DNA of 64,000 nucleotides, from positions 496,001 through 560,000 of the forward strand of contig NZ_LGKO01000002.1 of assembly GCF_001306145.1 (NCBI RefSeq), in the 5' to 3' direction. Below are positions 1 to 64,000 of the stretch, piece after piece (the stretch's first letter is position 1; every line of letters begins with the position of its first letter). Origin of the DNA: Thermanaerothrix daxensis (GTDB lineage Bacteria; Chloroflexota; Anaerolineae; Anaerolineales; Anaerolineaceae). The notes under the pieces were generated by a model that was given only the letters and a program-made list of their open reading frames with translations, made no database searches and was not told the DNA's origin. The translations under genes were made by a program, and so were the position numbers.

Positions 1-795
1 ACGAATGCCGTATTTCTTAACCGCGCTTTGCAGGTCTTGGACGTAATCGGTGCAGATCTGATGCCCAAAACCACGGGAACCACAATGGATCAAAAGAGCC
101 AGATTCCCTTCCTGTAAGCCCATCGCTTGTGCGGCTTCGGGATCAAATATCTGTTCGATGAGATCTACCTCCAGGAAGTGGTTACCAGCCCCTAAGGTGC
201 CCAGTTGGGTGCGCCCGCGTTCTTTGGCTTTGTGACTCACCCTGGTAGGATCTGCATCTTCCAGACATCCTCCTTCTTCTGTGCGGCGCAAATCCTCCTC
301 ACTGGCCAATCCGCGCTTGAGCGCCCAGCGTGCCCCCAACCGGCAGACCTGGTCCAATTCCTCATGACTCAAGCGGTATTCACCCTCAGTGCCCACGCCG
401 CTAGGACAATAACGATTTAATGCAGTCGCCAAGTCATCCAGGTAAGGTTCGGCCTGTTCATAAGGAATTTGCGAGGCCAGCAAACGTACCCCACAGTTAA
501 TGTCGTAGCCGATAGCCCCAGGCGAGACAACGCCATCCGAGACGCGCGTGGCTGCCACCCCACCGATTGGGAACCCGTACCCCTGATGCATGTCAGGCAT
601 TACTACCACGGGGTCCACCACACCAGGCAAGGTGGCGGCATTGATCGCCTGCTCCAGGGAAAGGTCTTCCAGGGAAGCTTCCAGCAAGCGGCGGGTGACA
701 AAGAGGCGTACTGAGGCGCGCATATCCTCCCGGTACGTTGCGGGGATTTCCCACTCGTAATCATTAATCTTGCGAATATCCTGCAGGCGAACCAT
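1..795 (-). CDS. rtcB: RtcB RNA ligase (3' end beyond window)
   Basis: RtcB joins 2',3'-cyclic phosphate or 3'-phosphate RNA ends to 5'-OH ends using GTP and Mn2+, in RNA repair or tRNA splicing. The 265 visible residues are the N-terminal part. Metal-site motifs are present: GYDINCGV (Asp98, Cys101) and [10 protein letters not shown] (His237 to His245). The ATG at 795 has an AGGAGG-like site just upstream. The end of the protein, with the guanylylated histidine, lies outside the window. It lies downstream of the archease gene on the same strand, and archease is the known RtcB cofactor. Family identification is firm; the physiological RNA substrate is unknown. Confidence 0.95.
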
Positions 796-941
796 ACGAA
801 TACCTCCATTAGTAGTTAATCCCGGGGTGACAATGGCTGCGAGGGCGAGAGAAGGGCTGAGAGGGTGGAACTCACAGCACCGGCAGAAGAAAATTGGGCG
901 ACGGGACGAAATTGCTGGTGGTTTTTAGCGGTGAAGCCTCG

Positions 942-1358
942 CTAGACATCGAACGTGAGTGTTGTCTCAAGGCCTTGCGAGGTGGTGCGAATGCTCAGAT
1001 TGTGAAAAGTGACGGCTTTAATTGCCTTATTAAGGTGATTAATGGGCCCTCCCTGTGCTTTGACGTCCAACGAATGATCCTTGATTACGCACTGGAAGGT
1101 GTCAAATGCCAGCCGCTCAGTCTCCTGCAGGTAAAGCAACTCATTTAAGAAGGCCACCAGCAGACTTTCTGCATCCTCACCATTGACGCTGATCTGGCGC
1201 TCAACACGAGGCGTTGGGGCAATTTCTACGCCTTCGAGCCGGTACATCCCCTGGGCGGCCTGGGTAAAAAGGGTAGATAAATCAGGCGCCCATACACGCA
1301 GGGCCCAATCGGCTGTGTGACGTATCTCTTCAAACCCGGACAAAGATTTTTCATTCAT
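942..1358 (-). CDS. Archease (RtcB activator)
   Basis: Archease speeds RtcB guanylylation and lets it turn over more than once. The 138-residue product has the usual length and motifs: an N-terminal HTADWALRVWA stretch with the conserved His-Thr-Ala-Asp, a central LLVAFLNELLYL helix, and a C-terminal TTLTFDV strand with the metal-binding Asp near the end. It is followed after about 145 bases by rtcB on the same strand, so the two are probably co-transcribed. The ribosome site before ATG 1358 is weak. Function is inferred from family and context. Confidence 0.9.
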   Translation of the reverse strand: MNEKSLSGFEEIRHTADWALRVWAPDLSTLFTQAAQGMYRLEGVEIAPTPRVERQISVNGEDAESLLVAFLNELLYLQETERLAFDTFQCVIKDHSLDVKAQGGPINHLNKAIKAVTFHNLSIRTTSQGLETTLTFDV

Positions 1359-1404
1359 GAGAGGTTGCTTCTGATGGCTTCCCTATGGGCCAGACGTTGT
1401 GCCT

Positions 1405-1410
1405 TATAAT
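1405..1410 (+). promoter_or_regulatory. TATAAT -10 box close to start of FHA gene
   Basis: A perfect TATAAT ends only 10 bases before the ATG at 1421, and no Shine-Dalgarno sequence lies between. No good -35 box is visible at the expected distance. If used, it would give a transcript that starts at or within a few bases of the start codon (leaderless). This gap also separates the gene from the divergent archease-rtcB pair. Confidence 0.35.
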
Positions 1411-1420
1411 ATTATAACGT

Positions 1421-2173
1421 ATGGGTTTTCGCCTTGAGAAACTGGAAAGCCGCTTGCGCGCCCTGGTCGAGGATTACCTGGGGCGTGTACCCTGGCGCGG
1501 GCGCGAAGAAGATTGGTCGCGACGTCTGTACGTGGCTTTGCAAACGGCTTTGTTAAACCAACCTACCGGCCGACCTCTGCCAGACCTTTGTGTAATTGAG
1601 GTGTCTCCTTCACTTTACGCGACCTGGCATCAGCAGACGGATTGGCAGGCGCCTTTGATACAGGCTCTGAAGGATGTAGCCAATGAGGTGGGGTTCACTT
1701 TCTTGGGAAATCCTCAAATTCTATTGCGCGCCTGCGCAGACCTGGGTGAGGACGAAATCCGGGTCCATTGGAAGTGGGGGGAGGAGATAATGGGCGAAAC
1801 CGCGGTGTTGGACTTCAACGAGCCGAGTCATGCCCACGCGCAGCCTCCAAGACGCGCTTTCCTCATTGTGCAGGGAAAAGATGTCTTTCCACTGGAACAA
1901 AGTGTGATCAGTATCGGGCGACACAGTGATAACATGCTGGTCCTGCCCGATCTCAGGGTCTCGCGCCACCATGCCCAGATTCGTTGTGTGGGCGAGCGGT
2001 ATGTTCTTTTTGATCTTAATTCTACGGGTGGTACCTACGTCAATGGTGAGCGAGTGACGCGATGGGAGTTGCAACCGGGGGATGTCATCTCACTGGCTGG
2101 TGTTTCTCTCATCTATGGTGAGGAAAACCAACCGGATGCGGCTGCCGAAACCCGTCCAATGGACAGCGAATGA
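1421..2173 (+). CDS. FhaA-like protein (DUF3662 + FHA domain)
   Basis: A 250-residue cytoplasmic protein. The N-terminal part (about 1-125) resembles the DUF3662 domain of actinobacterial FhaA. The C-terminal part (about 165-225) is a forkhead-associated domain with SIGRHSDN, VSRHHAQI and DLNSTGGTYVNGE. FHA domains bind phosphothreonine, normally set by Ser/Thr kinases of the PknB type. In actinobacteria the equivalent gene begins the fhaA-fhaB-pstP-rodA-pbpA-pknA-pknB cluster that controls cell-wall growth; here it leads fhaB-like, mtnP and a RodA-PBP fusion. No kinase or phosphatase gene lies nearby. The stop overlaps the next start (ATGA). Confidence 0.85.
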   Translation: MGFRLEKLESRLRALVEDYLGRVPWRGREEDWSRRLYVALQTALLNQPTGRPLPDLCVIEVSPSLYATWHQQTDWQAPLIQALKDVANEVGFTFLGNPQILLRACADLGEDEIRVHWKWGEEIMGETAVLDFNEPSHAHAQPPRRAFLIVQGKDVFPLEQSVISIGRHSDNMLVLPDLRVSRHHAQIRCVGERYVLFDLNSTGGTYVNGERVTRWELQPGDVISLAGVSLIYGEENQPDAAAETRPMDSE

Positions 2174-2610
2174 TCACTGGAATTCTTGTTCTCGTTTTGC
2201 GCATTCTCCTGGCCGTTGCCCTTTATGCCTTTCTAGGCTGGGCATTATGGGTTCTCTGGCGCGAGTTGAATTTGCATCTACAGCAGGTTTCTCGCGAGCA
2301 GGTGCCCCCGATTGTGTTGGAAGTGGTGTCTGAACAAGAGAGTGAAGAGCGGCGCTACCAATTTAACGAACGGGAGGTTCTGCTCGGTAGGCACCCTTCA
2401 TGTCAGATTGTGCTGAATGATGAGACTGTCTCAACGCGACATGCTCGTTTACGTTATCGTGATCATCAGTGGTGGGTTGAAGATCTGCATTCAACAAACG
2501 GTACCTTTCTGAATGACGAGCGGGTGATGACCCCAACCGTTGTGGTCTCTGGGGATATAGTGCGCTGCGGTCAAGCCCTGCTGCGCATTCAAATCCAATC
2601 TCAGGAGTGA
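2170..2610 (+). CDS. FhaB-like membrane-anchored FHA protein
   Basis: A 146-residue protein with one N-terminal membrane segment (about 5-25) followed by a cytoplasmic FHA domain (about 65-120) with LLGRHPSC, VSTRHARL and DLHSTNGTFLNDE. The layout matches FhaB/FipA of actinobacteria, a phosphothreonine reader at the membrane linked to cell division and wall synthesis. It overlaps the upstream FHA gene by four bases, so the two are translationally coupled. It most likely recruits phosphorylated partners to the wall-synthesis machinery encoded just downstream. Confidence 0.85.
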   Translation: MITGILVLVLRILLAVALYAFLGWALWVLWRELNLHLQQVSREQVPPIVLEVVSEQESEERRYQFNEREVLLGRHPSCQIVLNDETVSTRHARLRYRDHQWWVEDLHSTNGTFLNDERVMTPTVVVSGDIVRCGQALLRIQIQSQE

Positions 2611-2614
2611 AACC

Positions 2615-3484
2615 ATGAGCGAAAAACCCATTCTCGGTGTCATAGGTGGCTCGGGGTTGTATCGGTTTGGTGCCCTGAAGGACGTGGAAACCCTGGAGGT
2701 TGATACGCCTTTTGGCCCGCCCAGTTCACCGATTGTGTTGGGGACGTTGGAGGGAAAGCGGATTGCCTTCCTGGCGCGGCATGGTCTGGGACATTTCATC
2801 CTCCCCAGCGAAGTCAACTATCGGGCTAACATCTACGCGCTGAAACAGCTGGGAGTGGAATACGTCGTTGGGGTGAGTGCGTGCGGTTCACTTCGCGATG
2901 ACTACCGCCCAGGTCATTTTGTGGTTCCGGATCAACTTTTTGATTTCACCCGTTCCCGCCAGCGCTCGTTTTTCGGTGAGGGGTTAGTTGCCCACATTGG
3001 GGTTGCCGACCCGTTTTGTCCCAACCTCTCTGGCCTGCTCTATCGCGCTGCCACCAGTAGCGGGGCTACAGTCCACCATGGGGGGACGTTTATCACCATT
3101 GAAGGGCCGCGCTTTTCTACTCGGGCTGAATCCAACCTCTATCGAGCCTGGGGCATGTCCATCATCGGGATGACGACTTGCCCAGAGGCGTTTCTGGCGC
3201 GCGAAGCCGAATTATGCTATGCAGTGCTGGCCCATGTGACCGACTACGATGTCTGGCATACCAGTGAGGAGCCGGTCAGTGTAGAGATGGTCATTCGCAC
3301 ACTGAGCGAGAATGTTCAGGCAGCGCAGGAGGTCATTCGCCACCTGGTAGGATTGCTGGATGGCGTGCGCACCTGCGAGTGCCCTCAGGCACTTTCCAAA
3401 GCCCTGATCACAGCGCCGGAGCGCATTCCTCCGGAGACGCGACGCAAGTTAAGCCTGTTGGTGGATAAGTATCTTCCTTCGTGA
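2615..3484 (+). CDS. mtnP: S-methyl-5'-thioadenosine phosphorylase
   Basis: MtnP cleaves 5'-methylthioadenosine with phosphate to adenine and methylthioribose-1-phosphate in methionine salvage. The 289-residue protein starts with the nucleoside-phosphorylase GVIGGSGLY loop, has the phosphate-binding ARHG, VSACGSL, and the substrate-site sequence GMTTCPEAFLAREAELCYA with VTDYDVW. Length fits the family. It sits between the FHA pair and the RodA-PBP gene, five bases after the former and overlapping the latter's GTG start. That is an odd companion for wall genes and probably reflects operon packing only. Confidence 0.93.
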   Translation: MSEKPILGVIGGSGLYRFGALKDVETLEVDTPFGPPSSPIVLGTLEGKRIAFLARHGLGHFILPSEVNYRANIYALKQLGVEYVVGVSACGSLRDDYRPGHFVVPDQLFDFTRSRQRSFFGEGLVAHIGVADPFCPNLSGLLYRAATSSGATVHHGGTFITIEGPRFSTRAESNLYRAWGMSIIGMTTCPEAFLAREAELCYAVLAHVTDYDVWHTSEEPVSVEMVIRTLSENVQAAQEVIRHLVGLLDGVRTCECPQALSKALITAPERIPPETRRKLSLLVDKYLPS

Positions 3485-6099
3485 AGCGTTTTTTGGGTGC
3501 TCATTCCCTTCCTAATACTATCAAGGAAAGCCGCTTGCTATATCTGGCGGCGGCTTTCCTTTTCTTCTACGCGCTGATCCTGACTCTGGCACCAGCGGTG
3601 CGGGTGCATTCTTTCGAGACGACACTCAACTGGCAGCACTGGGTGGGGGTTGGGGTATGGGCTGTGGGGGTAGTGTGGGTGCGTCGCACCCTCCAGGTGT
3701 GGCTTGGGGAGCATGATCCCTATTTTTTGCCAGTAGCGGCGTTATTGAGCGGCTGGGGTTTGCTGACCATATGGCGGTTGGATACGGTGTTGGGGTGGCG
3801 GCAGACGTTCTGGCTGGGGCTGGGATGGTTGATTCTAGGCCTGGGAGCACGTTGGCCAGAGGTGTTGTTGTGGCTGCGGCGCTATAAATACCTGTGGCTA
3901 GTACTGGGATTGTTGCTGGTGGCACTGACGCTCTTCTTTGGCACCTATCCAGGAGGCGAGGGACCGGGATTGTGGTTGGGCTGTTGTGGCCTTTACTTTC
4001 AACCCGCTGAACCGCTTAAGATCCTTTTACTGATCTACTTGGCTGCATACCTGGCCGAACGTATTCCCTTCTCGCTTAGCCTGGCATCTTTGATTGCACC
4101 CACTCTGGTTGTTATCGGGGTGACAATTGCATTACTGGTAATCCAACGGGATTTGGGCACTGCCTCTTTACTCTTTATGCTCTACGCTCTGGTGCTTTAC
4201 CTGGCTACAGGGCGGCGCAGAGTGTTGCTTTTGACTGCGGGCGGTTTACTGCTAGCGGCCTGGATCGGGAATACTATGTTCATCCTGATCCACCAGCGCC
4301 TTCTGGCCTGGTGGCAACCCTGGTCACAGGCGGATGGGGTGGGGTATCAAATCATCCAATCCCTGATTGCCATTGCCGAAGGGGGCCTCTTTGGAACGGG
4401 GCCCGGCCTGGGTAGTCCGGGTTTGGTGCCGGTTGCCCACTCCGACTTCATTACCGTGGCGATTGCGGAAGAAACTGGCCTGGTGGGGCTAGGGGGGCTT
4501 CTGGGATTGGTTGGCGTGCTGTTTCTTCGCAGTATGATTGTGGCGATTCGCGCCCCTAATCTGTATCGGCGTCTGCTGGCTGCCGGTCTGGGGATTTATC
4601 TGGGTGGACAATCGGTATTAATCATTGGAGGGAACTTGCGTTTGTTCCCATTAACCGGGGTAACACTGCCTTTTGTCTCTTACGGTGGCTCCTCGCTGGT
4701 GGTTTCGTTTGCGGCTCTTCTGCTTTTACTTCGGATGAGCGCTTCGGAGGAGACCCCCCCCGTCTCTTTAGCAAATGAAGCGCCTTTCCAGGTGCTGGGA
4801 GGGGGGTTCTTAGCCGTTCTGGCTTTGCTGGCTGGGTTGGGAGGATGGTGGGGGATTGTTCGGAGCGAGGCATTGCGCAGCCGCCCTGACAATTTACGTT
4901 GGGTAGTGGCCGAACGGTTTGTGCAGCGCGGGCGTCTGCTCGACCGTCAGGAGCAGGTGCTGGTTCAAAGTGAGGGGAGGCCGGGGAGTTACCGTCGGGT
5001 TACCCTCTACCCGCCCCTGGCATCCACGCTGGGTTTTATCCATCCCCGGTTTGGCAAGGCCGGTTTGGAGGCTGGGCTGGATAGTTATCTGCGTGGATTA
5101 GCGGGACAGCCCGCATGGGAGATTCTTCTGGCTCGCCTGCTCTTCGCACAGCCTCCGCAGGGTCTGGATGTGCGCCTGACGCTGAGTCTAGATATCCAGC
5201 GTGTGGCAGATGCAGCCATGGAAGGGGAGCAGGGGGCGCTGATTTTGCTCAATGCCCAGAATGGGGAAATTCTAGCGATGGCCTCGCAGCCAACTTTTGA
5301 TCCTAATCGCCTGGATGAGGCGTGGGAGGAGTGGAAGACCGATCCACATTCTCCATTGCTTAATCGGGTAACTCAGGGACAATACCCACCCGGGACGGCA
5401 CTCACGCCTTTTCTATGGGCTACTCAGTCCATGCCGACGGAACAGTGGGGGCATTTCCCTCAGAGTCTGGTTTTGCAGACTGCTGGCGGGCGGCTACCTT
5501 GTGCCAATGTCCCTTCCTTGCCGATAACCTGGGAAAGCGCGGCTCAGGCGGGATGCCCCTGGGTGACTGTAGCGCTGGCCCAGAATCTTGGGAAAGAGCG
5601 CCTGGAAGCCCTTTGGCCGGCGTTGGGGTTTGGAACCCTGGTTAATCTGCCCTTGCCCATGGGGGGCATCGCCGTACCCCCACCCGAGGCAAGCCTGGAA
5701 ACTCTGCTTACCGGAGAAAGCACGTGGTATCTTTCGCCCCTGCAAATGGCACAGGCAATAGCCATTTTGCAGCAGGGGCAGCGTCCTGATATCCACCTGG
5801 TCAATGCCATTAGAGTCCCTGTTCAGGGTTGGGTTGTTTTGTCAGTTGATCCTCCAGCAGAGGTTGAGATCGCAGGGCGCACGCCAGACCGCCTGGCGGA
5901 TTGGGCACGCGGTGATTTACCCATCTGGATGGCGTTTGGGCGGGGGCAGAACGGCCAAAAGACGGTCTTGTGGGTTTTGGCTGGTACGGTACCCGATTGG
6001 CAAGGTTCCCCTTTGGTGTTAGTGCTCGCGCTAGAGTCCGGAACGGCTGAGCAGGGAGAGCAGATCGCGCGCGCGGTACTGCAGGCAGCCTTGCGCTAA
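3481..6099 (+). CDS. RodA/FtsW glycosyltransferase fused to degenerate PBP transpeptidase domain
   Basis: 872 residues. Residues about 20-440 form a SEDS polymerase with many membrane helices. It keeps the catalytic-type QRDLGT (Asp224) and the YQIIQSLIAIAEGG / HSDFITVAIAEE / PFVSYGGSS signatures. A last helix (about 437-460) leads to an extracellular class B PBP-like domain. The transpeptidase motifs are lost: the SxxK site reads TALT (639-642) after YPPG, the SxN site reads GCP (691-693), and the KTG site reads RTP (800-802). The polymerase is therefore probably active, while the PBP half may only regulate it. GTG start overlaps the mtnP stop. RodA and PBP genes are usually separate. Confidence 0.88.
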   Translation: MKRFLGAHSLPNTIKESRLLYLAAAFLFFYALILTLAPAVRVHSFETTLNWQHWVGVGVWAVGVVWVRRTLQVWLGEHDPYFLPVAALLSGWGLLTIWRLDTVLGWRQTFWLGLGWLILGLGARWPEVLLWLRRYKYLWLVLGLLLVALTLFFGTYPGGEGPGLWLGCCGLYFQPAEPLKILLLIYLAAYLAERIPFSLSLASLIAPTLVVIGVTIALLVIQRDLGTASLLFMLYALVLYLATGRRRVLLLTAGGLLLAAWIGNTMFILIHQRLLAWWQPWSQADGVGYQIIQSLIAIAEGGLFGTGPGLGSPGLVPVAHSDFITVAIAEETGLVGLGGLLGLVGVLFLRSMIVAIRAPNLYRRLLAAGLGIYLGGQSVLIIGGNLRLFPLTGVTLPFVSYGGSSLVVSFAALLLLLRMSASEETPPVSLANEAPFQVLGGGFLAVLALLAGLGGWWGIVRSEALRSRPDNLRWVVAERFVQRGRLLDRQEQVLVQSEGRPGSYRRVTLYPPLASTLGFIHPRFGKAGLEAGLDSYLRGLAGQPAWEILLARLLFAQPPQGLDVRLTLSLDIQRVADAAMEGEQGALILLNAQNGEILAMASQPTFDPNRLDEAWEEWKTDPHSPLLNRVTQGQYPPGTALTPFLWATQSMPTEQWGHFPQSLVLQTAGGRLPCANVPSLPITWESAAQAGCPWVTVALAQNLGKERLEALWPALGFGTLVNLPLPMGGIAVPPPEASLETLLTGESTWYLSPLQMAQAIAILQQGQRPDIHLVNAIRVPVQGWVVLSVDPPAEVEIAGRTPDRLADWARGDLPIWMAFGRGQNGQKTVLWVLAGTVPDWQGSPLVLVLALESGTAEQGEQIARAVLQAALR

Positions 6100-6746
6100 G
6101 GAACGCTCAGGGTTGCCCATTGGCGTCCTTTGCGCGGTACTGTGGGAAGATGGTGGATTGTCGCGCGGACTTGAGCAGGACCATCGATTTGAAGAACGCC
6201 GAAGGAGGGTGATTGATCAGGCTGCACTCCCGAACTGGCGGAGCCGGGGTTTAAGAACAAGCGACCCTGGTGCCATTCCACAGCGGGCCGATGGGTGTGC
6301 CCGAAAATTACCACCTGGGCTTCTGGAGCGAGATCAAGTACGCGTTGGCGGTAACGTTCGAGTTGATAGCCGTTGAGGAGATACTGCCATTTGTCCAGAA
6401 GGTAGGCTGGCCATGAACCGTGACCATGCAACAGGGCAATTCTTACTCCCCCTAGAATGAAATCCCGCTTCCAGGGCAGGGAGCCCCGAAATGCCCAATC
6501 CCGATTTCCCCGCACAGCCACGACGGGCGCAAGGGTTGCCAGTCTGTTTAGCACATCGGGGACACAGATGTCGCCAGCATGTAAGATGAGATCGGGGGTA
6601 TGACTCTCCAATGCGGATAGAAGCATGGGGTGGAGGCGCTCAAAGCGATCGGGTACGTGTGTGTCAGCCAACACGACCACACTGAGCGGCACACGGTGAG
6701 TAAATTCTTCGGGGGGTGACCACGCAAAAGAGGGGGTGGATGACAT
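6096..6746 (-). CDS. Metallophosphoesterase (YfcE/MJ0936-like)
   Basis: A 216-residue calcineurin-like phosphoesterase. The full metal-binding set is visible: LADTH, HAGDI, VRGNRDW, LLHGHG and FGHTHRP. This short family acts on phosphodiesters such as bis-pNPP in vitro; natural substrates are mostly unknown. It converges on the RodA-PBP gene and overlaps its end by four bases. The first 19 residues before VPLSVVVLADTH are not conserved-looking and there is no clear ribosome site before ATG 6746, so a later GTG start is possible. Confidence 0.85.
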   Translation of the reverse strand: MSSTPSFAWSPPEEFTHRVPLSVVVLADTHVPDRFERLHPMLLSALESHTPDLILHAGDICVPDVLNRLATLAPVVAVRGNRDWAFRGSLPWKRDFILGGVRIALLHGHGSWPAYLLDKWQYLLNGYQLERYRQRVLDLAPEAQVVIFGHTHRPAVEWHQGRLFLNPGSASSGVQPDQSPSFGVLQIDGPAQVRATIHHLPTVPRKGRQWATLSVP

Positions 6747-6767
6747 AAGGAAAGCAGGGCGAAGGTG

Positions 6768-7388
6768 TTAGGCCATCTCTACTTTGTGGTGTGCCAGGAT
6801 TTCCTGGAGCGTATTCAGCACGGTCTTGGGATCCCTGAAGAGAATGGCATGGATCCCCAGGGCCCGTGCGGCTTCTACATTGGGCAGTAAATCATCCACG
6901 AAAATGGCTTCTTGCGGCTTGACCTCCAGGCGGCTCAGAATGTGGTGGAAGATGCCCGCTTCCGGCTTACGCATACCCACTTCCGCCGAGAAAATGACCA
7001 CATCGAAAACATCCAGAAAGTCATAACGTTGAAGGACCACATGGCGGGTATTCGACCAGGCGTTACTTAGCAGAGCGGTTTTGAGACGGGGGCGCAAGGA
7101 GCGTAGGAAGGCAATCAAATGGGTGTCCAGGCGGTCACCTGCCCAAAATTGATCTTGAAATTGCTGGCAGGCTGAGGGGGGAAGTCCCAGATGAGCACAG
7201 ACCCAAGCCCAATGCGCTTCTTCGGGAATCTGGCCGCGTTCAGCCAAGATAGAGGATTCACTACTGAAAACCAGGTGTTCGAGTTCCCTGAGTGTTACCC
7301 CCAATTGGGCCGCCAATCTGGCACGTGGCGTAAGGTCTTCGGTGCGAAGTAACACCCCCCCCATATCAAAGATCACGGCTTTAATCAC
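6768..7388 (-). CDS. HAD-family hydrolase (haloacid dehalogenase-like)
   Basis: About 206 residues. HAD motif I is IFDMGGVLL near the N-terminus, motif II is LLSNAW, and motifs III/IV are RKPEAGIF and FVDDLLPNVEAA. The cap is the small helical type of subfamily IA, as in epoxide hydrolase N-terminal-type or YihX-type phosphatases. I chose the GTG at 7388 because AGGAGG lies seven bases upstream; an ATG ten codons earlier at 7418 lacks such a site. It is 21 bases upstream of the metallophosphoesterase on the same strand, so they are probably one transcript. Substrate unknown. Confidence 0.85.
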   Translation of the reverse strand: MIKAVIFDMGGVLLRTEDLTPRARLAAQLGVTLRELEHLVFSSESSILAERGQIPEEAHWAWVCAHLGLPPSACQQFQDQFWAGDRLDTHLIAFLRSLRPRLKTALLSNAWSNTRHVVLQRYDFLDVFDVVIFSAEVGMRKPEAGIFHHILSRLEVKPQEAIFVDDLLPNVEAARALGIHAILFRDPKTVLNTLQEILAHHKVEMA

Positions 7389-7446
7389 TTTGAGCCCTCC
7401 TGCGGGAATGTGATTCAAAGTATAACACGAACGCCTTGGGTTGATC

Positions 7447-7481
7447 CGAAAAACGGCACCGAGGGTACCCTCAGTGCCGTT
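7447..7481 (-). terminator. Intrinsic terminator after ABC exporter operon
   Basis: On the minus strand, a 14-bp stem (AACGGCACTGAGGG with CCCTCGGTGCCGTT, one G-T pair, loop TA) is followed by five T residues. It lies about 20 bases past the permease stop at 7503 and before the HAD gene, so it ends the exporter transcript. Confidence 0.85.
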
Positions 7482-7502
7482 CGAAGTGGGTGGTAAATAC
7501 TT

Positions 7503-8330
7503 TTAGCCATTGCGGTGCAACTTTCCGGTGCGCTTGGCATAATACTCGGCTTGCTGGAAGATCCACAGCCCCAGGGGAATAAGGAAAGCTCCCATGAGGA
7601 GCGCTGGCCAGATTTGCGGCCAAAGCATGGGCACCGAAGCCCCTTCCAGGACCGCCATCCGTGCGCCACGCAGGACGTAGGTAGCGGGGCTATAAACTGC
7701 TAGCATCCGCAAGAAACCGGGGAGCACCTCTACCGGGTAGTACACGCCGGAGATCAGCAGCATCAGAGCGATGAACACATGGGTCATTTGCGAACCGCGT
7801 TCAGGGAAAAGCAACGGGAGCACAGAGGCCATCACGCCGATACCCACGAAAGAGACGCTGCCTGCCAGAAGCATCACCGTGGCGCTAAACAGGTTGGCGT
7901 GGCTCAGGTCAATATCAAAGACCAGTGAGATTACCACGAGGATGACGCCAGTGAAGATCAGGCTGTAGACCAGCGAGAAGGCGGTTTGACCGGCCATGTG
8001 AGTGAGGCGCCGAATGGGAGCCATCAGGGTGTATTCAATGGTGCCTTCCCAGCGCTCGATGCTGATCAGGTCGGTGATCCAGTAGAAAATGGTGGAAAGG
8101 AAGCGCCACACCAGTGTGCCGATGAGCAAGTAAAGCACAAGGTATTGGGTGTTAACAGACGCTGCGCCGCCGATACGTTCCATTCCCAGACCGATGAACG
8201 AGACGGCCATGCTGTCGGTAATGGAGTACACCAGCCAGACCAGTTCCCAGGACCAGTAACGCTTAATCAGGTTGAAGTTGCGCTCCACAAATGCAAAAGA
8301 AGCACGCATTTGGTAACTCAATGTACTCAT
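7503..8330 (-). CDS. ABC-2 type transporter permease
   Basis: A 275-residue integral membrane protein with about six hydrophobic segments and the ABC-2 pattern, including the late GVYYPVEVLPGFLRMLAVYSPATYVL region typical of drug or polysaccharide exporters of the DrrB/NodJ type. Its ATG overlaps the stop of the ATPase gene (ATGA), so the two subunits are translationally coupled. It probably pairs with that ATPase as a homodimeric exporter. Substrate cannot be deduced. Confidence 0.88.
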   Translation of the reverse strand: MSTLSYQMRASFAFVERNFNLIKRYWSWELVWLVYSITDSMAVSFIGLGMERIGGAASVNTQYLVLYLLIGTLVWRFLSTIFYWITDLISIERWEGTIEYTLMAPIRRLTHMAGQTAFSLVYSLIFTGVILVVISLVFDIDLSHANLFSATVMLLAGSVSFVGIGVMASVLPLLFPERGSQMTHVFIALMLLISGVYYPVEVLPGFLRMLAVYSPATYVLRGARMAVLEGASVPMLWPQIWPALLMGAFLIPLGLWIFQQAEYYAKRTGKLHRNG

Positions 8331-9208
8331 AACGATTCGTCCTCCTCTTCTTCGGGGTTGCGAAGTTGTTTACCGGTCAACTCCAGGAAGACCTCTTCAA
8401 GGGTGGGTTGGCGTTCCGTGGTACCACGGACCCGATTTTTCAACCCTTCGGGTGTATCCAGGGCTACCACCCGTCCACTGTCCATGATGGCAATGCGATC
8501 GCACAGGGTCTCGGCCTCAATCATGTCATGGGTGGTGAGCAATATGGTTGTGCCGTGAACCTCGCGCAGTTCGCGCACTACGGCCTGCACCTCTCGTTTG
8601 GAACGCGGATCCAGCCCTGTGGTCGGCTCATCCAGCAGGAGCAGGCGTGGGCGGGAGAGCAGAGCGCGGGCAATAGCGACCTTTTGCTGCATGCCGCGCG
8701 ACATCTCCTCCATGGGGTGATAGATATCGCGCTCTTTAAGCCCCAACCGCAAGAGAATCTCAACCACTTGCTTGCGGGTCTGTTTAGCCGAAAGGCCGTA
8801 CAGGCGCGCCCCGTACATGAGGTTTTCCATGGGGGAGAGTTTCTTGAAGAACGAAGCCTCCACGCTTACCCGGTTGATCAACTGCTGCACCTGTAAGGGT
8901 TGACGCACGACATCGTAGCCGAAGACACTGATTTTGCCCTTATCCGGGAGCAAGAGGGTGGCAATCAGGCGAATGAGGGTGGACTTTCCACCGCCATTGG
9001 GTCCAAGGATGCCGAAAATCTCCCCTTCTTCGACTGTGAAAGAAACGTGATCAACTGCCACGATGATTTGGACAGAGCCTTGCGGCGAATGGGCGGTGTG
9101 CTTTCCATTGCCGTTATTCGAGCGCGGGTTGAAAAGCGCTTTCCAGAATGGTCCCTCGTTTTTGCCAAATTGTTTATATACATCATTGACAACAACCGCG
9201 TACGACAT
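8327..9208 (-). CDS. ABC transporter ATP-binding protein
   Basis: A 293-residue nucleotide-binding subunit. Walker A is GPNGGGKST, the signature is MSRGMQQKVAIARAL, Walker B is LLLLDEPTTGLD, and the switch His follows in LLTTHDM. The first 50 residues contain an extra loop, FNPRSNNGNGKH, before the canonical start. A strong GGAGG precedes ATG 9208. It forms the exporter with the overlapping permease, and the upstream unknown gene (9257-9685) is likely in the same transcript. Confidence 0.92.
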   Translation of the reverse strand: MSYAVVVNDVYKQFGKNEGPFWKALFNPRSNNGNGKHTAHSPQGSVQIIVAVDHVSFTVEEGEIFGILGPNGGGKSTLIRLIATLLLPDKGKISVFGYDVVRQPLQVQQLINRVSVEASFFKKLSPMENLMYGARLYGLSAKQTRKQVVEILLRLGLKERDIYHPMEEMSRGMQQKVAIARALLSRPRLLLLDEPTTGLDPRSKREVQAVVRELREVHGTTILLTTHDMIEAETLCDRIAIMDSGRVVALDTPEGLKNRVRGTTERQPTLEEVFLELTGKQLRNPEEEEDESL

Positions 9209-9256
9209 AAATCAAACCTCCATGACGTGGAATTACTTTGGCACACGTGAGGAATC

Positions 9257-9685
9257 TCAGGAAAAGAGGAGCACCTGTGCCAGGTTGTGAGCAGGAACAT
9301 ACCACTCAATGTGGGCATGTCGGCGTTGAAAGGCTTGCCAGTCCTCAAGGAGTGCTGTTCTGTCCCGGAAAAAGCGCGGATTGGCGACCAGGATGCGCTG
9401 GATGAAACCGCGAGCCAGATCCTGTTTCATTTGAGTGTAAGCGGGTGGCAACTCGGTTTGCCGAGGGGTGACATCCACATACACAACGGCCAGGTGGTTG
9501 ACCGGCCAGGCGCGCAAGATCAGACACAGGCCCACCATGAGCGCTTGTTTGGCTTCCCGGCTGTAAGGTTGGCGAGGGTGCAATGTGCCGCTTACGTAGA
9601 GCCCAACTCCCTCGGGGAGAGGAAAGCGTGGATCGGCAAAATAATCAATGCGGAATGTATTCAGTTGGGTCAAGATTTCAAACAT
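9257..9685 (-). CDS. Unknown protein behind attenuator-like leader
   Basis: I do not recognise this family. The 142-residue soluble product has mixed alpha/beta character, with a hydrophobic LMVGLCLILRAW segment (about 55-66) followed by VVYVDVTP and a C-terminal IEWYVPAHNLAQVL. No signal peptide or known motif is visible. The start at 9685 is chosen because GGAGG lies seven bases upstream; frames extending further upstream would run through the folded leader. The ABC exporter ATPase begins 48 bases downstream on the same strand, so it may share the transcript and be related to the exporter's job. Confidence 0.6.
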   Translation of the reverse strand: MFEILTQLNTFRIDYFADPRFPLPEGVGLYVSGTLHPRQPYSREAKQALMVGLCLILRAWPVNHLAVVYVDVTPRQTELPPAYTQMKQDLARGFIQRILVANPRFFRDRTALLEDWQAFQRRHAHIEWYVPAHNLAQVLLFS

Positions 9686-9698
9686 CGCGCATGCCTCC

Positions 9699-9734
9699 AA
9701 AAAAGAATCGGCCACCTGGGAACTCCCGTGGCCG
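9699..9734 (-). terminator. Terminator arm of leader attenuator
   Basis: On the minus strand, CGGCCAC-GGGA pairs with TCCC-AG-GTGGCCG, forming an 11-bp stem with an AG bulge, and ATTCTTTTTT follows. The T run abuts the ribosome site of the unknown gene, so the hairpin would stop transcription before that gene. Its left arm can instead pair with an upstream arm (see the leader entry). Confidence 0.8.
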
Positions 9735-9840
9735 TGGGGCACAATAGCGTGTTTAAAGAATTCGGCCACGGGATCGGAGTGCACCCGTGGCCGTTGCTGA
9801 CGCGCTAACCGAATTCTATCCGCAAACAGGCGCACTCCGA
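9709..9840 (-). promoter_or_regulatory. Multi-arm attenuator-like leader RNA
   Basis: Read on the minus strand, the leader has alternating complementary arms. Arm 1 is at 9793-9784 (CGGCCACGGG), arm 2 at 9772-9763 (CCCGTGGCCG), arm 3 at 9734-9725 (same as arm 1) and arm 4 at 9715-9709. Pairing 1:2 (10 bp, 11-nt loop) with 3:4 gives a terminator. Pairing 2:3 (10-11 bp) would prevent it. An earlier arm at 9840-9832 (TCGGAGTGC) is a perfect 9-bp complement of the loop of hairpin 1:2. This is the layout of a transcription attenuator. The signal sensed is not evident. Confidence 0.7.
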
Positions 9841-9914
9841 GAAGGTGCGGCAACCCCGCCGCTGCTCTCGCGCAGGGCGGTGGTGCTGAGGGTGATGCTC
9901 GTGAACTCTACCAT
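9816..9914 (-). CDS. Possible leader peptide (32 aa)
   Basis: A short frame starting at ATG 9914 inside the leader, preceded by AAGGAAAGGA about 11 bases upstream. It encodes a Ser/Thr-rich peptide (SITLSTTAL near residues 6-14) and stops 22 bases before arm 1. Its codons 25-28 cover the first regulatory arm (9840-9832), so translation could decide whether that arm is free to pair. There is no run of a single amino acid as in classic leader peptides. It may not be translated. Confidence 0.35.
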   Translation of the reverse strand: MVEFTSITLSTTALRESSGGVAAPSRSAPVCG

Positions 9915-9952
9915 CTCTGAGTGCGTCCTTTCCTTGAAACTGATTATAATCC

Positions 9953-9981
9953 AGTCTATCCGCCTTGTTTTGTTCTGTCAA
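9953..9981 (-). promoter_or_regulatory. Sigma-A type promoter for unknown gene/ABC operon
   Basis: Minus strand: perfect TTGACA (9981-9976), 17-bp spacer, TAGACT (9958-9953). Predicted start near 9946, giving a leader of about 260 nt before the unknown gene. It lies just past the end of hemW. The gap 9686-10033 is fully occupied by this promoter and the leader. Confidence 0.7.
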
Positions 9982-10033
9982 GGAGTTCGCGGCTCTTTTA
10001 GAATTTTTTAAGGTTGGGGACGGCATTGGGCAA

Positions 10034-11221
10034 TCAAGGTGCAGAAATGTCCACAAATTCCATGAAAACGCGGTTTCCCAAAAGCCGTCCGCGTTGGGTA
10101 AGACACAAGCGTTCTCCGCGCCATTCCAACAATCCCAGATTCACCAGAGAAGCAATGGTGGGTCCAAATACTTCTTCAATTGAGCGGTGAAAGCGCTGCT
10201 CAAAACGTTGGCGAGAGACTCCCTCTTGCGTCAGACGTAAACCCATCATCATGGTTTCTTGCATCTCGGTCAGTGGATCAATGGTCTGAGTCTGTTCAGT
10301 GGCTGGGGTAAGCGGAAAGGGGAGTTGCGCAGGAGTTTGCAGGCGCTCAATATAAGCCCTGATGCTGCGAACATTTGCGGTACGCAGGTGTTCGACGAAG
10401 CCATGGGCACCGGCTCCAAATCCCAGATATGGTTCGTTGAGCCAGTATTGCAGATTGTGCTGACAAACCCATAATCTTCCCTCCCGTCGAATCGCCCAGT
10501 TGGAGATCTCGTATTGGAGGTAGCCGCTCTGAGTCAGCATGGCGTCGGCTTTTTCGTACATCTCGGCTGCCACATCATCATCTGGTGGGGGCAGCAAGCC
10601 GCGTGCCACCCAATGGTAGAACGGGGTAGCATGCTCGATGCTTAGCGCATAGAGCGAGAGGTGTTCGGGGAACATGCCCAATGCTCGTTCCAACGTGGCT
10701 TCCCAGCGGGCCAATGTTTGGAAGGGGATGCCATAGATCAAATCAAGATTGATGTTTTCGAAGCCGGCTCGACGCGCCCAACGGACCGTCTGACTCACGT
10801 CAAAGAAATCATGCTGGCGTTCCAATAGACGTAAATCCTCCGGGTGTGCCGATTGCATCCCCAGGCTAAGCCGATTGACCCCCAGGCGGCGAATGGTTTG
10901 CAGCCATTCCAGGGTCAGCGTGCCGGGATTGGCTTCCAGGCTAATCTCGGCATCAGGAAGGACCTCAAAGGAAGCACGACAGGTTTCCAGAATGAGCCCA
11001 ATGGCTTCGGCTGGCAGGAGTGAGGGGGTTCCGCCCCCGAAGTAGAGGGTATGCACGGGCAAGCGGTTGGGGGCTGTCCGGCCTACCTGACGGATTTCGT
11101 TGCACAAGGCCTCTACGTAAGCGGGGATCAGGTCTTCCTGGCCGCTGTACGTGTTGAAATCGCAGTAGGCGCAACGGTGGCGGCAGAACGGGATATGCAG
11201 GTAGAGGCTAAAAACGGTCAT
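10034..11221 (-). CDS. hemW: HemW, radical SAM haem chaperone
   Basis: A 395-residue radical SAM protein with the CxxxCxxC cluster motif at LHIPFCRHRCAYCDF (near residues 8-22) and the TLYFGGGTPSLL motif. The layout is HemW rather than HemN: it is shorter, and it lacks the N-terminal HemN extension. The C-terminal winged-helix part ends in LGNRVFMEFV. HemW binds haem and delivers it to target proteins; such genes are often misnamed coproporphyrinogen oxidase. It is a single-gene unit here, with the leader of the ABC operon just after it. Confidence 0.92.
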   Translation of the reverse strand: MTVFSLYLHIPFCRHRCAYCDFNTYSGQEDLIPAYVEALCNEIRQVGRTAPNRLPVHTLYFGGGTPSLLPAEAIGLILETCRASFEVLPDAEISLEANPGTLTLEWLQTIRRLGVNRLSLGMQSAHPEDLRLLERQHDFFDVSQTVRWARRAGFENINLDLIYGIPFQTLARWEATLERALGMFPEHLSLYALSIEHATPFYHWVARGLLPPPDDDVAAEMYEKADAMLTQSGYLQYEISNWAIRREGRLWVCQHNLQYWLNEPYLGFGAGAHGFVEHLRTANVRSIRAYIERLQTPAQLPFPLTPATEQTQTIDPLTEMQETMMMGLRLTQEGVSRQRFEQRFHRSIEEVFGPTIASLVNLGLLEWRGERLCLTQRGRLLGNRVFMEFVDISAP

Positions 11222-11426
11222 CCTGGGTCTAGGGGTGGAGGGTATCGAAGATGCCTGCCTCTACATAATACCATTGTTCACCCCGCTGTGCGAAAAAGGC
11301 GACCATGGCAAATGCCCGGCGAGGGTTTAGTTTGGCTGCACTACAGCAGTTGTAGTGAGGCACTTCATTATAACCCAAAGCAATTTCTTGGTCCTGGTAA
11401 GAAATTCCGATCTTACCTGACTTGCT

Positions 11427-11566
11427 GAAAAAAATAAAAAGGCTGGTTATTCAACCACTCATGGCTTGCTCAAAGTCGCGAAATTCCTGTGGTCAGCGGG
11501 GCAAAAGCCCGGTTGAGATGACCGTCGAACCATCTGCCAGCCCGAGCAGTGTTTCGAAAACCAGCC
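11427..11566 (-). ncRNA. Candidate structured small RNA with terminator
   Basis: On the minus strand, the 126-nt segment 11566-11441 opens with GGCTGGTT and closes with AACCAGCC, followed directly by TTTTTATTTTTTT. The closing helix continues inward through TTC/GAA, AA/TT and CAC/GTG, then TGCTC/GAGCA. An inner TGGCAG/CTGACCA helix encloses two hairpins, AGATG/CATCT and CGGGC-TTTT-GCCC. No protein frame fits. It does not show the conserved sequences of 5S rRNA, SRP RNA, RNase P or tmRNA. No convincing promoter was found upstream. The rest of the 11222-11861 gap holds only a hairpin at about 11664-11702 and the terminator listed next. Confidence 0.45.
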
Positions 11567-11736
11567 CTCTTGATCAAGGCGAGGATTACGTTATGAGGGG
11601 AAGGAATCGGGGGGTAACAGGCACTCACCCCAATGATTAGGCTGCCCAAGGGGGCTAGAGCGAAAAATCGGGGCGTAGACTTTCGCCTCAATTTCGATTT
11701 TAACACAGTGAGGTGTGGGGTAATCCAAAGAATAAT

Positions 11737-11769
11737 CCTCCTGCCTCTGGAACGACCAAAGGCAGGAGG
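11737..11769 (-). terminator. Hairpin after VOC gene
   Basis: A perfect 10-bp stem (CCTCCTGCCT with AGGCAGGAGG, 13-nt loop), followed on the minus strand by ATTATTCTTT. It lies about 90 bases past the stop of the VOC protein gene. The T tract is interrupted, so termination may be partial. Confidence 0.55.
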
Positions 11770-11861
11770 CGGATGGGAGAGAGGACGGCAGGCTAGAAGA
11801 CGTTAATCAAGACCTCGGTGGCTACATTGGAAACACCCCCTAACCTTGTTGGCGCGGAAAT

Positions 11862-12770
11862 TTACCCTGTACCCTCATAAGCGCTGTGTAATGTGGCAAT
11901 GTCCAGTTTTTTCATCTGAAGGATGGCTTGTGTTACGCGCGCCTGTCCTTCAAGATGGGGACTTTGCATGATCGTATCCATGAGCGCAGGTACAATTTGC
12001 CAGGAGAGACCGTAGCGGTCCTTGAGCCAGCCGCATTGCTCCGCTTCTGGCTCAGCAGAAAGCCTCTCCCAGTAGCCATCAATCTCTGCTTGCGTCTCGC
12101 ATTTGACCGTAAAAGACATGGCCTCGTTAAAGCCAAAACCGTGATCCAGTGCACTATCCATGGCGGCGATCCAGGTTTCTCCGAGGCGGAAGTCAGAAAA
12201 CATCACCATTTTTCCGCAGTTGGGCTCTGTGTGCTCCGGGTAGAAGCGGAGTTGCCCGGCTTGCGAGTCGGCAAATACCGAACGGTAGAACGCCCCCGCT
12301 TCTTCGGCCTTACCGCAAACCCGTCCTGTGAAAAGTAATGCCGGGGTGATGAACGGCCGTGGATCGCCCTCTGGGTTGGAGAGGATCAGTTGCCAGGAGA
12401 GGCCATAGCGATCCTGGACCCACCCATAACGCTGACTGAAAAAGTATTCCTCCAGTGGCATCAGCACCTGGCCGCCTTCGCTTAACGCATGCCATAAAGC
12501 ATCCAGATGCTCTCGAGCCCGAGGATCTTGAGCAGGATCAAAGTTGACAATGAAGGAAATTGATGGGTTGAATTTGAACGGAGACCCTGCACTAAAAGCC
12601 TGGAAAGGCTGCCCGGCCAATTGGAAACTCACGATATCTACCACGCCAGAGGGGGTATCGTGCAGCATAGCCGTATATCGAATGCCCGAGTTGGGGAATA
12701 ATGCGGTATAGAATTCAACCGCCGCACGGGCTTCTGTGTCAAACCACAGGGTGGGCACAATCTTGGTCAT
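11862..12770 (-). CDS. Tandem VOC/PhnB-like protein
   Basis: 302 residues with two glyoxalase-fold (PhnB-like, '3-demethylubiquinone-9 3-methyltransferase' Pfam type) halves. Each half carries the family's WFDTEARAAVEFYTALFP / FTGRVCGKAEEAGAFYRSVF start and a QDRYGLSWQ / KDRYGLSWQ end. Despite the Pfam name, these proteins are not proven methyltransferases; function is unknown. The start at 12770 follows AGGAGA six bases upstream; an in-frame ATG at 12815 has no such site. The DUF1801 gene lies 69 bases upstream on the same strand, and such proteins often occur together. Confidence 0.85.
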   Translation of the reverse strand: MTKIVPTLWFDTEARAAVEFYTALFPNSGIRYTAMLHDTPSGVVDIVSFQLAGQPFQAFSAGSPFKFNPSISFIVNFDPAQDPRAREHLDALWHALSEGGQVLMPLEEYFFSQRYGWVQDRYGLSWQLILSNPEGDPRPFITPALLFTGRVCGKAEEAGAFYRSVFADSQAGQLRFYPEHTEPNCGKMVMFSDFRLGETWIAAMDSALDHGFGFNEAMSFTVKCETQAEIDGYWERLSAEPEAEQCGWLKDRYGLSWQIVPALMDTIMQSPHLEGQARVTQAILQMKKLDIATLHSAYEGTG

Positions 12771-12839
12771 GTTGTGTCTCCTGATAACCGACATTGTTGA
12801 GGTCTTTATGCGCAATATTTTGATTGAGGCCGGAGGAGT

Positions 12840-13310
12840 TTAGACCGTGCTTGCTGCCCTCTTCACCAGCGCACTGATCCTTGACTCTTCAACGGGGCCC
12901 AATTCCTTCAGCGCAAAGGCAACCGGCCACATGGCTTCCTCATCGAGTTTGGCCGCATCCGTAAAGCCTAACGTAGCATAGCGGGTACCGAACTTCTGTG
13001 CCGCCTGGAAAAAGCAAACAACCTTGCCCTCCTGATTAGCATAGGCGGGCATTCCATACCATGTTTTGGGTGAAAGGGTGGGAGCGCTGGCTTTGATAAT
13101 CGCATGTAGCCGTTCAGCCATGGAACGGTCAGGTTCCTGCATCTCAGCAATCTTTTTTAGTACGGTGCTTTCACCGTCTGTTTTGTCCATGCGTGAGCCT
13201 CGCCGTGTTGCCTTAAGTTCGCGGGCACGTTCCCGCATGGCAGCGCGTTCTGCATCCGTGAATCCCTCGGTTGTCTGGTCACTCTTGGAAGGGTTTTGGC
13301 TTTTGCTCAT
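12840..13310 (-). CDS. DUF1801-domain protein
   Basis: 156 residues. The N-terminal 50 are charged and probably disordered (Lys/Arg/Glu rich). The C-terminal part has the DUF1801 pattern [35 protein letters not shown], also found in B. subtilis YdhG, a proposed frataxin-like protein; that function is not assured here. The gene is divergent from rpoB and probably co-transcribed with the VOC gene. Between it and rpoB (13311-13648) I see only the rpoB promoter. Confidence 0.75.
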
Positions 13311-13553
13311 CGGGTCTCCTTGGGAATTGCTAGAAATTGGGGGGACCTAAAAGGCGAAATGCGCCATTCGCCAAATTTTCCCCTCAAAGATAACAAGGTG
13401 GGTTGAATATATCCATAATAGATTAGAACATCTGTTCCGTCAAGGGTGATTCGAGGTAAGAAACTCAGCCTTGATATAGATTTTGTTTCGGGGTATACTA
13501 TGGCCGATCGCTGGGGACTTTGAAAATCAAGCAAAAATTTAGCAGGCTTTTCC

Positions 13554-13583
13554 TTGACGATACTTAATAGTGCGGCTTATAAT
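13554..13583 (+). promoter_or_regulatory. rpoB promoter
   Basis: TTGACG (13554-13559), 18-bp spacer, perfect TATAAT (13578-13583). Predicted start near 13590 leaves a leader of about 60 nt before rpoB, with AGGAG before the start codon. Confidence 0.8.
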
Positions 13584-13648
13584 AAACCTTTGCGTATTCC
13601 GCTTTTACGGCAAACGGTTTGGTCAGGTATTTAAGTCAGGAGTGAGTG

Positions 13649-16600
13649 ATGCTTTCGATTCCAACGGTTAAATCTTACGCCCGCATCCCGGTTGTTTTTG
13701 ATTTGCCCAATCTGATTGAGGTACAAATCGAGTCCTTTAAGCGCCTCAAAAGCGAAGGATTGGCCGAACTGTTCGACGAAATCACCCCCATCGAGTCCTA
13801 CAACAAGGGAATGAAACTTTACTTCCCCAGCCGGACTCCTGAAGCACAACAGTGGGGGTTGAAGTATTGGTTCGGCGAGCCCAAGCATAGCATTGAGGAA
13901 TGCGTTGAGCGCGATTTAACCTACGCGCGCCCGCTTTACGTCTCGGTGCTTTTGGCAGGTCCGGATGTGCCCGAACCCATAAAGCAGGACATCTTCTTGG
14001 GGGATTTCCCCGAGATGACCGAAAAGGGCACTTTCATTATTAACGGTACTGAGCGGGTGGTGGTATCGCAGCTGATCCGTTCGCCGGGTGTGTATTTCGA
14101 GGCGCCAGTGGATCGTGCTACCGGGCACCGCATGGCAATGGCCAAATTGATCCCGGACCGCGGCGCCTGGATGGAATTTGAGACGCGCAAAAATGACTAT
14201 ATTATCCTCAAGTTTAACCGTAAGCGCACCGTCCCCATAACCATCTTCCTGCGTGCCCTGGCGGCAGTCAATGATGGTCTGCCCGACTCACCCATTAAAG
14301 AGGGGACTGACGAGGAATTGATCGCGCTCTTCCGTGATGTGGATAACAATCCGGAGCGTCTCTTTATTGCTTCCTCTTTCCATCAGGAGCCCCAGTGGGA
14401 TCTTTCGGGTGGCCTGACCATTGCCGAGGCGGCTCTGATCGAGTTCTTCAAGCGGATGCGCCCGGGCGATCCGGCCACTTTGGAGAACGCTCGACAGTTC
14501 TTGGAAGAGCAACTATTTGATCAGCGCCATTACGACCTGGAACGGGTGGGGCGCTATAAACTAAACCAGAAGCTGGATCTGATGGAGCATGTTCCCATCA
14601 CGCACCGCACGGTGACGCGTTGGGATATTGTGGCGATCATCCGCCGCATGATCCTGATCAATAATGAGCGCGAAGACAAGGACGACATTGACCACCTAGG
14701 TAATCGGCGGGTCAAGACGGTAGGGGAGTTGATTCAGAACAAACTGCGCATCGGGTTGCGCCGGATGGAGCGTGTGATCAAAGAGCGCATGTCCATTCGG
14801 GACCAGGATCAGCTCTCGCCAGTGAGCCTGGTCAATATTCGACCGGTGGTGGCGGCGTTGCGAGAATTTTTCGGTTCCAGCCAGCTCTCCCAGTTTATGG
14901 ATCAGACCAACCCGCTGGCCGAACTGCGTCATAAGCGTACACTCTCGGCTTTGGGGCCGGGTGGGTTGCGGCGCGAGCGTGCGGGCTTTGATGTGCGCGA
15001 TGTGCATCACTCCCACTATGGGCGTATTTGCCCCATTGAAACCCCTGAAGGTCCCAATATTGGTCTGATCGGGCGTCTGGCAACTTATGCGCGGGTTAAC
15101 GAATACGGGTTCATCGAAACCCCTTACCGCCGTGTGATTAAGGTTATGTCCACGGATGACCCGAACCTGGTGGGGCGGGCAGTTAACGAAACCTTGACCG
15201 ATCCAGATACGGGGGAAGTCTTCCTCAAGCCGGGTGAGCGCATTCAGGCCGAGCATCTGCCCCTTATTAAGAAACTGGATCGGCGCACAATCTTTGTGGT
15301 GCCGTTTGTGTCCAATGAGGTGGAATATCTCTCGGCGGATGCGGAAGATAAATTCGTCATTGCGCAGGCTAACACCCCGCTGAATGAGTACAACGAATTC
15401 GCTTCGAACCGGGTCACCTGCCGTTTCCATTCCGACTTCCGGGTAGTGGCGCCGGATAGTGTCAACTACATGGATGTGGCCCCACACCAGGTTGTGGGTA
15501 TCAGCGCTTCGTTGATCCCCTTCCTGGAGCATGATGATGCGAACCGCGCGCTGATGGGTTCAAACATGCAGGTGCAGGCGGTACCGTTGGTGCGCCCGGA
15601 TGTACCTATTGTCTCGACTGGCATGGAGGCCCATGCGGCCATTGATTCGGGCCAGGTGCTTGTTGCCGAAGAGGATGGCGAGGTGGTCTCGGTGACCGGG
15701 CGTGAGATTGTGGTGCGCGGCGCCAATGGATTGCGTCGCTATGCACTCAAGAAGTATCAGCGTTCCAATCAGTCCACCTGCATTGACCAACGCCCGGCGG
15801 TCTTTAAAGGCCAGCGTGTGCGTAAGGGCGATGTATTGGCGGATTCGTCATCTACCGTCAATGGCAACCTGGCGCTGGGTCAGAATGTGGTGGTGGCTTT
15901 CCTCTCTTGGGAAGGCGGTAACTTTGAGGATGCGATTCTCATCTCTGAGCGTCTGGTGCGGGACGATTACTACACCTCAGTGCACATTGAGCAGTACGAG
16001 GTGGAAGCCCGCGATACCAAACTGGGACCAGAAGAAATCACCCGCGACATTCCAAACGTGGGCGAAGACGCCATCAAAGATCTGGATGAGCGTGGGATCA
16101 TTCGTATCGGCGCTGAGGTGGGTCCCAATGACATTCTGGTTGGTAAGATTACGCCCAAGGGTGAGAAGGAGTTGACCCCTGAAGAGCGCTTGTTGCGCGC
16201 TATCTTTGGTGAGAAATCCCGCGATGTCAAAGACACCTCGCTCCGTATGCCCCACGGTGAGCGCGGGAAAGTGGTGGATGTCAAGGTCTTCACCCGCGAG
16301 GACAACAGCGATCTCCCGGCGGGTGTGGATATGATGGTGCGCGTCTTTGTTGCCCAGCGCCGCAAGATCACTGCGGGCGATAAAATGGCCGGGCGCCATG
16401 GGAATAAAGGCGTGGTCTCTCGCGTGGTGCCCATCGAGGATATGCCTTTCCTGGAGGATGGGACACCAGTGGATATCATTCTTAATCCGCTCGGTGTGCC
16501 GGGCCGTATGAACATTGGGCAGGTTTTGGAGACCCATTTAGGCTGGGCGGCGCATCGCCTGGGTTTCCGGGCCATCACGCCGGTCTTTGATGGGGCTTCG

Positions 16601-17584
16601 GAGCGCGAGATTGAGGCTGAACTGGCGCGGGCCTGGCTGATGGATGAGGCCTGGAAGGACGCTATGAAGGCGGCCTGGGCCTGGATCAAAGAGCAGCCCG
16701 ATTATGACCCTGAGTACTTCCGGGATGATGATGAGGTGCGGCTGGTTTATCTGGAACACTGGTTGGCGGATAAGGGCTATGATGTTTCGCGTCTGGCTTA
16801 TGACTATAACTATGCCCGCTATGCCAATCTAGAGGCCTGGTTGCGAGAGCAGGGTTATGACCCGAATGATCTCATGGTCTATGAAAGCGTGATTGCCAAC
16901 GACAAGCGTCAGCCGGAGAAAGACCAGCGTGCCATTGAAGCCTGTCTGCGTTTGTGGCTTGCCCGGCAGGGTGAGGATGTAACTCAGGTCTCGGATGAAC
17001 AGATTCGCCAGACTGCAGAAGACTACATGGCGCGGACGGGTTTGCCAATGCCTATCATCGGCAAACAAATCCTGCGCGACGGCAAGACCGGCATGCCTTA
17101 TGATCAACCGGTAACGGTGGGTGTGATGAGTGTGATGAAATTACACCACCTGGTGGAGGACAAAGTCCACGCACGCTCGACGGGTCCGTACTCGCTGGTC
17201 ACCCAGCAACCTTTGGGTGGTAAAGCCCAGTTTGGTGGTCAGCGCTTTGGTGAAATGGAAGTGTGGGCTCTGGAGGCCTATGGAGCGGCTTACACCTTGC
17301 AGGAGATGCTGACGGTCAAGTCTGATGATGTGCAAGGGCGTGTAGCGACCTATGAGGCCATTGTCAAGGGTGAACCCATTGAAGAGCCCGGTTTACCGGC
17401 TTCATTCCGGGTGTTGGTCAAGGAATTGCAGAGCCTGGGGCTGGCGGTAGAGGCCTACATGGATAACGGCGAGGTCATTCGCTTCGGTAAAGATGAAGAG
17501 CGTGTGCGACCGCCGCGTTTGGAGACCGGCCTGTTAAGCATTGGTGAAATACCAGAGGAGACCTCTCAACTTGACGGTTCATAA
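13649..17584 (+). CDS. rpoB: RNA polymerase subunit beta
   Basis: About 1311 residues. It has all beta landmarks, including the rifampicin-pocket region ([20 protein letters not shown], then [13 protein letters not shown]), [12 protein letters not shown], and the C-terminal [39 protein letters not shown]. Between [15 protein letters not shown] and [11 protein letters not shown] lies a large acidic insertion (about 1000-1130) with three copies of an LExWLxxxGxDv motif. Start taken at ATG 13649; the preceding GTG is in frame. No rpoC follows: rpsL starts 143 bases later. Rifampicin-site residues look wild type. Confidence 0.97.
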
Positions 17585-17599
17585 CCCCCATGATATAAT
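17571..17599 (+). promoter_or_regulatory. Promoter of rpsL operon inside rpoB end
   Basis: TTGACG (17571-17576, within the last rpoB codons), 17-bp spacer, perfect TATAAT (17594-17599). It would start a separate rpsL-rpsG-fusA-tuf-rpsJ transcript with a leader of about 120 nt. Confidence 0.8.
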
Positions 17600-17647
17600 C
17601 AGCCGCCGTGCCCTTGCCCACTGCACTGCTGTGGACGCGGGCGAAGG

Positions 17648-17678
17648 CGAGGCCATCGGCCTGCTAGCGATGGCCTCG
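17648..17678 (+). promoter_or_regulatory. Leader hairpin before rpsL
   Basis: Perfect 11-bp inverted repeat (CGAGGCCATCG / CGATGGCCTCG, 9-nt loop) in the 5' leader of the rpsL transcript, with no T run after it. It could be a ribosomal-protein binding site for feedback control (S7 is the str-operon regulator in E. coli) or a processing site. Role is inferred. Confidence 0.5.
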
Positions 17679-17727
17679 GTTGTTGAGATGAGCATTCAAA
17701 GTACTACGATTTTTTGGAGGCGAGGAC

Positions 17728-18156
17728 GTGCCAACGATTAATCAACTAGTTCGTAAGGGACGCGAGGTCAAAAAGGAAAAGAGTAAAGCGCCGGCCTTGC
17801 AATTTATTTTGAACACGATGCGCCAGCGGCGTATCCGCGTTGATAAGGGCGCGCCCCAGAAGCGCGGCGTATGCACAGTGGTGCGTACCATGACGCCGAA
17901 AAAGCCAAACTCGGCGCTGCGTAAAATTGCCCGTGTGCGCTTGACCAATGGCATTGAGGTAACGGCCTACATCCCGGGCGAGGGGCACCAGTTGCAGGAG
18001 CACTCGGTGGTGCTGGTGCGCGGTGGCCGTGTGAAAGACCTGCCGGGTGTGCGTTACCACATTGTGCGTGGTACGCTGGACGCTACTGGTGTGGCCAAGC
18101 GGATGCAAGGGCGTTCGAAATACGGCACGAAGAAGCCCAAAGAGGCGAAGAAATAA
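17728..18156 (+). CDS. rpsL: Ribosomal protein S12
   Basis: 142 residues, starting [12 protein letters not shown], with the streptomycin-site loop [11 protein letters not shown] and the [29 protein letters not shown] region. Slightly longer than usual through a basic C-terminal tail. S12 lies at the 30S decoding centre. GTG start with GGAGG nine bases upstream. First gene of the str operon, which has its own promoter. Confidence 0.97.
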
Positions 18157-18185
18157 TCAGGTCCTGAGGACGGAGAGGATAAAGC

Positions 18186-18653
18186 ATGCGGCGCGGAAAA
18201 CCTGAACGACGCGAATTACCTCCGGACGTGCGTTACGGCAACGTCCTGGTGCAGAAGTTCATCAACCACGTGATGCGACGGGGTAAGAAAAGCCTGGCGA
18301 TGCGGATCGTTTACGATTCCTTTGAGGTGATCCGTGAGAAGACCGGACGGAATCCCGTGGAGGTCTTTGAGCAGGCTATTCGCAACGTGGGTCCCATCAT
18401 GGAAGTGCGCCCACGACGTGTAGGTGGTGCCACTTATCAGGTACCTATGGAGGTGCCGGACTATCGCCGCACGACGCTGGCTATGCGGTGGATCTTAGAG
18501 GCCGCAAAGGCGCGAGCGGGCAAATCTATGGTGGAAAAACTCTCGGCAGAATTGCTGGATGCGGCCAGTGGTCAGGGCGCGGCAATTCGTAAGCGCGATG
18601 AGACCCACAAGATGGCCGAAGCCAACCGGGCTTTCTCCCACTATCGCGTCTAA
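18186..18653 (+). CDS. rpsG: Ribosomal protein S7
   Basis: 155 residues, normal length. Contains the family pattern of 16S-binding residues ([17 protein letters not shown], and later [21 protein letters not shown]). S7 starts assembly of the 30S head and contacts E-site tRNA. Follows rpsL by 29 bases in the str operon; in E. coli it represses its own operon. Confidence 0.97.
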
Positions 18654-18689
18654 ACGGCCGGGCGAAAGGGTGATTAGAGGTAAGCGGTT

Positions 18690-20762
18690 ATGCCACGCAA
18701 TTTTCCGTTGGAGAAGTGTCGCAATATCGGGATCATTGCCCACATTGATGCGGGCAAGACCACCACTACTGAGCGCATCCTGTTCTACACCGGGCGCACG
18801 TATCGCCTGGGGTCGGTGGATGAGGGCACAACCGTCACCGACTGGATGGAGCAGGAGCGCGAGCGTGGCATAACCATTGTCTCGGCAGCGGTGACCGCGG
18901 AGTGGAAGGGCTATCAAATCAACCTGATTGACACGCCCGGTCACATTGACTTCACCGCCGAGGTGCAGCGTTCGTTGCGTGTGTTGGATGGGGGGATTGT
19001 GGTTTTTGATGCGGTTCAGGGGGTGGAGCCGCAGAGTGAAACGGTTTGGCGCCAGGCGGATCGTTACAATGTGCCGCGGATTTGCTTCGCTAATAAAATG
19101 GACCGGGTGGGAGCGTCCTTTGAGCGCACGATTGAATCCATCCGCCAGCGTCTAGGTGCCAATCCCATCCCCATGCAGTTGCCAATTGGTAGCGAGGCGT
19201 CTTTCCGGGGGGTCATTGATCTGCTCACCATGCAGGCCATTTACTGGGAAGATGAACTGGGGCGTGAGCCGGTTTATGCGCCCATCCCGGATGATATGCG
19301 CGCGCAGGCCGAGGAGTGGCGTGCGGCTATTGTTGAGCGCATTGCTGAGTTTGAGGATGAACTGATCATCAAGTACCTGGATGGGGAAGAGATCAGCGTT
19401 GAGGAGCTTAAGAGCGCGCTGCGTAAGGCGGTCATTGCCAACAAGGCGACCCCAGTCTTCTGTGGCTCGGCGCTGCGCAATCGGGGAATCCAACCGTTAC
19501 TAGACGCTGTCATTGATTATCTGCCTTCGCCGGTTGATATCCCGCCTGTGAAAGGTACTGACCCGGATAACCCGGATGTGATTATTGAGCGTCGCCCCTC
19601 GGATGATGAGCCAATGTGCGCGCTGGTCTTTAAGATTGTGGCCGATCCCTATGTGGGGCGGCTGGCTTATTTTCGGGTTTATTCCGGTAAGGTAACACAG
19701 GGGGAGATGGTGCTCAATTCCTCGCGGCGGCGCAAGGAGCGCATTGGGCGAATTGTGCGGATGTACGCTGACCGCCGAGAAGATGTAAGCGAGATTTGTG
19801 CTGGTGATATTGGCGCTGTTTTGGGGTTAAAGGAGACATTTACTGGCGACACATTGTGCGATATCAGGCACCCCATTCTCCTGGAAAGCATTACTTTCCC
19901 CGAACCGGTTATTTCGGTGGCTGTTGAGCCGAAAACCACGGCCGATCAGGATCGTATGGCAGAGGCGTTACGCCGCCTAGCCGAAGAAGACCCCACCTTT
20001 AAGGTGCGCTTCGATGAGAATACTGGGCAGACGATTATTTCGGGCATGGGGGAACTGCACCTGGATATTATCGTGGATCGCATGATGCGCGAATTTCGGG
20101 TTCAGGCGAATGTGGGGCGCCCGCGAGTCTCCTACCGCGAGACGATCAGCCGCCCAGTGCCCGAGGTCAATTATCGCTATGTCAAGCAGACAGGCGGTCG
20201 TGGGCAATATGGCCATGTCATTATCTCTCTTGAACCCCTGGAGCGGGGGAATGGGATTAAATTTATTGATAAAACCGTTGGGGGCGTGATCCCCAAAGAG
20301 TACATCCCGGCCATTGAGAAGGGCATCCTCGAAGCCGCCGAAGCGGGTGTGCTGGCGGGCTACCCGGTAACGGATGTACAGGTGACCTTGCTGGGTGGTT
20401 CTTATCATGAAGTGGATTCCAGCGACATGGCGTTCAAGGTCGCTGCCTCGTTCGCTTTCAAAGAGGGCGTACAACGAGGAGCGCCGGTCCTTCTCGAACC
20501 CATTATGAAAGTGGAGGTGTTGGTACCGGAGGTTAATCTTGGGGATGTCTTAGGTCAGTTGAATGCTCGGCGCGCGGAAATTCAGGGCATGGAACCGCGT
20601 CCGGGTGGAATGCAGGCTGTTCGGGCCTTGGTGCCCCTGGCAGAAATGTTTGGGTACGCAACCGAACTGCGCTCGGCAACGCAAGGGCGTGGCATTTATA
20701 CGATGGAATTTGATCACTATGCCCCGGTGCCCGAGTCGGTTCGCGTCAAAATTCTTGGATAA
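18690..20762 (+). CDS. fusA: Elongation factor G
   Basis: 690 residues. GTPase motifs are [15 protein letters not shown] (G1), RGITIVSAA (G2), DTPGHIDF (G3), NKMDRVG (G4) and CGSALRN (G5), followed by domains II-V, ending with the domain IV and V sequences for translocation. The ribosome site upstream of ATG 18690 is weak (AGAGG). Normal length for a bacterial EF-G1 rather than a paralogue such as EF-G2. Codon use matches the neighbouring ribosomal genes, unlike tuf downstream. Confidence 0.97.
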
Positions 20763-20798
20763 ATCTAAACTGCCATTTGATCAGGAGGAATGTGATAC

Positions 20799-22001
<1,203 letters not shown>

Positions 22002-22011
22002 GTGGCTGATT

Positions 22012-22323
22012 ATGGTGGCGAAACAACGCATTCGCATCCGTCTTAAAGCGTACGATCATCGTGTATTGGATCAATCAGCGCGACGCATTGTCGAGACTGC
22101 GGAGCGAAGCGGTGCGCGGGTGGTAGGGCCTGTGCCCCTACCCACCCGCATCGAGCGCTTCACGGTTCGCCGTTCAACCTTCATTGACAAGGATTCACAC
22201 GAGCACTTTGAAATTCGTACGCATAAGCGCTTGATTGATATTCTGGACCCGGACTCTAAAACGATTGACATGCTCATGCGCCTGAATTTACCGGCGGGCG
22301 TAGACATCGAAATCAAGATTTAG
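22012..22323 (+). CDS. rpsJ: Ribosomal protein S10
   Basis: 103 residues of the S10/NusE family, with [14 protein letters not shown] near the start and [32 protein letters not shown] at the end. S10 lies in the 30S head and also acts in antitermination with NusB. It is grouped with tuf rather than directly with rplC: a promoter and a folded leader separate it from the S10-type genes that follow. Start ATG 22012, with GTG one codon later also possible. Confidence 0.96.
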
Positions 22324-22327
22324 GGTC

Positions 22328-22356
22328 TGGTCAAAAGCGCAAAGTTGCGGTAAAAT
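22328..22356 (+). promoter_or_regulatory. Promoter before rplC
   Basis: TGGTCA (22328-22333), 17-bp spacer, TAAAAT (22351-22356), just past the rpsJ stop. Start expected near 22363, which places the folded leader at the 5' end of the transcript. Confidence 0.6.
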
Positions 22357-22378
22357 AGAGCGGTTTTTCGGGGAAGAC

Positions 22379-22501
22379 CCGAGAAGGCGATGCAAGAGTA
22401 GCCGGGTGGGCGCCCGCACAGACGAGATGAGGTGACGCAGCCCGCTACTGACTGCACCGCGGTCAGAGATGATGCGGCCTAGCCCAGGCTGACAGTCTCG
22501 G
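22379..22501 (+). ncRNA. Structured 5' leader of rplC operon
   Basis: A 123-nt segment closed by CCGAGA (22379-22384) and TCTCGG (22496-22501). Inside, AGTAGC-C-GGG (22397-22406) pairs with CCCGCTACT (22441-22449), followed at once by a hairpin GACTGC-ACC-GCGGTC (22450-22464) and GC-rich local repeats. No reading frame covers it. This is probably a ribosomal-protein leader for feedback by one of the encoded L proteins (L4 controls the S10 operon in E. coli), but it matches no leader I can name. Confidence 0.6.
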
Positions 22502-22532
22502 AAAAACTAAAACGGTAAGGAGAACAACAGAG

Positions 22533-23174
22533 ATGTTCAAGGGGCTGATTGGTAAGAAAATCGGCATGACCCAGATTTTCGATGAGCAGGGTGCGGCCAT
22601 CCCGGTTACTGTCATCGAGGCTGGGCCATGCTATGTTACCCAGGTGCGTTTGCCGGATCGAGATGGTTACTCGGCGGTGCAACTGGGTTACCAGGAAGTC
22701 AAGCCCAAGCGCCTGACGGCGGGTGAACTCGGGCACCTGAAACGCAATGGTCTGAATCTTCCTCCATTGCGCTTTTTGCGTGAGTTTCGGGTGAAAACGC
22801 CGGAGGTCAACGAGGGCGATAAGGTCACTGTTGAGGTTTTCTCGGTGGGCGAGCGAGTGGATGTGATTGGCACCAGCAAGGGGCGTGGCTTCCAGGGTGG
22901 TGTCAAGCGTTACCACTTCCGGGGTGGCCCCAAGACCCATGGTCAATCAGATCGGCATCGCGCGCCGGGTTCACGCAGTTCCGGTACCACGCCGGGACGC
23001 GTCTATAAGGGATCGCGTGGGCCAGGGCACATGGGCAACCAGCGTGTCACGGCTCAGAATCTCAAAGTTGTCCTGGTAGATGCTGAGCGCAATCTGATTG
23101 GTGTTTGTGGTTCGGTTCCGGGTCCGCGTGGTGGCCTGGTAATGATCCGCGAAGCGCGGAAACAAAAGCGGTGA
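22533..23174 (+). CDS. rplC: Ribosomal protein L3
   Basis: 213 residues; begins [13 protein letters not shown] and contains the conserved [26 protein letters not shown] core and GHMGNQRVT loop that reach the peptidyl-transferase centre. AAGGAG precedes the ATG. First gene after the structured leader, and the head of the large ribosomal protein transcript. Confidence 0.97.
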
Positions 23175-23205
23175 GTATGACCGGGACTGAGGGAGCAGTG
23201 GAACT

Positions 23206-23835
23206 ATGTTAGCCGATGTTTACAATCTCTCGGGCCAGAAGGTAGGACAGGTGGATCTGCCTGATTCCATCTTCAATGCCCCCATTAATGTGAGTTTGAT
23301 GCATCAGGCGTATGTGCGTCAGATGGCGAATGCACGCCTGGGCACCCATGATACCAAGACGCGTCATGAGGTCTCTGGCGGTGGGCGTAAGCCCTGGCGG
23401 CAAAAGGGCACGGGGCGAGCACGTCAGGGGTCCATCCGCGCTGCCCAATGGAAGGGTGGTGGCCGGGTGCACACACCGCATCCGCATAAATACACGCTGG
23501 CCATGCCGCGCAAAATGCGCCGGGCGGCTTTGCGGTCGGCCCTCTCGGTAAAGGCGGCGGAGCAGGCGATTGTGTTGGTGGATGAGTTGGCGCTGCCTGA
23601 GCCGCGCACACGGCTGATGGCGCAAGCCCTGAACGCTCTGGTGGGTGATGCCAGTACCCTGATTCTCTTGCCGCAGAAGGCCTCTTACGAGAACGTTATT
23701 CTCTCAACGCGTAATTTGCCAGATACCAAGACTCTGCTGGCGAGCTATCTAAACATCCGCGACTTGCTCACCTTTGATAAGGTAATCATGCCGGTGGCGG
23801 CGCTGGATGTCATTACCAGTTACCTGGGAAGGTAG
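23206..23835 (+). CDS. rplD: Ribosomal protein L4
   Basis: 209 residues. Contains the exit-tunnel loop DTKTRHEVSGGGRKPWRQKGTGRARQGS and the RAALRSALS helix. L4 lines the exit tunnel and, in E. coli, also regulates its operon by attenuation. Follows rplC by 31 bases. Confidence 0.96.
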   Translation: MLADVYNLSGQKVGQVDLPDSIFNAPINVSLMHQAYVRQMANARLGTHDTKTRHEVSGGGRKPWRQKGTGRARQGSIRAAQWKGGGRVHTPHPHKYTLAMPRKMRRAALRSALSVKAAEQAIVLVDELALPEPRTRLMAQALNALVGDASTLILLPQKASYENVILSTRNLPDTKTLLASYLNIRDLLTFDKVIMPVAALDVITSYLGR

Positions 23836-23845
23836 GAGGACGAGA

Positions 23846-24148
23846 ATGTTGACGATTTACGATATTCTCCGCCGCCCCATTATCACTGAAAAGTCGCATT
23901 TTCAGATGGCGAAACTGCATCAGTACGTCTTTGAGGTGGCTGAAGAGGCTAACAAAGACATGGTGAAAAAAGCCGTTGAGGAGCTGTTCAATGTCCGTGT
24001 GTTGCGGGTGAACATCGTCAACGTGCCAGCCAAGCGAACGCGTCGGGCGCGCAGCCGCCGCTGGGTGGTTCGCAATCCGGGCTACAAGAAGGCGATTGTC
24101 ACGCTGGCGCCCGAGGATCGCATACCACTGTTGGAAGGGGTTGAGTGA
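23846..24148 (+). CDS. rplW: Ribosomal protein L23
   Basis: 100 residues starting [17 protein letters not shown], the family signature. L23 sits at the tunnel exit and docks trigger factor and SRP. Start taken at ATG 23846 with GGAGG nine bases upstream. Its TGA shares bases with the rplB start. Confidence 0.96.
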
Positions 24149-24972
24149 TGGGCATCAAGGTTTATAAACCGGTAACCCCCGGTCTGCGCGGCATGACCGG
24201 ATATACCTTTGAAGAGATCACCAAGACCGAGCCGGAACGCTCGCTCATCGTTGTGCGCAAAGTGCATGCCGGTCGCAACATGTACGGGCGTGTCACGGTG
24301 CGCCATCGTGGGGGTGGGGTGCGCCGCTACATTCGCCTGGTGGATTTCAAGCGCGATAAGCGGGGCATTCCGGCCAAAGTAGCGGCGATTGAATACGACC
24401 CCAACCGCACGGCGCGTCTGGCGCTATTGCACTACGCAGATGGTGAAAAGCGCTACATCATTGCTCCGCTGGGGCTCAAGGTTGGGGATACAGTGATGGC
24501 GGGCCCGAGTGTGGATATTCGCCCCGGGAATGCACTGCCCATCGCCAATATTCCGGTCGGCACCATGATCCACAACATCGAGCTCTATGAGGGCCGGGGT
24601 GGGCAGTTGGTGCGTTCGGCGGGTGCGGCGGCGCAGTTGCTGGCCAAGGAAGGTGATTACGCTCAAATCCGCCTTCCCTCGGGCGAGGTGCGCCTGGTGC
24701 GGCAGACCTGCTATGCCACGATTGGTCAGGTAGGGAATCTGGAGCACAGCAACATCAAACTTGGAAAGGCCGGACGCAAGCGCTACCTGGGAATTCGCCC
24801 GACCGTGCGTGGCACAGCGATGTCACCGCGTGATCACCCGCATGGAGGTGGTGAGGGGCGCCAGCCCATTGGCATGCCCGGTCCGAAGTCGCCGTGGGGC
24901 AAACCTACTCGTGGCTACAAGACCCGTCGCAATAAACAGACGGACAAGTACATTGTCAAGCGGCGAAAGTAG
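24148..24972 (+). CDS. rplB: Ribosomal protein L2
   Basis: 274 residues starting [19 protein letters not shown]. Conserved [22 protein letters not shown] and the C-terminal [17 protein letters not shown] with the peptidyl-transferase histidine. L2 is needed for subunit joining. ATG overlaps the rplW stop (TGATG). Confidence 0.97.
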
Positions 24973-25015
24973 TCGCTGTGAGCATGATGGTTGAACGAAG
25001 AAGAGGGACGAGCGT

Positions 25016-25294
25016 ATGTCACGTTCATTGAAAAAAGGACCTTATGTTGACCCGAAGTTGCTCAAACGCATCGAGGAGATGAATCTCCGCGGTGAAAAGA
25101 AGGTGATCCGGACATGGAGCCGCGCGAGCGTCATCTTCCCGCAGATGGTTGGGCACACCATTGCTGTGCATGATGGCCGCCGCCATGTGCCAATCTACAT
25201 CACCGAAAACATGGTGGGGCATCGTCTGGGTGAGTTTGCGCCGACGCGCACTTTCCGCGGCCACGTGGCTGAAAAATCCTCGAAGAAGAGGTGA
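25016..25294 (+). CDS. rpsS: Ribosomal protein S19
   Basis: 92 residues. [16 protein letters not shown] start and the [48 protein letters not shown] core are present. S19 lies in the 30S head and contacts the A-site finger bridge. Its stop overlaps the rplV ribosome site. Confidence 0.97.
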
Positions 25295-25299
25295 GCGCT

Positions 25300-25641
25300 A
25301 TGGCTACCGATGTTCGTGCGCAGTTGCGTTATTGTCCGATCTCTGCCCAGAAAGTGCGCCTGGTGATTGACCTGGTGCGCGGAAAGCCAGCCGTCGAGGC
25401 GCTGGATATCCTTAAGTTTGTCCCGAAGGGTGCGGCACGCCCGGTGCGCAAACTGCTGGCTTCGGCAGTGGCAAACGCGGAAGAGAACTTTGGCATTAGC
25501 CGCGAGAACCTGTATATCTACCGCATCACGGCCGATGAGGCCCCGACGCGGAAGTGGCGCCGTTTTGGTGCCCGGGGACGTTTTCGACCGATCCTGCGCC
25601 GTTCGTCGCATGTGACGGTCGTCCTGCGGGAACGCGAGTAG
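25300..25641 (+). CDS. rplV: Ribosomal protein L22
   Basis: 113 residues. KVRLVIDLVRGKPAVEALDIL and the beta-hairpin tip RKWRRFGARGRFRPILRRSSHVTVVL that lines the exit tunnel and macrolide site. ATG 25300 is chosen over an upstream GTG because AGAGGTGAG lies just before it. Confidence 0.95.
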   Translation: MATDVRAQLRYCPISAQKVRLVIDLVRGKPAVEALDILKFVPKGAARPVRKLLASAVANAEENFGISRENLYIYRITADEAPTRKWRRFGARGRFRPILRRSSHVTVVLRERE

Positions 25642-25701
25642 GAGAGCATCCAGGTGGTTGGAATCAACCTTCTGGCGAGAGATTGGTAATCAGGAGCGTA
25701 T

Positions 25702-26379
25702 ATGGGTCGCAAAGTTCATCCGATTGGATTTCGCTTAGGTATCATCAAGCCCTGGCAGGCGCGTTGGTATGCTGAGGGGCAGGAATACACTGAGCAGTTG
25801 CACCAGGATTTTGAGATTCGCCGCCTGATCATGGCAGAGGCTGAAAAGGCGGGTGTGGCGAAGGTGGAGGTGGAACGCTTCCCGGGCAAGCTTAAAGTCA
25901 TCGTCCACACCGCCAAGCCAGGGATCTTGATTGGGCGCAAGGGCGAATCGGTCAAAAAGATCCGCCAGGACCTGGAGGCATTGACCGGTAAGAAGATTGA
26001 TCTGGAGATCAAGGAGGTCAAAAACCCAGACCTGGATGCTTATCTGGTAGCAACAAATATTGCCAGCCAAATTGAACGCCGGGTGGCCTACCGCCGCGCT
26101 ATGAAACGTGCCATTCAGCAGGCCATGCGTCAGGGCGCACAGGGAATCAAAATTGAAGTGGCTGGGCGCTTGAGCGGTGCCGAAATGGCCCGCAGTGTCT
26201 GGCTGCGAGAAGGTCGTGTGCCCCTGCAGACCATTCGCGCAGATGTTGACTTTGCGCGAGCCACTGCTCAGACCACTTATGGTGTGATCGGTGTCAAGGT
26301 TTGGGTCTACAAGGGTGATGTGTTGCCTGGCGCGGAAGAGAAGGTGGAAGCCACCGAAGGTGTTTACGTCAGCGAATAA
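25702..26379 (+). CDS. rpsC: Ribosomal protein S3
   Basis: 225 residues. [19 protein letters not shown] start, KH domain with [19 protein letters not shown], and C-terminal [31 protein letters not shown]3 guards the mRNA entry channel. Normal length; 60 bases after rplV. Confidence 0.97.
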
Positions 26380-26433
26380 GATTCGCGGTTGGATTGAGTG
26401 TAGGACCATCCGCAGAGAGAGAGGTAGTGAATT

Positions 26434-26865
26434 ATGTTGATGCCGAAACGTGTCAAGTGGCGCAAACAGCAGCGTGGTCGCATGAAGGGGAAGGCCACTC
26501 GCGGCGCAGAACTGGTGTACGGTGAGTTTGGGTTGCAGGCGTTGGAGCCGGCCTGGATCACGGCGCGCCAGATTGAAGCTGCCCGCCGCACCATTGTGCG
26601 GGCAATGCGTCGCCGTGGCAAGATGTGGATTCGTATTTTCCCGGATAAGCCCTACACGCGCAAACCCCCTGAGACCCGCATGGGCAAAGGGAAGGGCAAT
26701 GTGGAATATTGGGTGGCCGTTGTACGCCCAGGACGTATCATGTTTGAGGTGAGCGGTTTGCCGGCCGATGTGGCCGTAGAAGCCTTACGTCAGGCTGCGT
26801 ACAAGCTACCCATTAAGACCAAGATTGTGGCGTACGAAGAAGTGGTAGCAGGAGAATCGGCATGA
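26434..26865 (+). CDS. rplP: Ribosomal protein L16
   Basis: 143 residues. [19 protein letters not shown] start, [47 protein letters not shown] core. L16 organises the A-site tRNA elbow region of 23S rRNA. Its end overlaps the rpmC start by four bases. Confidence 0.97.
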
Positions 26866-27089
26866 AACCGGAACAGATTCGACTGATGACTACCGAAGAA
26901 ATAAAGGCCAGGCTCGCTGATGCGCGGCAGGAATTGATGAATCTGCGTTTTCAGTTGACAACCGGGCAATTGACCGACACCAGTCGGCTCAAGCAGACCC
27001 GTCGTCTGATTGCGCGTTATCTGACTATCCTGCGCGAGCGTGAGCTGGCTGAGGCCAAAGAGAAAGGTGCAGGGAAGGGTGCCCGATGA
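26862..27089 (+). CDS. rpmC: Ribosomal protein L29
   Basis: 75 residues, two-helix protein with [17 protein letters not shown] and [14 protein letters not shown]. Sits by L23 at the tunnel exit. Overlaps rplP and rpsQ by four bases on either side, so the three are translationally coupled. Confidence 0.95.
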
Positions 27090-27373
27090 ACAAGCGACGA
27101 CGTTTAACCGGTGTGGTCACCAGTAACAAAATGATGAAGACCGTGGTGGTCGAAATCTCGCGCACCTATCGTCACCCCTTGTATAAGAAGGTGGTGCATT
27201 CCTCCAAGCGCGTCAAAGCGCACGATACGCTGGGGTGCCAGATAGGCGACGAGGTCGTGATTGTGGAAAGTCGCCCGCTTTCCCGTGAAAAGCGCTGGGT
27301 GGTGGAAGCCATCCTCAAGCGTGAGGGAAAGCCGGTGGTTGAGATTCAGGATGCCGCTGGTGAAGGAGTGTAA
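27086..27373 (+). CDS. rpsQ: Ribosomal protein S17
   Basis: 95 residues, OB fold; RRLTGVVTSNKMMKTVVVEISRTYRHPLYKKVV and VVIVESRPLSREKRWVV. Binds the 5' domain of 16S rRNA early in assembly. C-terminal tail slightly longer than in E. coli. Coupled to rpmC by ATGA. Confidence 0.96.
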   Translation: MNKRRRLTGVVTSNKMMKTVVVEISRTYRHPLYKKVVHSSKRVKAHDTLGCQIGDEVVIVESRPLSREKRWVVEAILKREGKPVVEIQDAAGEGV

Positions 27374-27376
27374 GCC

Positions 27377-27748
27377 ATGATCCAGCATGAATCGCGGTTA
27401 AAAGTAGCCGATAACACAGGGGCCAAGGAGTTGCTTGTCATCCATGTGATGGGTGGCTCAACCCGCAAATATGGCCATGTGGGGGATGTGGTTGTGGCAA
27501 CGGTGAAGTCGGCCAGCCCTCAAGGGGCGGTGAAGAAGAGCGAGATCGTCAAGGCCGTCATTGTGCGCTGTGCCAAGGAATGGCGCCGCGAGGATGGTTC
27601 GACCATTCGTTTTGATGATAATGCGGCCGTGATTCTCGACACCGATGGGCACAACCCGAAGGGAACACGCATCTTTGGGCCGGTGGCGCGCGAATTGCGC
27701 GAGAAGGGCTTCATGAAGATCGTTTCCCTGGCCCCTGAGGTCATCTAA
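27377..27748 (+). CDS. rplN: Ribosomal protein L14
   Basis: 123 residues. [28 protein letters not shown] start and the [31 protein letters not shown] end are the family signature. L14 forms bridges with 16S rRNA and is the docking site of the RsfS silencing factor. Confidence 0.97.
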
Positions 27749-27771
27749 ATCGGGTGTGCAGGAGTGATGCC

Positions 27772-28107
27772 ATGAAGGTCAAGATTCGCAAAGGGGACAC
27801 GGTTGAAGTCATCAGCGGGCGCCGAGAAGACAAGGGAAAGCGCGGTGAGGTGATCCGCGTGCTGCCCAAAGAGGCCCGCGTGGTGGTTCAGGGTGTCAAC
27901 ATCCGCACTAAACATCAGCGGCAAGTTCAGGCACAGGGCCGCACCATTTCACCCGGCCGGGTGCGCTTTGAGGCCCCCGTGCACATTTCGAACGTGATGC
28001 TGGTTTGCCCGAAATGCGGCAAGGCCACACGGGTGGGTATCTCGCGCGGCGAAGATGGCAAAGCGCGCCGGGTGTGCAAGAAGTGCCAGGCTCTCATTGA
28101 TGAATAG
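27772..28107 (+). CDS. rplX: Ribosomal protein L24 (zinc-ribbon form)
   Basis: 111 residues. KOW motif [25 protein letters not shown]. The C-terminal part has two CxxC pairs (CPKC and CKKC) forming a zinc ribbon, found in many but not all bacteria. Start ATG 27772 has AGGAG upstream. Confidence 0.95.
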
Positions 28108-28126
28108 GCCGCGGAGGAACGTGAGC

Positions 28127-28669
28127 ATGAATGTGTTAAGAGAACGTTATCAAAAAGAAGTGGTGCCGGCCTTGATGAAGGAGTTCAGTTTCACGAACCC
28201 CTTGCAGGTGCCGCGCATTCGCAAGGTTGTGATCAATATTGGGTTGGGTGAAGCCTTGGATAACCCCAAGGCGCTGGAGGCGGCTGCATCGGACTTGAGC
28301 AAGATCACCGGGCAGAAGCCGGTCATCACCAAGGCGCGCAAGAGCATTGCCGCATTCAAACTGCGTGAAGGTCGCCAGATTGGCGTCATGGTCACTCTGC
28401 GGGGCGAGCGCATGTGGGCCTTCCTGGATCGTCTGATCAACATTGCGCTGCCTCGTGTGCGCGATTTCCGAGGCGTTTCGCGCAATTCTTTTGATGGCCG
28501 CGGCAATTACACCCTGGGCTTGCGCGAGCAGATCATCTTCCCGGAGATTGAGTACGATAAGATCGATAAGGTGCGAGGGATGGAAGTGACCATCGTCACC
28601 GATGCCGGGAGCGATGACAAGGCGGCGAAATTGTTGGAACTTTTAGGAATGCCTTTCAGGAAGGGTTGA
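28127..28669 (+). CDS. rplE: Ribosomal protein L5
   Basis: 180 residues. [20 protein letters not shown] and [30 protein letters not shown] are diagnostic. L5 binds 5S rRNA and contacts P-site tRNA. Start chosen at ATG 28127, because the longer frame runs back through the rplX coding region. Confidence 0.96.
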
Positions 28670-28670
28670 T

Positions 28671-28853
28671 ATGACCAGAAAGTGCTTAGTTTACCGAGAA
28701 CTCCGGCGGAAATACCCGGTCCAGGTGCGCAATCGCTGCCGTATTTGCGGACGACCGCGCGGATACATCCGTCGCTTTGGGCTGTGCCGTATTTGCTTCC
28801 GCGAACTGGCGCTAGAGGGGAAAATCCCCGGCGTTAAGAAAGCCTCCTGGTAA
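28671..28853 (+). CDS. rpsN: Ribosomal protein S14 type Z
   Basis: 60 residues with the short, zinc-binding form of S14: [23 protein letters not shown] carries both CxxC pairs. Located one base after rplE. S14 completes the 30S head with S3 and S10. Confidence 0.97.
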
Positions 28854-28873
28854 GGCCAGGTTGGAGGTCAAGC

Positions 28874-29287
28874 ATGAGTGTTAATGATCCGATTGCCGAT
28901 ATGTTAACCCGCATTCGCAATGCCATTATGGCCGGACACGCGAGTGTGAGCATGCCCAGTTCCAAAATCAAGGTGGAGATTGCTCGCATCTTGAAGGAAG
29001 AGGGCTATATTGAAGGCTATGAGGTGGTTGAGGGCGCCAAGCCCCATGAGCGTGTTCTGCGCATTCAGTTGAAGTACGTGGGAGAGCGCCGTCATCGCCG
29101 CCCGGTTATCAGCGGGTTGGAGCGTGTCAGCCGGCCGGGACGCCGCATTTATACGCGCAAGCGTGATATTCCGTGGGTACTCTCCGGAATGGGGATTACC
29201 ATTCTTTCCACCCCCAAAGGGATTATGACCGGACAGCGCGCTCGCCAACTCAACGTGGGTGGTGAGATCTTGTGCAAAGTCTGGTGA
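28874..29287 (+). CDS. rpsH: Ribosomal protein S8
   Basis: 137 residues. [29 protein letters not shown] start and GISTPKG-type motif (here [29 protein letters not shown]) at the end. S8 binds the 16S central domain and in E. coli is the repressor of the spc operon. Confidence 0.97.
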
Positions 29288-29315
29288 GCGAATCATCGGT
29301 TGAAGGAGGTTGAGC

Positions 29316-29876
29316 GTGTCGCGTATAGGTCGTTTACCGGTGGTTGTTCCGGCAGGGGTGCAGGTGAATATCCAGGGAACCCGGGTGCACGTCAAGGGGC
29401 CAAAGGGTGAGCTTTCCTGGGAGTTTTCGCCGCGGCTGGCGGTTTCGTTTGAGAACGGGCAGATCATTGTGACTCGGTCTTCCGACGAGCCCCAGGTGCG
29501 GGCCCTGCATGGTACAACCCGTGCTTTGATCCAGAATATGGTCACCGGGGTGAGCCAGGGCTTTACCAAGGTGCTGGAAATTGAAGGTGTGGGTTACCGC
29601 GCCGAGATGGAAGGCAGCAATCTGAAGCTGTTTCTGGGCTACTCTCACCCCATTGTAGTGACTCCGCCAGCGGGTATTACATTTGATGTGGATGCCCGCG
29701 CGCGGCAAATCAAGGTGATGGGTTATGATAAGGCGCTGGTGGGGCAGGTGGCTGCCAACATCCGTGAATTGCGTCCGCCAGAGCCCTATCATGGCAAAGG
29801 CATTCACTATCTGGGTGAGAAAATCCGCCGCAAAGCCGGTAAAGGTGGTAAGGCCGGCAAGGGCGGCAAGAAGTAG
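29316..29876 (+). CDS. rplF: Ribosomal protein L6
   Basis: 186 residues. [15 protein letters not shown] start and C-terminal [24 protein letters not shown], followed by a Gly/Lys-rich tail longer than usual ([12 protein letters not shown]). GTG start at 29316 with AAGGAGGT spaced five bases. L6 lies near the factor-binding site. Confidence 0.96.
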
Positions 29877-29887
29877 GTGGAGCGCAT

Positions 29888-30253
29888 ATGAGCAGATTAT
29901 CGCGAGCAGAAGCCCGAATTCGTCGGCATCGTCGTGTGCGGAAAAAGGTCTTCGGTACCCCCGAACGGCCGCGCCTGTGTGTCTTTCGTAGCCTGAAGGA
30001 GATTTACGCGCAGGTGATTGATGATGAGGCGGGCCATACCCTGGCTGCAGCATCTTCGATTGATCATGAATTGCGTGAGAAGCTCCAGGGGCTTTCAAAG
30101 ACGGAGAAGGCGCGCCTGGTGGGCGAGCTGGTGGGCCGTCGGGCCGTTGAAAAGGGTATTCGACAGGTCGTGTTTGACCGCGGCGGCTTTAAATATATTG
30201 GCCGGGTAAAAGCCTTAGCCGATGGCGCCCGAGCCGCCGGCCTGGAATTCTAG
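29888..30253 (+). CDS. rplR: Ribosomal protein L18
   Basis: 121 residues with the [26 protein letters not shown]-binding start and [22 protein letters not shown] end. Binds 5S rRNA with L5. Confidence 0.96.
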
Positions 30254-30280
30254 GCCAATCATAACGTGAGGGCCTGAACT

Positions 30281-30820
30281 ATGGATATGATGGATTATCA
30301 ACCGATTGAACAGCAATACGATGAACGGGTGATTGAGATTCGCCGCGTCGCCAAGGTGGTGAAGGGAGGTCGGCGTTTCCAGTTCCGTGTCACCGTGGTG
30401 GCTGGAGATAACCGTGGCAATGTGGGCCTGGGCGTTGGTAAGGCCAATGCCGTACCGGATGCAATGCGCAAGGCCTCAGACCGTGCTCATAAGAACATGC
30501 GGCCCATTGTGATGGTGGGAACGACCATCCCGCACGAGGTCAAGGCACGCGTGGGCGGCTCTGAAGTCTTGCTGAAACCCGCCTCTCCGGGAACCGGGGT
30601 CATTGCCGCAGGTGGTGTGCGCGCTGTGCTGGAAGCCGCTGGCATTCATGATATTTTGACCAAATCTCTGGGCAGTTCCAACGTTCTAAACGTGGTAAAA
30701 GCCACCTTCAAGGCGTTAGAGCAACTCAAATCCCCAGAGGAAGAGGCGAAGCGGCGCGGCAAACCCCTGCAAGAGGTGTTACCTTTCTGGGAGCGGAGGA
30801 AACATGGCCGCGAATCCTGA
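30281..30820 (+). CDS. rpsE: Ribosomal protein S5
   Basis: 179 residues. Double-stranded RNA-binding-like N half ([30 protein letters not shown]) and the [19 protein letters not shown] segment. S5 sits at the mRNA entry channel and affects fidelity. Its end overlaps rpmD by 17 bases. Confidence 0.96.
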
Positions 30821-31016
30821 GAAACCCAAGGTCTTACGGATCACCTGGGTTAAGAGCGCCATTGGGTATTCCGAGCGCCAAAAGGCAACCATCCGTGCGC
30901 TGGGACTGCGGCGCCTGAACCAGACTGTGATCCATGAAGATACTCCCGCTATTCGTGGAATGCTGCGGAAGGTTAATCATCTGGTCAAAGTTGAGGAAGA
31001 GCAGGTAGAGCCATGA
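30804..31016 (+). CDS. rpmD: Ribosomal protein L30
   Basis: 70 residues, [43 protein letters not shown] is diagnostic. The ATG, with GGAGG upstream, lies inside the last codons of rpsE. Its end overlaps rplO by four bases. Confidence 0.95.
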
Positions 31017-31486
31017 AGTTGCATGATCTTGTACCGGATGAAGGTGCGAAAAAGAAACGCAAACGCGTGGGTCGTGGTATTGCGGCAGGTCAGGGTAAAA
31101 CGGCCGGTCGCGGTACTAAGGGCCAGGGCGCGCGCTCGGGCGAAGAGGGGCATCTCTATCGCCAGGGTGGTAACTTGCCGTTCTACCGCCGCTTGCCTTT
31201 CATGCGTGGTGTGGGCTTTACCCCGCCCAACCGGGTAGAGTATAACGAGGTCAATATTCGCCAGTTGGTAGAAAAGTTTGCCCCCAACAGTGAGGTTACC
31301 CCCGAGGCGCTGGCGGAGAAGAATCTTCTCCATAAGCCTAAGAATCCGGTGGTTGTCCTGGGCAAGGGCGAGATTGACTTCCCGCTGGTGGTGCGCGTGC
31401 ACCGGATCAGCGCAGGGGCTAAAGCCAAAATTGAAGCGGCAGGCGGCCGTGTGGAGTTAATTGCGGCCGAGAATGTGGAATCCTAA
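31013..31486 (+). CDS. rplO: Ribosomal protein L15
   Basis: 157 residues. [27 protein letters not shown] start and [18 protein letters not shown]. Late-assembly protein of the 50S subunit. Coupled to rpmD by ATGA. Confidence 0.97.
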
Positions 31487-31498
31487 GGAGACCTGTTT

Positions 31499-32851
31499 AT
31501 GAAGCGGTCACCCTGGCGTTACCTTTGGAAGTCGGAAGACATTCGCCGCAAATTGCTAATCACCTTCCTGATTCTAGCGATCTACCGCCTGGCTGCGCAT
31601 GTGCCCGTGCCAGGCGTAGATCGTGAGGTGATCCGCAACATCGTCCAAACCCCAGGTGCTGCCGGGACCCTCTTTGGACTGCTGGATTTGCTTTCCGGTG
31701 GTACGATCACTAACTTCTCCATTCTGGCGATGGGGGTGTACCCCTACATTACGGCACAGATTGTCTTGCAATTGCTGGTGCCGATTATCCCGGCGCTGGA
31801 GCGAAAACTCAAAGAGAATCCGCGCGAAGGCCAGCGTTGGATGGAGAAGTGGACGATCATCCTGGCTGTGCCCATGGCCTTTCTCTCCGCCATTGGACAG
31901 ATTAACATCTTTAACCAGTATGCCCGTAATATTGGGGCTTCAATTCTGACGTACCAATTTGGGTTTAGCGGAGCCGATTTGCTGCCCACGCTGACTACTC
32001 TGTTCAGCATGATGGCGGGGACCATGTTTGGCATCTGGCTGGGACAGTTGATATCGGAATATGGTATCCCCAACCAGGGCCTTTCGTTGATCATCTTTGC
32101 GGGTATTGTCTCCCGTATTCCGGCCAACTTGATCTCTCTGTGGAGTGACCGCCAGAACGCCTGGTGGATGACTTTGCTGATCCTGGTCATCCTCGTTCTG
32201 GTCATCTTTGCGATTGTCTTCGTCCAACAGGGGCGCCGTAATGTGCCGGTGCTTTTCCCGGGGCGACGGGTAGGCAACCGTATGTCCATGCCGGTGCGCA
32301 GCAACCTGCCGTTGATGGTCAATATGGCCGGGATGATCCCGCTGATCTTCGCCCAGTCCATTCTGCTCTTGCCGGCATTGGTGGCGGGGCTGTTCTTAAA
32401 TGTGCAAACCGAGTGGGTGCGCAACCTGGCGACCGGGATTTATAATACCTTTAGCGGAAACTCGGGGTTATATGCGCTATTCTACTTCTTGATGGTGGTG
32501 CTGTTCACCTTCTTCTATACCGATGTGCTCTTCACCCAGCAGAACTACGGGGAAGCACTTAAGCGCCAGGGGGCCCAAATTCCCGGTGTGCTGCGGGGTG
32601 AACCTACCCAGAAGTACCTGACCAAGGTGCAGCGCCGTATTACCCTGCCGGGAGCCCTCTTCTTGGGGTTGGTGGCCGTGCTTCCTTATATCCTGAATGT
32701 TTTCCTGCCGACTTCGGCACGCCAGGCTGGGCTTTTCCTGGTTTCTTCGGCGGGCTTGCTGATCGTAGTGGGTGTGGTACGCGACACCTTCACGATCATT
32801 GAAACCGAATTGAAACTGCACGGCTACGAAGAACGATTGATTAAAGGGTAG
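31499..32851 (+). CDS. secY: Protein translocase subunit SecY
   Basis: 450 residues and about ten membrane helices. Contains the plug/first-loop region (VPVPGVDRE), the GVYPYITAQIVLQLL helix 2 and the cytoplasmic C5 loop RRITLPGALFLG. SecY forms the protein-conducting channel with SecE. Usual position at the end of the spc operon, 12 bases after rplO. Confidence 0.97.
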   Translation: MKRSPWRYLWKSEDIRRKLLITFLILAIYRLAAHVPVPGVDREVIRNIVQTPGAAGTLFGLLDLLSGGTITNFSILAMGVYPYITAQIVLQLLVPIIPALERKLKENPREGQRWMEKWTIILAVPMAFLSAIGQINIFNQYARNIGASILTYQFGFSGADLLPTLTTLFSMMAGTMFGIWLGQLISEYGIPNQGLSLIIFAGIVSRIPANLISLWSDRQNAWWMTLLILVILVLVIFAIVFVQQGRRNVPVLFPGRRVGNRMSMPVRSNLPLMVNMAGMIPLIFAQSILLLPALVAGLFLNVQTEWVRNLATGIYNTFSGNSGLYALFYFLMVVLFTFFYTDVLFTQQNYGEALKRQGAQIPGVLRGEPTQKYLTKVQRRITLPGALFLGLVAVLPYILNVFLPTSARQAGLFLVSSAGLLIVVGVVRDTFTIIETELKLHGYEERLIKG

Positions 32852-32859
32852 GCCTGCCT

Positions 32860-33528
32860 ATGGGTGATTTCATCGTTCTGCTCGGTCCTCCCGGTGCCGG
32901 AAAAGGCACGCAAGCCCAGCGCCTGGCGCAGTCTCTGGGCATGGCGCACATTTCCTCGGGCGATTTGTTCCGCGAGCATCTTAAAGCACAAACGGAACTG
33001 GGAAAGTTGGCTCAATCTTACATGAACCGCGGGGAATTGGTGCCGGATGACGTGACCATCGCTATGGTGCGCGAGCGGGTCGGCCGCCCAGATTGTGCCC
33101 GTGGGGCTATTCTGGATGGTTTCCCGCGCACACCGGCTCAGGCTGCGGCTCTGGATGAGATGCTGGCGGAACTGAGTGGTCGAGTTGTCAGCGTGCCTCT
33201 GATCCAGGTGCCGGCAGAGGTTTTGATTGAGCGATTAGGAGGACGTTGGACTTGCCGGGCGCAGGGACACGTGTACCATGCGAAGTACAACCCGCCGCGT
33301 GTGCCGGGTGTATGTGATATAGATGGCTCTGAACTTTACCAGCGTGAGGACGACTTGCCGGCGACGGTAGCCCGGCGCATTCAGGTCTACTTAGAGCAGA
33401 CGGCCCCCCTGGTGGATTATTATCGTCAGAAGGGGCTGCTGGTGGAGATTGATGGTACCCAGCCCATTGAAGAAGTGAGTGCCAGGTTGCTGGAAGCCGT
33501 GGAAAAGGCCAGGAAAGCGCAGTCATGA
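32860..33528 (+). CDS. adk: Adenylate kinase
   Basis: 222 residues. P-loop GPPGAGKGTQA, NMP-site SSGDLFREH and GFPRTPAQA, and a long LID domain. The LID has three of the four zinc-type ligands seen in Bacillus-type enzymes: Cys (132), then Gln where the second Cys is expected, then the CDID pair. Catalyses ATP + AMP to 2 ADP. Follows secY by eight bases and overlaps map by four. Confidence 0.96.
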   Translation: MGDFIVLLGPPGAGKGTQAQRLAQSLGMAHISSGDLFREHLKAQTELGKLAQSYMNRGELVPDDVTIAMVRERVGRPDCARGAILDGFPRTPAQAAALDEMLAELSGRVVSVPLIQVPAEVLIERLGGRWTCRAQGHVYHAKYNPPRVPGVCDIDGSELYQREDDLPATVARRIQVYLEQTAPLVDYYRQKGLLVEIDGTQPIEEVSARLLEAVEKARKAQS

Positions 33529-34340
33529 TGAGTTGGGAGCGTCACATCACGATCAAGAGCCCCAAAGAGATTGAGATCATGCGCATTGCCGGGCGCATCA
33601 ACGCCGAAGCGCTGCAGGCGGCCTGCGATATTGCCCGCCCAGGCGTTACCACGGCGGATTTGAACGCAGCAGCAGAAGAGGTGCTTAAGAAATACGGGGT
33701 TTATTCACCGTTCAAGAATTATCCTGGGCCCTACCCGTATCCTGCCAGCACGACGGTAAGCGTCAATGACGAACTGGTGCATGGCATCCCTGGAAGCCGT
33801 AAGTTGAAAGAAGGCGATATTGTCTCGATTGACTGCGGCACGGTATATGAAGGTTTTGTGGCCGATTCGGCAGTAACCATTGCAATTGGCGAGGTCTCAC
33901 CCGAAATTCAGCGTTTGCTTGAAGTAACCGAGCAGGCACTCTATGCAGGGATTGCCAAAATGCTGCCCGGGAATCGGGTGGGTGATGTATCCGCCGCCAT
34001 TCAGCAATTTGTGGAAAGTCGAGGCTTTTTTGTCACCCGCGAGTATACCGGGCACGGCGTTGGTCGCCAGATGCACGAGGGGCCGCAGGTTCCCAATTAC
34101 GGTGTGCCGGGGCGGGGGATGGTGCTCCGTCCGGGGATGACGATTGCGCTGGAGCCGATGGTGCTCATTGGTTCGCCGTACACGCGCGTGCTCGAGGATC
34201 AGTGGACTGTGGCATCGCAAAATGGTTTGCCCACGGCTCATTTTGAGCACACGGTTGCTGTTACCGAGCACGGGCCGCTCATCCTGACTTTGCTTGAGGA
34301 TGGCAGTACGCCTGGACGAAATCATCGGAAGCCGGTATAA
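33525..34340 (+). CDS. map: Type I methionine aminopeptidase
   Basis: 271 residues. Removes the initiator methionine. Metal ligands are seen in VSIDCGTVYEGFVADSAVT (both Asp), TGHGVGRQMHEGP (His), LEPM (Glu) and the C-terminal HFEHTVAVTEHG (Glu). Starts at ATG 33525 overlapping adk, with a second ATG in the next codon. In most bacteria infA follows; here it does not. Confidence 0.96.
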   Translation: MMSWERHITIKSPKEIEIMRIAGRINAEALQAACDIARPGVTTADLNAAAEEVLKKYGVYSPFKNYPGPYPYPASTTVSVNDELVHGIPGSRKLKEGDIVSIDCGTVYEGFVADSAVTIAIGEVSPEIQRLLEVTEQALYAGIAKMLPGNRVGDVSAAIQQFVESRGFFVTREYTGHGVGRQMHEGPQVPNYGVPGRGMVLRPGMTIALEPMVLIGSPYTRVLEDQWTVASQNGLPTAHFEHTVAVTEHGPLILTLLEDGSTPGRNHRKPV

Positions 34341-34341
34341 T
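34313..34341 (+). promoter_or_regulatory. Promoter before rpmJ-rpsM-rpoA genes
   Basis: TGGACG (34313-34318), 17-bp spacer, perfect TATAAT (34336-34341), overlapping the map stop codon. It would give the alpha-operon genes their own transcript, with a leader of about 45 nt. Confidence 0.65.
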
Positions 34342-34392
34342 TTTAAATTCGGCTGCTAAGATGAAGTTATCTTGTGACAGGAGAACGCGATC

Positions 34393-34506
34393 ATGAAAGT
34401 ATCACCTTCTATTCGTAAACGATGTGCGAAGTGCAAAATCGTGCGGCGCAGGGGACGCCTGTACGTGATTTGTGAGAATCCAAAGCATAAACAGCGACAG
34501 GGGTAA
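34393..34506 (+). CDS. rpmJ: Ribosomal protein L36
   Basis: 37 residues, [15 protein letters not shown] start, zinc ligands in CAKC, C(27) and H(32). Complete zinc-binding form. GGAG lies about 10 bases upstream of the ATG. It directly follows map (52-base gap), where infA would usually come first. Confidence 0.96.
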
Positions 34507-34512
34507 AACGGC

Positions 34513-34902
34513 ATGGCGAGAATTGAAGGTGTTGATCTTCCGCGCAACAAGCGGGTTGAAGTAGCCCTGACCTACATTTACGGAATTGGGCCGAGCCGCG
34601 CTAAAGAGATCCTTGCGGCGACGAAAGTGAACCCTGATACGCGGGTTAAGGACCTGACCGAGGCTGAGGTTAACGCTCTGCGCGATTACATTGCTCAGCA
34701 CTACAAGGTCGAGGGTGATCTGCGCCGCGAGGTGCAGATGAATATCAAGCGTCTGATTGAGATTGGTTGCTACCGGGGTTTGCGCCATCGCCGTGGCTTG
34801 CCGGTGCGGGGTCAGCGCACGCGTACCAATGCCCGCACGCGCAAGGGCCCGCGCAAGACGGTGGCTGGGCGGGGTCGCCGCCGAGGTGCAGCGAAGAAAT
34901 AG
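34513..34902 (+). CDS. rpsM: Ribosomal protein S13
   Basis: 129 residues. [25 protein letters not shown] start and [26 protein letters not shown] end. S13 contacts P-site tRNA and the 50S bridge. A 117-base gap with no visible feature separates it from rpsK. Confidence 0.97.
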
Positions 34903-35019
34903 GCCTGGGCATCGCTGGCTCAGTGTTGGGAGCGCCTTCCCTCCCCTGCGGCTGCCTGAGCGGCGATTGGCCGGGATCTATGTGGAAAATGCATTCTTAT
35001 GGAGTGAGAGCGAGGAAAC

Positions 35020-35424
35020 ATGGCTCAAAGTGTACGATCTGCGCGCCGGTCTGGCGCTACGCGAAAAGTCAAGCGCACGTTATCATCTGCGAAGGTGTAC
35101 ATCAACGCGTCGTTTAATAATACGATCGTGACCGTCACCGATCAGCAGGGAAATGTGGTCTGCTGGGCCAGTTCGGGGTCGGCCGGATTTAAGGGTTCGC
35201 GCAAGAGCACCCCGTTTGCGGCGCGCCTGGCTGCCGAACAGGCAATCAAGGCGGCGCAGGCAATGGGCGTTCAGGAAGTGGACCTGATTGTCAAGGGCCC
35301 GGGCCCTGGGCGCGAATCGGCGATTCGAGCAATTCAGGCGATGGGCGTCACCGTGCGCTCCATTGCGGATGCAACGCCGATTCCCCACAATGGGTGTCGG
35401 CCGCCCAAGAAGCGCCGTGTCTAA
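35020..35424 (+). CDS. rpsK: Ribosomal protein S11
   Basis: 134 residues, with [26 protein letters not shown], the [14 protein letters not shown] segment and the C-terminal [18 protein letters not shown] signature. Part of the 30S platform around the Shine-Dalgarno helix. Confidence 0.97.
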
Positions 35425-35445
35425 TCGGATGAAGTGAGGGACGAT

Positions 35446-36090
35446 ATGGCGAGATATACCGGACCGGTTTGTAAATTGTGTCGGCGTGAAGGGATGAAAC
35501 TGTTCCTCAAAGGGGAACGCTGTTTCTCTCCCAAATGCGCCTTTGAACGTCGAGGTTATGCCCCTGGTGAGCACGGTCGTATGGGGAGTGCCCGTGGGGG
35601 CATGGAGCGCCTCTCAGACTATGCCAAGCAGTTGCGGGCCAAGCAACGCGCGCGCCGCATTTACGGTGTGCTGGAGCGTCAGTTCCGCCGTTATTTCACA
35701 GTGGCGCTGCGCAAGCGCGGTCTGACGGGTCTCAACCTGTTGCAGACCCTTGAGATGCGCCTGGATAATGTGATTTACCGTTTGGGGTTTGCTGCCAATC
35801 GTGCGCAGGCACGCCAATTGGTCACCCACGGTCATTTCACTGTGAACGGCCGCAAGACGGATGTGCCTTCAATGTTGCTGCGACCTGGCGATGTAGTGGC
35901 CGTGCGCGAGGGTTCACGGCGGCGCACATTCTTCCGCGAGTTGCCCGATATTGCCGAAAAGCGTCCATGCAGCCCGTGGTTGGAGCGCGATTTGCAACAG
36001 CTTTCGGGGCGCGTGCTGCGCCTGCCCGAACGGGCGGAGATTGATGGCGCTTTGAACGAACAGTTGATTGTCGAGTACTACTCGCGCTAA
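35446..36090 (+). CDS. rpsD: Ribosomal protein S4
   Basis: 214 residues. N-terminal zinc finger with CKLC and the later CFSPKC; S4 RNA-binding domain [33 protein letters not shown]4 begins 16S 5'-domain assembly and in E. coli represses the alpha operon. Start ATG 35446 follows GTGAGGG. Confidence 0.97.
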
Positions 36091-36130
36091 TGAATGAGAT
36101 CCGGGTTCGTTCAGCGGAAAGAGGTGGACC

Positions 36131-37099
36131 TTGAGTGCTGTAAGTAGCATGGTTAAACCCAGAATAGAGCAAGATGTCCAGGCGCGTAATTATGGGCGCT
36201 TTGTGATCAGCCCGTTGGAGCGTGGTTACGGGGTCACCCTGGGCAATGCTCTGCGGCGTGTGTTGCTCTCCTCGCTGGAAGGTGCGGCCGTGACTTCTAT
36301 CCGGATCACGGATGTGCTGCACGAGTTCAGCGATATTCCCGGCGTCCGCGAGGATGTGATCCAGGTGATGTTGCAGATCAAGCAGTTGCGCCTGATTCTG
36401 CACGATGTGGATACTGCCACCTTGCAGTTGGAGGTGCGAGGTGAGGGGCCGGTCACCGCGGCAGATATTCAAACCCCTGCCGAGGTAGAAATTGTCAACC
36501 CGGAACTTTACCTCTTCACCGTGGATGATCCCAACACTCGCCTGGATATCGAGATGGTGGTGGAGCGAGGCCGCGGGTATTCTCCAGCCAGTGACCGTAG
36601 TGGGCGGCTTCCCATCGGTGAGTTACCCGTGGATGCCATTTTTAGCCCGGTTAAGCGGGTCAACTACAACGTGGAAGCCACGCGCGTGGGGCAGAGCACG
36701 AATTACGAGCGCCTGACGTTGGAAATCTGGACGGATGGTACCATGTCGCCTGAAAAGGCACTGGTTGAGGCTTCGCGGATCCTCATTGATCACTTCCGCC
36801 TGGTAGCGGGGGTGGGTGAGGAGGCGATGGCATTGGCGGCTGAGAAAGAGCCGACCGGCATTCGCCTGAGCAGTGAAGCCGCCGATACCCCAATTGAAAA
36901 TCTGGATCTTTCGGTGCGCGTATTCAATTCCTTGAAGCGCACTGGGATCACCACGGTTGGGGATGTGCTGGAACTGCTGGAGAAGGGCAATGACGCGGTG
37001 ATGTCCATCCGGAATTTTGGCGAGAAGAGCCTTGAGGAATTGCGCCAGAAGATGCGCGAGAAGGGGTTCTTGCCACCCGAAACAAAGGAGGCGGAGTAA
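36131..37099 (+). CDS. rpoA: RNA polymerase subunit alpha
   Basis: 322 residues. N-terminal domain with RYGRFVISPLERGYGVTLGNALRRVLLSSLEGAA; linker around 245; C-terminal domain with PIENLDLSVRVFNSLKRTGITTVGDVLEL for promoter DNA and activator contacts. A TTG at 36131 is taken as start because GAGG lies six bases upstream. The ATG at 36149 lacks a site. In Chloroflexota this N-terminus varies, so the start is uncertain by six codons. Confidence 0.96.
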   Translation: MSAVSSMVKPRIEQDVQARNYGRFVISPLERGYGVTLGNALRRVLLSSLEGAAVTSIRITDVLHEFSDIPGVREDVIQVMLQIKQLRLILHDVDTATLQLEVRGEGPVTAADIQTPAEVEIVNPELYLFTVDDPNTRLDIEMVVERGRGYSPASDRSGRLPIGELPVDAIFSPVKRVNYNVEATRVGQSTNYERLTLEIWTDGTMSPEKALVEASRILIDHFRLVAGVGEEAMALAAEKEPTGIRLSSEAADTPIENLDLSVRVFNSLKRTGITTVGDVLELLEKGNDAVMSIRNFGEKSLEELRQKMREKGFLPPETKEAE

Positions 37100-37105
37100 G
37101 GACCT

Positions 37106-37483
37106 ATGCGACACAAGGTTGCAGGTTATAAATTAGGGCGATCCACCGGGCAGCGGAATGCCTTGCGCCGCACGCTTTTGCGCCAGTTTTTTGCTCACGA
37201 GCGGATTCGCACGACGCGTGCCAAGGCAATGGCAATTCGTGGCGAAGCCGAGCGTATCATCACGATTGCCCGCAACAGTCAGCAAGGGAGTGATGTGGAT
37301 AAAGTAAATGCACGGCGACTGGTGGCGGCGCGGTTGGGAGACCCCCAACTGGTCAAGAAGCTGTTCGATGAGATCGGACCTCGTTACGCTAATCGCAATG
37401 GCGGTTATACGCGCATGTTCAAGCTAGGCCCTCGGTTGGGCGATGCCGCCGAGATGGTCTTGCTGGAACTGGTTGAGTCGTAA
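37106..37483 (+). CDS. rplQ: Ribosomal protein L17
   Basis: 125 residues. MRHKVAGYKLGRSTGQRNALRRTLLRQFFAHERIRTT start and the NRNGGYTRMFKLGPRLGDAAEMVLLELV end. Lies near the tunnel exit. Six bases after rpoA. Confidence 0.97.
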   Translation: MRHKVAGYKLGRSTGQRNALRRTLLRQFFAHERIRTTRAKAMAIRGEAERIITIARNSQQGSDVDKVNARRLVAARLGDPQLVKKLFDEIGPRYANRNGGYTRMFKLGPRLGDAAEMVLLELVES

Positions 37484-37509
37484 GCCATCCGGACCTTTGC
37501 CGGATTGGA

Positions 37510-38316
37510 ATGGCACGTTACCAGGTGATCATAGCCTACGACGGCACCTGCTTCCAGGGGTTTCAACGGCAGGGAGGCCGGGCGCGGACGGTGCAGGCAG
37601 AGGTGGAGGCGGCGTTGAGTCGCCTGGGCTGGCAAGGGTCGGCCATCCTCTATGCTGGCCGGACGGATGCGGGCGTCCACGCAGCAGGCCAGGTGGTCGC
37701 GTTTGATCTGGAGTGGCCTCACTCCCCCGAAGCCCTGGGCCGGGCGTTGAACGCGTACCTGCCCGAGGACATCGCGGTCAAGGCAGTGCGTGAGGTTGCG
37801 CCGGATTTTCATCCTCGCTATCATGCCGTGGGTCGGGCCTACACTTACCGTCTCTACGTTGCTCAGGAACGAGATCCACTGCGTGACCGCTTTGCCTGGC
37901 GCGTCTGGCCTGAGGTGGACTTGGCCCGCATGATGGCGGCGGCAGGTTGGATCGAGGGTTGCCATGACTTTGCGGCTTTCGGTACGCCGATGAAGCCCGG
38001 ACGTTCCACCATCCGTCACGTGTACCATGCCTCCTGGGAAGTCCTGGAAGATGCCTCGCTTCGCTTTCGCATCCTCGCCAATGCATTTCTTTACCACATG
38101 GTGCGCAGGCTGGTTTACGTTCAGGTGCTGGTTGGTCAGGCAAAACTCGAGCCGGAAGCCATTGGGGCCGCCCTGCAGGGGCAAGGTAACCTTCCTCCCG
38201 GTTTGGCGGCGGCACGAGGCCTGGTGCTCGAGCGGGTATACTACCCTGAAGATGGGCAAGGATTTGAACCTCTGGGAGAATCCTTAATAGCAAGTGGAGA
38301 TGAGGACTGTGGATAA
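37510..38316 (+). CDS. truA: tRNA pseudouridine synthase TruA
   Basis: 268 residues. Makes pseudouridine at positions 38-40 of tRNA anticodon arms. Catalytic Asp in [13 protein letters not shown]; other motifs are [20 protein letters not shown] and [10 protein letters not shown]. Its last codons overlap the rplM start. The truA-rplM-rpsI order is common in Gram-positive-type genomes. Confidence 0.95.
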
Positions 38317-38734
38317 GACATACGTAATCAAAGGAAAACCCGAAACACAATGGCTGCTGGTTGACGCCACAGACCAGAATTTAGGGCGCCTGGCTACGAA
38401 GATTGCGGCCTACCTTTTGGGTAAGCACAAGCCCACTTACACCCCGGGAGTACCAATGGGGGATTATGTGGTGGTCATTAATGCCAGCCGCGTTCGTGTT
38501 CACGAATCGCGCCCTGAGACCAAGATTTACTACCGACATTCAATGTATCCCGGGGGTCTGAAAGCAATTTCCTTGCGGGATATGCTTCAAAAACACCCCG
38601 ATCGGGTGATCCGGCAAGCAGTGTGGGGCATGCTTCCTAAGAACAAACTCGGACGGCGTTTGATCAAGCGCCTCAAGATATATGCCGGGCAGGAGCATCC
38701 TCACCAGGCTCAAAATCCGCAACCGGTAGCCTAA
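38300..38734 (+). CDS. rplM: Ribosomal protein L13
   Basis: About 144 residues. [29 protein letters not shown] and [20 protein letters not shown], then [23 protein letters not shown]. Three in-frame starts compete: GTG 38294, ATG 38300 and GTG 38309. The ATG is listed, but the GTG giving [10 protein letters not shown] also fits family length. Overlaps the truA end. Confidence 0.95.
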
Positions 38735-38748
38735 AGGAGTAAGGGTAT

Positions 38749-39147
38749 ATGATGGCTGTGCAATATTACGAAGGTGTTGGGCGCCGCAAAGAGGCGACAG
38801 CGCGTGTGCGCGTGATGAGTGGATCCGGGCGCTTTGTGATCAACGAAAAGCCCCTCGAGGTGTATTTCCCGCGCTTAGGGGATGTGGATTCCATTCTGCG
38901 CCCACTGGCCGTGACCGGTTATGACCGGGCTGGTTTTGACATCACGGTTAAGGTGGAAGGTGGTGGCGTGACCGGGCAGGCTGACGCTGTGCGCTTGGGC
39001 TTGGCGCGGGCACTGGCTAAGATGAACCCCGAGTTGGTTCAGATGTTGCGCCGCGAGGGCCTGCTGACCCGAGATCCACGGGTTAAGGAACGCAAGAAGC
39101 CCGGACTTAAGCGCGCGCGCAAGGCGCCTACTTACACCAAGCGTTAA
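38749..39147 (+). CDS. rpsI: Ribosomal protein S9
   Basis: 132 residues. YYEGVGRRKEATARVRVM start and C-terminal LLTRDPRVKERKKPGLKRARKAPTYTKR whose last Lys-Arg contacts P-site tRNA. Last gene of the supercluster, ended by a strong terminator. Confidence 0.97.
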   Translation: MMAVQYYEGVGRRKEATARVRVMSGSGRFVINEKPLEVYFPRLGDVDSILRPLAVTGYDRAGFDITVKVEGGGVTGQADAVRLGLARALAKMNPELVQMLRREGLLTRDPRVKERKKPGLKRARKAPTYTKR

Positions 39148-39185
39148 GTCGCTTTTTACTGGGCAGTTGTTTGGCCGTATGATGG

Positions 39186-39224
39186 GCCTGAGGGAGGATT
39201 TCGCATCCTCCCCTCAGGCTTTTT
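39186..39224 (+). terminator. Terminator at end of ribosomal supercluster
   Basis: A 14-bp stem (GCCTGAGGGAGGAT with ATCCTCC-C-CTCAGGC, one bulged C, loop TTCGC), followed by TTTTT. Lies 39 bases past the rpsI stop. Confidence 0.9.
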
Positions 39225-39272
39225 GCTAAAACAAAGGCAGGTCAGCTCCAAGCGTGTTGTAGAGGTGATGCC

Positions 39273-40760
39273 ATGACAGAAGCCGGTGGTGTGGTGCTCT
39301 TAGGGTTAGGACCAGGTGAAGGGCGTCTGTTGACCCGTGAAGCCTGGGAATGGTTGCAAGCGGTGCCCGAAATCTATGTGCGCACCGAGTTGCACCCGGT
39401 GGTGCAGGAATTGCCCCCGAGTGTACGAGTTCACGCCTTCGATTGGCTTTACCGCCAGGGAAGTTCATTTGAGCAGGTCTATGCCACTATTGTGGAAAAG
39501 ATCCTCGATCTGGCTCGGCGTCCGGAAGGTGTGACCTACGCGGTGCCGGGTCATCCATTGGTAGCCGAAGCAACAGGTCCTGAAATCCTACGCCGGGCCC
39601 GCGCTGAAGGTCTGCCCGTGCGTGTTATCGAGGGGGTCTCCTTTCTGGAGCCCACTTTTACCGCGCTGGGGATTGACCCTTTCCCGCGCTTGGTCTTGGT
39701 GGATGCGTTGGAATTGGGTACCTGGCACGTTCCCTCTTTTCCGCCGGATGCACCGGTGCTGATCGCCCAGATTTACGACCGGATGAGCGCCTCTGAGGTC
39801 AAACTAACCTTGAACGCTTTTTATCCGGATGAGCATCCGGTTGTACTGGTGCATGCCGCGGGTACTTCCCGCCAGCAGGTAGAGCACCTCCACCTTTATG
39901 AGATAGATCGCAGTCCCCACCTGGGGCTGATGAGTGCGCTGTATGTGCCTCCGTTGGGCCCCGCCACATCCATGGAGGCGTTTCTGGAAATCGTGGCGCA
40001 CCTGCGGGCACCAGATGGCTGTCCCTGGGATCGGCAACAGACCCATCAGTCATTGCGCAGTCATCTTTTGGAAGAGGCGTACGAGGTGCTTGCGGCGATT
40101 GATGCCAATGATGCGGCGGCCCTCCAGGAGGAATTGGGGGATCTGCTGCTCCAGGTGGCTTTACATGCCCAGATTGCCAATGAAGAGGGTACATTTAACT
40201 TCACCGATGTTGTGCACGGGATTCATCAGAAAATTGTGCGCCGTCATCCGCACGTTTTTGGCGCTCTTCAGGTGGAAGGGGTTGAGGGAGTACTCCGCAA
40301 TTGGGAGCGGTTGAAGCAGGCGGAGCGCGAAGCCAATGGGCAGGAAACCCGCAGTTTGCTGGCGGGCGTGCCTCTGGCTCTGCCGGCTCTAACGCAGGCC
40401 CAAGAGTTGCAAGACCGTGCCGCGCGAGTGGGCTTTGACTGGCCGGAAATTGCACCGGTGTGGGAAAAAGTGCGCGAGGAGCTTGAGGAAGTGCGGACTG
40501 CCCCGGATGATGAGGCGCGGGAGAAAGAACTGGGGGATTTACTGTTTGCGGTGGTTAACCTGGCGCGCTGGTACAAGGTAGATGCAGAGAGTGCGCTGCG
40601 TGCGACGAATCATCGCTTCCGGCAGCGCTTTGCCCATATCGAACGGCGTGCCCGGGAGGCAGGACGAGTGCTGGGTGAGATGAGTCTGGCTGAAATGGAT
40701 GCGCTGTGGGAAGAGGCCAAAGACAACGAAAAGGGGAATCCATCCGCTGCCGAAGCGTGA
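39273..40760 (+). CDS. mazG: Tetrapyrrole methylase-MazG fusion (YabN-like NTP pyrophosphohydrolase)
   Basis: 495 residues. Residues about 1-225 are a SAM-dependent tetrapyrrole (corrin/porphyrin) methylase fold with LLGLGPGEGRLLT and YAVPGHPLVAEAT. Residues about 230-490 contain two MazG-type halves, with CPWDRQQTHQSLRSHLLEEAYEVLAAI and EELGDLLLQVALHA carrying the EExxE/ExxD metal residues. B. subtilis YabN has the same fusion. MazG cleaves NTPs to NMP and pyrophosphate and helps clear abnormal nucleotides; the methylase half's substrate is unknown. GAGGTG lies before the ATG. Confidence 0.92.
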   Translation: MTEAGGVVLLGLGPGEGRLLTREAWEWLQAVPEIYVRTELHPVVQELPPSVRVHAFDWLYRQGSSFEQVYATIVEKILDLARRPEGVTYAVPGHPLVAEATGPEILRRARAEGLPVRVIEGVSFLEPTFTALGIDPFPRLVLVDALELGTWHVPSFPPDAPVLIAQIYDRMSASEVKLTLNAFYPDEHPVVLVHAAGTSRQQVEHLHLYEIDRSPHLGLMSALYVPPLGPATSMEAFLEIVAHLRAPDGCPWDRQQTHQSLRSHLLEEAYEVLAAIDANDAAALQEELGDLLLQVALHAQIANEEGTFNFTDVVHGIHQKIVRRHPHVFGALQVEGVEGVLRNWERLKQAEREANGQETRSLLAGVPLALPALTQAQELQDRAARVGFDWPEIAPVWEKVREELEEVRTAPDDEAREKELGDLLFAVVNLARWYKVDAESALRATNHRFRQRFAHIERRAREAGRVLGEMSLAEMDALWEEAKDNEKGNPSAAEA

Positions 40761-40768
40761 TCCCCTTT
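40730..40768. terminator. Convergent hairpin between mazG and lipoprotein
   Basis: AAAGGGGA and TCCCCTTT form an 8-bp stem, with a 23-nt loop, spanning both stop codons of the converging genes. It may act in both directions. The stem is short and no long T run follows, so the call is moderate. Confidence 0.4.
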
Positions 40769-41204
40769 AGCGCTTGCGCAGTTCTTTGGAGTCAAACCAC
40801 AGGCCGCTTACCAGATGGGGCTCAGTCTTGGTCAGCACCAGACGCATGGTGACATTATCGTCCTTCTCAAAGCGCAGGCGGTATACCACGATGAAGTAAT
40901 TGCCACTTTCAAGCACGGCATTGATCTCACGGGACTGGAAAGCCCCCAGGTGCGTTTCCAAGGTGCTACGCAGGTCGGCGAAAGCCTTCTCATCCAGCCC
41001 TTTGCGCATGGACTCATCAAAGTCCGTGGCAAAAGCGGTGTAATCTCCGGCTAACAGGCCATCCAGCAGGGTAGTCGTCATGGGCTCGGCATAAGCCAGC
41101 ACTGCATCTTTTTCACTGCCTGCCAGCGTACGTGCGCCGCTACTACAGGCGCTCAGCATGATGCCAATGCTCAAGAGAATGATCAACCATTTGGATGTTT
41201 GCAT
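40767..41204 (-). CDS. Lipoprotein, DUF3887-like
   Basis: 145 residues with an N-terminal signal (KWLIILLSIGIML) and lipobox LSAC, giving a lipid-modified cysteine at 20. The mature part (about 30-145) has the DUF3887-like pattern: GDYTAFATDFDESMRKGLDEKAFADLRSTLETHLGAFQ then a beta-rich half. It is probably exported and membrane-anchored. Function unknown. GGAGGG precedes the ATG. Confidence 0.8.
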   Translation of the reverse strand: MQTSKWLIILLSIGIMLSACSSGARTLAGSEKDAVLAYAEPMTTTLLDGLLAGDYTAFATDFDESMRKGLDEKAFADLRSTLETHLGAFQSREINAVLESGNYFIVVYRLRFEKDDNVTMRLVLTKTEPHLVSGLWFDSKELRKR

Positions 41205-41221
41205 GATGCCCTCCCGCGAGC

Positions 41222-41251
41222 ATCATACCATAAGGGGTAGGGTTAAAGCAA
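41222..41251 (-). promoter_or_regulatory. Possible promoter of lipoprotein gene
   Basis: Minus strand: TTGCTT (41251-41246), 18-bp spacer, TATGAT (41227-41222). The -35 overlaps the T-rich tail of the tRNA terminator. Confidence 0.4.
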
Positions 41252-41275
41252 GGCGCCCTTCCAAAGAAGGGCGCC
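41247..41275 (-). terminator. Terminator of tRNA-Phe
   Basis: Perfect 10-bp stem GGCGCCCTTC / GAAGGGCGCC with loop TTTG, followed on the minus strand by TTGCTTT, right after the tRNA 3' end. Confidence 0.8.
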
Positions 41276-41278
41276 GTG

Positions 41279-41351
41279 TGCCGAGAGCCAGAATCGAACT
41301 GGCGACACCGCAGTTTTCAGCCGCGTGCTCTACCAACTGAGCTATCTCGGC
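41279..41351 (-). tRNA. tRNA-Phe (anticodon GAA)
   Basis: A 73-nt cloverleaf. The acceptor stem GCCGAGA/TCTCGGC, D arm GCTC-AGTTGGTA-GAGC, anticodon stem CGCGG/CTGCG with loop CTGAAAA, and T arm GCCAG-TTCGAAT-CTGGC all pair. Discriminator is A. The 3' CCA is not encoded. Own promoter and terminator flank it, so it is a single-gene unit. Confidence 0.97.
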
Positions 41352-41360
41352 GCAATCAGA

Positions 41361-41389
41361 ATTTTAACGGCAGGCAGGGGGATTGTCAA
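41361..41389 (-). promoter_or_regulatory. tRNA-Phe promoter
   Basis: Minus strand: perfect TTGACA (41389-41384), 17-bp spacer, TAAAAT (41366-41361). Predicted start is about three bases before the mature tRNA 5' end. Confidence 0.85.
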
Positions 41390-41546
41390 GCGCGAGCAGC
41401 CCATTTTTCATCTTTCTGGGGCCTCAGGCACAAACTCATTTCTTTTTTATTGTGTTTTTATCTGTCTTTTATGTGCCTGGGCTGCCGGTATCCGTAAATT
41501 GAGAAGGAAAATGCGGTTCTATCCTGCGGTACTTCCAACAACAGAA

Positions 41547-41621
41547 GCGGAAGGCGTTATTGTATCGGGCAGCCACGCCCGGTGGAGAATTATGTACTTC
41601 CTTCCGCCCCGGGTGGTTTTT
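41547..41621 (+). promoter_or_regulatory. Folded leader upstream of first chemoreceptor gene
   Basis: In the 317-base gap before the receptor gene, GCGGAAGG (41547-41554) can pair with CCTTCCGC (41600-41607) around an inner GGGC/GCCC hairpin. Alternatively, CCA-cg-CCCGG (41573-41582) can pair with CCGGGTGG (about 41609-41616), just before TTTTTG. The two folds exclude each other, as in an attenuator. No promoter upstream was clear. The rest of the gap holds the tRNA promoter on the other strand. Confidence 0.3.
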
Positions 41622-41668
41622 GTGAGCTTTACTATTTCCCAATCCATCCCATTTGCAAGGAGAGCCCA

Positions 41669-43771
41669 ATGAGAGTAAACCCCCTTAATCGTCTGCGCAT
41701 TCTGACCAAACTAAGCCTGGGCTTTGCCCTAATTGGATTGTTCTCTCTGATACTGGCCTTGGTCGCCTACTGGAGCCTGGATCGTCTTAATCGCCAATCC
41801 AACCAGCTTTATGCGCAGAATTTGACGCCAGCGTTGGAGGTCGGGCGAGCGCGTACGATGTTGTATCAAATTCGGGGTTCCCTCTTCAATATCTTTCTGT
41901 TGCCCGATGATACGCTGAAACTGGAATCGGAGATTAACCAGAACATTGCCGGGATCACGGCAATTGTGCGTAAGGTCCGCGAAGCCAACATTCAGGATGC
42001 GGAGGCGGCGTTGGTGGCTTTTGAGACCGCCTGGCAAGATTATGTTAGCAAGTTAGATGACACATTACAGCAAATTCGTGCCGGGAATCGCAGCGCGGCC
42101 ATGGCGCGTGCCACCGTGGGGGATCTGGCGATGGCGCGCCAGACCGCCGATGCCACCATGGAATCTTTGCTTACCATCGTGCAGCGCGCCGCAGATCAGG
42201 CCCACGCCCAGAGCGAGGCTACTTTCGAGCGAATGCGTTGGATCCTCATGCTCATTACCTGCCTGGCACTGGTCATCTCGGGCGGACTCTCTGTGCTCAT
42301 CACCCGCAACTTGAACCAGCCTATTCAAGTCATGGTTGGTGCGCTGAGCAATCTCTCTCAGGGGGATCTCAACCGCCACATCCCTATCGAGGTCAAAGAG
42401 TCCATTGCCAGTCGAGAGGATGAATTAGGGGCTCTAGGGCGGGCGCTTAAGGCTGCGGAAGACTATATCGTTGCAATGGCCGAATTGGCGGATCGCATTG
42501 CGGGTGGGGACCTCAGCCTGATGGTAACACCACGCAGCGAGAAGGACGAACTCGGCCAGGCGTTTGCGCGTATGGTGGCAGGGTTGCGCCACCAGGTGCA
42601 GGAAATTACTGAAGCGGCGGGGCGACTGAATGTGATTGCCCAGGAGATTCGCCATGCCGCTGCCCAGAGTGGCGAGGCCAGTCAGCAGATGGCACAGACG
42701 TTGCAGCAGGTGGCTCGAGGCATTACCGAGCAATCTGAAAGTGTCAATCGCACGGCGGCCTCGATCAACGAGGTGGCCCGCGCCATTGAGGGGATTGCTC
42801 GCGGTGCGCAGGAGCAATCGCAGGCGGTAGCAAATGCTTCACGGCTGACGGCAACAATCAGCGACCACGTAGCGCAGATGGCCGAGAACGTGCAAACCGT
42901 CTTCCGCGATGCTTCGGGGGCGGCCCAACTGGCCCAGCAGGGGGTGCAGGCGGTTCAGCAGACCATCGAAGGCATTGAAAACATTCGCACACGCTTTGGT
43001 TTTTCGGCCACGCGTGTGGAGGAAATGGGGGTGCGTTCGCGCGAGATTGGAGCCATTCTGGAAACCATCCAGGATATTGCCTCGCAAACCAATTTGCTGG
43101 CGCTCAATGCGGCTATTGAAGCCGCGCGGGCTGGCGAGCACGGCAAAGGCTTTGCTGTGGTGGCCGATGAAGTGCGCAAACTGGCCGAGCGCGCCGCAGC
43201 CGCAACTAAAGAAATCGGCCATTTGGTGCGCGGCATCCAGCAAACTGTGGAAGAGGCCGTCAATGCCATGCGCGCCGGGAATGACGATGTCCAGCGGGGC
43301 GTGGAACTGGCGAATCAGGCCGGTCAGGCCCTGGCTTTCATTCATGAGGTGAGCGAGGCCGTTCGGCAGCAGGCTGAGTTGACGGCAAACGCTGCGGTGC
43401 GAGTGCGTGATGCGGTGGATCAACTGGTCGGAGCGGTGGACAGCGTTTCTGCCGTGGTGGAAGAGAATACGGCTTCAACTGAGGAAATGACGGCTAGTGT
43501 GGGTGAAGTTAATCAGGCCATTGAAACAATAGCCAGCGTTTCGGAGGAAAACAGCGCGGCCATTGAAGAAGTGAGTGCCTCGGCAGAGGAGGTTAGCGCG
43601 CAGGTTGCCGAGGTGGCTTCTGCGGTGGGCGGGCTGGCCCAAATGGCACATACCCTGGAGGCGCTGGTGGCCCATTTCAAACTGGCGCAGGAGGCTGCCC
43701 CGGTAGCGGCGCCCTCCCCCGCGCAGGAGGCCCTTCCCCAACTGGCTGAAACCACAATCCCCGGTTCATGA
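41669..43771 (+). CDS. Methyl-accepting chemotaxis protein (four-helix-bundle sensor)
   Basis: 700 residues. One membrane segment at about 15-36, an all-helical periplasmic sensor (about 37-188, TarH/4HB type), a second segment at about 190-212, HAMP (213-265, with a second HAMP-like stretch before 330), then a long coiled-coil signalling domain. The hairpin tip (about 470-505) has [38 protein letters not shown]. Binds CheW/CheA. Start ATG 41669, with AAGGAG six to seven bases upstream. First gene of an mcp-cheW-mcp group. Confidence 0.93.
43076..43143 (+). repeat. 68-bp exact repeat, copy 1 (receptor tip)
   Basis: Identical over 68 bases to 46034-46101. It encodes the receptor hairpin tip that contacts CheA/CheW. 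Flanks differ at silent sites. Confidence 0.8.
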
Positions 43772-43783
43772 AAGGAGCGTTTT

Positions 43784-44248
43784 ATGGAGCAACAGTTTGT
43801 GGTTTTTCAGGTGGCCGGTGAACAATATGGGGTCACCATCGAGCAGGTCGAGAGCATTGTTAAGATGCAGCCGATCACCGTGGTTCCCCAGGCACCGGCC
43901 TTTGTTGAGGGCATCACCAACCTTCGCGGCATGGTGCTCCCCGTACTGTCGCTGCGCAGGCGCTTTGGGTTGCCCTCGGTGGAGGCGGATCGCGAGACCC
44001 GCATTGTGGTCGTGATGCACGGTGCCCACCCCATTGGGATCATTGTGGACAGTGTATTGGAGGTGTTGCGTCTGCCTGAGGAAACCATTGAACCGCCACC
44101 TCCCATGGTCACTAGCGAACGCACGCGTTTCATCACCGGCATTGCCAAGGTGGGCGAGCGATTGATCCTGCTGCTTGACCTGGCGCGGGTACTTTCGATT
44201 GAAGAAGAGGCCCAACTGACGACCCTACGCGAGGCAGTAGGAGCGTGA
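43784..44248 (+). CDS. cheW: Chemotaxis adaptor CheW
   Basis: 154 residues of the CheW SH3-like double barrel. QFVVFQVAGEQYGVTIEQVESIVKM start, GITNLRGMVLPVLSLRRRFG with the receptor-contact Arg, and RFITGIAKVGERLILLLDLARVL. Links receptors to CheA, which is not in the window. Sits between two receptor genes, probably one transcript. Confidence 0.95.
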   Translation: MEQQFVVFQVAGEQYGVTIEQVESIVKMQPITVVPQAPAFVEGITNLRGMVLPVLSLRRRFGLPSVEADRETRIVVVMHGAHPIGIIVDSVLEVLRLPEETIEPPPPMVTSERTRFITGIAKVGERLILLLDLARVLSIEEEAQLTTLREAVGA

Positions 44249-44293
44249 ATGAAACAACAACCCAATCCGCTTTTCTTTTGGAGGACAAGATTC

Positions 44294-46723
44294 ATGAACA
44301 ATTTCTTCAATAACGTATTCCGGAAAGGACAGGGTTCAGGGGGGAGAGGGCGACGTTCCATTCGAACACAACTGTTAGCCTACTCGTTAGCCCTGGCGCT
44401 GGTCCCATTGATGGTGCTGTTTGCGTTGAGTTATGTACAGGCCCGGGGGGCATTAAGCCAAAGCACGCGGGAGACTCTGAGCAACTTGGCCGATATGACG
44501 GTAGATCAGGTTCAGGAGTGGCTGGCGGCTCGCCAAACCGAAATTGAAATCATGGCCAACGCGGCTGAAATTGTTTCCATGGAACCGGTGCGGGCCATGC
44601 GGGCTTTGACGTTTTACCGTGAAAAGTGGGGCGATCATTACGAGACACTGGTAGTGATCCAGCCAGATGGGGTGGCGCTGGCTTCTACCGACGGCCAGCG
44701 CAATAATATGAGTGATCGAGAGTACTTCAAGCAGGCCATGGCGGGTCGAACGGTGATCTCTGAGCCTCTCATCTCAAAGGGTAGCCTCCATGTGGTTGTG
44801 GTCATAGCAACCCCCATTCGGTCGCTGGGACAGGTTGTGGGGGTGATGGCGGCGGTGGTGCCCACCACTGCTATTGAAGGTGTGCTGGCGAAAGCCCGAC
44901 TGGGTAACACTGGCGATGCGTATCTGATTGACCAGCGGGGGGTGTTCATCACTCCTTCGCGGTTTGAAAATCAACTCAAGGCCGAAAACCGCATTAGGGA
45001 ACGCAGTGCGCTGGAGTTGCGCATTGACACCGAGGCTGCACGTGCGGTGCTCTCTGGGCAGGACGGCGTGGGGGAGTACCAGGGCTATCGCTTCAAGCCA
45101 GTGGTGGGCGCGTATCGCCATTTGGCGGGTATGAACTGGGGGCTCATTGTCGAGCAAGATGCCAGCGAAGCACTGGCTGCCGTAAACGGGCTGGCACGGA
45201 TTTTGATCATCGGCGCGCTTGTGATGGCGGGGCTGGTGGTCCTGGCGGCTTATGCTTTCTCCGGGCAAATTGCTGCTCCGATCCTACTTGTTTCGGCGGC
45301 GCTGAATCGCCTGGCGCAGGGCGACTTGTTGAGAGATGCTGAAGAAATTAGGGAGAAGTCTATACTGAACCGGCGAGATGAGATCGGGCAGATGGGGCAG
45401 GCCTTGCAAAGTGTGGTGGGTTATATGTCGGAGATGGCGATGACCGCCGAAGCCATCGCTGCCGGTGATCTCACTCGTGAGGTTAAGCCGCGTTCGGAGC
45501 AGGATGTTCTGGGCCACGCCTTTGCGCGGATGATTAGCGGCCTGCGCCAGATTGTGCAGGGGGTTGCGCAGAATGCCCAAGCCCTGGAAGCCGCGGCCAC
45601 CGAACTGGCCGAGGCGGCCGGCCAGGCGGGCCAGGTAACCGGGCAGATTGCCACCACCATCCAGCAGGTGGCAAAAGGTGCTTCGCAACAGTCTGAGGCG
45701 GCCAGCCGCACGGCGGCATCGGTTGAGCAGATGACCCGTGCCATCCAGGGGGTGGCCAAAGGAGCGCAGGAGCAGGCAGTGGCGGTGAACAAGATGTCGG
45801 CACTGATCAACCAGCTCTCGGCGGCCATCCAGCAGGTGCAGACGGGCGCGCAAGGTGCGGCTCAGGTGGCTCACTCGGCGGTTGAGACGGCCCGCCAGGG
45901 ATCCCATACTGTGGAATCCACCCTGAAAGGCATGGTGACCATCCGCGAGAAAGTGGGGTTCTCGGCAGAAAAGGTTCAGGCCATGGGGCAGCGTTCCGCG
46001 CAGATCGGCGCTATCGTGGAAACCATCCAGGACATTGCCTCGCAAACCAATTTGCTGGCGCTCAATGCGGCTATTGAAGCCGCGCGGGCTGGCGAGCACG
46101 GTAAGGGCTTCGCCGTGGTGGCCGATGAGGTGCGCAAACTGGCCGAACGTTCGGCGGCGGCAACGCGAGAGATTGGCGGTCTGGTGCGCGAGATACAGCA
46201 AACCGTGGAAGAGGCCGTGCACGCCATGCAGGAGAGCGCCGCCGAAGTGGAGAGAGGCGTCCAGCAGGCTAATCTGTCGGGTGGTGCGTTGTCGGATATC
46301 ATGGACGGGATCAAGGCCATGCGCGAGGGGGCAGAAGAGAGCCTCCGCGCGGCCCAGCACATGGCAACACTGGCCGAATCACTGGTGGCGGCGGCGGATG
46401 AAGTCTCTGCCATTGCTGAGGAGAACACGGCGGCCACGGAGGAGATGAGTGCCGGTGCGCAGGAAATTGCCCAGGCGGTTGAGGCCATTGCCAGCGTGAG
46501 CGAGGAAAACAGCGCCGCGGTGGAAGAAGTTTCGGCTTCAGCAGAGGAGATGTCGGCTGAGGTGGAAGAGGTGGCGGCCTCGGCGCAGTTCGTACAGGGC
46601 ACGGCCCAGGCGCTCAAGGAGGCCGTGGCGCAGTTCCGCTGGAGCGAAGCCGAGGTGGTCGGCGAACGCTCTGGTGTTGCGTCCTCAGGCAATGGACGGG
46701 GGGTCTTGCTCAAAGTTCATTAG
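44294..46723 (+). CDS. Methyl-accepting chemotaxis protein (double Cache sensor)
   Basis: 809 residues. Membrane segments at about 27-50 and 300-322 bracket a large extracellular dCache_1-type sensor ([55 protein letters not shown]), a class that often binds amino acids or other small ligands. HAMP units follow, then the cytoplasmic hairpin with its tip near 580-615. GGAGG lies nine bases before ATG 44294. An upstream ATG at 44249 has AGGAG too and would add 15 residues. Ligand unknown. Confidence 0.92.
46034..46101 (+). repeat. 68-bp exact repeat, copy 2 (receptor tip)
   Basis: Second copy of the sequence at 43076-43143, in the double-Cache receptor. Exact identity at silent positions points to recent gene conversion or duplication of the tip. 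Confidence 0.8.
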
Positions 46724-46751
46724 TTTGCTCGTCATTTCAAGCGTTGAATCG

Positions 46752-46779
46752 GGCGCCCCGTTTTTCACAACGGGGCGCC
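46752..46779 (+). terminator. Strong hairpin without T run after receptor gene
   Basis: 11-bp perfect stem GGCGCCCCGTT / AACGGGGCGCC, 6-nt loop, 28 bases after the receptor stop. No T tract follows. It may be a hairpin-only terminator or an mRNA end stabiliser. Confidence 0.5.
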
Positions 46780-46802
46780 AGCGTCTAGGAAGGAGGAAAT
46801 TT

Positions 46803-46886
46803 ATGCCGAATTTACGCGCTGGGGCTAAGGTTTGCCGGGAGGTGGTCGTTAAGGAAGATAGAACACCATCCCAAAAGACCCGATGA
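46803..46886 (+). CDS. Small ORF (27 aa) with strong ribosome site
   Basis: A 27-residue basic peptide frame (MPNLRAGAKVC start) preceded by AAGGAGGAAATTT, one of the best ribosome sites in the region. Lies between the second receptor and flagellin. No known family. It may be a real small protein or a translated leader. Confidence 0.35.
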   Translation: MPNLRAGAKVCREVVVKEDRTPSQKTR

Positions 46887-46937
46887 GGAGGTTAGGAGAA
46901 ACCGGAACCCATCAACAACATTCAATTCCAGTGTCCA

Positions 46938-46969
46938 CCACTCGGGGAACGGGGCTTGACCCCGAGTGG
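46938..46969 (+). promoter_or_regulatory. Hairpin in flagellin upstream region
   Basis: 10-bp perfect stem CCACTCGGGG / CCCCGAGTGG, 12-nt loop, about 100 bases before flagellin. No T run follows. Could be a terminator of upstream transcription or part of the flagellin leader. No clear promoter was found in the 46724-47067 gap. Confidence 0.4.
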
Positions 46970-47028
46970 CTCCCACAGAAGAAAGCCCGCTCCTTTTTCA
47001 GTTGTTCATTTCAAAATCTAAATTCTCA

Positions 47029-47061
47029 GGGGAAGGATCCCCGCCAAAATTCACAAGGAGG
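47029..47061 (+). promoter_or_regulatory. Likely CsrA-binding leader of flagellin mRNA
   Basis: GGGG-AAGGAT-CCCC (47029-47042) is a stem with ANGGA in a hexaloop, the preferred CsrA site. A second GGA lies in the Shine-Dalgarno AAGGAGG (47055-47061), 22 bases downstream. The same two-site design is known for B. subtilis hag, where CsrA blocks flagellin translation. A csrA gene is in this window at 63176-63478. Confidence 0.6.
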
Positions 47062-47067
47062 TGTGAA

Positions 47068-47949
47068 ATGCCTACAGTAGATTACACTCGAATTGCTGGT
47101 AACATCGGTGCGCTCAATGCGCTCAACTCGTTGCAACTGATCAACAATGAACTGGCCATTCATCAGACCCGCCTGGCGACTGGTAAGCGCATCAACGAGG
47201 CGGCTGATGATCCGGCGGGCTTGAGCCTGGCGACTACCTTTGATATCCGCCGCCAGGGGCTGAAGACGGTGCTCAACGGCATTGGCGACGCCAAGAACCT
47301 GCTCTCCACGGCGGAAGGTGGTCTGCGCAAAATCCAGGATATTCTGGTCAAGATGAAGAACAAGGCCCTGGAAGCCCAGAGCGGCACCATCGGGGATAAA
47401 GAGAAGGAAGCCATTGCGGCTCAGTTAAATGCCTACGCGGCAGAAATTGACTCGATCGTGGAACAGACCCAGTGGAACGGCAACATGCTGATCGGTCAGA
47501 GCGGTTCGGCAGGAGGCGCCTCGGCCACGCAGAACTTCTTGACCTCCCTGGGTACCGCGGCTGATCCTACCGCTGTCACCTCAGAATTCAAGTTCTCCGG
47601 TAATCAGGGTTTTGGCGCCTACGGCACGGATACGGATGGTCTGGGGTTGAGCTCGGAATACACCACGGCGAATTTGAGCACTGCGCTTTCGGATATTGAC
47701 GCGGCCATTGAGAAAGTCAAGAAAGGCATCAGCGAAGTGGGTGCGTTCAGTGCCCGTCTATCCTTCAAGGAAGAGGCGATTACCGTTCAGTACACCAACA
47801 CCGAAGCGGCTTATAACCGGATCATGAACGCCAACATGGCTGAAGAGCAGGTCAATGCCAGCAAGTTGCTCATCCTGCAGCAGACGGCAACCGCCATGCT
47901 GGCTCAGGCCAACACTGCACCACAGTTCCTGCTCACCCTCTTCCGTTAA
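47068..47949 (+). CDS. fliC: Flagellin
   Basis: 293 residues. The N-terminal D0/D1 part has NIGALNALNSLQLINNELAIHQTRLATGKRINEAADDPAGLSLA and the C-terminal D0 ends in NMAEEQVNASKLLILQQTATAMLAQANTAPQFLLTLFR. The middle domain is short. Polymerises outside the cell into the filament. Start ATG 47068 with AAGGAGG; upstream frames are not flagellin-like. Next to fliD, and its leader carries CsrA-type sites. Confidence 0.96.
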   Translation: MPTVDYTRIAGNIGALNALNSLQLINNELAIHQTRLATGKRINEAADDPAGLSLATTFDIRRQGLKTVLNGIGDAKNLLSTAEGGLRKIQDILVKMKNKALEAQSGTIGDKEKEAIAAQLNAYAAEIDSIVEQTQWNGNMLIGQSGSAGGASATQNFLTSLGTAADPTAVTSEFKFSGNQGFGAYGTDTDGLGLSSEYTTANLSTALSDIDAAIEKVKKGISEVGAFSARLSFKEEAITVQYTNTEAAYNRIMNANMAEEQVNASKLLILQQTATAMLAQANTAPQFLLTLFR

Positions 47950-47978
47950 TCGTCAACTCCTCATCGGTATCGGGATAG

Positions 47979-48003
47979 CGGGGAGCGCTCAGGGCGCTCC
48001 CCG
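47979..48003 (+). terminator. Hairpin after flagellin
   Basis: 10-bp perfect stem CGGGGAGCGC / GCGCTCCCCG, 5-nt loop, 30 bases past the flagellin stop and before fliD. No T tract. It may protect the flagellin mRNA end or reduce read-through into fliD. Confidence 0.5.
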
Positions 48004-48038
48004 TCCAACCATCCCCCCAGAGGTTTTGTGAGGTTTCC

Positions 48039-49745
48039 ATGGTTGATGCGTTGAACACCACCCTCTCCAGTTATTTTACCAACCTGGTCAGCAACCTGAT
48101 GAGCCTTGAACGGCAGCCTCTGAGCCGCTTGACACAGCAGCGGGATACACTCACGGTTCAGCGTGGGGTTTATCTGGACCTGCGATCGCACTTAAATGAC
48201 CTCAAGGAACAGGTTCAGGCACTAATGAGCAGCAGCCCGTTTTTCGCCCTGGAGAGCGGACGAGCCATTACGGTCACCGATCCATCGGTGAGCGGGGCAA
48301 CGGTGTTGAGCGCCACAGCCAGCAGCACGGCCATGGTGGGGGAGTACCGGGTGCAGGTAAGTCAACTGGCGCGGGCCGAGCAGTGGGTTTCGGCAGAGCA
48401 GTCTTCCACCGATCGCCCTTTGGGTAAGCGCGGGGTTTTCTACCTGGGAGGGATGGGAACGGCGGCGGCTTCTTTGCCGGCGAGCAGTCCCGGTGTGAAT
48501 GCGGTGAGCGTGGGAATGGTAGGAAGTGGACTGCGCGAGTTGGGCACGGGCACTCAGGCCGAGGGGACGGCTTATGTACTGGAGATACGCCAGTCTGAGG
48601 CAGGGTATGAATTCCGCCTGCGTGCCGCAGATGGTTTAGCAGTGGCAATTTACGACAAAGCCAGGGCAGATGGCAGCCTGACCAGTGATTGGCAATCCCT
48701 CACGCCGGGCGAGACCTATGATACCCATCGGGGATTGGTCATTACGTTTAGTGATACTCCGCAAGCGGGTGCGGTTGCAATTGACTACCAGGCTGCGGGT
48801 GTAACGGTTGATGTGGTCGAGAGTGATAGCCTGGCGGATGTGGTGACCAAGATCAACGCGGCCCTCCAACCCGAAGGGCGTGATCTAACAGCTTCCATGG
48901 TGGGGGCTCATCTGGTTTTCACCGCGCGCCAAACTGGGGTTGTCCATCGTATGGTGGTGCAGTATGTCGCTGAGGTGGGGGGGGACTGGGGAAGTACACC
49001 GCCGCCCGAAGCCGGTGCCTGGGACGCCCAGGATGCCCAATTCACGGTTAACGGGATTCCCTTTACCCGTGCGCACAATACGAACCTGAGGGATGTGATT
49101 TACGGGGTTTCTCTAAACCTAGCCGGTGACGCGGTGGGAAAATCTGCAACCCTTAAGGTCGAGGCCGATTACAGCCGGGCACGTAGCGCGGTTGAGGCCT
49201 TTGCCAAAAAGTTTAACGAGGTGGTAGAGTACCTTGAAGATAAAACTGCCATTACCAAACAGGGAGATACCTACACCCGGGGAGCACTGGCGAACGATAC
49301 GGTGTTCGGTGAATTGCGTTATAAATTACTTTCCCTGGTGATGCAGCGCCATGAGAGCCTCAGCGGTTATAAAAGCCTTAGCGAGGTGGGGGTGACCCTG
49401 GATAGCAACCTGCGTCTCTCGCTGACGGATCCATCCCGCTTTGAGACGGCCATGCGCCAGAATCCCCAGGCGGTGAGGGAAGTGTTCGATGCCGTCATGG
49501 GGGCCGTTTCTGCAGAACTGGACCGCTTCAACGGAAGCAGTGGCTACCTGACCCAAAGCCTGAGCCTGCTGGATCGCCAAATCGGAGATCTTGGCAGTGA
49601 CATTACCCGCTTTCAAACCTATCTGGCTGATCGGGAGGCCATGCTGAACCAGCAGTATGCTGAAATCCAGGCACAGTTGATTAGTCTGGCGTATGCCCAG
49701 CAAACCTGGGCAAGCATTTATGGGAGTGTAAACCGCCTGTTCTAG
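48039..49745 (+). CDS. fliD: Flagellar filament cap protein FliD
   Basis: 568 residues. N-terminal coiled D0 (YFTNLVSNLMSLERQPLSRLTQQRDTLTVQRGVYLDLRSHLNDL), FliD core with VTVSQLARAEQ-like sequences, and C-terminal coiled region (LSLLDRQIGDLGSDITRFQTYLADREAMLNQQYAEIQAQLISLAYAQQ). Caps the filament tip and lets flagellin insert. Its chaperone FliS lies two genes downstream. Confidence 0.93.
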   Translation: MVDALNTTLSSYFTNLVSNLMSLERQPLSRLTQQRDTLTVQRGVYLDLRSHLNDLKEQVQALMSSSPFFALESGRAITVTDPSVSGATVLSATASSTAMVGEYRVQVSQLARAEQWVSAEQSSTDRPLGKRGVFYLGGMGTAAASLPASSPGVNAVSVGMVGSGLRELGTGTQAEGTAYVLEIRQSEAGYEFRLRAADGLAVAIYDKARADGSLTSDWQSLTPGETYDTHRGLVITFSDTPQAGAVAIDYQAAGVTVDVVESDSLADVVTKINAALQPEGRDLTASMVGAHLVFTARQTGVVHRMVVQYVAEVGGDWGSTPPPEAGAWDAQDAQFTVNGIPFTRAHNTNLRDVIYGVSLNLAGDAVGKSATLKVEADYSRARSAVEAFAKKFNEVVEYLEDKTAITKQGDTYTRGALANDTVFGELRYKLLSLVMQRHESLSGYKSLSEVGVTLDSNLRLSLTDPSRFETAMRQNPQAVREVFDAVMGAVSAELDRFNGSSGYLTQSLSLLDRQIGDLGSDITRFQTYLADREAMLNQQYAEIQAQLISLAYAQQTWASIYGSVNRLF

Positions 49746-49800
49746 GGGGGCGAATAGGTAGAGAATGGTCCGCAATAGGGAGGTTGGCGGAACGGAAAGG

Positions 49801-50142
49801 ATGGAACCTATGCAAGGGGAAGCCAAACTTCAAGTCGTGGGACCGGTTACGGCCGAAATTGGGGGCCGTGTCCCGGTGGAGAGCGGGGCTAGCCCGCAGA
49901 AGCCGCTTACGGTGGAAGCACACAACGAGGCGCGTTCCGAGGATGTGCCGGCTCGTGGCTCGGGTACCTTTTCTCCGGCCCGGAGTAGCGCCGAAATTGC
50001 TCTGCGTTTTCAGGTGGATCCGCAGACGCGCCAGGTGACCGTATTCGTCCTCGATAAAACTCATCGCCACGTGATTCGCACCATTCCTCCGGAGGAGATG
50101 GCCCGGTTGCGCGCCGGCGAGATCATTGATCTTTTTGTCTAG
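49801..50142 (+). CDS. flaG: FlaG-family protein
   Basis: About 113 residues. Disordered N half; C half matches FlaG: EIALRFQVDPQTRQVTVFVLDKTHRHVIRTIPPEEMARLRAGEIIDLFV. FlaG affects filament length in other bacteria. Starts at 49765 or 49810 are also possible. Sits between fliD and fliS. Confidence 0.8.
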   Translation: MEPMQGEAKLQVVGPVTAEIGGRVPVESGASPQKPLTVEAHNEARSEDVPARGSGTFSPARSSAEIALRFQVDPQTRQVTVFVLDKTHRHVIRTIPPEEMARLRAGEIIDLFV

Positions 50143-50168
50143 GGCAAGGTTGCGGATATAAAAAGTCT

Positions 50169-50205
50169 CACCTGGCTATCCACCCGGGTAGGTGGGCTTT
50201 TTGCG
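50169..50205 (+). terminator. Terminator after flaG
   Basis: CACCT (50169-50173) or CCACC (50180-50184) pairs with the AGGTGG at 50190-50195, followed by GCTTTTTGCG. Alternative stems share one right arm. It lies 27 bases past flaG. Confidence 0.55.
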
Positions 50206-50357
50206 TTTTAGGGCATTCCCGGGGCGGTGGGTAATGGGAGGAAAAGTCGAGATTTACGAGATTTTTATCCCCAGGGGCTTAAGTTCCCGAGGTTTCATCC
50301 GAAGATAGAAGCAGAACACGGAACCCAGACCTGAATGCAACCGAGAAGGAGGACGAG

Positions 50358-50735
50358 GTGTACCAGAGCCATTATTTTACCCAGGAGTATCGCACGCAGG
50401 ATGTGATGAGTGCCAGTCCGGTTCGTCTGGTCATCATGGCCTATGATGTGGCAATCCGCGCTTGCCAGCAACAGGATTTTGAGCGTGCCACGCGAGCCAT
50501 CACCCTTCTGCGTGATGCCCTAAATTTTGATTACGCTGAGGTTGCCACAGGCTTGTTCCGTCTTTACCAGTGGTGCCTGGAGTGCCTGCGGGCTGGGGAT
50601 TATCAATCGGCGCTCAATGTGCTGGTAGAACTGCGCGAGGCTTGGGCCGAGGCTGAGAAGAAGATGAGCGCGGCCCCTGCGCCGGGAGATCCGCTCATGG
50701 TGCGTACGATGGTGCCCCAATACGCCAGCGCCTGA
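50358..50735 (+). CDS. fliS: Flagellin chaperone FliS
   Basis: 125 residues of the FliS four-helix bundle: YFTQEYRTQDVMSASPVRLVIMAYDVAIRAC start and RLYQWCLECLRAGDYQSALNVLVELREAWAEA end. Binds the flagellin C-terminus and prevents early assembly. GTG start with AAGGAGG upstream. Ends a short transcript at a strong terminator. Confidence 0.92.
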   Translation: MYQSHYFTQEYRTQDVMSASPVRLVIMAYDVAIRACQQQDFERATRAITLLRDALNFDYAEVATGLFRLYQWCLECLRAGDYQSALNVLVELREAWAEAEKKMSAAPAPGDPLMVRTMVPQYASA

Positions 50736-50775
50736 TCTTTTTTCTTCAATAGCCCATAACCTGTTCCTCTGGCTT

Positions 50776-50815
50776 GCCGGTGAGAGGCTCGCTTCTCACC
50801 GGCTTTATTTTAATT
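50776..50815 (+). terminator. Intrinsic terminator after fliS
   Basis: 10-bp perfect stem GCCGGTGAGA / TCTCACCGGC, 8-nt loop, followed by TTTATTTTAATT. It separates the fliD-fliS group from the flgC-fliE operon. Confidence 0.88.
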
Positions 50816-50926
50816 CACGCAATTTTTATCCCTCCTTCATTTAGGGTTTATAGCCATGCGAGGGGGAGAGGATTAAGATGCAATTGTAACTTCCACACGC
50901 ACATCCTCTGCCGGAGGAGGTTGGTT

Positions 50927-51379
50927 ATGGGATTTTGGAACGTCTTGCGAATAGGTGCCTCAGGGTTAGCGGCACAACGCTTGCGCCTGGATGTCATTGC
51001 TCACAATATCGCCAATGCTGAGACCACACGCACCCCAGAGGGTGGCCCCTACAAGCGCAAGGATGTGGTATTCATGCCTGAGGGACAATCTCCGTTTTTA
51101 CCCCCTTTTCTGGCTGTACGTCAGGGGGCGGGGCGTTTTCAGGGCGCGCTGAAGGGAGTGCAGGTCACCCAAATTTTGACCGACAATACACCCGGCACAC
51201 GAGTCTACGATCCTACCCACCCGGATGCAGATGCAGAGGGCTATGTCGAGTATCCCAATGTGAATCCGGTGGTCGAGATGACCAATATGCTTTCTGCCAG
51301 TCGCTCCTATGAGGCCAATTTGGCGGTGATTGATACGGCAAAGCAGATGGCACTGCGGGCTCTGGATATCGGTAAGTAA
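50927..51379 (+). CDS. flgC: Flagellar rod protein FlgC
   Basis: 150 residues. LRIGASGLAAQRLRLDVIAHNIANAETT is the rod N-signature, and the C-terminal part (YVEYPNVNPVVEMTNMLSASRSYEANLAVIDTAKQMALRALDIGK) is typical FlgC. Start ATG 50927, with GGAGG ten bases upstream. Normally preceded by flgB; here flgB is 6.3 kb away. Confidence 0.95.
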   Translation: MGFWNVLRIGASGLAAQRLRLDVIAHNIANAETTRTPEGGPYKRKDVVFMPEGQSPFLPPFLAVRQGAGRFQGALKGVQVTQILTDNTPGTRVYDPTHPDADAEGYVEYPNVNPVVEMTNMLSASRSYEANLAVIDTAKQMALRALDIGK

Positions 51380-51400
51380 GCGAAATAGGGAGGTCGAGAA

Positions 51401-51706
51401 ATGGAAGTGAACCCATCCTCACTTAATCGTGTTCTGGGCACTCAATCTCCCCTTTCTAGCGCCTCAGCGGAACGCAAGCAGGCCACGGAGGGGGTGGGAA
51501 AGTCCTTTGCCGAGGTGCTAAATGCGTTGAGCCGATCTGAAAATCAAAGCAATGCTTTGATCCAGCAACTGGCAGCAGGCGAAGATGTGGAAATTCACCA
51601 GGTTATGATGGCGGTGGAGGAGACGGACATCAACTTCCGCATCGCCATGGCCATTCGAGATCGCCTGGTGGATGCTTATCGCGAAGTCATGCGCATGTCG
51701 GTGTAA
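51401..51706 (+). CDS. fliE: Hook-basal body complex protein FliE
   Basis: 101 residues. GKSFAEVLNALSRSENQSNALIQQLAAGEDVEIHQVMMAVEETDINFRIAMAIRDRLVDAYREVMRMSV matches FliE, the link between MS-ring and rod. 22 bases after flgC. Confidence 0.93.
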   Translation: MEVNPSSLNRVLGTQSPLSSASAERKQATEGVGKSFAEVLNALSRSENQSNALIQQLAAGEDVEIHQVMMAVEETDINFRIAMAIRDRLVDAYREVMRMSV

Positions 51707-51730
51707 CCGAGATAAGCGAGGGTCAATACA

Positions 51731-53407
51731 ATGCTGGCTAACCTGGGTCAACAATTGGGGTCATTCTGGCAACACCAATCGCGCTCACGGCGCATCTCGC
51801 TGGTGGTGATCAGCCTGGCGGTGATCGTGGTGGTTGTTGTCTTCTTAGTGTGGGCCAGCACGCCCACGTATGCCGTGGCCTATCGCGGGCTGAGCGAAAG
51901 TGACGCGGGGGAGATTGTTCAGAAACTGGAGGAAGCCAAAATCCCCTATCGGCTCAAAGATACCGGCACCATCCTGGTGCCGAGTGATAAGGTGTACGAA
52001 GTGCGCTTGAAAATGGCGCGCGAGGGCCTTCCAAAGACCAGTCAGGTGGGGTTTGAACTGTTCAGCAACAACACTCTGGGTATGACCGAATTCACCCAGC
52101 GGGTCAACTACCAGCGCGCTTTGGAGGGAGAACTGGAGCGCACCATCAGCAACCTGGAGGCGGTGGAGATGGTACGTGTCCATCTGGTGCTCCCCGAGAA
52201 ATCTCTGCTGGCGCGGGATCAGGTACCTCCCACGGCTTCGGTGGTGATCAAGGAAAAACCGGGCAAATACCTGGATAAGGCACAGGTGCGTGCCATTACG
52301 CATCTGGTGGCTAGCAGTGTGGAAGGCCTAACGCCGGAGAACGTGGTGATTGTAGATGCGGAAGGCAACCTGTTGGCCTCGGGCAGTCAGGATGAAACTA
52401 CAACTGCCGTGCAGGCAGACACCTTCCGTAATGCCGAGCAAGCGGCTGCGGCGGAAATTCAGCGCAGTGTCCAGAATTTGCTTAACTCCGTTCTTGGCCC
52501 TAACCGATCTGTGGTCCAGGCGCAGGTGGTGATGGACTGGACGCAGCGTGAATTAACTTCGCAAACGTTCAATCCCACGCCCGCGGCCATTCGCTCTTCC
52601 CAAAAAATTACCGAGAGTTACACCGGTGGTGCTGAGGCAATGGGGGGAGTGCCCGGAGCAGCCAGTAATTTACCCACCCCAGTGCCGGTGACTCAGGGGG
52701 GAACTCAGACGGTTACTTATCAGCGCACTGAAGAAACTGTCAATTATGAGATCACCCAGGTGCAGACGCATGAGATTCAAGCGCCTGGACAAATCAAGCG
52801 TATCTCGCTTTCAGTGCTGGTAGATGGAGTGGACTCGCCCGAGCAACTCCAGGTGTTGCGGAGCGCTATTGCTGCCGCTGCCGGGATTGATGAAACGCGG
52901 GGTGACATGCTGGCAGTGGAGTCCATGGCCTTTGATCGCACTTATTATGAAGAACAGGCCAAGGAGATGCAGAAGAGCCAGCAGACAGATCTTTACTTCC
53001 GCATTGGTGAAATTGTTCTGGCCGTGTTATTAGTGGTCGGTCTGGCGATTTATTTGCAGCGTGTCTTCAGAAATCTGCGTTTGGCATCCGGTGAAGCCTG
53101 GATTACGATCATGAAGCCGGTTTCTGAGGCTGCATTGCCGACGGGGGCTGGGGCAGGGGCTATGGCCGGTGCTGGGGCTCGTCCGAGCCTGAGTGAAAAT
53201 CTGGCCAGTGTGATGGGAATGTTAGAGCAGAATCAGCAGGCGGCGCTTCAAGCCGGGGCGGCGCCCGAAGGTGTGCCGGGACGCCCCAAGGCGCGTACCT
53301 CACAGGAGGATGAACAGTTGCAGAGGGCCCTGGCCCGTCTGGCAGAGGAATCGCCAGCCACAGTGGCTGAGGTAATCCAAATCTGGCTCAACGAGAGTGG
53401 GAAGTAG
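51731..53407 (+). CDS. fliF: MS-ring protein FliF
   Basis: 558 residues. Membrane segments at about 23-43 and 424-445. Between them are the periplasmic ring-building motifs (SESDAGEIVQKLEEAKIPYRLKDTGTILVPSDKVYEVRLKMAREGLPK). The C-terminal cytoplasmic tail (EDEQLQRALARLAEESPATVAEVIQIWLNE) is the FliG-binding part. Shorter than many FliF proteins. Founding structure of the basal body. Confidence 0.96.
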   Translation: MLANLGQQLGSFWQHQSRSRRISLVVISLAVIVVVVVFLVWASTPTYAVAYRGLSESDAGEIVQKLEEAKIPYRLKDTGTILVPSDKVYEVRLKMAREGLPKTSQVGFELFSNNTLGMTEFTQRVNYQRALEGELERTISNLEAVEMVRVHLVLPEKSLLARDQVPPTASVVIKEKPGKYLDKAQVRAITHLVASSVEGLTPENVVIVDAEGNLLASGSQDETTTAVQADTFRNAEQAAAAEIQRSVQNLLNSVLGPNRSVVQAQVVMDWTQRELTSQTFNPTPAAIRSSQKITESYTGGAEAMGGVPGAASNLPTPVPVTQGGTQTVTYQRTEETVNYEITQVQTHEIQAPGQIKRISLSVLVDGVDSPEQLQVLRSAIAAAAGIDETRGDMLAVESMAFDRTYYEEQAKEMQKSQQTDLYFRIGEIVLAVLLVVGLAIYLQRVFRNLRLASGEAWITIMKPVSEAALPTGAGAGAMAGAGARPSLSENLASVMGMLEQNQQAALQAGAAPEGVPGRPKARTSQEDEQLQRALARLAEESPATVAEVIQIWLNESGK

Positions 53408-53409
53408 CC

Positions 53410-54432
53410 ATGACGGACGATTTCGCCTCCAAGATCAGCGGACTGGAGAAAGCATCAGTGCTTCTGATGTGTCTGGGCGTGGATGTATCGTCCAAGGTCT
53501 TGCAATATCTGAGCGAGAGCGAGATCGAACGTGTTTTGCTGGCGCTGAGTCGTACCACCGTTGTGCCCCCAGAAGTGCGCCATGTGGTGCTGGAAGAGGC
53601 TCACGAACTAACCAGCGAGGGGGTGGGGGTTGTGGCAAATGGTATTGATTACAGCCGTCAGTTACTTTCCCGCGCGGTTGGGCCACGACGGGGCGCCGAG
53701 ATTCTGGAGCGCATTTCAGCGCATCAGCAGCTCTCATCGTTTGAGATGCTTAAGAATGCAGATCCAGCGCAGGTGGCCAATCTACTTCAGGATGAATTGC
53801 CCCAGACCATTGCTCTGGTGCTGTCTTACCTGGAAGCCAAGGTTGCGGCAGATATTCTGACCAACTTTCCCAAGGAATTGCAGATTGAGGTGACGTTACG
53901 CCTGGCCACCATGGACCGGGTTTCGCCTCAGGTGGTACAAGTCGTCGAACGCGATCTGAAAAACAAACTTTCGGGTGTGTTGAGCGAGGCCGACTTCCGC
54001 GCCACGGGTGGGGTCTCGTTCCTGGTCAAGATGCTCAATCAAGTGGATCGTGGCGTGCAGAAGACCATCCTGGAGGCGCTCGAAGCCACTAACCCCAAAC
54101 TAGTGGAAGAAATTCGCGCCAACATGTTCACCTTTGATGATTTGATCAAGTTGGATGACCGTACCATGCAGCGTGTGTTGCGTGATGTTAATAAATCCGA
54201 CCTGGCACTGGCGCTCAAGGCGGCTCCAGAGCGCCTCAAAGAAGCGGTCTTCCGCAACCTTTCCGAGCGGGCACGCGAGAACCTCAAGGAGGAGATCGAG
54301 ATTTTGGGTCCGCAACTGGCCAAAAACGTTTATGCGGCTCAGCGGCGCATTGTAGAAGCGGTGCGTGCGCTGGAAGAAGCCGGTGAGATTGTCATCGCGG
54401 GTGGTGGAGCGGAGTATGAGATTATCCAGTAG
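53410..54432 (+). CDS. fliG: Flagellar rotor switch protein FliG
   Basis: 340 residues, normal length. N-terminal FliF-binding, middle, and C-terminal torque domain (TFDDLIKLDDRTMQRVLRDVNKSDLALALKAAPERLKEAVFRNLSERARENLKEEIEILGP). The usual EHPQ motif of the middle domain reads ELPQ (DELPQT). Two bases after fliF; overlaps fliH by 17. Confidence 0.96.
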   Translation: MTDDFASKISGLEKASVLLMCLGVDVSSKVLQYLSESEIERVLLALSRTTVVPPEVRHVVLEEAHELTSEGVGVVANGIDYSRQLLSRAVGPRRGAEILERISAHQQLSSFEMLKNADPAQVANLLQDELPQTIALVLSYLEAKVAADILTNFPKELQIEVTLRLATMDRVSPQVVQVVERDLKNKLSGVLSEADFRATGGVSFLVKMLNQVDRGVQKTILEALEATNPKLVEEIRANMFTFDDLIKLDDRTMQRVLRDVNKSDLALALKAAPERLKEAVFRNLSERARENLKEEIEILGPQLAKNVYAAQRRIVEAVRALEEAGEIVIAGGGAEYEIIQ

Positions 54433-55321
54433 TCCCGGTCAGCCTCAGATGCGGAATGAGGTTCATCCCTGGCAGCCCCCTGTTTTGATCGCCGAGGAAA
54501 CCCCGGTTCAGGTGGATAAACTCGCCAAGCAGGTCTTATCCATCTTTACCCCCACAACAGTTCCGGATGCTACCTATCAGCTGCGTACTAACGGTCATCG
54601 TTTGCGGGCGAAAGTACAGGCCTGGGCACCTGCTGATCTGTTGGTACCTCCTGAAATCAGTCCCCGCTCGAATGAGATGTCAGATCAAGAGGAGGAGCCC
54701 TCTGCTTCTTCTGAGTCGGTTGACATGGTTGTGGATCTGGAAGCCGTCCAAGCGCAGGCTACTGCGCTTCTGGCTGAGGCAGAGGCTCAGGCCGAGGCGC
54801 TACTTCGGCAAGCCCGTGAAGAGGCTGAGCAAGTTCGGCAACAGGCTTATCTGACCGGGCGGGCACAGGCTGAGTCTGAATTGCGTGACCTGATTGAGAC
54901 CGTAAAAACCATTGTCCAGGACATTCAGGCCTGGCGTGAGAGACTATTTTCGCAGAGCGAGTCATTTGTCCTGGAGATGGTAGCTGCCATTGCACGTGCC
55001 CTTTTCACGGAGGGATTTGTCCTAGATGCTGAAACCTTACAGCAGACTTATAACCGGGTCTTGGAGCATTCTCAAGCCCTGGGTGACCTGCGAATTTACG
55101 TCAACCCAGAGGACGCGCAGTTGCTGGATCCATATTGGAAGGAAGCCCAGGCTGCTCTGCGTGATCAGCAGATCAAACTCATTCCCAGTGATGCCATTCG
55201 GCGGGGTGGTTGCTATGTCGAAGGCCGGTACGGATCCGTAGATGGACGGATTGAGGTTCGCTTAGAGCGGTTGTTGAGTAGCCTGCTCTCGGAAACCGGT
55301 GGAGAAGGGGGGAGTGTATGA
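54416..55321 (+). CDS. fliH: Flagellar export regulator FliH
   Basis: About 301 residues. A disordered front, then a long Ala/Glu/Gln coiled coil (about 100-150, AQATALLAEAEAQAEALLRQAREEAEQVRQQA) and the FliH/HrpE-type C-terminal half. Binds and restrains the ATPase FliI. Start ATG 54416 lies in the last codons of fliG. The stop overlaps fliI by four bases. Confidence 0.9.
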   Translation: MRLSSSPGQPQMRNEVHPWQPPVLIAEETPVQVDKLAKQVLSIFTPTTVPDATYQLRTNGHRLRAKVQAWAPADLLVPPEISPRSNEMSDQEEEPSASSESVDMVVDLEAVQAQATALLAEAEAQAEALLRQAREEAEQVRQQAYLTGRAQAESELRDLIETVKTIVQDIQAWRERLFSQSESFVLEMVAAIARALFTEGFVLDAETLQQTYNRVLEHSQALGDLRIYVNPEDAQLLDPYWKEAQAALRDQQIKLIPSDAIRRGGCYVEGRYGSVDGRIEVRLERLLSSLLSETGGEGGSV

Positions 55322-56658
55322 GCGCGGCGACCACCTTACCCAACCCACAACGCTACCTTGAGGCTTTGCGACGCACCAACCCTTTCCAGGTTTCTGGACG
55401 CATTGTGCAGGTAGTCGGTCTTACCATTGAGGCGGTAGGCATTGATTGCCAAATTGGGGAAATCTGTGAAATGCGGGCTCAAGGGACTGAGCCGGTTCTG
55501 GCGGAGGTGGTGGGTTTTCGGGATGAACGCATCCTGCTTATGCCCCTGGGGACAATGGAGGGGATTCAGCCAGGAAGTGAAGTGTATCCCGTTTCAAAGT
55601 CATTCCGTGTTCCAGTGGGCATGGCGCTTTTGGGGCGGGTGCTAGATGGATTGGGACGTCCCATTGATGGCGGACCGGCGCTTACCCTTACGGAGACAAT
55701 GCCCACCAATCGAGCAGCGCCTAACCCGATGCAGCGTCGCCCCATTACCGAGCCTCTGGTCACGGGTGTGCGTGCCATTGATGGTTTGCTGACCATGGGC
55801 AAGGGTCAGCGTATGGGCATTTTTGCGGGGAGCGGTGTCGGCAAGAGCACGTTGCTGGGAACGCTAGCGCGCCGTGCACGAGCGGATGTGAGCGTAATTG
55901 CGTTGGTGGGCGAGCGTGGGCGCGAAGTGCGTGAATTTCTGGATCGTGATTTGGGGCCAGAGGGTTTGCAGCGGGCGGTAGTGGTGGTTTCGACTTCTGA
56001 TCAGCCAGCCCTGGTACGTCTCAAGGCCGCGTTTGTGGCCATGACCATTGCCGAATTTTTCCGTGATCTGGGCCTGGATGTTATTTTCTTGATGGACTCG
56101 GTGACGCGTTTTGCCATGGCTCAACGTGAGGTAGGGTTGGCGATTGGCGAACCGCCAACAAGCAAGGGGTACACGCCCTCGGTGTTTGCTCTCTTACCTC
56201 GCCTGCTAGAACGAGCAGGGTGCGGCGATCGGGGCACGATCACCGGGTTTTTCACGGTGCTGGTAGAAGGTGATGATTTTAACGAGCCCATTTGTGATGC
56301 GGTGCGTGGCATCCTGGATGGGCACATCATTCTCAGCCGTGTTCTGGCGGCGCGCAACCACTATCCCGCCATTGATGTCTTGAACTCGATCAGCAGGCTC
56401 ATGCCCTCGATCACAACGCCTGAGCACCGAGCCTTTGCGGCCCAAATGCGTAAGCACCTGGCGGTGTATGAAAAAGCGCGTGATTTGATCAACATCGGCG
56501 CCTATGTGCAGGGCTCTGACCCGGAAATAGATGCGGCTATCGCCGTGATGCCGATATTGGAACGTTTCCTCCAGCAAGAGGTGGAGGAGTTTACTCCCTT
56601 TGAAGCAACCTTGAACCAGATGGCACTCATGGTGCAGGGGGTGAACCATGCCGCCTAA
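55318..56658 (+). CDS. fliI: Flagellar export ATPase FliI
   Basis: 446 residues. F1-ATPase-beta-like. Walker A GSGVGKST, Walker B FLMDSVTRFAMAQREVGLAIGEPPTSKGYTPSVFALLPRLLERAG, catalytic Glu in ALVGERGREVREF. Powers or regulates substrate entry into the flagellar type III exporter. Coupled to fliH upstream; overlaps fliJ. Confidence 0.97.
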   Translation: MSAATTLPNPQRYLEALRRTNPFQVSGRIVQVVGLTIEAVGIDCQIGEICEMRAQGTEPVLAEVVGFRDERILLMPLGTMEGIQPGSEVYPVSKSFRVPVGMALLGRVLDGLGRPIDGGPALTLTETMPTNRAAPNPMQRRPITEPLVTGVRAIDGLLTMGKGQRMGIFAGSGVGKSTLLGTLARRARADVSVIALVGERGREVREFLDRDLGPEGLQRAVVVVSTSDQPALVRLKAAFVAMTIAEFFRDLGLDVIFLMDSVTRFAMAQREVGLAIGEPPTSKGYTPSVFALLPRLLERAGCGDRGTITGFFTVLVEGDDFNEPICDAVRGILDGHIILSRVLAARNHYPAIDVLNSISRLMPSITTPEHRAFAAQMRKHLAVYEKARDLINIGAYVQGSDPEIDAAIAVMPILERFLQQEVEEFTPFEATLNQMALMVQGVNHAA

Positions 56659-57097
56659 GTTCTCCTTGCAGACCGTTCTGGATGTGCGCCAGAGGCGCGT
56701 GGAAGCCCTGGAGATTGAATTGGGGCGCTTGCTTCAGGAACAACGCAAGGGGGAAGAATTGCTGGAGCAATTGCAGGGACTCGAAACCTTCCTCTTCGCT
56801 CGCATTGAACGCCAGCAGGTCGGCGAGGTGGATGTGTTTGCCCTGGAACGACTTCATCATGAGTTGATGCGCGTGCAGGATCGTATTGAGCAGGCTCGTG
56901 AAGCCTTGGAGATATGGCGGCAACGCGTGGCCGCCAAGCGTCAGGAACTTGTGCAGGCCCGTCAGGATGTGGAGGTTCTAGAAGCGTTGCGTGAAAAAGA
57001 ACTGGCGCGTTACCGGGAGGAGATGGCTCAGGTCGAGAGTCGCCTATTGGATGATCTTTACATCAGCCGGGCATTCCGTCGGCAAAGGGAGTGGTGA
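56648..57097 (+). CDS. fliJ: Flagellar FliJ-like protein
   Basis: 149 residues. Nearly all coiled coil (VLDVRQRRVEALEIELGRLLQEQRKGEELLEQLQ), size and position as in FliJ, the central stalk of the FliI ring. Sequence conservation of FliJ is low, so the name rests on length, coil pattern and place directly after fliI. Confidence 0.82.
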   Translation: MPPKFSLQTVLDVRQRRVEALEIELGRLLQEQRKGEELLEQLQGLETFLFARIERQQVGEVDVFALERLHHELMRVQDRIEQAREALEIWRQRVAAKRQELVQARQDVEVLEALREKELARYREEMAQVESRLLDDLYISRAFRRQREW

Positions 57098-57100
57098 TTC

Positions 57101-57631
57101 ATGGATATGAGTTTTCTAAGCGCTGCCTTTGAGAGCACTCTCTATCGTTTGCTCTTCCAGTTGCTGGGTCAAGATGGCATTACCACGGTATCCGAAGCGA
57201 CAAAACCCGCGAATGAAGGTTCTCAGGATAATGCTTCAACTTCATTTGAGACCTTCATTCAGCAAGCAGCCCAACGCTATGGGGTTGACCCGGCGCTGGT
57301 ACGCTCAGTAATTCGAGCCGAATCGAATTACAACCCACAGGCTGTTTCACGGGCAGGTGCGATGGGGCTAATGCAACTGATGCCGGGAACAGCACGCAGT
57401 CTGGGGGTTGAGGATCCTTTCGACCCGGCCCAAAACATTGAGGGGGGAGTGCGCTTGTTGCGCCGCTTGTTGGATCGCTATGATGGCAATGTGGCGTTGG
57501 CACTGGCGGCTTACAACGCCGGACCTGGAGCGGTGGATCGCTATCAGGGTATCCCTCCTTACCGTGAAACTCAGGTCTATGTGAATCGCGTCCTGGATTA
57601 TTACCGCCAGGAAAGCGGATGGAGGGCTTAG
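57101..57631 (+). CDS. Lytic transglycosylase (SLT domain)
   Basis: 176 residues. C-terminal part (about 50-176) is a slt/goose-lysozyme-like domain with catalytic Glu in [29 protein letters not shown] and AYNAGPGAV. Cuts glycan strands, presumably to open the wall for the rod. No cleavable signal peptide is evident in the first 25 residues, so it may leave by the flagellar exporter. Lies between fliJ and flgB, a position taken by FlgJ-type enzymes in others. Confidence 0.88.
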
Positions 57632-57632
57632 G

Positions 57633-58040
57633 ATGAGTGAAAACCCGATGATTAACGACCCAACGTTCAACATCCTGCGTATGGCGCTGGATGGTCTCTC
57701 CCTGCGGCAGCAAATGATTGGACGTAATATTGCCAATGTGGACACGCCCGGCTATCAGGCGCAAAGTGTGGATTTTGAAACCGCGGTAAAGCGGGCCCTG
57801 GCGCGCCAGAAAACGGTGAGTCTGCAGCGTACTCAACCCGGGCATCTGTCCGCCCCGGCGGAAAGTTCCTCGTTCACGGTTTTACAACGCCCGGGAGGAA
57901 GCACACGCGCTGATCAGAACAATGTAGACATTGATGTTGAGTTGATGGATATGACGGAGACGGCTTTGCGCTTTCAAGCGCTTAGTCAGGCGGCTAGCAA
58001 GAAATTGCTGCTGCTTAAAAATCTTGCATCCGGGAGGTAA
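57633..58040 (+). CDS. flgB: Flagellar rod protein FlgB
   Basis: 135 residues. LSLRQQMIGRNIANVDTPGYQAQSVDFETAVKRAL is the FlgB start, and the C-terminal DIDVELMDMTETALRFQALSQAASKKLLLLKNLASGR fits. One base gap after the transglycosylase stop. Separated from its usual partner flgC. Confidence 0.95.
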   Translation: MSENPMINDPTFNILRMALDGLSLRQQMIGRNIANVDTPGYQAQSVDFETAVKRALARQKTVSLQRTQPGHLSAPAESSSFTVLQRPGGSTRADQNNVDIDVELMDMTETALRFQALSQAASKKLLLLKNLASGR

Positions 58041-58042
58041 CT

Positions 58043-59215
58043 ATGAACTCTGAGTTGTTCTCGGGGCTCCAAATGAACGCCCCACCGCTAGACCAAGTTC
58101 CGCGTACCTCGACTCCGACGAAAGGAAAGGCAATAGGCGCGGAGAATGAGGCGGTGAAGACTGCGCCCTCTTTTCAGTCCGTTCTGGCTGAGCAGCATAA
58201 CCGAAGTGGGGAAACCCAGGCGCAAGATCAGTCAGGAGAGTCGGTGATTGAAGAGGAAATTTCTGAGCCAGTGACAGCGCAAGCCCCTGGTTCCTCCGAG
58301 ATTGCTGCAGTGGAAACACTTTCTCCTCTCTCGGTGCTGCTTCCACTTCTTTTCCAGCCAGATCAGACAAACCTGCCTGGGAAACTTCCTGGAGAGGTAG
58401 GTGGAGAGGCGGGAGAACATGTGACGCAGGATCTCTCTGTGATCACGCCAGGAGCAGGGATCAACTGGGCAGCGCTCAATCTGCCCGGCACGGGAAAATC
58501 TCAACCGCTCCCCACAGAAGCCGGGACGGGAATTGCTGCGAACCTGCCACTAAATACAGGGCCGCTGGGTACCGAGCCTCCCCGCGATTCCGGGGTGTCT
58601 GTTCAGGCCCCCCTAAGGTTAAAGGCTTCTCAAGGATTACCTGCTGAGGGGCTACAGTCTGAAGAAACCAGCCAACCCCAGATGACAAAGTCGGCAGATC
58701 TTTCTCCAATCCCTCTAGAGATGGGGACGTCCCGATCGGTTTCTTTTGGAGCCCTCGTGGAGCGGGCACTAAGCCTGGCAAGAACTGCCTCAGGCACTGC
58801 TCTGAGCCATCCGGTTCATCAAGTCGTGCGGGCTGTGGATTTGATGGTGCGTTTGGATCAATCAAACCTGAACCTGCAACTTTACCCCGAATCGCTGGGA
58901 CGCATTGAGATTCGCATCGCGCATGGGGCCGAAGGCACCCGTGTGTGGATGGTGGCGGATCATCCCCAGACCGAGCGGTTACTCCAGGCAGGATTGAACG
59001 ATCTGCGCCAGTCTTTGACCCAATCGGGTATCCAGCTGGCTGATGTGGCCGTGGGACAGCAAAATGCTCAGGAGCATCTCTTTCGCCAATCTCATGGTAG
59101 CCCGGTGCGGTTTCATCTGCCACTTGAAACTCTCTTGCCAGGAGATAGCCCCCAAGAGGTGGTGAGCCTGAAAGTTTGGAGGGGCGATTCTTATGTAGTT
59201 GATTGCCGGATCTAA
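58043..59215 (+). CDS. fliK: Hook-length control protein FliK
   Basis: 390 residues. Long, low-complexity Ser/Pro/Glu-rich front (about 1-260), then a C-terminal Flg_hook domain: LVLDQSNLNLQLYPESLGRIEIRIAHGAEGTRVWMVADHPQTERLLQAGLNDLRQSLTQSGI. FliK measures the hook and makes the export gate switch. Followed by flgD and flgE, as in many Gram-positive-type operons. Confidence 0.85.
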   Translation: MNSELFSGLQMNAPPLDQVPRTSTPTKGKAIGAENEAVKTAPSFQSVLAEQHNRSGETQAQDQSGESVIEEEISEPVTAQAPGSSEIAAVETLSPLSVLLPLLFQPDQTNLPGKLPGEVGGEAGEHVTQDLSVITPGAGINWAALNLPGTGKSQPLPTEAGTGIAANLPLNTGPLGTEPPRDSGVSVQAPLRLKASQGLPAEGLQSEETSQPQMTKSADLSPIPLEMGTSRSVSFGALVERALSLARTASGTALSHPVHQVVRAVDLMVRLDQSNLNLQLYPESLGRIEIRIAHGAEGTRVWMVADHPQTERLLQAGLNDLRQSLTQSGIQLADVAVGQQNAQEHLFRQSHGSPVRFHLPLETLLPGDSPQEVVSLKVWRGDSYVVDCRI

Positions 59216-59225
59216 GGAGGCTGGT

Positions 59226-59672
59226 ATGACAGCGGTCAATTCGGTGATGAACTATCCCTCATTGGCTTCGAGTGGCGAGGCTCTCAATCGCCTGAGCGGG
59301 CTCTCCGCAGATGATTTTGTAACCCTGCTCATGGCTCAATTGCGCAATCAGAACCCTCTAGAGCCGCTTCAAGACAAAGATCTGATGGCGCAATTTGCTC
59401 AATTGAATTCTCTCGAAACCCTCAAACAGATCAAGGAGAACATGGAAGCCCTCTTACAAGTCAACCTCTCAAACCTGGCTTCTTCTCTGATTGGAAAGCA
59501 GGTGATGACCACACAAGCCGATGGGCAGGTCTTGCAAGGGGTGGTTAAGGGGTATGAGATTCGCGGCAGTGTGTACTACGTGCAGGTAGGGGACGCATGG
59601 TGGCCTCTCCGCGAGATTACTCAGGTTTATGAAGGAGGTGAACATGAGTCTCTCAGCCAGGCCAGTCTCTGA
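59226..59672 (+). CDS. flgD: Hook-capping protein FlgD
   Basis: 148 residues. LSADDFVTLLMAQLRNQNPLEPLQDKDLMAQFAQLNSLETLKQIKENM is the FlgD signature. Short form lacking the larger C-terminal domain. Start ATG 59226 with AAGGAGG. Overlaps the next gene by 29 bases. Confidence 0.93.
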   Translation: MTAVNSVMNYPSLASSGEALNRLSGLSADDFVTLLMAQLRNQNPLEPLQDKDLMAQFAQLNSLETLKQIKENMEALLQVNLSNLASSLIGKQVMTTQADGQVLQGVVKGYEIRGSVYYVQVGDAWWPLREITQVYEGGEHESLSQASL

Positions 59673-60051
59673 ATCTCTAAATCATTCAACGACCCCTGCT
59701 TCGCGTGCACCGGAAGCGTGCAATGGAGAAGATTTTGCCGTCTGTCTGGCGCAGAACCTGCGCTTTTCGAATCACGCACAAAAACGCCTGCAGAGCCGTC
59801 AGATAGATTTGAGCCCCGATGACCTGCTGCGCCTCTCTCAGGCGGTAGAAAAAGCCGCTCAACGTGGAGGTCGTGAATCCTTAGTGCTGGTAGATGATCT
59901 GGCTTTCCTGGTCAACGTACGCGAGCGTGTGGTGATTACCGCCATTGATCCCGAACACCGCGGCGAGGGTGTTTTCACCCAGGTGGATAGTGTGGTGTTT
60001 GCTGCTCCTTACTCATCCGCACCTCTAAGCACTCTGGAGACAAAGATTTAG
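59644..60051 (+). CDS. Flagellar operon protein (TIGR02530 type)
   Basis: About 135 residues. C-terminal part FSNHAQKRLQSRQIDLSPDDLLRLSQAVEKAAQRGGRESLVLVDDLAFLVNVRERVVITAIDPEHRGEGVFTQVD is the conserved small flagellar protein often placed between flgD and flgE. Its role in hook assembly is not well defined. Start ATG 59644 with GAAGGAGGTG upstream. Confidence 0.85.
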   Translation: MSLSARPVSESLNHSTTPASRAPEACNGEDFAVCLAQNLRFSNHAQKRLQSRQIDLSPDDLLRLSQAVEKAAQRGGRESLVLVDDLAFLVNVRERVVITAIDPEHRGEGVFTQVDSVVFAAPYSSAPLSTLETKI

Positions 60052-60082
60052 TAATCACGGGCTGGCCCTCTCGGAGGAGGCC

Positions 60083-60124
60083 TGTGAACATCTAACCCAT
60101 ATTTGTGAACATCTAACCCATATT
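60083..60124 (+). repeat. Perfect tandem repeat, 2 x 21 bp
   Basis: Two adjacent identical 21-base units (each TGTGAACATC... ending in CATATT), in the 96-base gap before flgE. They stop about 15 bases before the flgE ribosome site. Confidence 0.9.
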
Positions 60125-60147
60125 TAGATTAGAAAGGAGAACAACCC

Positions 60148-61374
60148 ATGTTACGTTCAATGTTCACAGCCATTAGTGCCCTCAACGCCAATCAAGCGTT
60201 TCTGGATGTGGTTGCAGATAACTTGGCTAACGCGAATACCCCAGGCTTTAAAGCCAGCAAGGTGTTGTTCCAGGACCAGTTTTCTCAGTTATTGAGCCCT
60301 GGCTCTGCACCCACCAACGAGTTGGGTGGGATCAATCCTACTCAAATTGGCTTGGGCATCAAAATCGGTTATATCACCCCCATTTTTTCACAAGGAATGC
60401 TCCAGGCAACCGGGCGCAATTCCGATTTGGCCTTGCAAGGTGATGGCTTCTTCATCTACCGCAAGGGTGGTGAGCTCTTTTACTCACGAGAAGCCTCCTT
60501 GCACATTGACGCTCAGGGTTACCTGGTCAATAGCTCCACGGGTCATCGCATTCAGGGCTGGCAAAACCCGATTGGCAGTCAGGGTCCCATCAACACCAAC
60601 AACCCAATTGGCGATCTTTCGGTGCCGCTAGACCTTACTCTGGCCAAGGCGACTTCAAGCATGATCATTGGCGGTAACCTGAGTTCAGATCTGAGCATCG
60701 GTCAGAGTTATCCGGTGACATTGGGGGTGTACGACTCACTGGGGCAATCTCACAGCCTGACCGTAACATTCACCCGTACCGGGGATAACACTTGGTCGTG
60801 GCAGGTGAGTAGCCCGGCGACGGCTCAAGGCAATGGCACCATCACTTTTGACACGAACGGGAATGTGACCAATGCGCAGGTACTCAATAATATCCGTATT
60901 CCCGGAACCAACGGCGCAGCGGACGTGGTGATTACAAATCTGGATATGACGCAGGTTACTATGCTGGCTACGGAAAGCAGTATCGCCGTGACCAGTCAGG
61001 ATGGCCTGGCAGCGGGGAATGTGACCGATGTAAGCATTGAACCGAATTCGGGGCGCATCCACGTTCTATTCTCCAACGGCCTTAAGCAATTGATCGGTCA
61101 ACTGGCTATTGCCAAATTCACTAACCCCTCGGGCTTAATCCGCGATGGTCAAAACCTGTACCGGGCGGGGTTGAATTCGGGTGAACCGAACATCGGCACT
61201 GCAGGGTCAGGAGGCCGTGGGGTCATTGCCTCGGGGTATCTGGAGGCTTCCAATGTGGACATGGCCACCGAATTCACCAATTTGATTATTGCCCAGCGGG
61301 GATTTCAGGCTTCGTCTCGCCTCATCTCGGCTTCGGATGAGATCCTTGCCGAACTGGTCAACCTGAAGCGTTAG
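60148..61374 (+). CDS. flgE: Flagellar hook protein FlgE
   Basis: 408 residues. MLRSMFTAISALNANQAFLDVVADNLANANTPGFKASKVLFQDQ start and the C-terminal GVIASGYLEASNVDMATEFTNLIIAQRGFQASSRLISASDEILAELVNLKR. Main hook subunit. AAGGAG before ATG. Ends with a long hairpin. Confidence 0.96.
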   Translation: MLRSMFTAISALNANQAFLDVVADNLANANTPGFKASKVLFQDQFSQLLSPGSAPTNELGGINPTQIGLGIKIGYITPIFSQGMLQATGRNSDLALQGDGFFIYRKGGELFYSREASLHIDAQGYLVNSSTGHRIQGWQNPIGSQGPINTNNPIGDLSVPLDLTLAKATSSMIIGGNLSSDLSIGQSYPVTLGVYDSLGQSHSLTVTFTRTGDNTWSWQVSSPATAQGNGTITFDTNGNVTNAQVLNNIRIPGTNGAADVVITNLDMTQVTMLATESSIAVTSQDGLAAGNVTDVSIEPNSGRIHVLFSNGLKQLIGQLAIAKFTNPSGLIRDGQNLYRAGLNSGEPNIGTAGSGGRGVIASGYLEASNVDMATEFTNLIIAQRGFQASSRLISASDEILAELVNLKR

Positions 61375-61385
61375 TGCTCTGCTAA

Positions 61386-61430
61386 AGGGGTAGCCCGACG
61401 TTGTTAAGGTCGGGCTACCCCTACTACTTT
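61386..61430 (+). terminator. Terminator-like hairpin after flgE
   Basis: 14-bp perfect stem AGGGGTAGCCCGAC / GTCGGGCTACCCCT, 9-nt loop, followed by ACTACTTTT. Lies between flgE and the FliK-like gene, 12 bases past the flgE stop. Confidence 0.75.
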
Positions 61431-61444
61431 TAGGATCGTCGGTG

Positions 61445-62809
61445 ATGAACGTTAGTGGTCCACTCCCGGCTGCTCCACTGCCACGTCCAGATGAGAACGC
61501 TGGTCTCATGTTGCGTTTAAACCAGCGTTTCAACGCTGAAGTGCTGCAGGTTTCCGGTGAAACGGTGGTTCTCTCGATCCAGGGGGTGCGTGTGGTGGCA
61601 CGATTGGTCTCACCAGAGCAAGGCATGGCTCTGATGAATCAGCGTCAGGCCCAATTTGTGGTGCGTGAGATTACCTCTCATGCAGTTTTGATACAACACT
61701 TAGGCGCAGAAACCGGCCTGACAGAGGTTGCGAGCCATCAGCCGGATGCCGTGAGTGTCTTACTGGAGGGAGCCGCATTACCTTCTACACCTGCAAATCA
61801 GGAGGTTGTGCGATTACTTCTGGCTCGTGGTGTGGTGGTCACCCCGGACTTGCTCCAGACATTGGCCCAATTACGGTCACAGGGCATTTCGGCTCGGCGT
61901 TTAGAGCGCATCCTGGACTTGATCGCCCAGGGGGTCCCGCTCTCTCCCTCTGTTCTGAACCTGGTGGGAGAAGAGGCGCCGCCGGGTTTGGTTTTGTGGG
62001 AGGCTTTACGTCGGGGATTACGAGAGTGGTTGGCTCAAGATGACCTGGAAGAGACCCTCCGTGCCCAGGGGCAGTATTTGTTAAGTCTGTTAGAGGGGCT
62101 GTGGGTGACTGAGAAAGGGGATGAAAAGGCTGCACTATCTGAACGCCTGATGCAATGGGTCAATTGGTTCGGGCGCTCCCTGGAAAGGGCCCTGAGCCTG
62201 TTAAATCGGCACGCTCCTCAGGAGGAGTTGGATTCAGCCTTGGAGACCAGTTTGGTGGGTTGGTTGTGGCGATTTCAACGGGCGGCTGGGGAGCACATGC
62301 CGGCTGAACTGCGCGACGTAATAAACCGGCTTATGACCCAGATCCGATATGAGCACATGCTTAGTGGACCTTCTCCAGAAGGAGCAGGATGGGGGGAATG
62401 GTTATCCTTTTCGTTCCCGGTCACCTTTGCGTCGGGGGAAGGTGGGCAGCCTGAATGGCAGATGGCTCACTTGCGGGTAGCCACGCGTCATACTTCACAG
62501 GAGCGGCGGGTGGACCCCGCCTATACTCGTCTGGTGCTGGATGTTGTTTTGACGCCAGGTTACATAGTTCGAGTGGATGTTTCGATTGTACGACAGGTGG
62601 TAGGAACGCGCGTTGAGGTTTCTACACCAGATCTGGCTCGGGCGGCTGAGACCGAGTTACCGGGCTTGCGCAGGCAACTGGAAGCGTTGGGCTATGTCCT
62701 GCAACGGGCGGAGGTGCGTGTCATCCCCCCGGCTAATTCGGAGGCGCAGGAGCGTTCAATGGTGGCCTGGCACCTGAAAACCGAGGTACCGTTTAACGTG
62801 GAGGTGTAG
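61445..62809 (+). CDS. FliK-like (YlqG-like) protein
   Basis: About 454 residues, mostly helical and soluble. The C-terminal third (RVDVSIVRQVVGTRVEVSTPDLARAAETELPGLRRQLEALGYVLQRAEVRVI) resembles the C-terminal hook-length-control domain. Its place directly before an fhlB gene matches B. subtilis ylqG-ylqH. So it is probably a second export-related FliK-like protein. GTG at 61442 is one codon earlier. Confidence is moderate because the N-terminus matches nothing I know. Confidence 0.6.
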   Translation: MNVSGPLPAAPLPRPDENAGLMLRLNQRFNAEVLQVSGETVVLSIQGVRVVARLVSPEQGMALMNQRQAQFVVREITSHAVLIQHLGAETGLTEVASHQPDAVSVLLEGAALPSTPANQEVVRLLLARGVVVTPDLLQTLAQLRSQGISARRLERILDLIAQGVPLSPSVLNLVGEEAPPGLVLWEALRRGLREWLAQDDLEETLRAQGQYLLSLLEGLWVTEKGDEKAALSERLMQWVNWFGRSLERALSLLNRHAPQEELDSALETSLVGWLWRFQRAAGEHMPAELRDVINRLMTQIRYEHMLSGPSPEGAGWGEWLSFSFPVTFASGEGGQPEWQMAHLRVATRHTSQERRVDPAYTRLVLDVVLTPGYIVRVDVSIVRQVVGTRVEVSTPDLARAAETELPGLRRQLEALGYVLQRAEVRVIPPANSEAQERSMVAWHLKTEVPFNVEV

Positions 62810-62813
62810 AGCG

Positions 62814-63140
62814 ATGACGCCCTATCGTATTTGGGCAGCAGAGAGGGAGCGGGGAAGAACAGAACGACCCGTAGCAGCGGCGCTGGGATATGACCCGGAG
62901 CAGGATGTTGCTCCGCGGGTGCTGGCAATTGGAGAGGGCAAGGTGGCAGAACAAATTCTTGCCCTGGCGCAAGAGTACGAAATTCCAGTGGTGGAAGACA
63001 AAGCCTTGGCAGCGGCTCTAGCCACTTTGGATATTGGAGCCATGATCCCAGTTGAGCTCTACGCCGTGGTGGCAGAGATACTGGTTTACGTATATCGTCT
63101 GCGGGGGCATCTGCCTGAGGCGCTCAAATCACGGGATTAG
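62814..63140 (+). CDS. FhlB (FlhB C-terminal-domain-like) protein
   Basis: 108 residues resembling the cytoplasmic autocleavage domain of FlhB/YscU without the membrane part: AAALGYDPEQDVAPRVLAIGEGKVAEQILALAQEYEIPVVEDKALAAALATLDIGAMIPVELYAVVAEIL. The NPTH cleavage motif is absent, as in B. subtilis YlqH. May modulate the export gate. Confidence 0.85.
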   Translation: MTPYRIWAAERERGRTERPVAAALGYDPEQDVAPRVLAIGEGKVAEQILALAQEYEIPVVEDKALAAALATLDIGAMIPVELYAVVAEILVYVYRLRGHLPEALKSRD

Positions 63141-63149
63141 CGTTCATCT

Positions 63150-63188
63150 GGCAGAGGTCGGTTAGCCAAATGATCTCAGACCTCTGCC
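63150..63188. terminator. Hairpin between converging fhlB-like gene and csrA
   Basis: 10-bp perfect stem GGCAGAGGTC / GACCTCTGCC with a 19-nt loop, overlapping the csrA stop. No T run on either side. Confidence 0.4.
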
Positions 63189-63478
63189 TCGGATGAAGTA
63201 GAGTGGGAAGATGGAGCAGATTTTTCCTCGGGTACATCCAGCTCCATGATCAATCGTCGCAAGGCTTCGATCGTCTCTGGGGAAGGGGATTTGCTTAGTT
63301 CGCTGGCCAGTTGCTCTTGCTCACGTATGGCATCCTGTAGTTCCTTACGCAAGATGGGCACTTCGCGGGGTGCCTCAATCCCCAGTTTGACTTTATCTCC
63401 CTCAATGCTCAAAATGGTGATCACAATGTTTTCTGCGATCACCACACTTTCGTCAACTTTACGGGTCAAAACAAGCAT
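63176..63478 (-). CDS. csrA: Carbon storage regulator CsrA with C-terminal extension
   Basis: 100 residues. MLVLTRKVDESVVIAENIVITILSIEGDKVKLGIEAPREVPILRKEL is a normal CsrA core (about 1-50). Residues about 51-100 add an acidic, Ser/Glu-rich tail, which is unusual. CsrA binds GGA hairpins near ribosome sites, such as the one before flagellin. Start at ATG 63478. The partner fliW is not seen between flgL and csrA. Confidence 0.93.
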   Translation of the reverse strand: MLVLTRKVDESVVIAENIVITILSIEGDKVKLGIEAPREVPILRKELQDAIREQEQLASELSKSPSPETIEALRRLIMELDVPEEKSAPSSHSTSSEAEV

Positions 63479-63506
63479 TGGTTCTCTCAGAAGATAAGAA
63501 ATCGAC

Positions 63507-64000
63507 TCAGCGCAACAAGTCAAACAGGCTTGTCACCGAGATGGCACGTCGGGTTACCTCCAGGGTGGCCTGGTAGGTAGCTTCCTGATTGCGCAACAAA
63601 CTGATTGCTTCTGCTATATTAGCATCTTCTTTTTGAGAAAGCAATGCTTTAAGTTCGTTCTGGGCCCGGGTTAAAAAATTCATTTGTGCTCGTACCTCAC
63701 GTTGCCGTGCACCATTAACCGAACGGGCCGTTTTGATGTTGTCGAGTTGGGTTGAAAGGTTACCGATAGCATTCGTCAGTCGAATTCGATCAAAGGGCTC
63801 ACTCTGCAAGGCATTCCTGAGTTCAATCAGGGCTTCCATAAACGGTTTCAAAGCCCCCCCATCAATGTTCAGGGTCAGACTGGTATCGGGTGAAGTTTTG
63901 ACCTGGATTTTCTCCTCATCTCCATTGTAGACGATCGTATTGGCATCCACCAGAATGAAGGGCCGCGTAAGGATGCGATGGCCGCTGAACAGGTAGTTAT
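63507..64000 (-). CDS. flgL: Hook-filament junction protein FlgL (5' end beyond window)
   Basis: The C-terminal 164 residues. NYLFSGHRILTRPF near the window edge is FlgL/HAP3-like, followed by coiled D0/D1 ending in AISLLRNQEATYQATLEVTRRAISVTSLFDLLR. FlgL joins hook and filament. Runs toward csrA, 28 bases away. The start and the likely flgK neighbour lie outside. Confidence 0.88.
   Translation of the reverse strand, partial: NYLFSGHRILTRPFILVDANTIVYNGDEEKIQVKTSPDTSLTLNIDGGALKPFMEALIELRNALQSEPFDRIRLTNAIGNLSTQLDNIKTARSVNGARQREVRAQMNFLTRAQNELKALLSQKEDANIAEAISLLRNQEATYQATLEVTRRAISVTSLFDLLR

Follow-up and report, generated by a model that had tools for sequence, protein, structure and literature searches.

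The minus strand of the 64,000-nucleotide stretch of Thermanaerothrix daxensis DNA analyzed here (hereafter, the window) carries, ahead of a gene of unknown family (gene X) and an ABC exporter, a leader (9946-9686) that raises the question of what signal it senses. In attenuators of the trp type, regions 1 and 2, 2 and 3, and 3 and 4 of the leader pair with each other, and the position of the ribosome acts as the switch. Judged from sequence comparisons, the leader described here is probably a ribosome-mediated transcription attenuator of this type that senses slowed translation in general, with ribosome-targeting antibiotics as the probable cause. Its most likely role is to switch on drug-resistance genes when the ribosome slows on a tiny open reading frame (ORF), although there are no expression data.

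All features listed here are on the minus strand. The leader comprises a 32-codon ORF, followed by two terminator-like hairpins in tandem and by the beginning of gene X; a sigma-70-like promoter site lies just upstream (9981-9953; -35 TTGACA, 17 nt, -10 TAGACT). In 105 of 126 members of the leader family, a TTGAC and -10-like pair is found in the 110 nt that precede the leader start, compared with a mean of 0.5 (maximum, 2) in resampled sequence. A perfect TATAAT (9948-9943) is found directly downstream of the assigned -10 element, at an unsuitable spacing to TTGACA. The leader ORF (MVEFTSITLSTTALRESSGGVAAPSRSAPVCG; 9914-9816, with the stop codon TAG at 9818-9816) is preceded by a Shine-Dalgarno (SD) sequence, and the stretch from this SD to the ATG, touching the latter, constitutes arm A (region 1; 9928-9914), which is complementary to arm B. 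Arm B (region 2; 9842-9826), with the conserved sequence CUCGGAGUGCGCCUG, is located within the last codons of the ORF. Element C (region 3; 9788-9774), which can form 15 bp with B, consists of the loop and the distal 5' stem of hairpin 1 (9793-9763), whose arms 1 and 2 are CGGCCACGGG (9793-9784) and CCCGTGGCCG (9772-9763), respectively. In hairpin 2 (9734-9709), CGGCCACGGG is found again as arm 3 (9734-9725), arm 4 is imperfect (9720-9709), and the U-rich tail (9707-9699) abuts the GGAGG SD sequence of gene X (9698-9694), so that this SD directly follows the terminator. Gene X (9257-9685, with its ATG at 9685; 142 amino acids) is the first gene past the leader. It is followed by the genes for the ATPase (8327-9208) and the permease (7503-8330) of an ABC-2 exporter, for which the best NCBIfam models are drrA (below its cut-off) and drrB (far below its cut-off), and then, past the permease gene, by genes for a HAD hydrolase and a phosphoesterase.

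After the coordinates were rechecked, the four arms and the U-rich tail named in the original prediction were all found in place on this strand, as was an extra arm (9840-9832), a perfect 9-base complement of the loop at 9782-9774 that lies inside the small ORF. The suggestion that the leader matches no known riboswitch also held: at curated cut-offs, Rfam has no match in the leader, 20 homologous loci are likewise without one, and the only such match within the window is a tRNA at 41279-41351. With a lax threshold, the leader yields a single sub-threshold U7 match on the opposite strand. The folding energy of the leader is -114.3 kcal/mol, compared with a mean of -91.6 for shuffled sequences (z = -4.6), and none of 200 shuffles was as stable.

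Among 61 related genomes, 13, one of them that of the window itself, contain a match to gene X, and the best match in each of these (L001 to L013) is preceded by the B motif in 13 of 13 cases; L014, a weak additional match in one genome, has no B motif upstream. These 13 leaders were reached through the gene X protein and not through B, which nonetheless is exactly TCGGAGTGCGCCT in 9 of them and 1 or 2 bases off in the other 4. Loci beyond these 13 were found by their similarity to B and hairpin 1, so the conservation seen there is partly selected. A degenerate pattern run against 84,980 species genomes returned 63 stretches, of which 53 were kept and 10 discarded as chance matches, at first mainly on the basis of organism and reading frame. 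An SD-led ORF running through the motif is absent from all 10 discarded stretches, and their best hairpins score 9.8 to 15.2, compared with 19.3 to 21.9 in three retained ones. With one exception, L055, the kept stretches all come from records titled with Anaerolineae taxa or only with Chloroflexi or Chloroflexota. L055 is a full leader from "Candidatus Aquidulcis," whose bin has been placed in the class Limnocylindria of the same phylum, and reflects either a transfer or a misbinned contig.

A covariance model built on 57 leaders, whose E values are rough, has matches at E ≤ 0.01 in 156 of 396 sampled Anaerolineae genomes (91 of the 234 better ones) and in 104 of 223 genera. Two to 5 matches are found in 56 of the 156 genomes, and the genome of T. 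daxensis carries one. In a draw of 400 genomes from the phylum, for which the number of genomes outside Anaerolineae is not given, there were 38 matches at E ≤ 0.001, 37 of them in Anaerolineae and one outside (5.8e-4). Many of the sampled genomes are metagenome bins. The analysis covered 157 leaders (57 of A1 and 100 of A2), of which 151 are distinct; L193 to L202 were excluded from all counts. Among the 151, upstream sequence for the ORF test is available for 149 and a usable first downstream gene for 138.

The pairing between B and C, with G-U pairs allowed, extends in the window over 15 bp (9840-9826 with 9788-9774; -28.1 kcal/mol). Across the 151 distinct leaders, duplexes of B with its own C have a mean energy of -17.85 kcal/mol, compared with -15.70 (standard deviation, 0.17) for permuted partners, a value as low as the former being reached in none of 20,000 permutations. 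When partners were exchanged between leaders with different B sequences, the own partner was better in 7,705 cases, equal in 192, and worse in 1,124. At position 4 of B, 115 of 140 leaders show a standard pair with the partner in C (shuffled mean, 78.4; maximum, 97 in 2,000 shuffles; the register was set without this position), with G-C, U-A, C-G, and A-U pairs all represented, as do 60 of 70 within a set of 74 leaders thinned by relatedness (shuffled mean, 44.6; maximum, 56 in 5,000 shuffles). Position 6 pairs with C in 122 of 140 (shuffled mean, 115.1; maximum, 122). Positions 1 and 2 vary without covariation with C (63 of 132, compared with 67.2 in shuffled data, and 41 of 145, compared with 40.4, respectively), so that the helix is supported only inside B. 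Several B positions hardly vary among the 151 leaders. The B:C helix and hairpin 1, which exclude each other, satisfy the expectation of a coevolving antiterminator that overlaps the ORF. Positions 9 to 12 of B (CGCC) are nearly invariant, third codon position included, and pairing with C is retained there in only 70 to 78%. Pairing with A, or another contact, may account for this invariance; because the stretch is more invariant than C pairing requires, B may touch the ribosome or the polymerase directly.

For hairpin 1, all 8 pairs of the stem show changes on both sides, and 99.4% of the cells are paired in 100 sequences, in an alignment that was fitted to that very stem; across the whole modeled structure, cells with changes on both sides number 138, compared with 43 in shuffled data. 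A GC-rich hairpin followed by a T-rich stretch, as in an intrinsic terminator, is predicted ahead of the gene, and termination is inferred. The two hairpins look like separate terminators. In the window, hairpin 1 has a weak U tail (GAATTCTTT), which is stronger in many relatives, and the tail of hairpin 2 is good. Of 146 leaders, 82 yielded a hairpin 2, and none was found in the other 64. Where it is present, the duplex of arm 2 with arm 3 also favors its own partner (-17.15 kcal/mol, compared with -13.17 for permuted ones). Because hairpin 2 is found only in these 82 leaders, the general antiterminator is B:C, assisted by the 2:3 pairing where hairpin 2 exists. The original prediction, which opposed the 1:2 and 3:4 pairings (OFF) to 2:3 (ON), is supported as a scheme, with 2:3 reduced to an auxiliary part. 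It would have been refuted by a lack of covariation in homologues, whereas B:C and the terminator stem both covary, and the proposed attenuator-like architecture recurs in about 150 leaders. Such recurrence with covariation, together with the strong folding of the leader, is more than chance. A small TTGACC...GGTCAA-like hairpin is seen directly after B, around the stop codon, in L030, L036, L056, L083, L123, L130, and L139.

The arms, their alternative pairings, and the promoter- and terminator-like sites are features of the nucleotide sequence itself, and so are the leader ORF, the covariation, and the types of downstream genes. An SD, an ATG, and an open frame through B are present together in 111 of 148 leaders, compared with a mean of 3.2 (maximum, 9) in resampled upstream sequence. 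Under a looser start rule, an SD-led ORF runs through B in 131 of 149 leaders; of the 18 in which it is absent, 15 have an in-frame ATG with no usable SD and 3 have none. The stop codon of the 131 SD-led ORFs is located 16 to 38 nt past the start of B. A short ORF with a ribosome-binding site ahead of the regulated gene, as an attenuator of this kind needs, is therefore in evidence, its translation being an inference. In 29 close and nonindependent pairs, differences in the ORF body are spread about evenly over codon positions 1, 2, and 3 (114, 135, and 142), which indicates that constraint is lacking over most of the leader peptide, as befits a sensor of ribosome position, and provides no independent coding signal. 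The strongly over-represented open frame is also an argument against a ligand-binding riboswitch or a protein-binding leader with an incidental ORF. Although B is extremely conserved, past what its pairing with C accounts for, no conserved stretch besides B and the hairpin was seen in the aligned part, conservation is lacking in the ORF body from A to B, and there is no Rfam match, which leaves such a leader very unlikely.

When the window's leader is folded without a ribosome, arm A, which was not part of the original prediction, is predicted to pair with B. In 131 leaders, the energy of A:B is -14.05 kcal/mol for the own A, -8.10 for shuffled A, and -7.26 for windows taken from the ORF, and the own A beats the shuffled one in 115 of them. 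Permuted A sequences paired with B at -12.73 kcal/mol, and none of 5,000 permutations was as low as the own value; a figure for far-upstream windows was discarded as an artifact, those windows being empty. The motif GCGCAC occurs within arm A in 33 of the 131. In folds of the window's leader, masking of B, as by a ribosome sitting on it, lets hairpin 1 form, whereas masking of the start region or of the middle of the ORF, with the polymerase just past C, yields the 15-bp B:C helix. Counting the structures downstream of the ribosome, the ON state has an energy of -66.2 kcal/mol, compared with -64.6 for the OFF state, a gap of less than 2 kcal/mol. At equilibrium, the full-length leader folds into the OFF state whether the mask covers the early ORF or its middle, A:B re-forming in the latter case; the ON state must therefore be kinetic, that is, a kinetic trap is required.

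The mechanism that we propose on this basis would operate as follows. In the absence of a ribosome, A would pair with B, hairpins 1 and 2 would form, and transcription would end before gene X and the exporter genes. A fast ribosome would read the leader to its end and cover B, so that the hairpins would form and the genes would likewise remain off. A ribosome halted in the first part of the ORF or midway through it, whether drug bound or starved, would leave B exposed as C emerges; B could then capture C before arm 2 is made, blocking hairpin 1, after which arm 2 would pair with arm 3 where hairpin 2 exists and the polymerase would proceed into the exporter genes. Ribosome occupancy, kinetics, induction by drugs, the export function, and the dependence of readthrough on ribosome position are all inferred.

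The nature of the signal is suggested by the genes that follow the leaders. First downstream genes were picked by an automatic longest-ORF rule, which gave no gene for 13 of the 151 leaders, where the available sequence was too short or lacked a long ORF. Most of these genes code for ABC exporters, ABC-F proteins, and GNAT acetyltransferases: among the 138, Pfam finds ABC_tran in 73, ABC_membrane in 42, ABC_tran_Xtn (ABC-F) in 14, and Acetyltransf_1 in 31, these families overlapping. Clusters obtained with Blast include gene X (15 members) and a HAD family (7 members). Two ABC-F examples tested against NCBIfam both pass the ribosomal-protection cut-off; NCBIfam counts on the alignments were swamped by general ABC models and are left out. 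Any role of the GNAT, HAD, or gene X proteins in resistance is no more than a guess. Attenuation by starvation for a specific amino acid, sensed through control codons as in the trp, his, and thr operons, would follow the same 1:2, 2:3, and 3:4 logic, and the leader peptide of the window is indeed rich in Ser and Thr. However, the leaders share no run of a single amino acid, and no amino acid biosynthesis family is among the 25 of 29 Pfam families listed for the 138 first genes, so we give this alternative little credence.

In the 131 SD-led ORFs, B is read in three frames (120, 9, and 2 leaders), and the same RNA is translated as RSAP, SECAC-stop, or LLGVRL, depending on the frame. Arrest peptides of the SecM and RAPP types have a conserved C-terminal peptide that is read in one frame. 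The least probable alternative, in which the conserved leader end PSRSAPV is a RAPP-like arrest peptide whose stalling is the regulated step, can point to the good conservation of RSAP in its 120 leaders but fails the one-frame criterion, as B is kept as RNA in frame 2 (9 SD-led ORFs, 8 of them with the SECAC-stop end, and 7 further leaders whose ATG lacks a usable SD) as well as in frame 3, as its most variable inner base, which covaries with C, occupies the third position of the Arg codon, and as a ribosome stalled at RSAP would cover B and favor the terminator. The arrest at RSAP was the initial reading of these data and was abandoned when B turned up in the other frames; conservation in all three marks B as conserved RNA and not as an arrest peptide. 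Six frame-2 leaders (L035, L059, L063, L072, L090, and L092) share TATACGCAA between B and hairpin 1.

Returning to slowed translation as the signal, a candidate sensor is found in the leader peptides. In the accessible parts of the respective reports, ketolides and, in some cases, macrolides are described to arrest ribosomes at R/K-x-R/K motifs (PMC8298421, PMC6851288, PMC10314930). Such a motif is present in 26 of 106 nonredundant leader peptides (shuffled mean, 10.9; maximum, 21 in 5,000 shuffles) and missing from the other 80. This spacing of 2 stands out, with 27 occurrences compared with 12.2 (standard deviation, 3.2); none of the remaining spacings between 1 and 6 departs from the shuffles by more than about 1.2 standard deviations. 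The motif begins 15 to 13 codons before the Arg codon of B in 22 of the 27 occurrences, with Arg and Lys codons mixed, and, by the inferred geometry, a ribosome stalled there would leave B free. The leader peptide of the window itself lacks this motif (the macrolide +x+ of the ErmDL and MefAL type). The motif, together with the ABC exporters, ABC-F proteins, and acetyltransferases encoded downstream, points to antibiotics that slow the ribosome. At codons -8 to -5 before the Arg codon of B, glycine is strongly enriched in the 106 peptides (22 to 39% per position).

The antibiotic-inducible attenuators known so far are mostly isolated examples in Bacillota that differ in sequence from one to the next. 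The Anaerolineae leaders differ from those of the trp type in having region 1 at the ribosome-binding site and in sharing no control codons. In mechanism, they appear nearest to the bmrB, mefAL/msrDL, and tlrB/yxjB leaders and yet to form a new family that spans a bacterial class. Among the open-literature matches listed, no titles or beginnings of abstracts point to a comparable leader in Chloroflexota, most subscription papers and preprints being outside the scope of that search.

The accessible part of the report on bmrB of Bacillus subtilis describes a leader ORF whose translation controls a terminator ahead of an ABC exporter, as proposed here, the exporter in that case being the multidrug transporter BmrCD; ribosome-targeted antibiotics act as inducers, and a block in translation lowers expression (PMC4191407). 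The bmrB ORF differs in its length of 53 amino acids and in having the terminator inside the coding region, and the same excerpt mentions no arm shared with other operons (PMC4191407), whereas in Anaerolineae one conserved arm is found ahead of several kinds of resistance-type genes. Ribosome-mediated transcription attenuation is likewise described, in the portion of the source that was available, for the streptococcal mefAL/msrDL leaders, which serve an efflux pump and an ABC-F protein, and MefAL bears the +x+ motif (PMC10314930). Their peptides, MTASMRLR and MYLIFM, are very short, and at msrDL the stalled ribosome itself is stated to block the terminator (PMC10314930), whereas in the Anaerolineae leader a stall well upstream would free B for C. 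For tlrB/yxjB of B. subtilis, the text at hand reports transcription attenuation upon stalling of the ribosome by tylosin at an RYR motif, which is C-terminal, and an overlapping antiterminator was not identified by its authors (PMC6851288). In the Anaerolineae leaders, by contrast, R/K-x-R/K usually starts 13 to 15 codons before B, which is predicted to form an antiterminator with C.

The existence of this family has consequences beyond the window. With a single RNA family ahead of them, efflux pumps, ribosome-protection factors, and acetyltransferases can be grouped into one putative translation-stress regulon; the family also provides a search model for candidate resistance genes in the little-studied Anaerolineae, and its roughly 150 natural variants make the logic of the stall position testable. 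That one conserved attenuator family constitutes a class-wide alarm for translation inhibitors, with a regulon that amounts to a ready list of new resistance determinants, has in our estimate an even chance of being correct; if so, this regulon would include ABC exporters, ABC-F proteins, several GNAT groups, HAD and RIO-type proteins, and gene X.

Association with the leader also yields functional guesses for unknown genes, gene X among them. The gene X protein has no match in Pfam, and its best NCBIfam score is 13.8 bits against a cut-off of 173. Its fold is modeled confidently (mean pLDDT, 90.2) as alpha/beta, and a search of the PDB with this fold returned nothing at the 0.001 level, the best match being recombinase-like (E = 0.028) and the next one a SAVED-domain receptor. 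As all these matches are weak, no function was assigned from Pfam, NCBIfam, or the fold. One homologue of gene X (L013) contains two in-frame TGA codons, as if the copy were decaying, and its leader persists with changes in both B and C.
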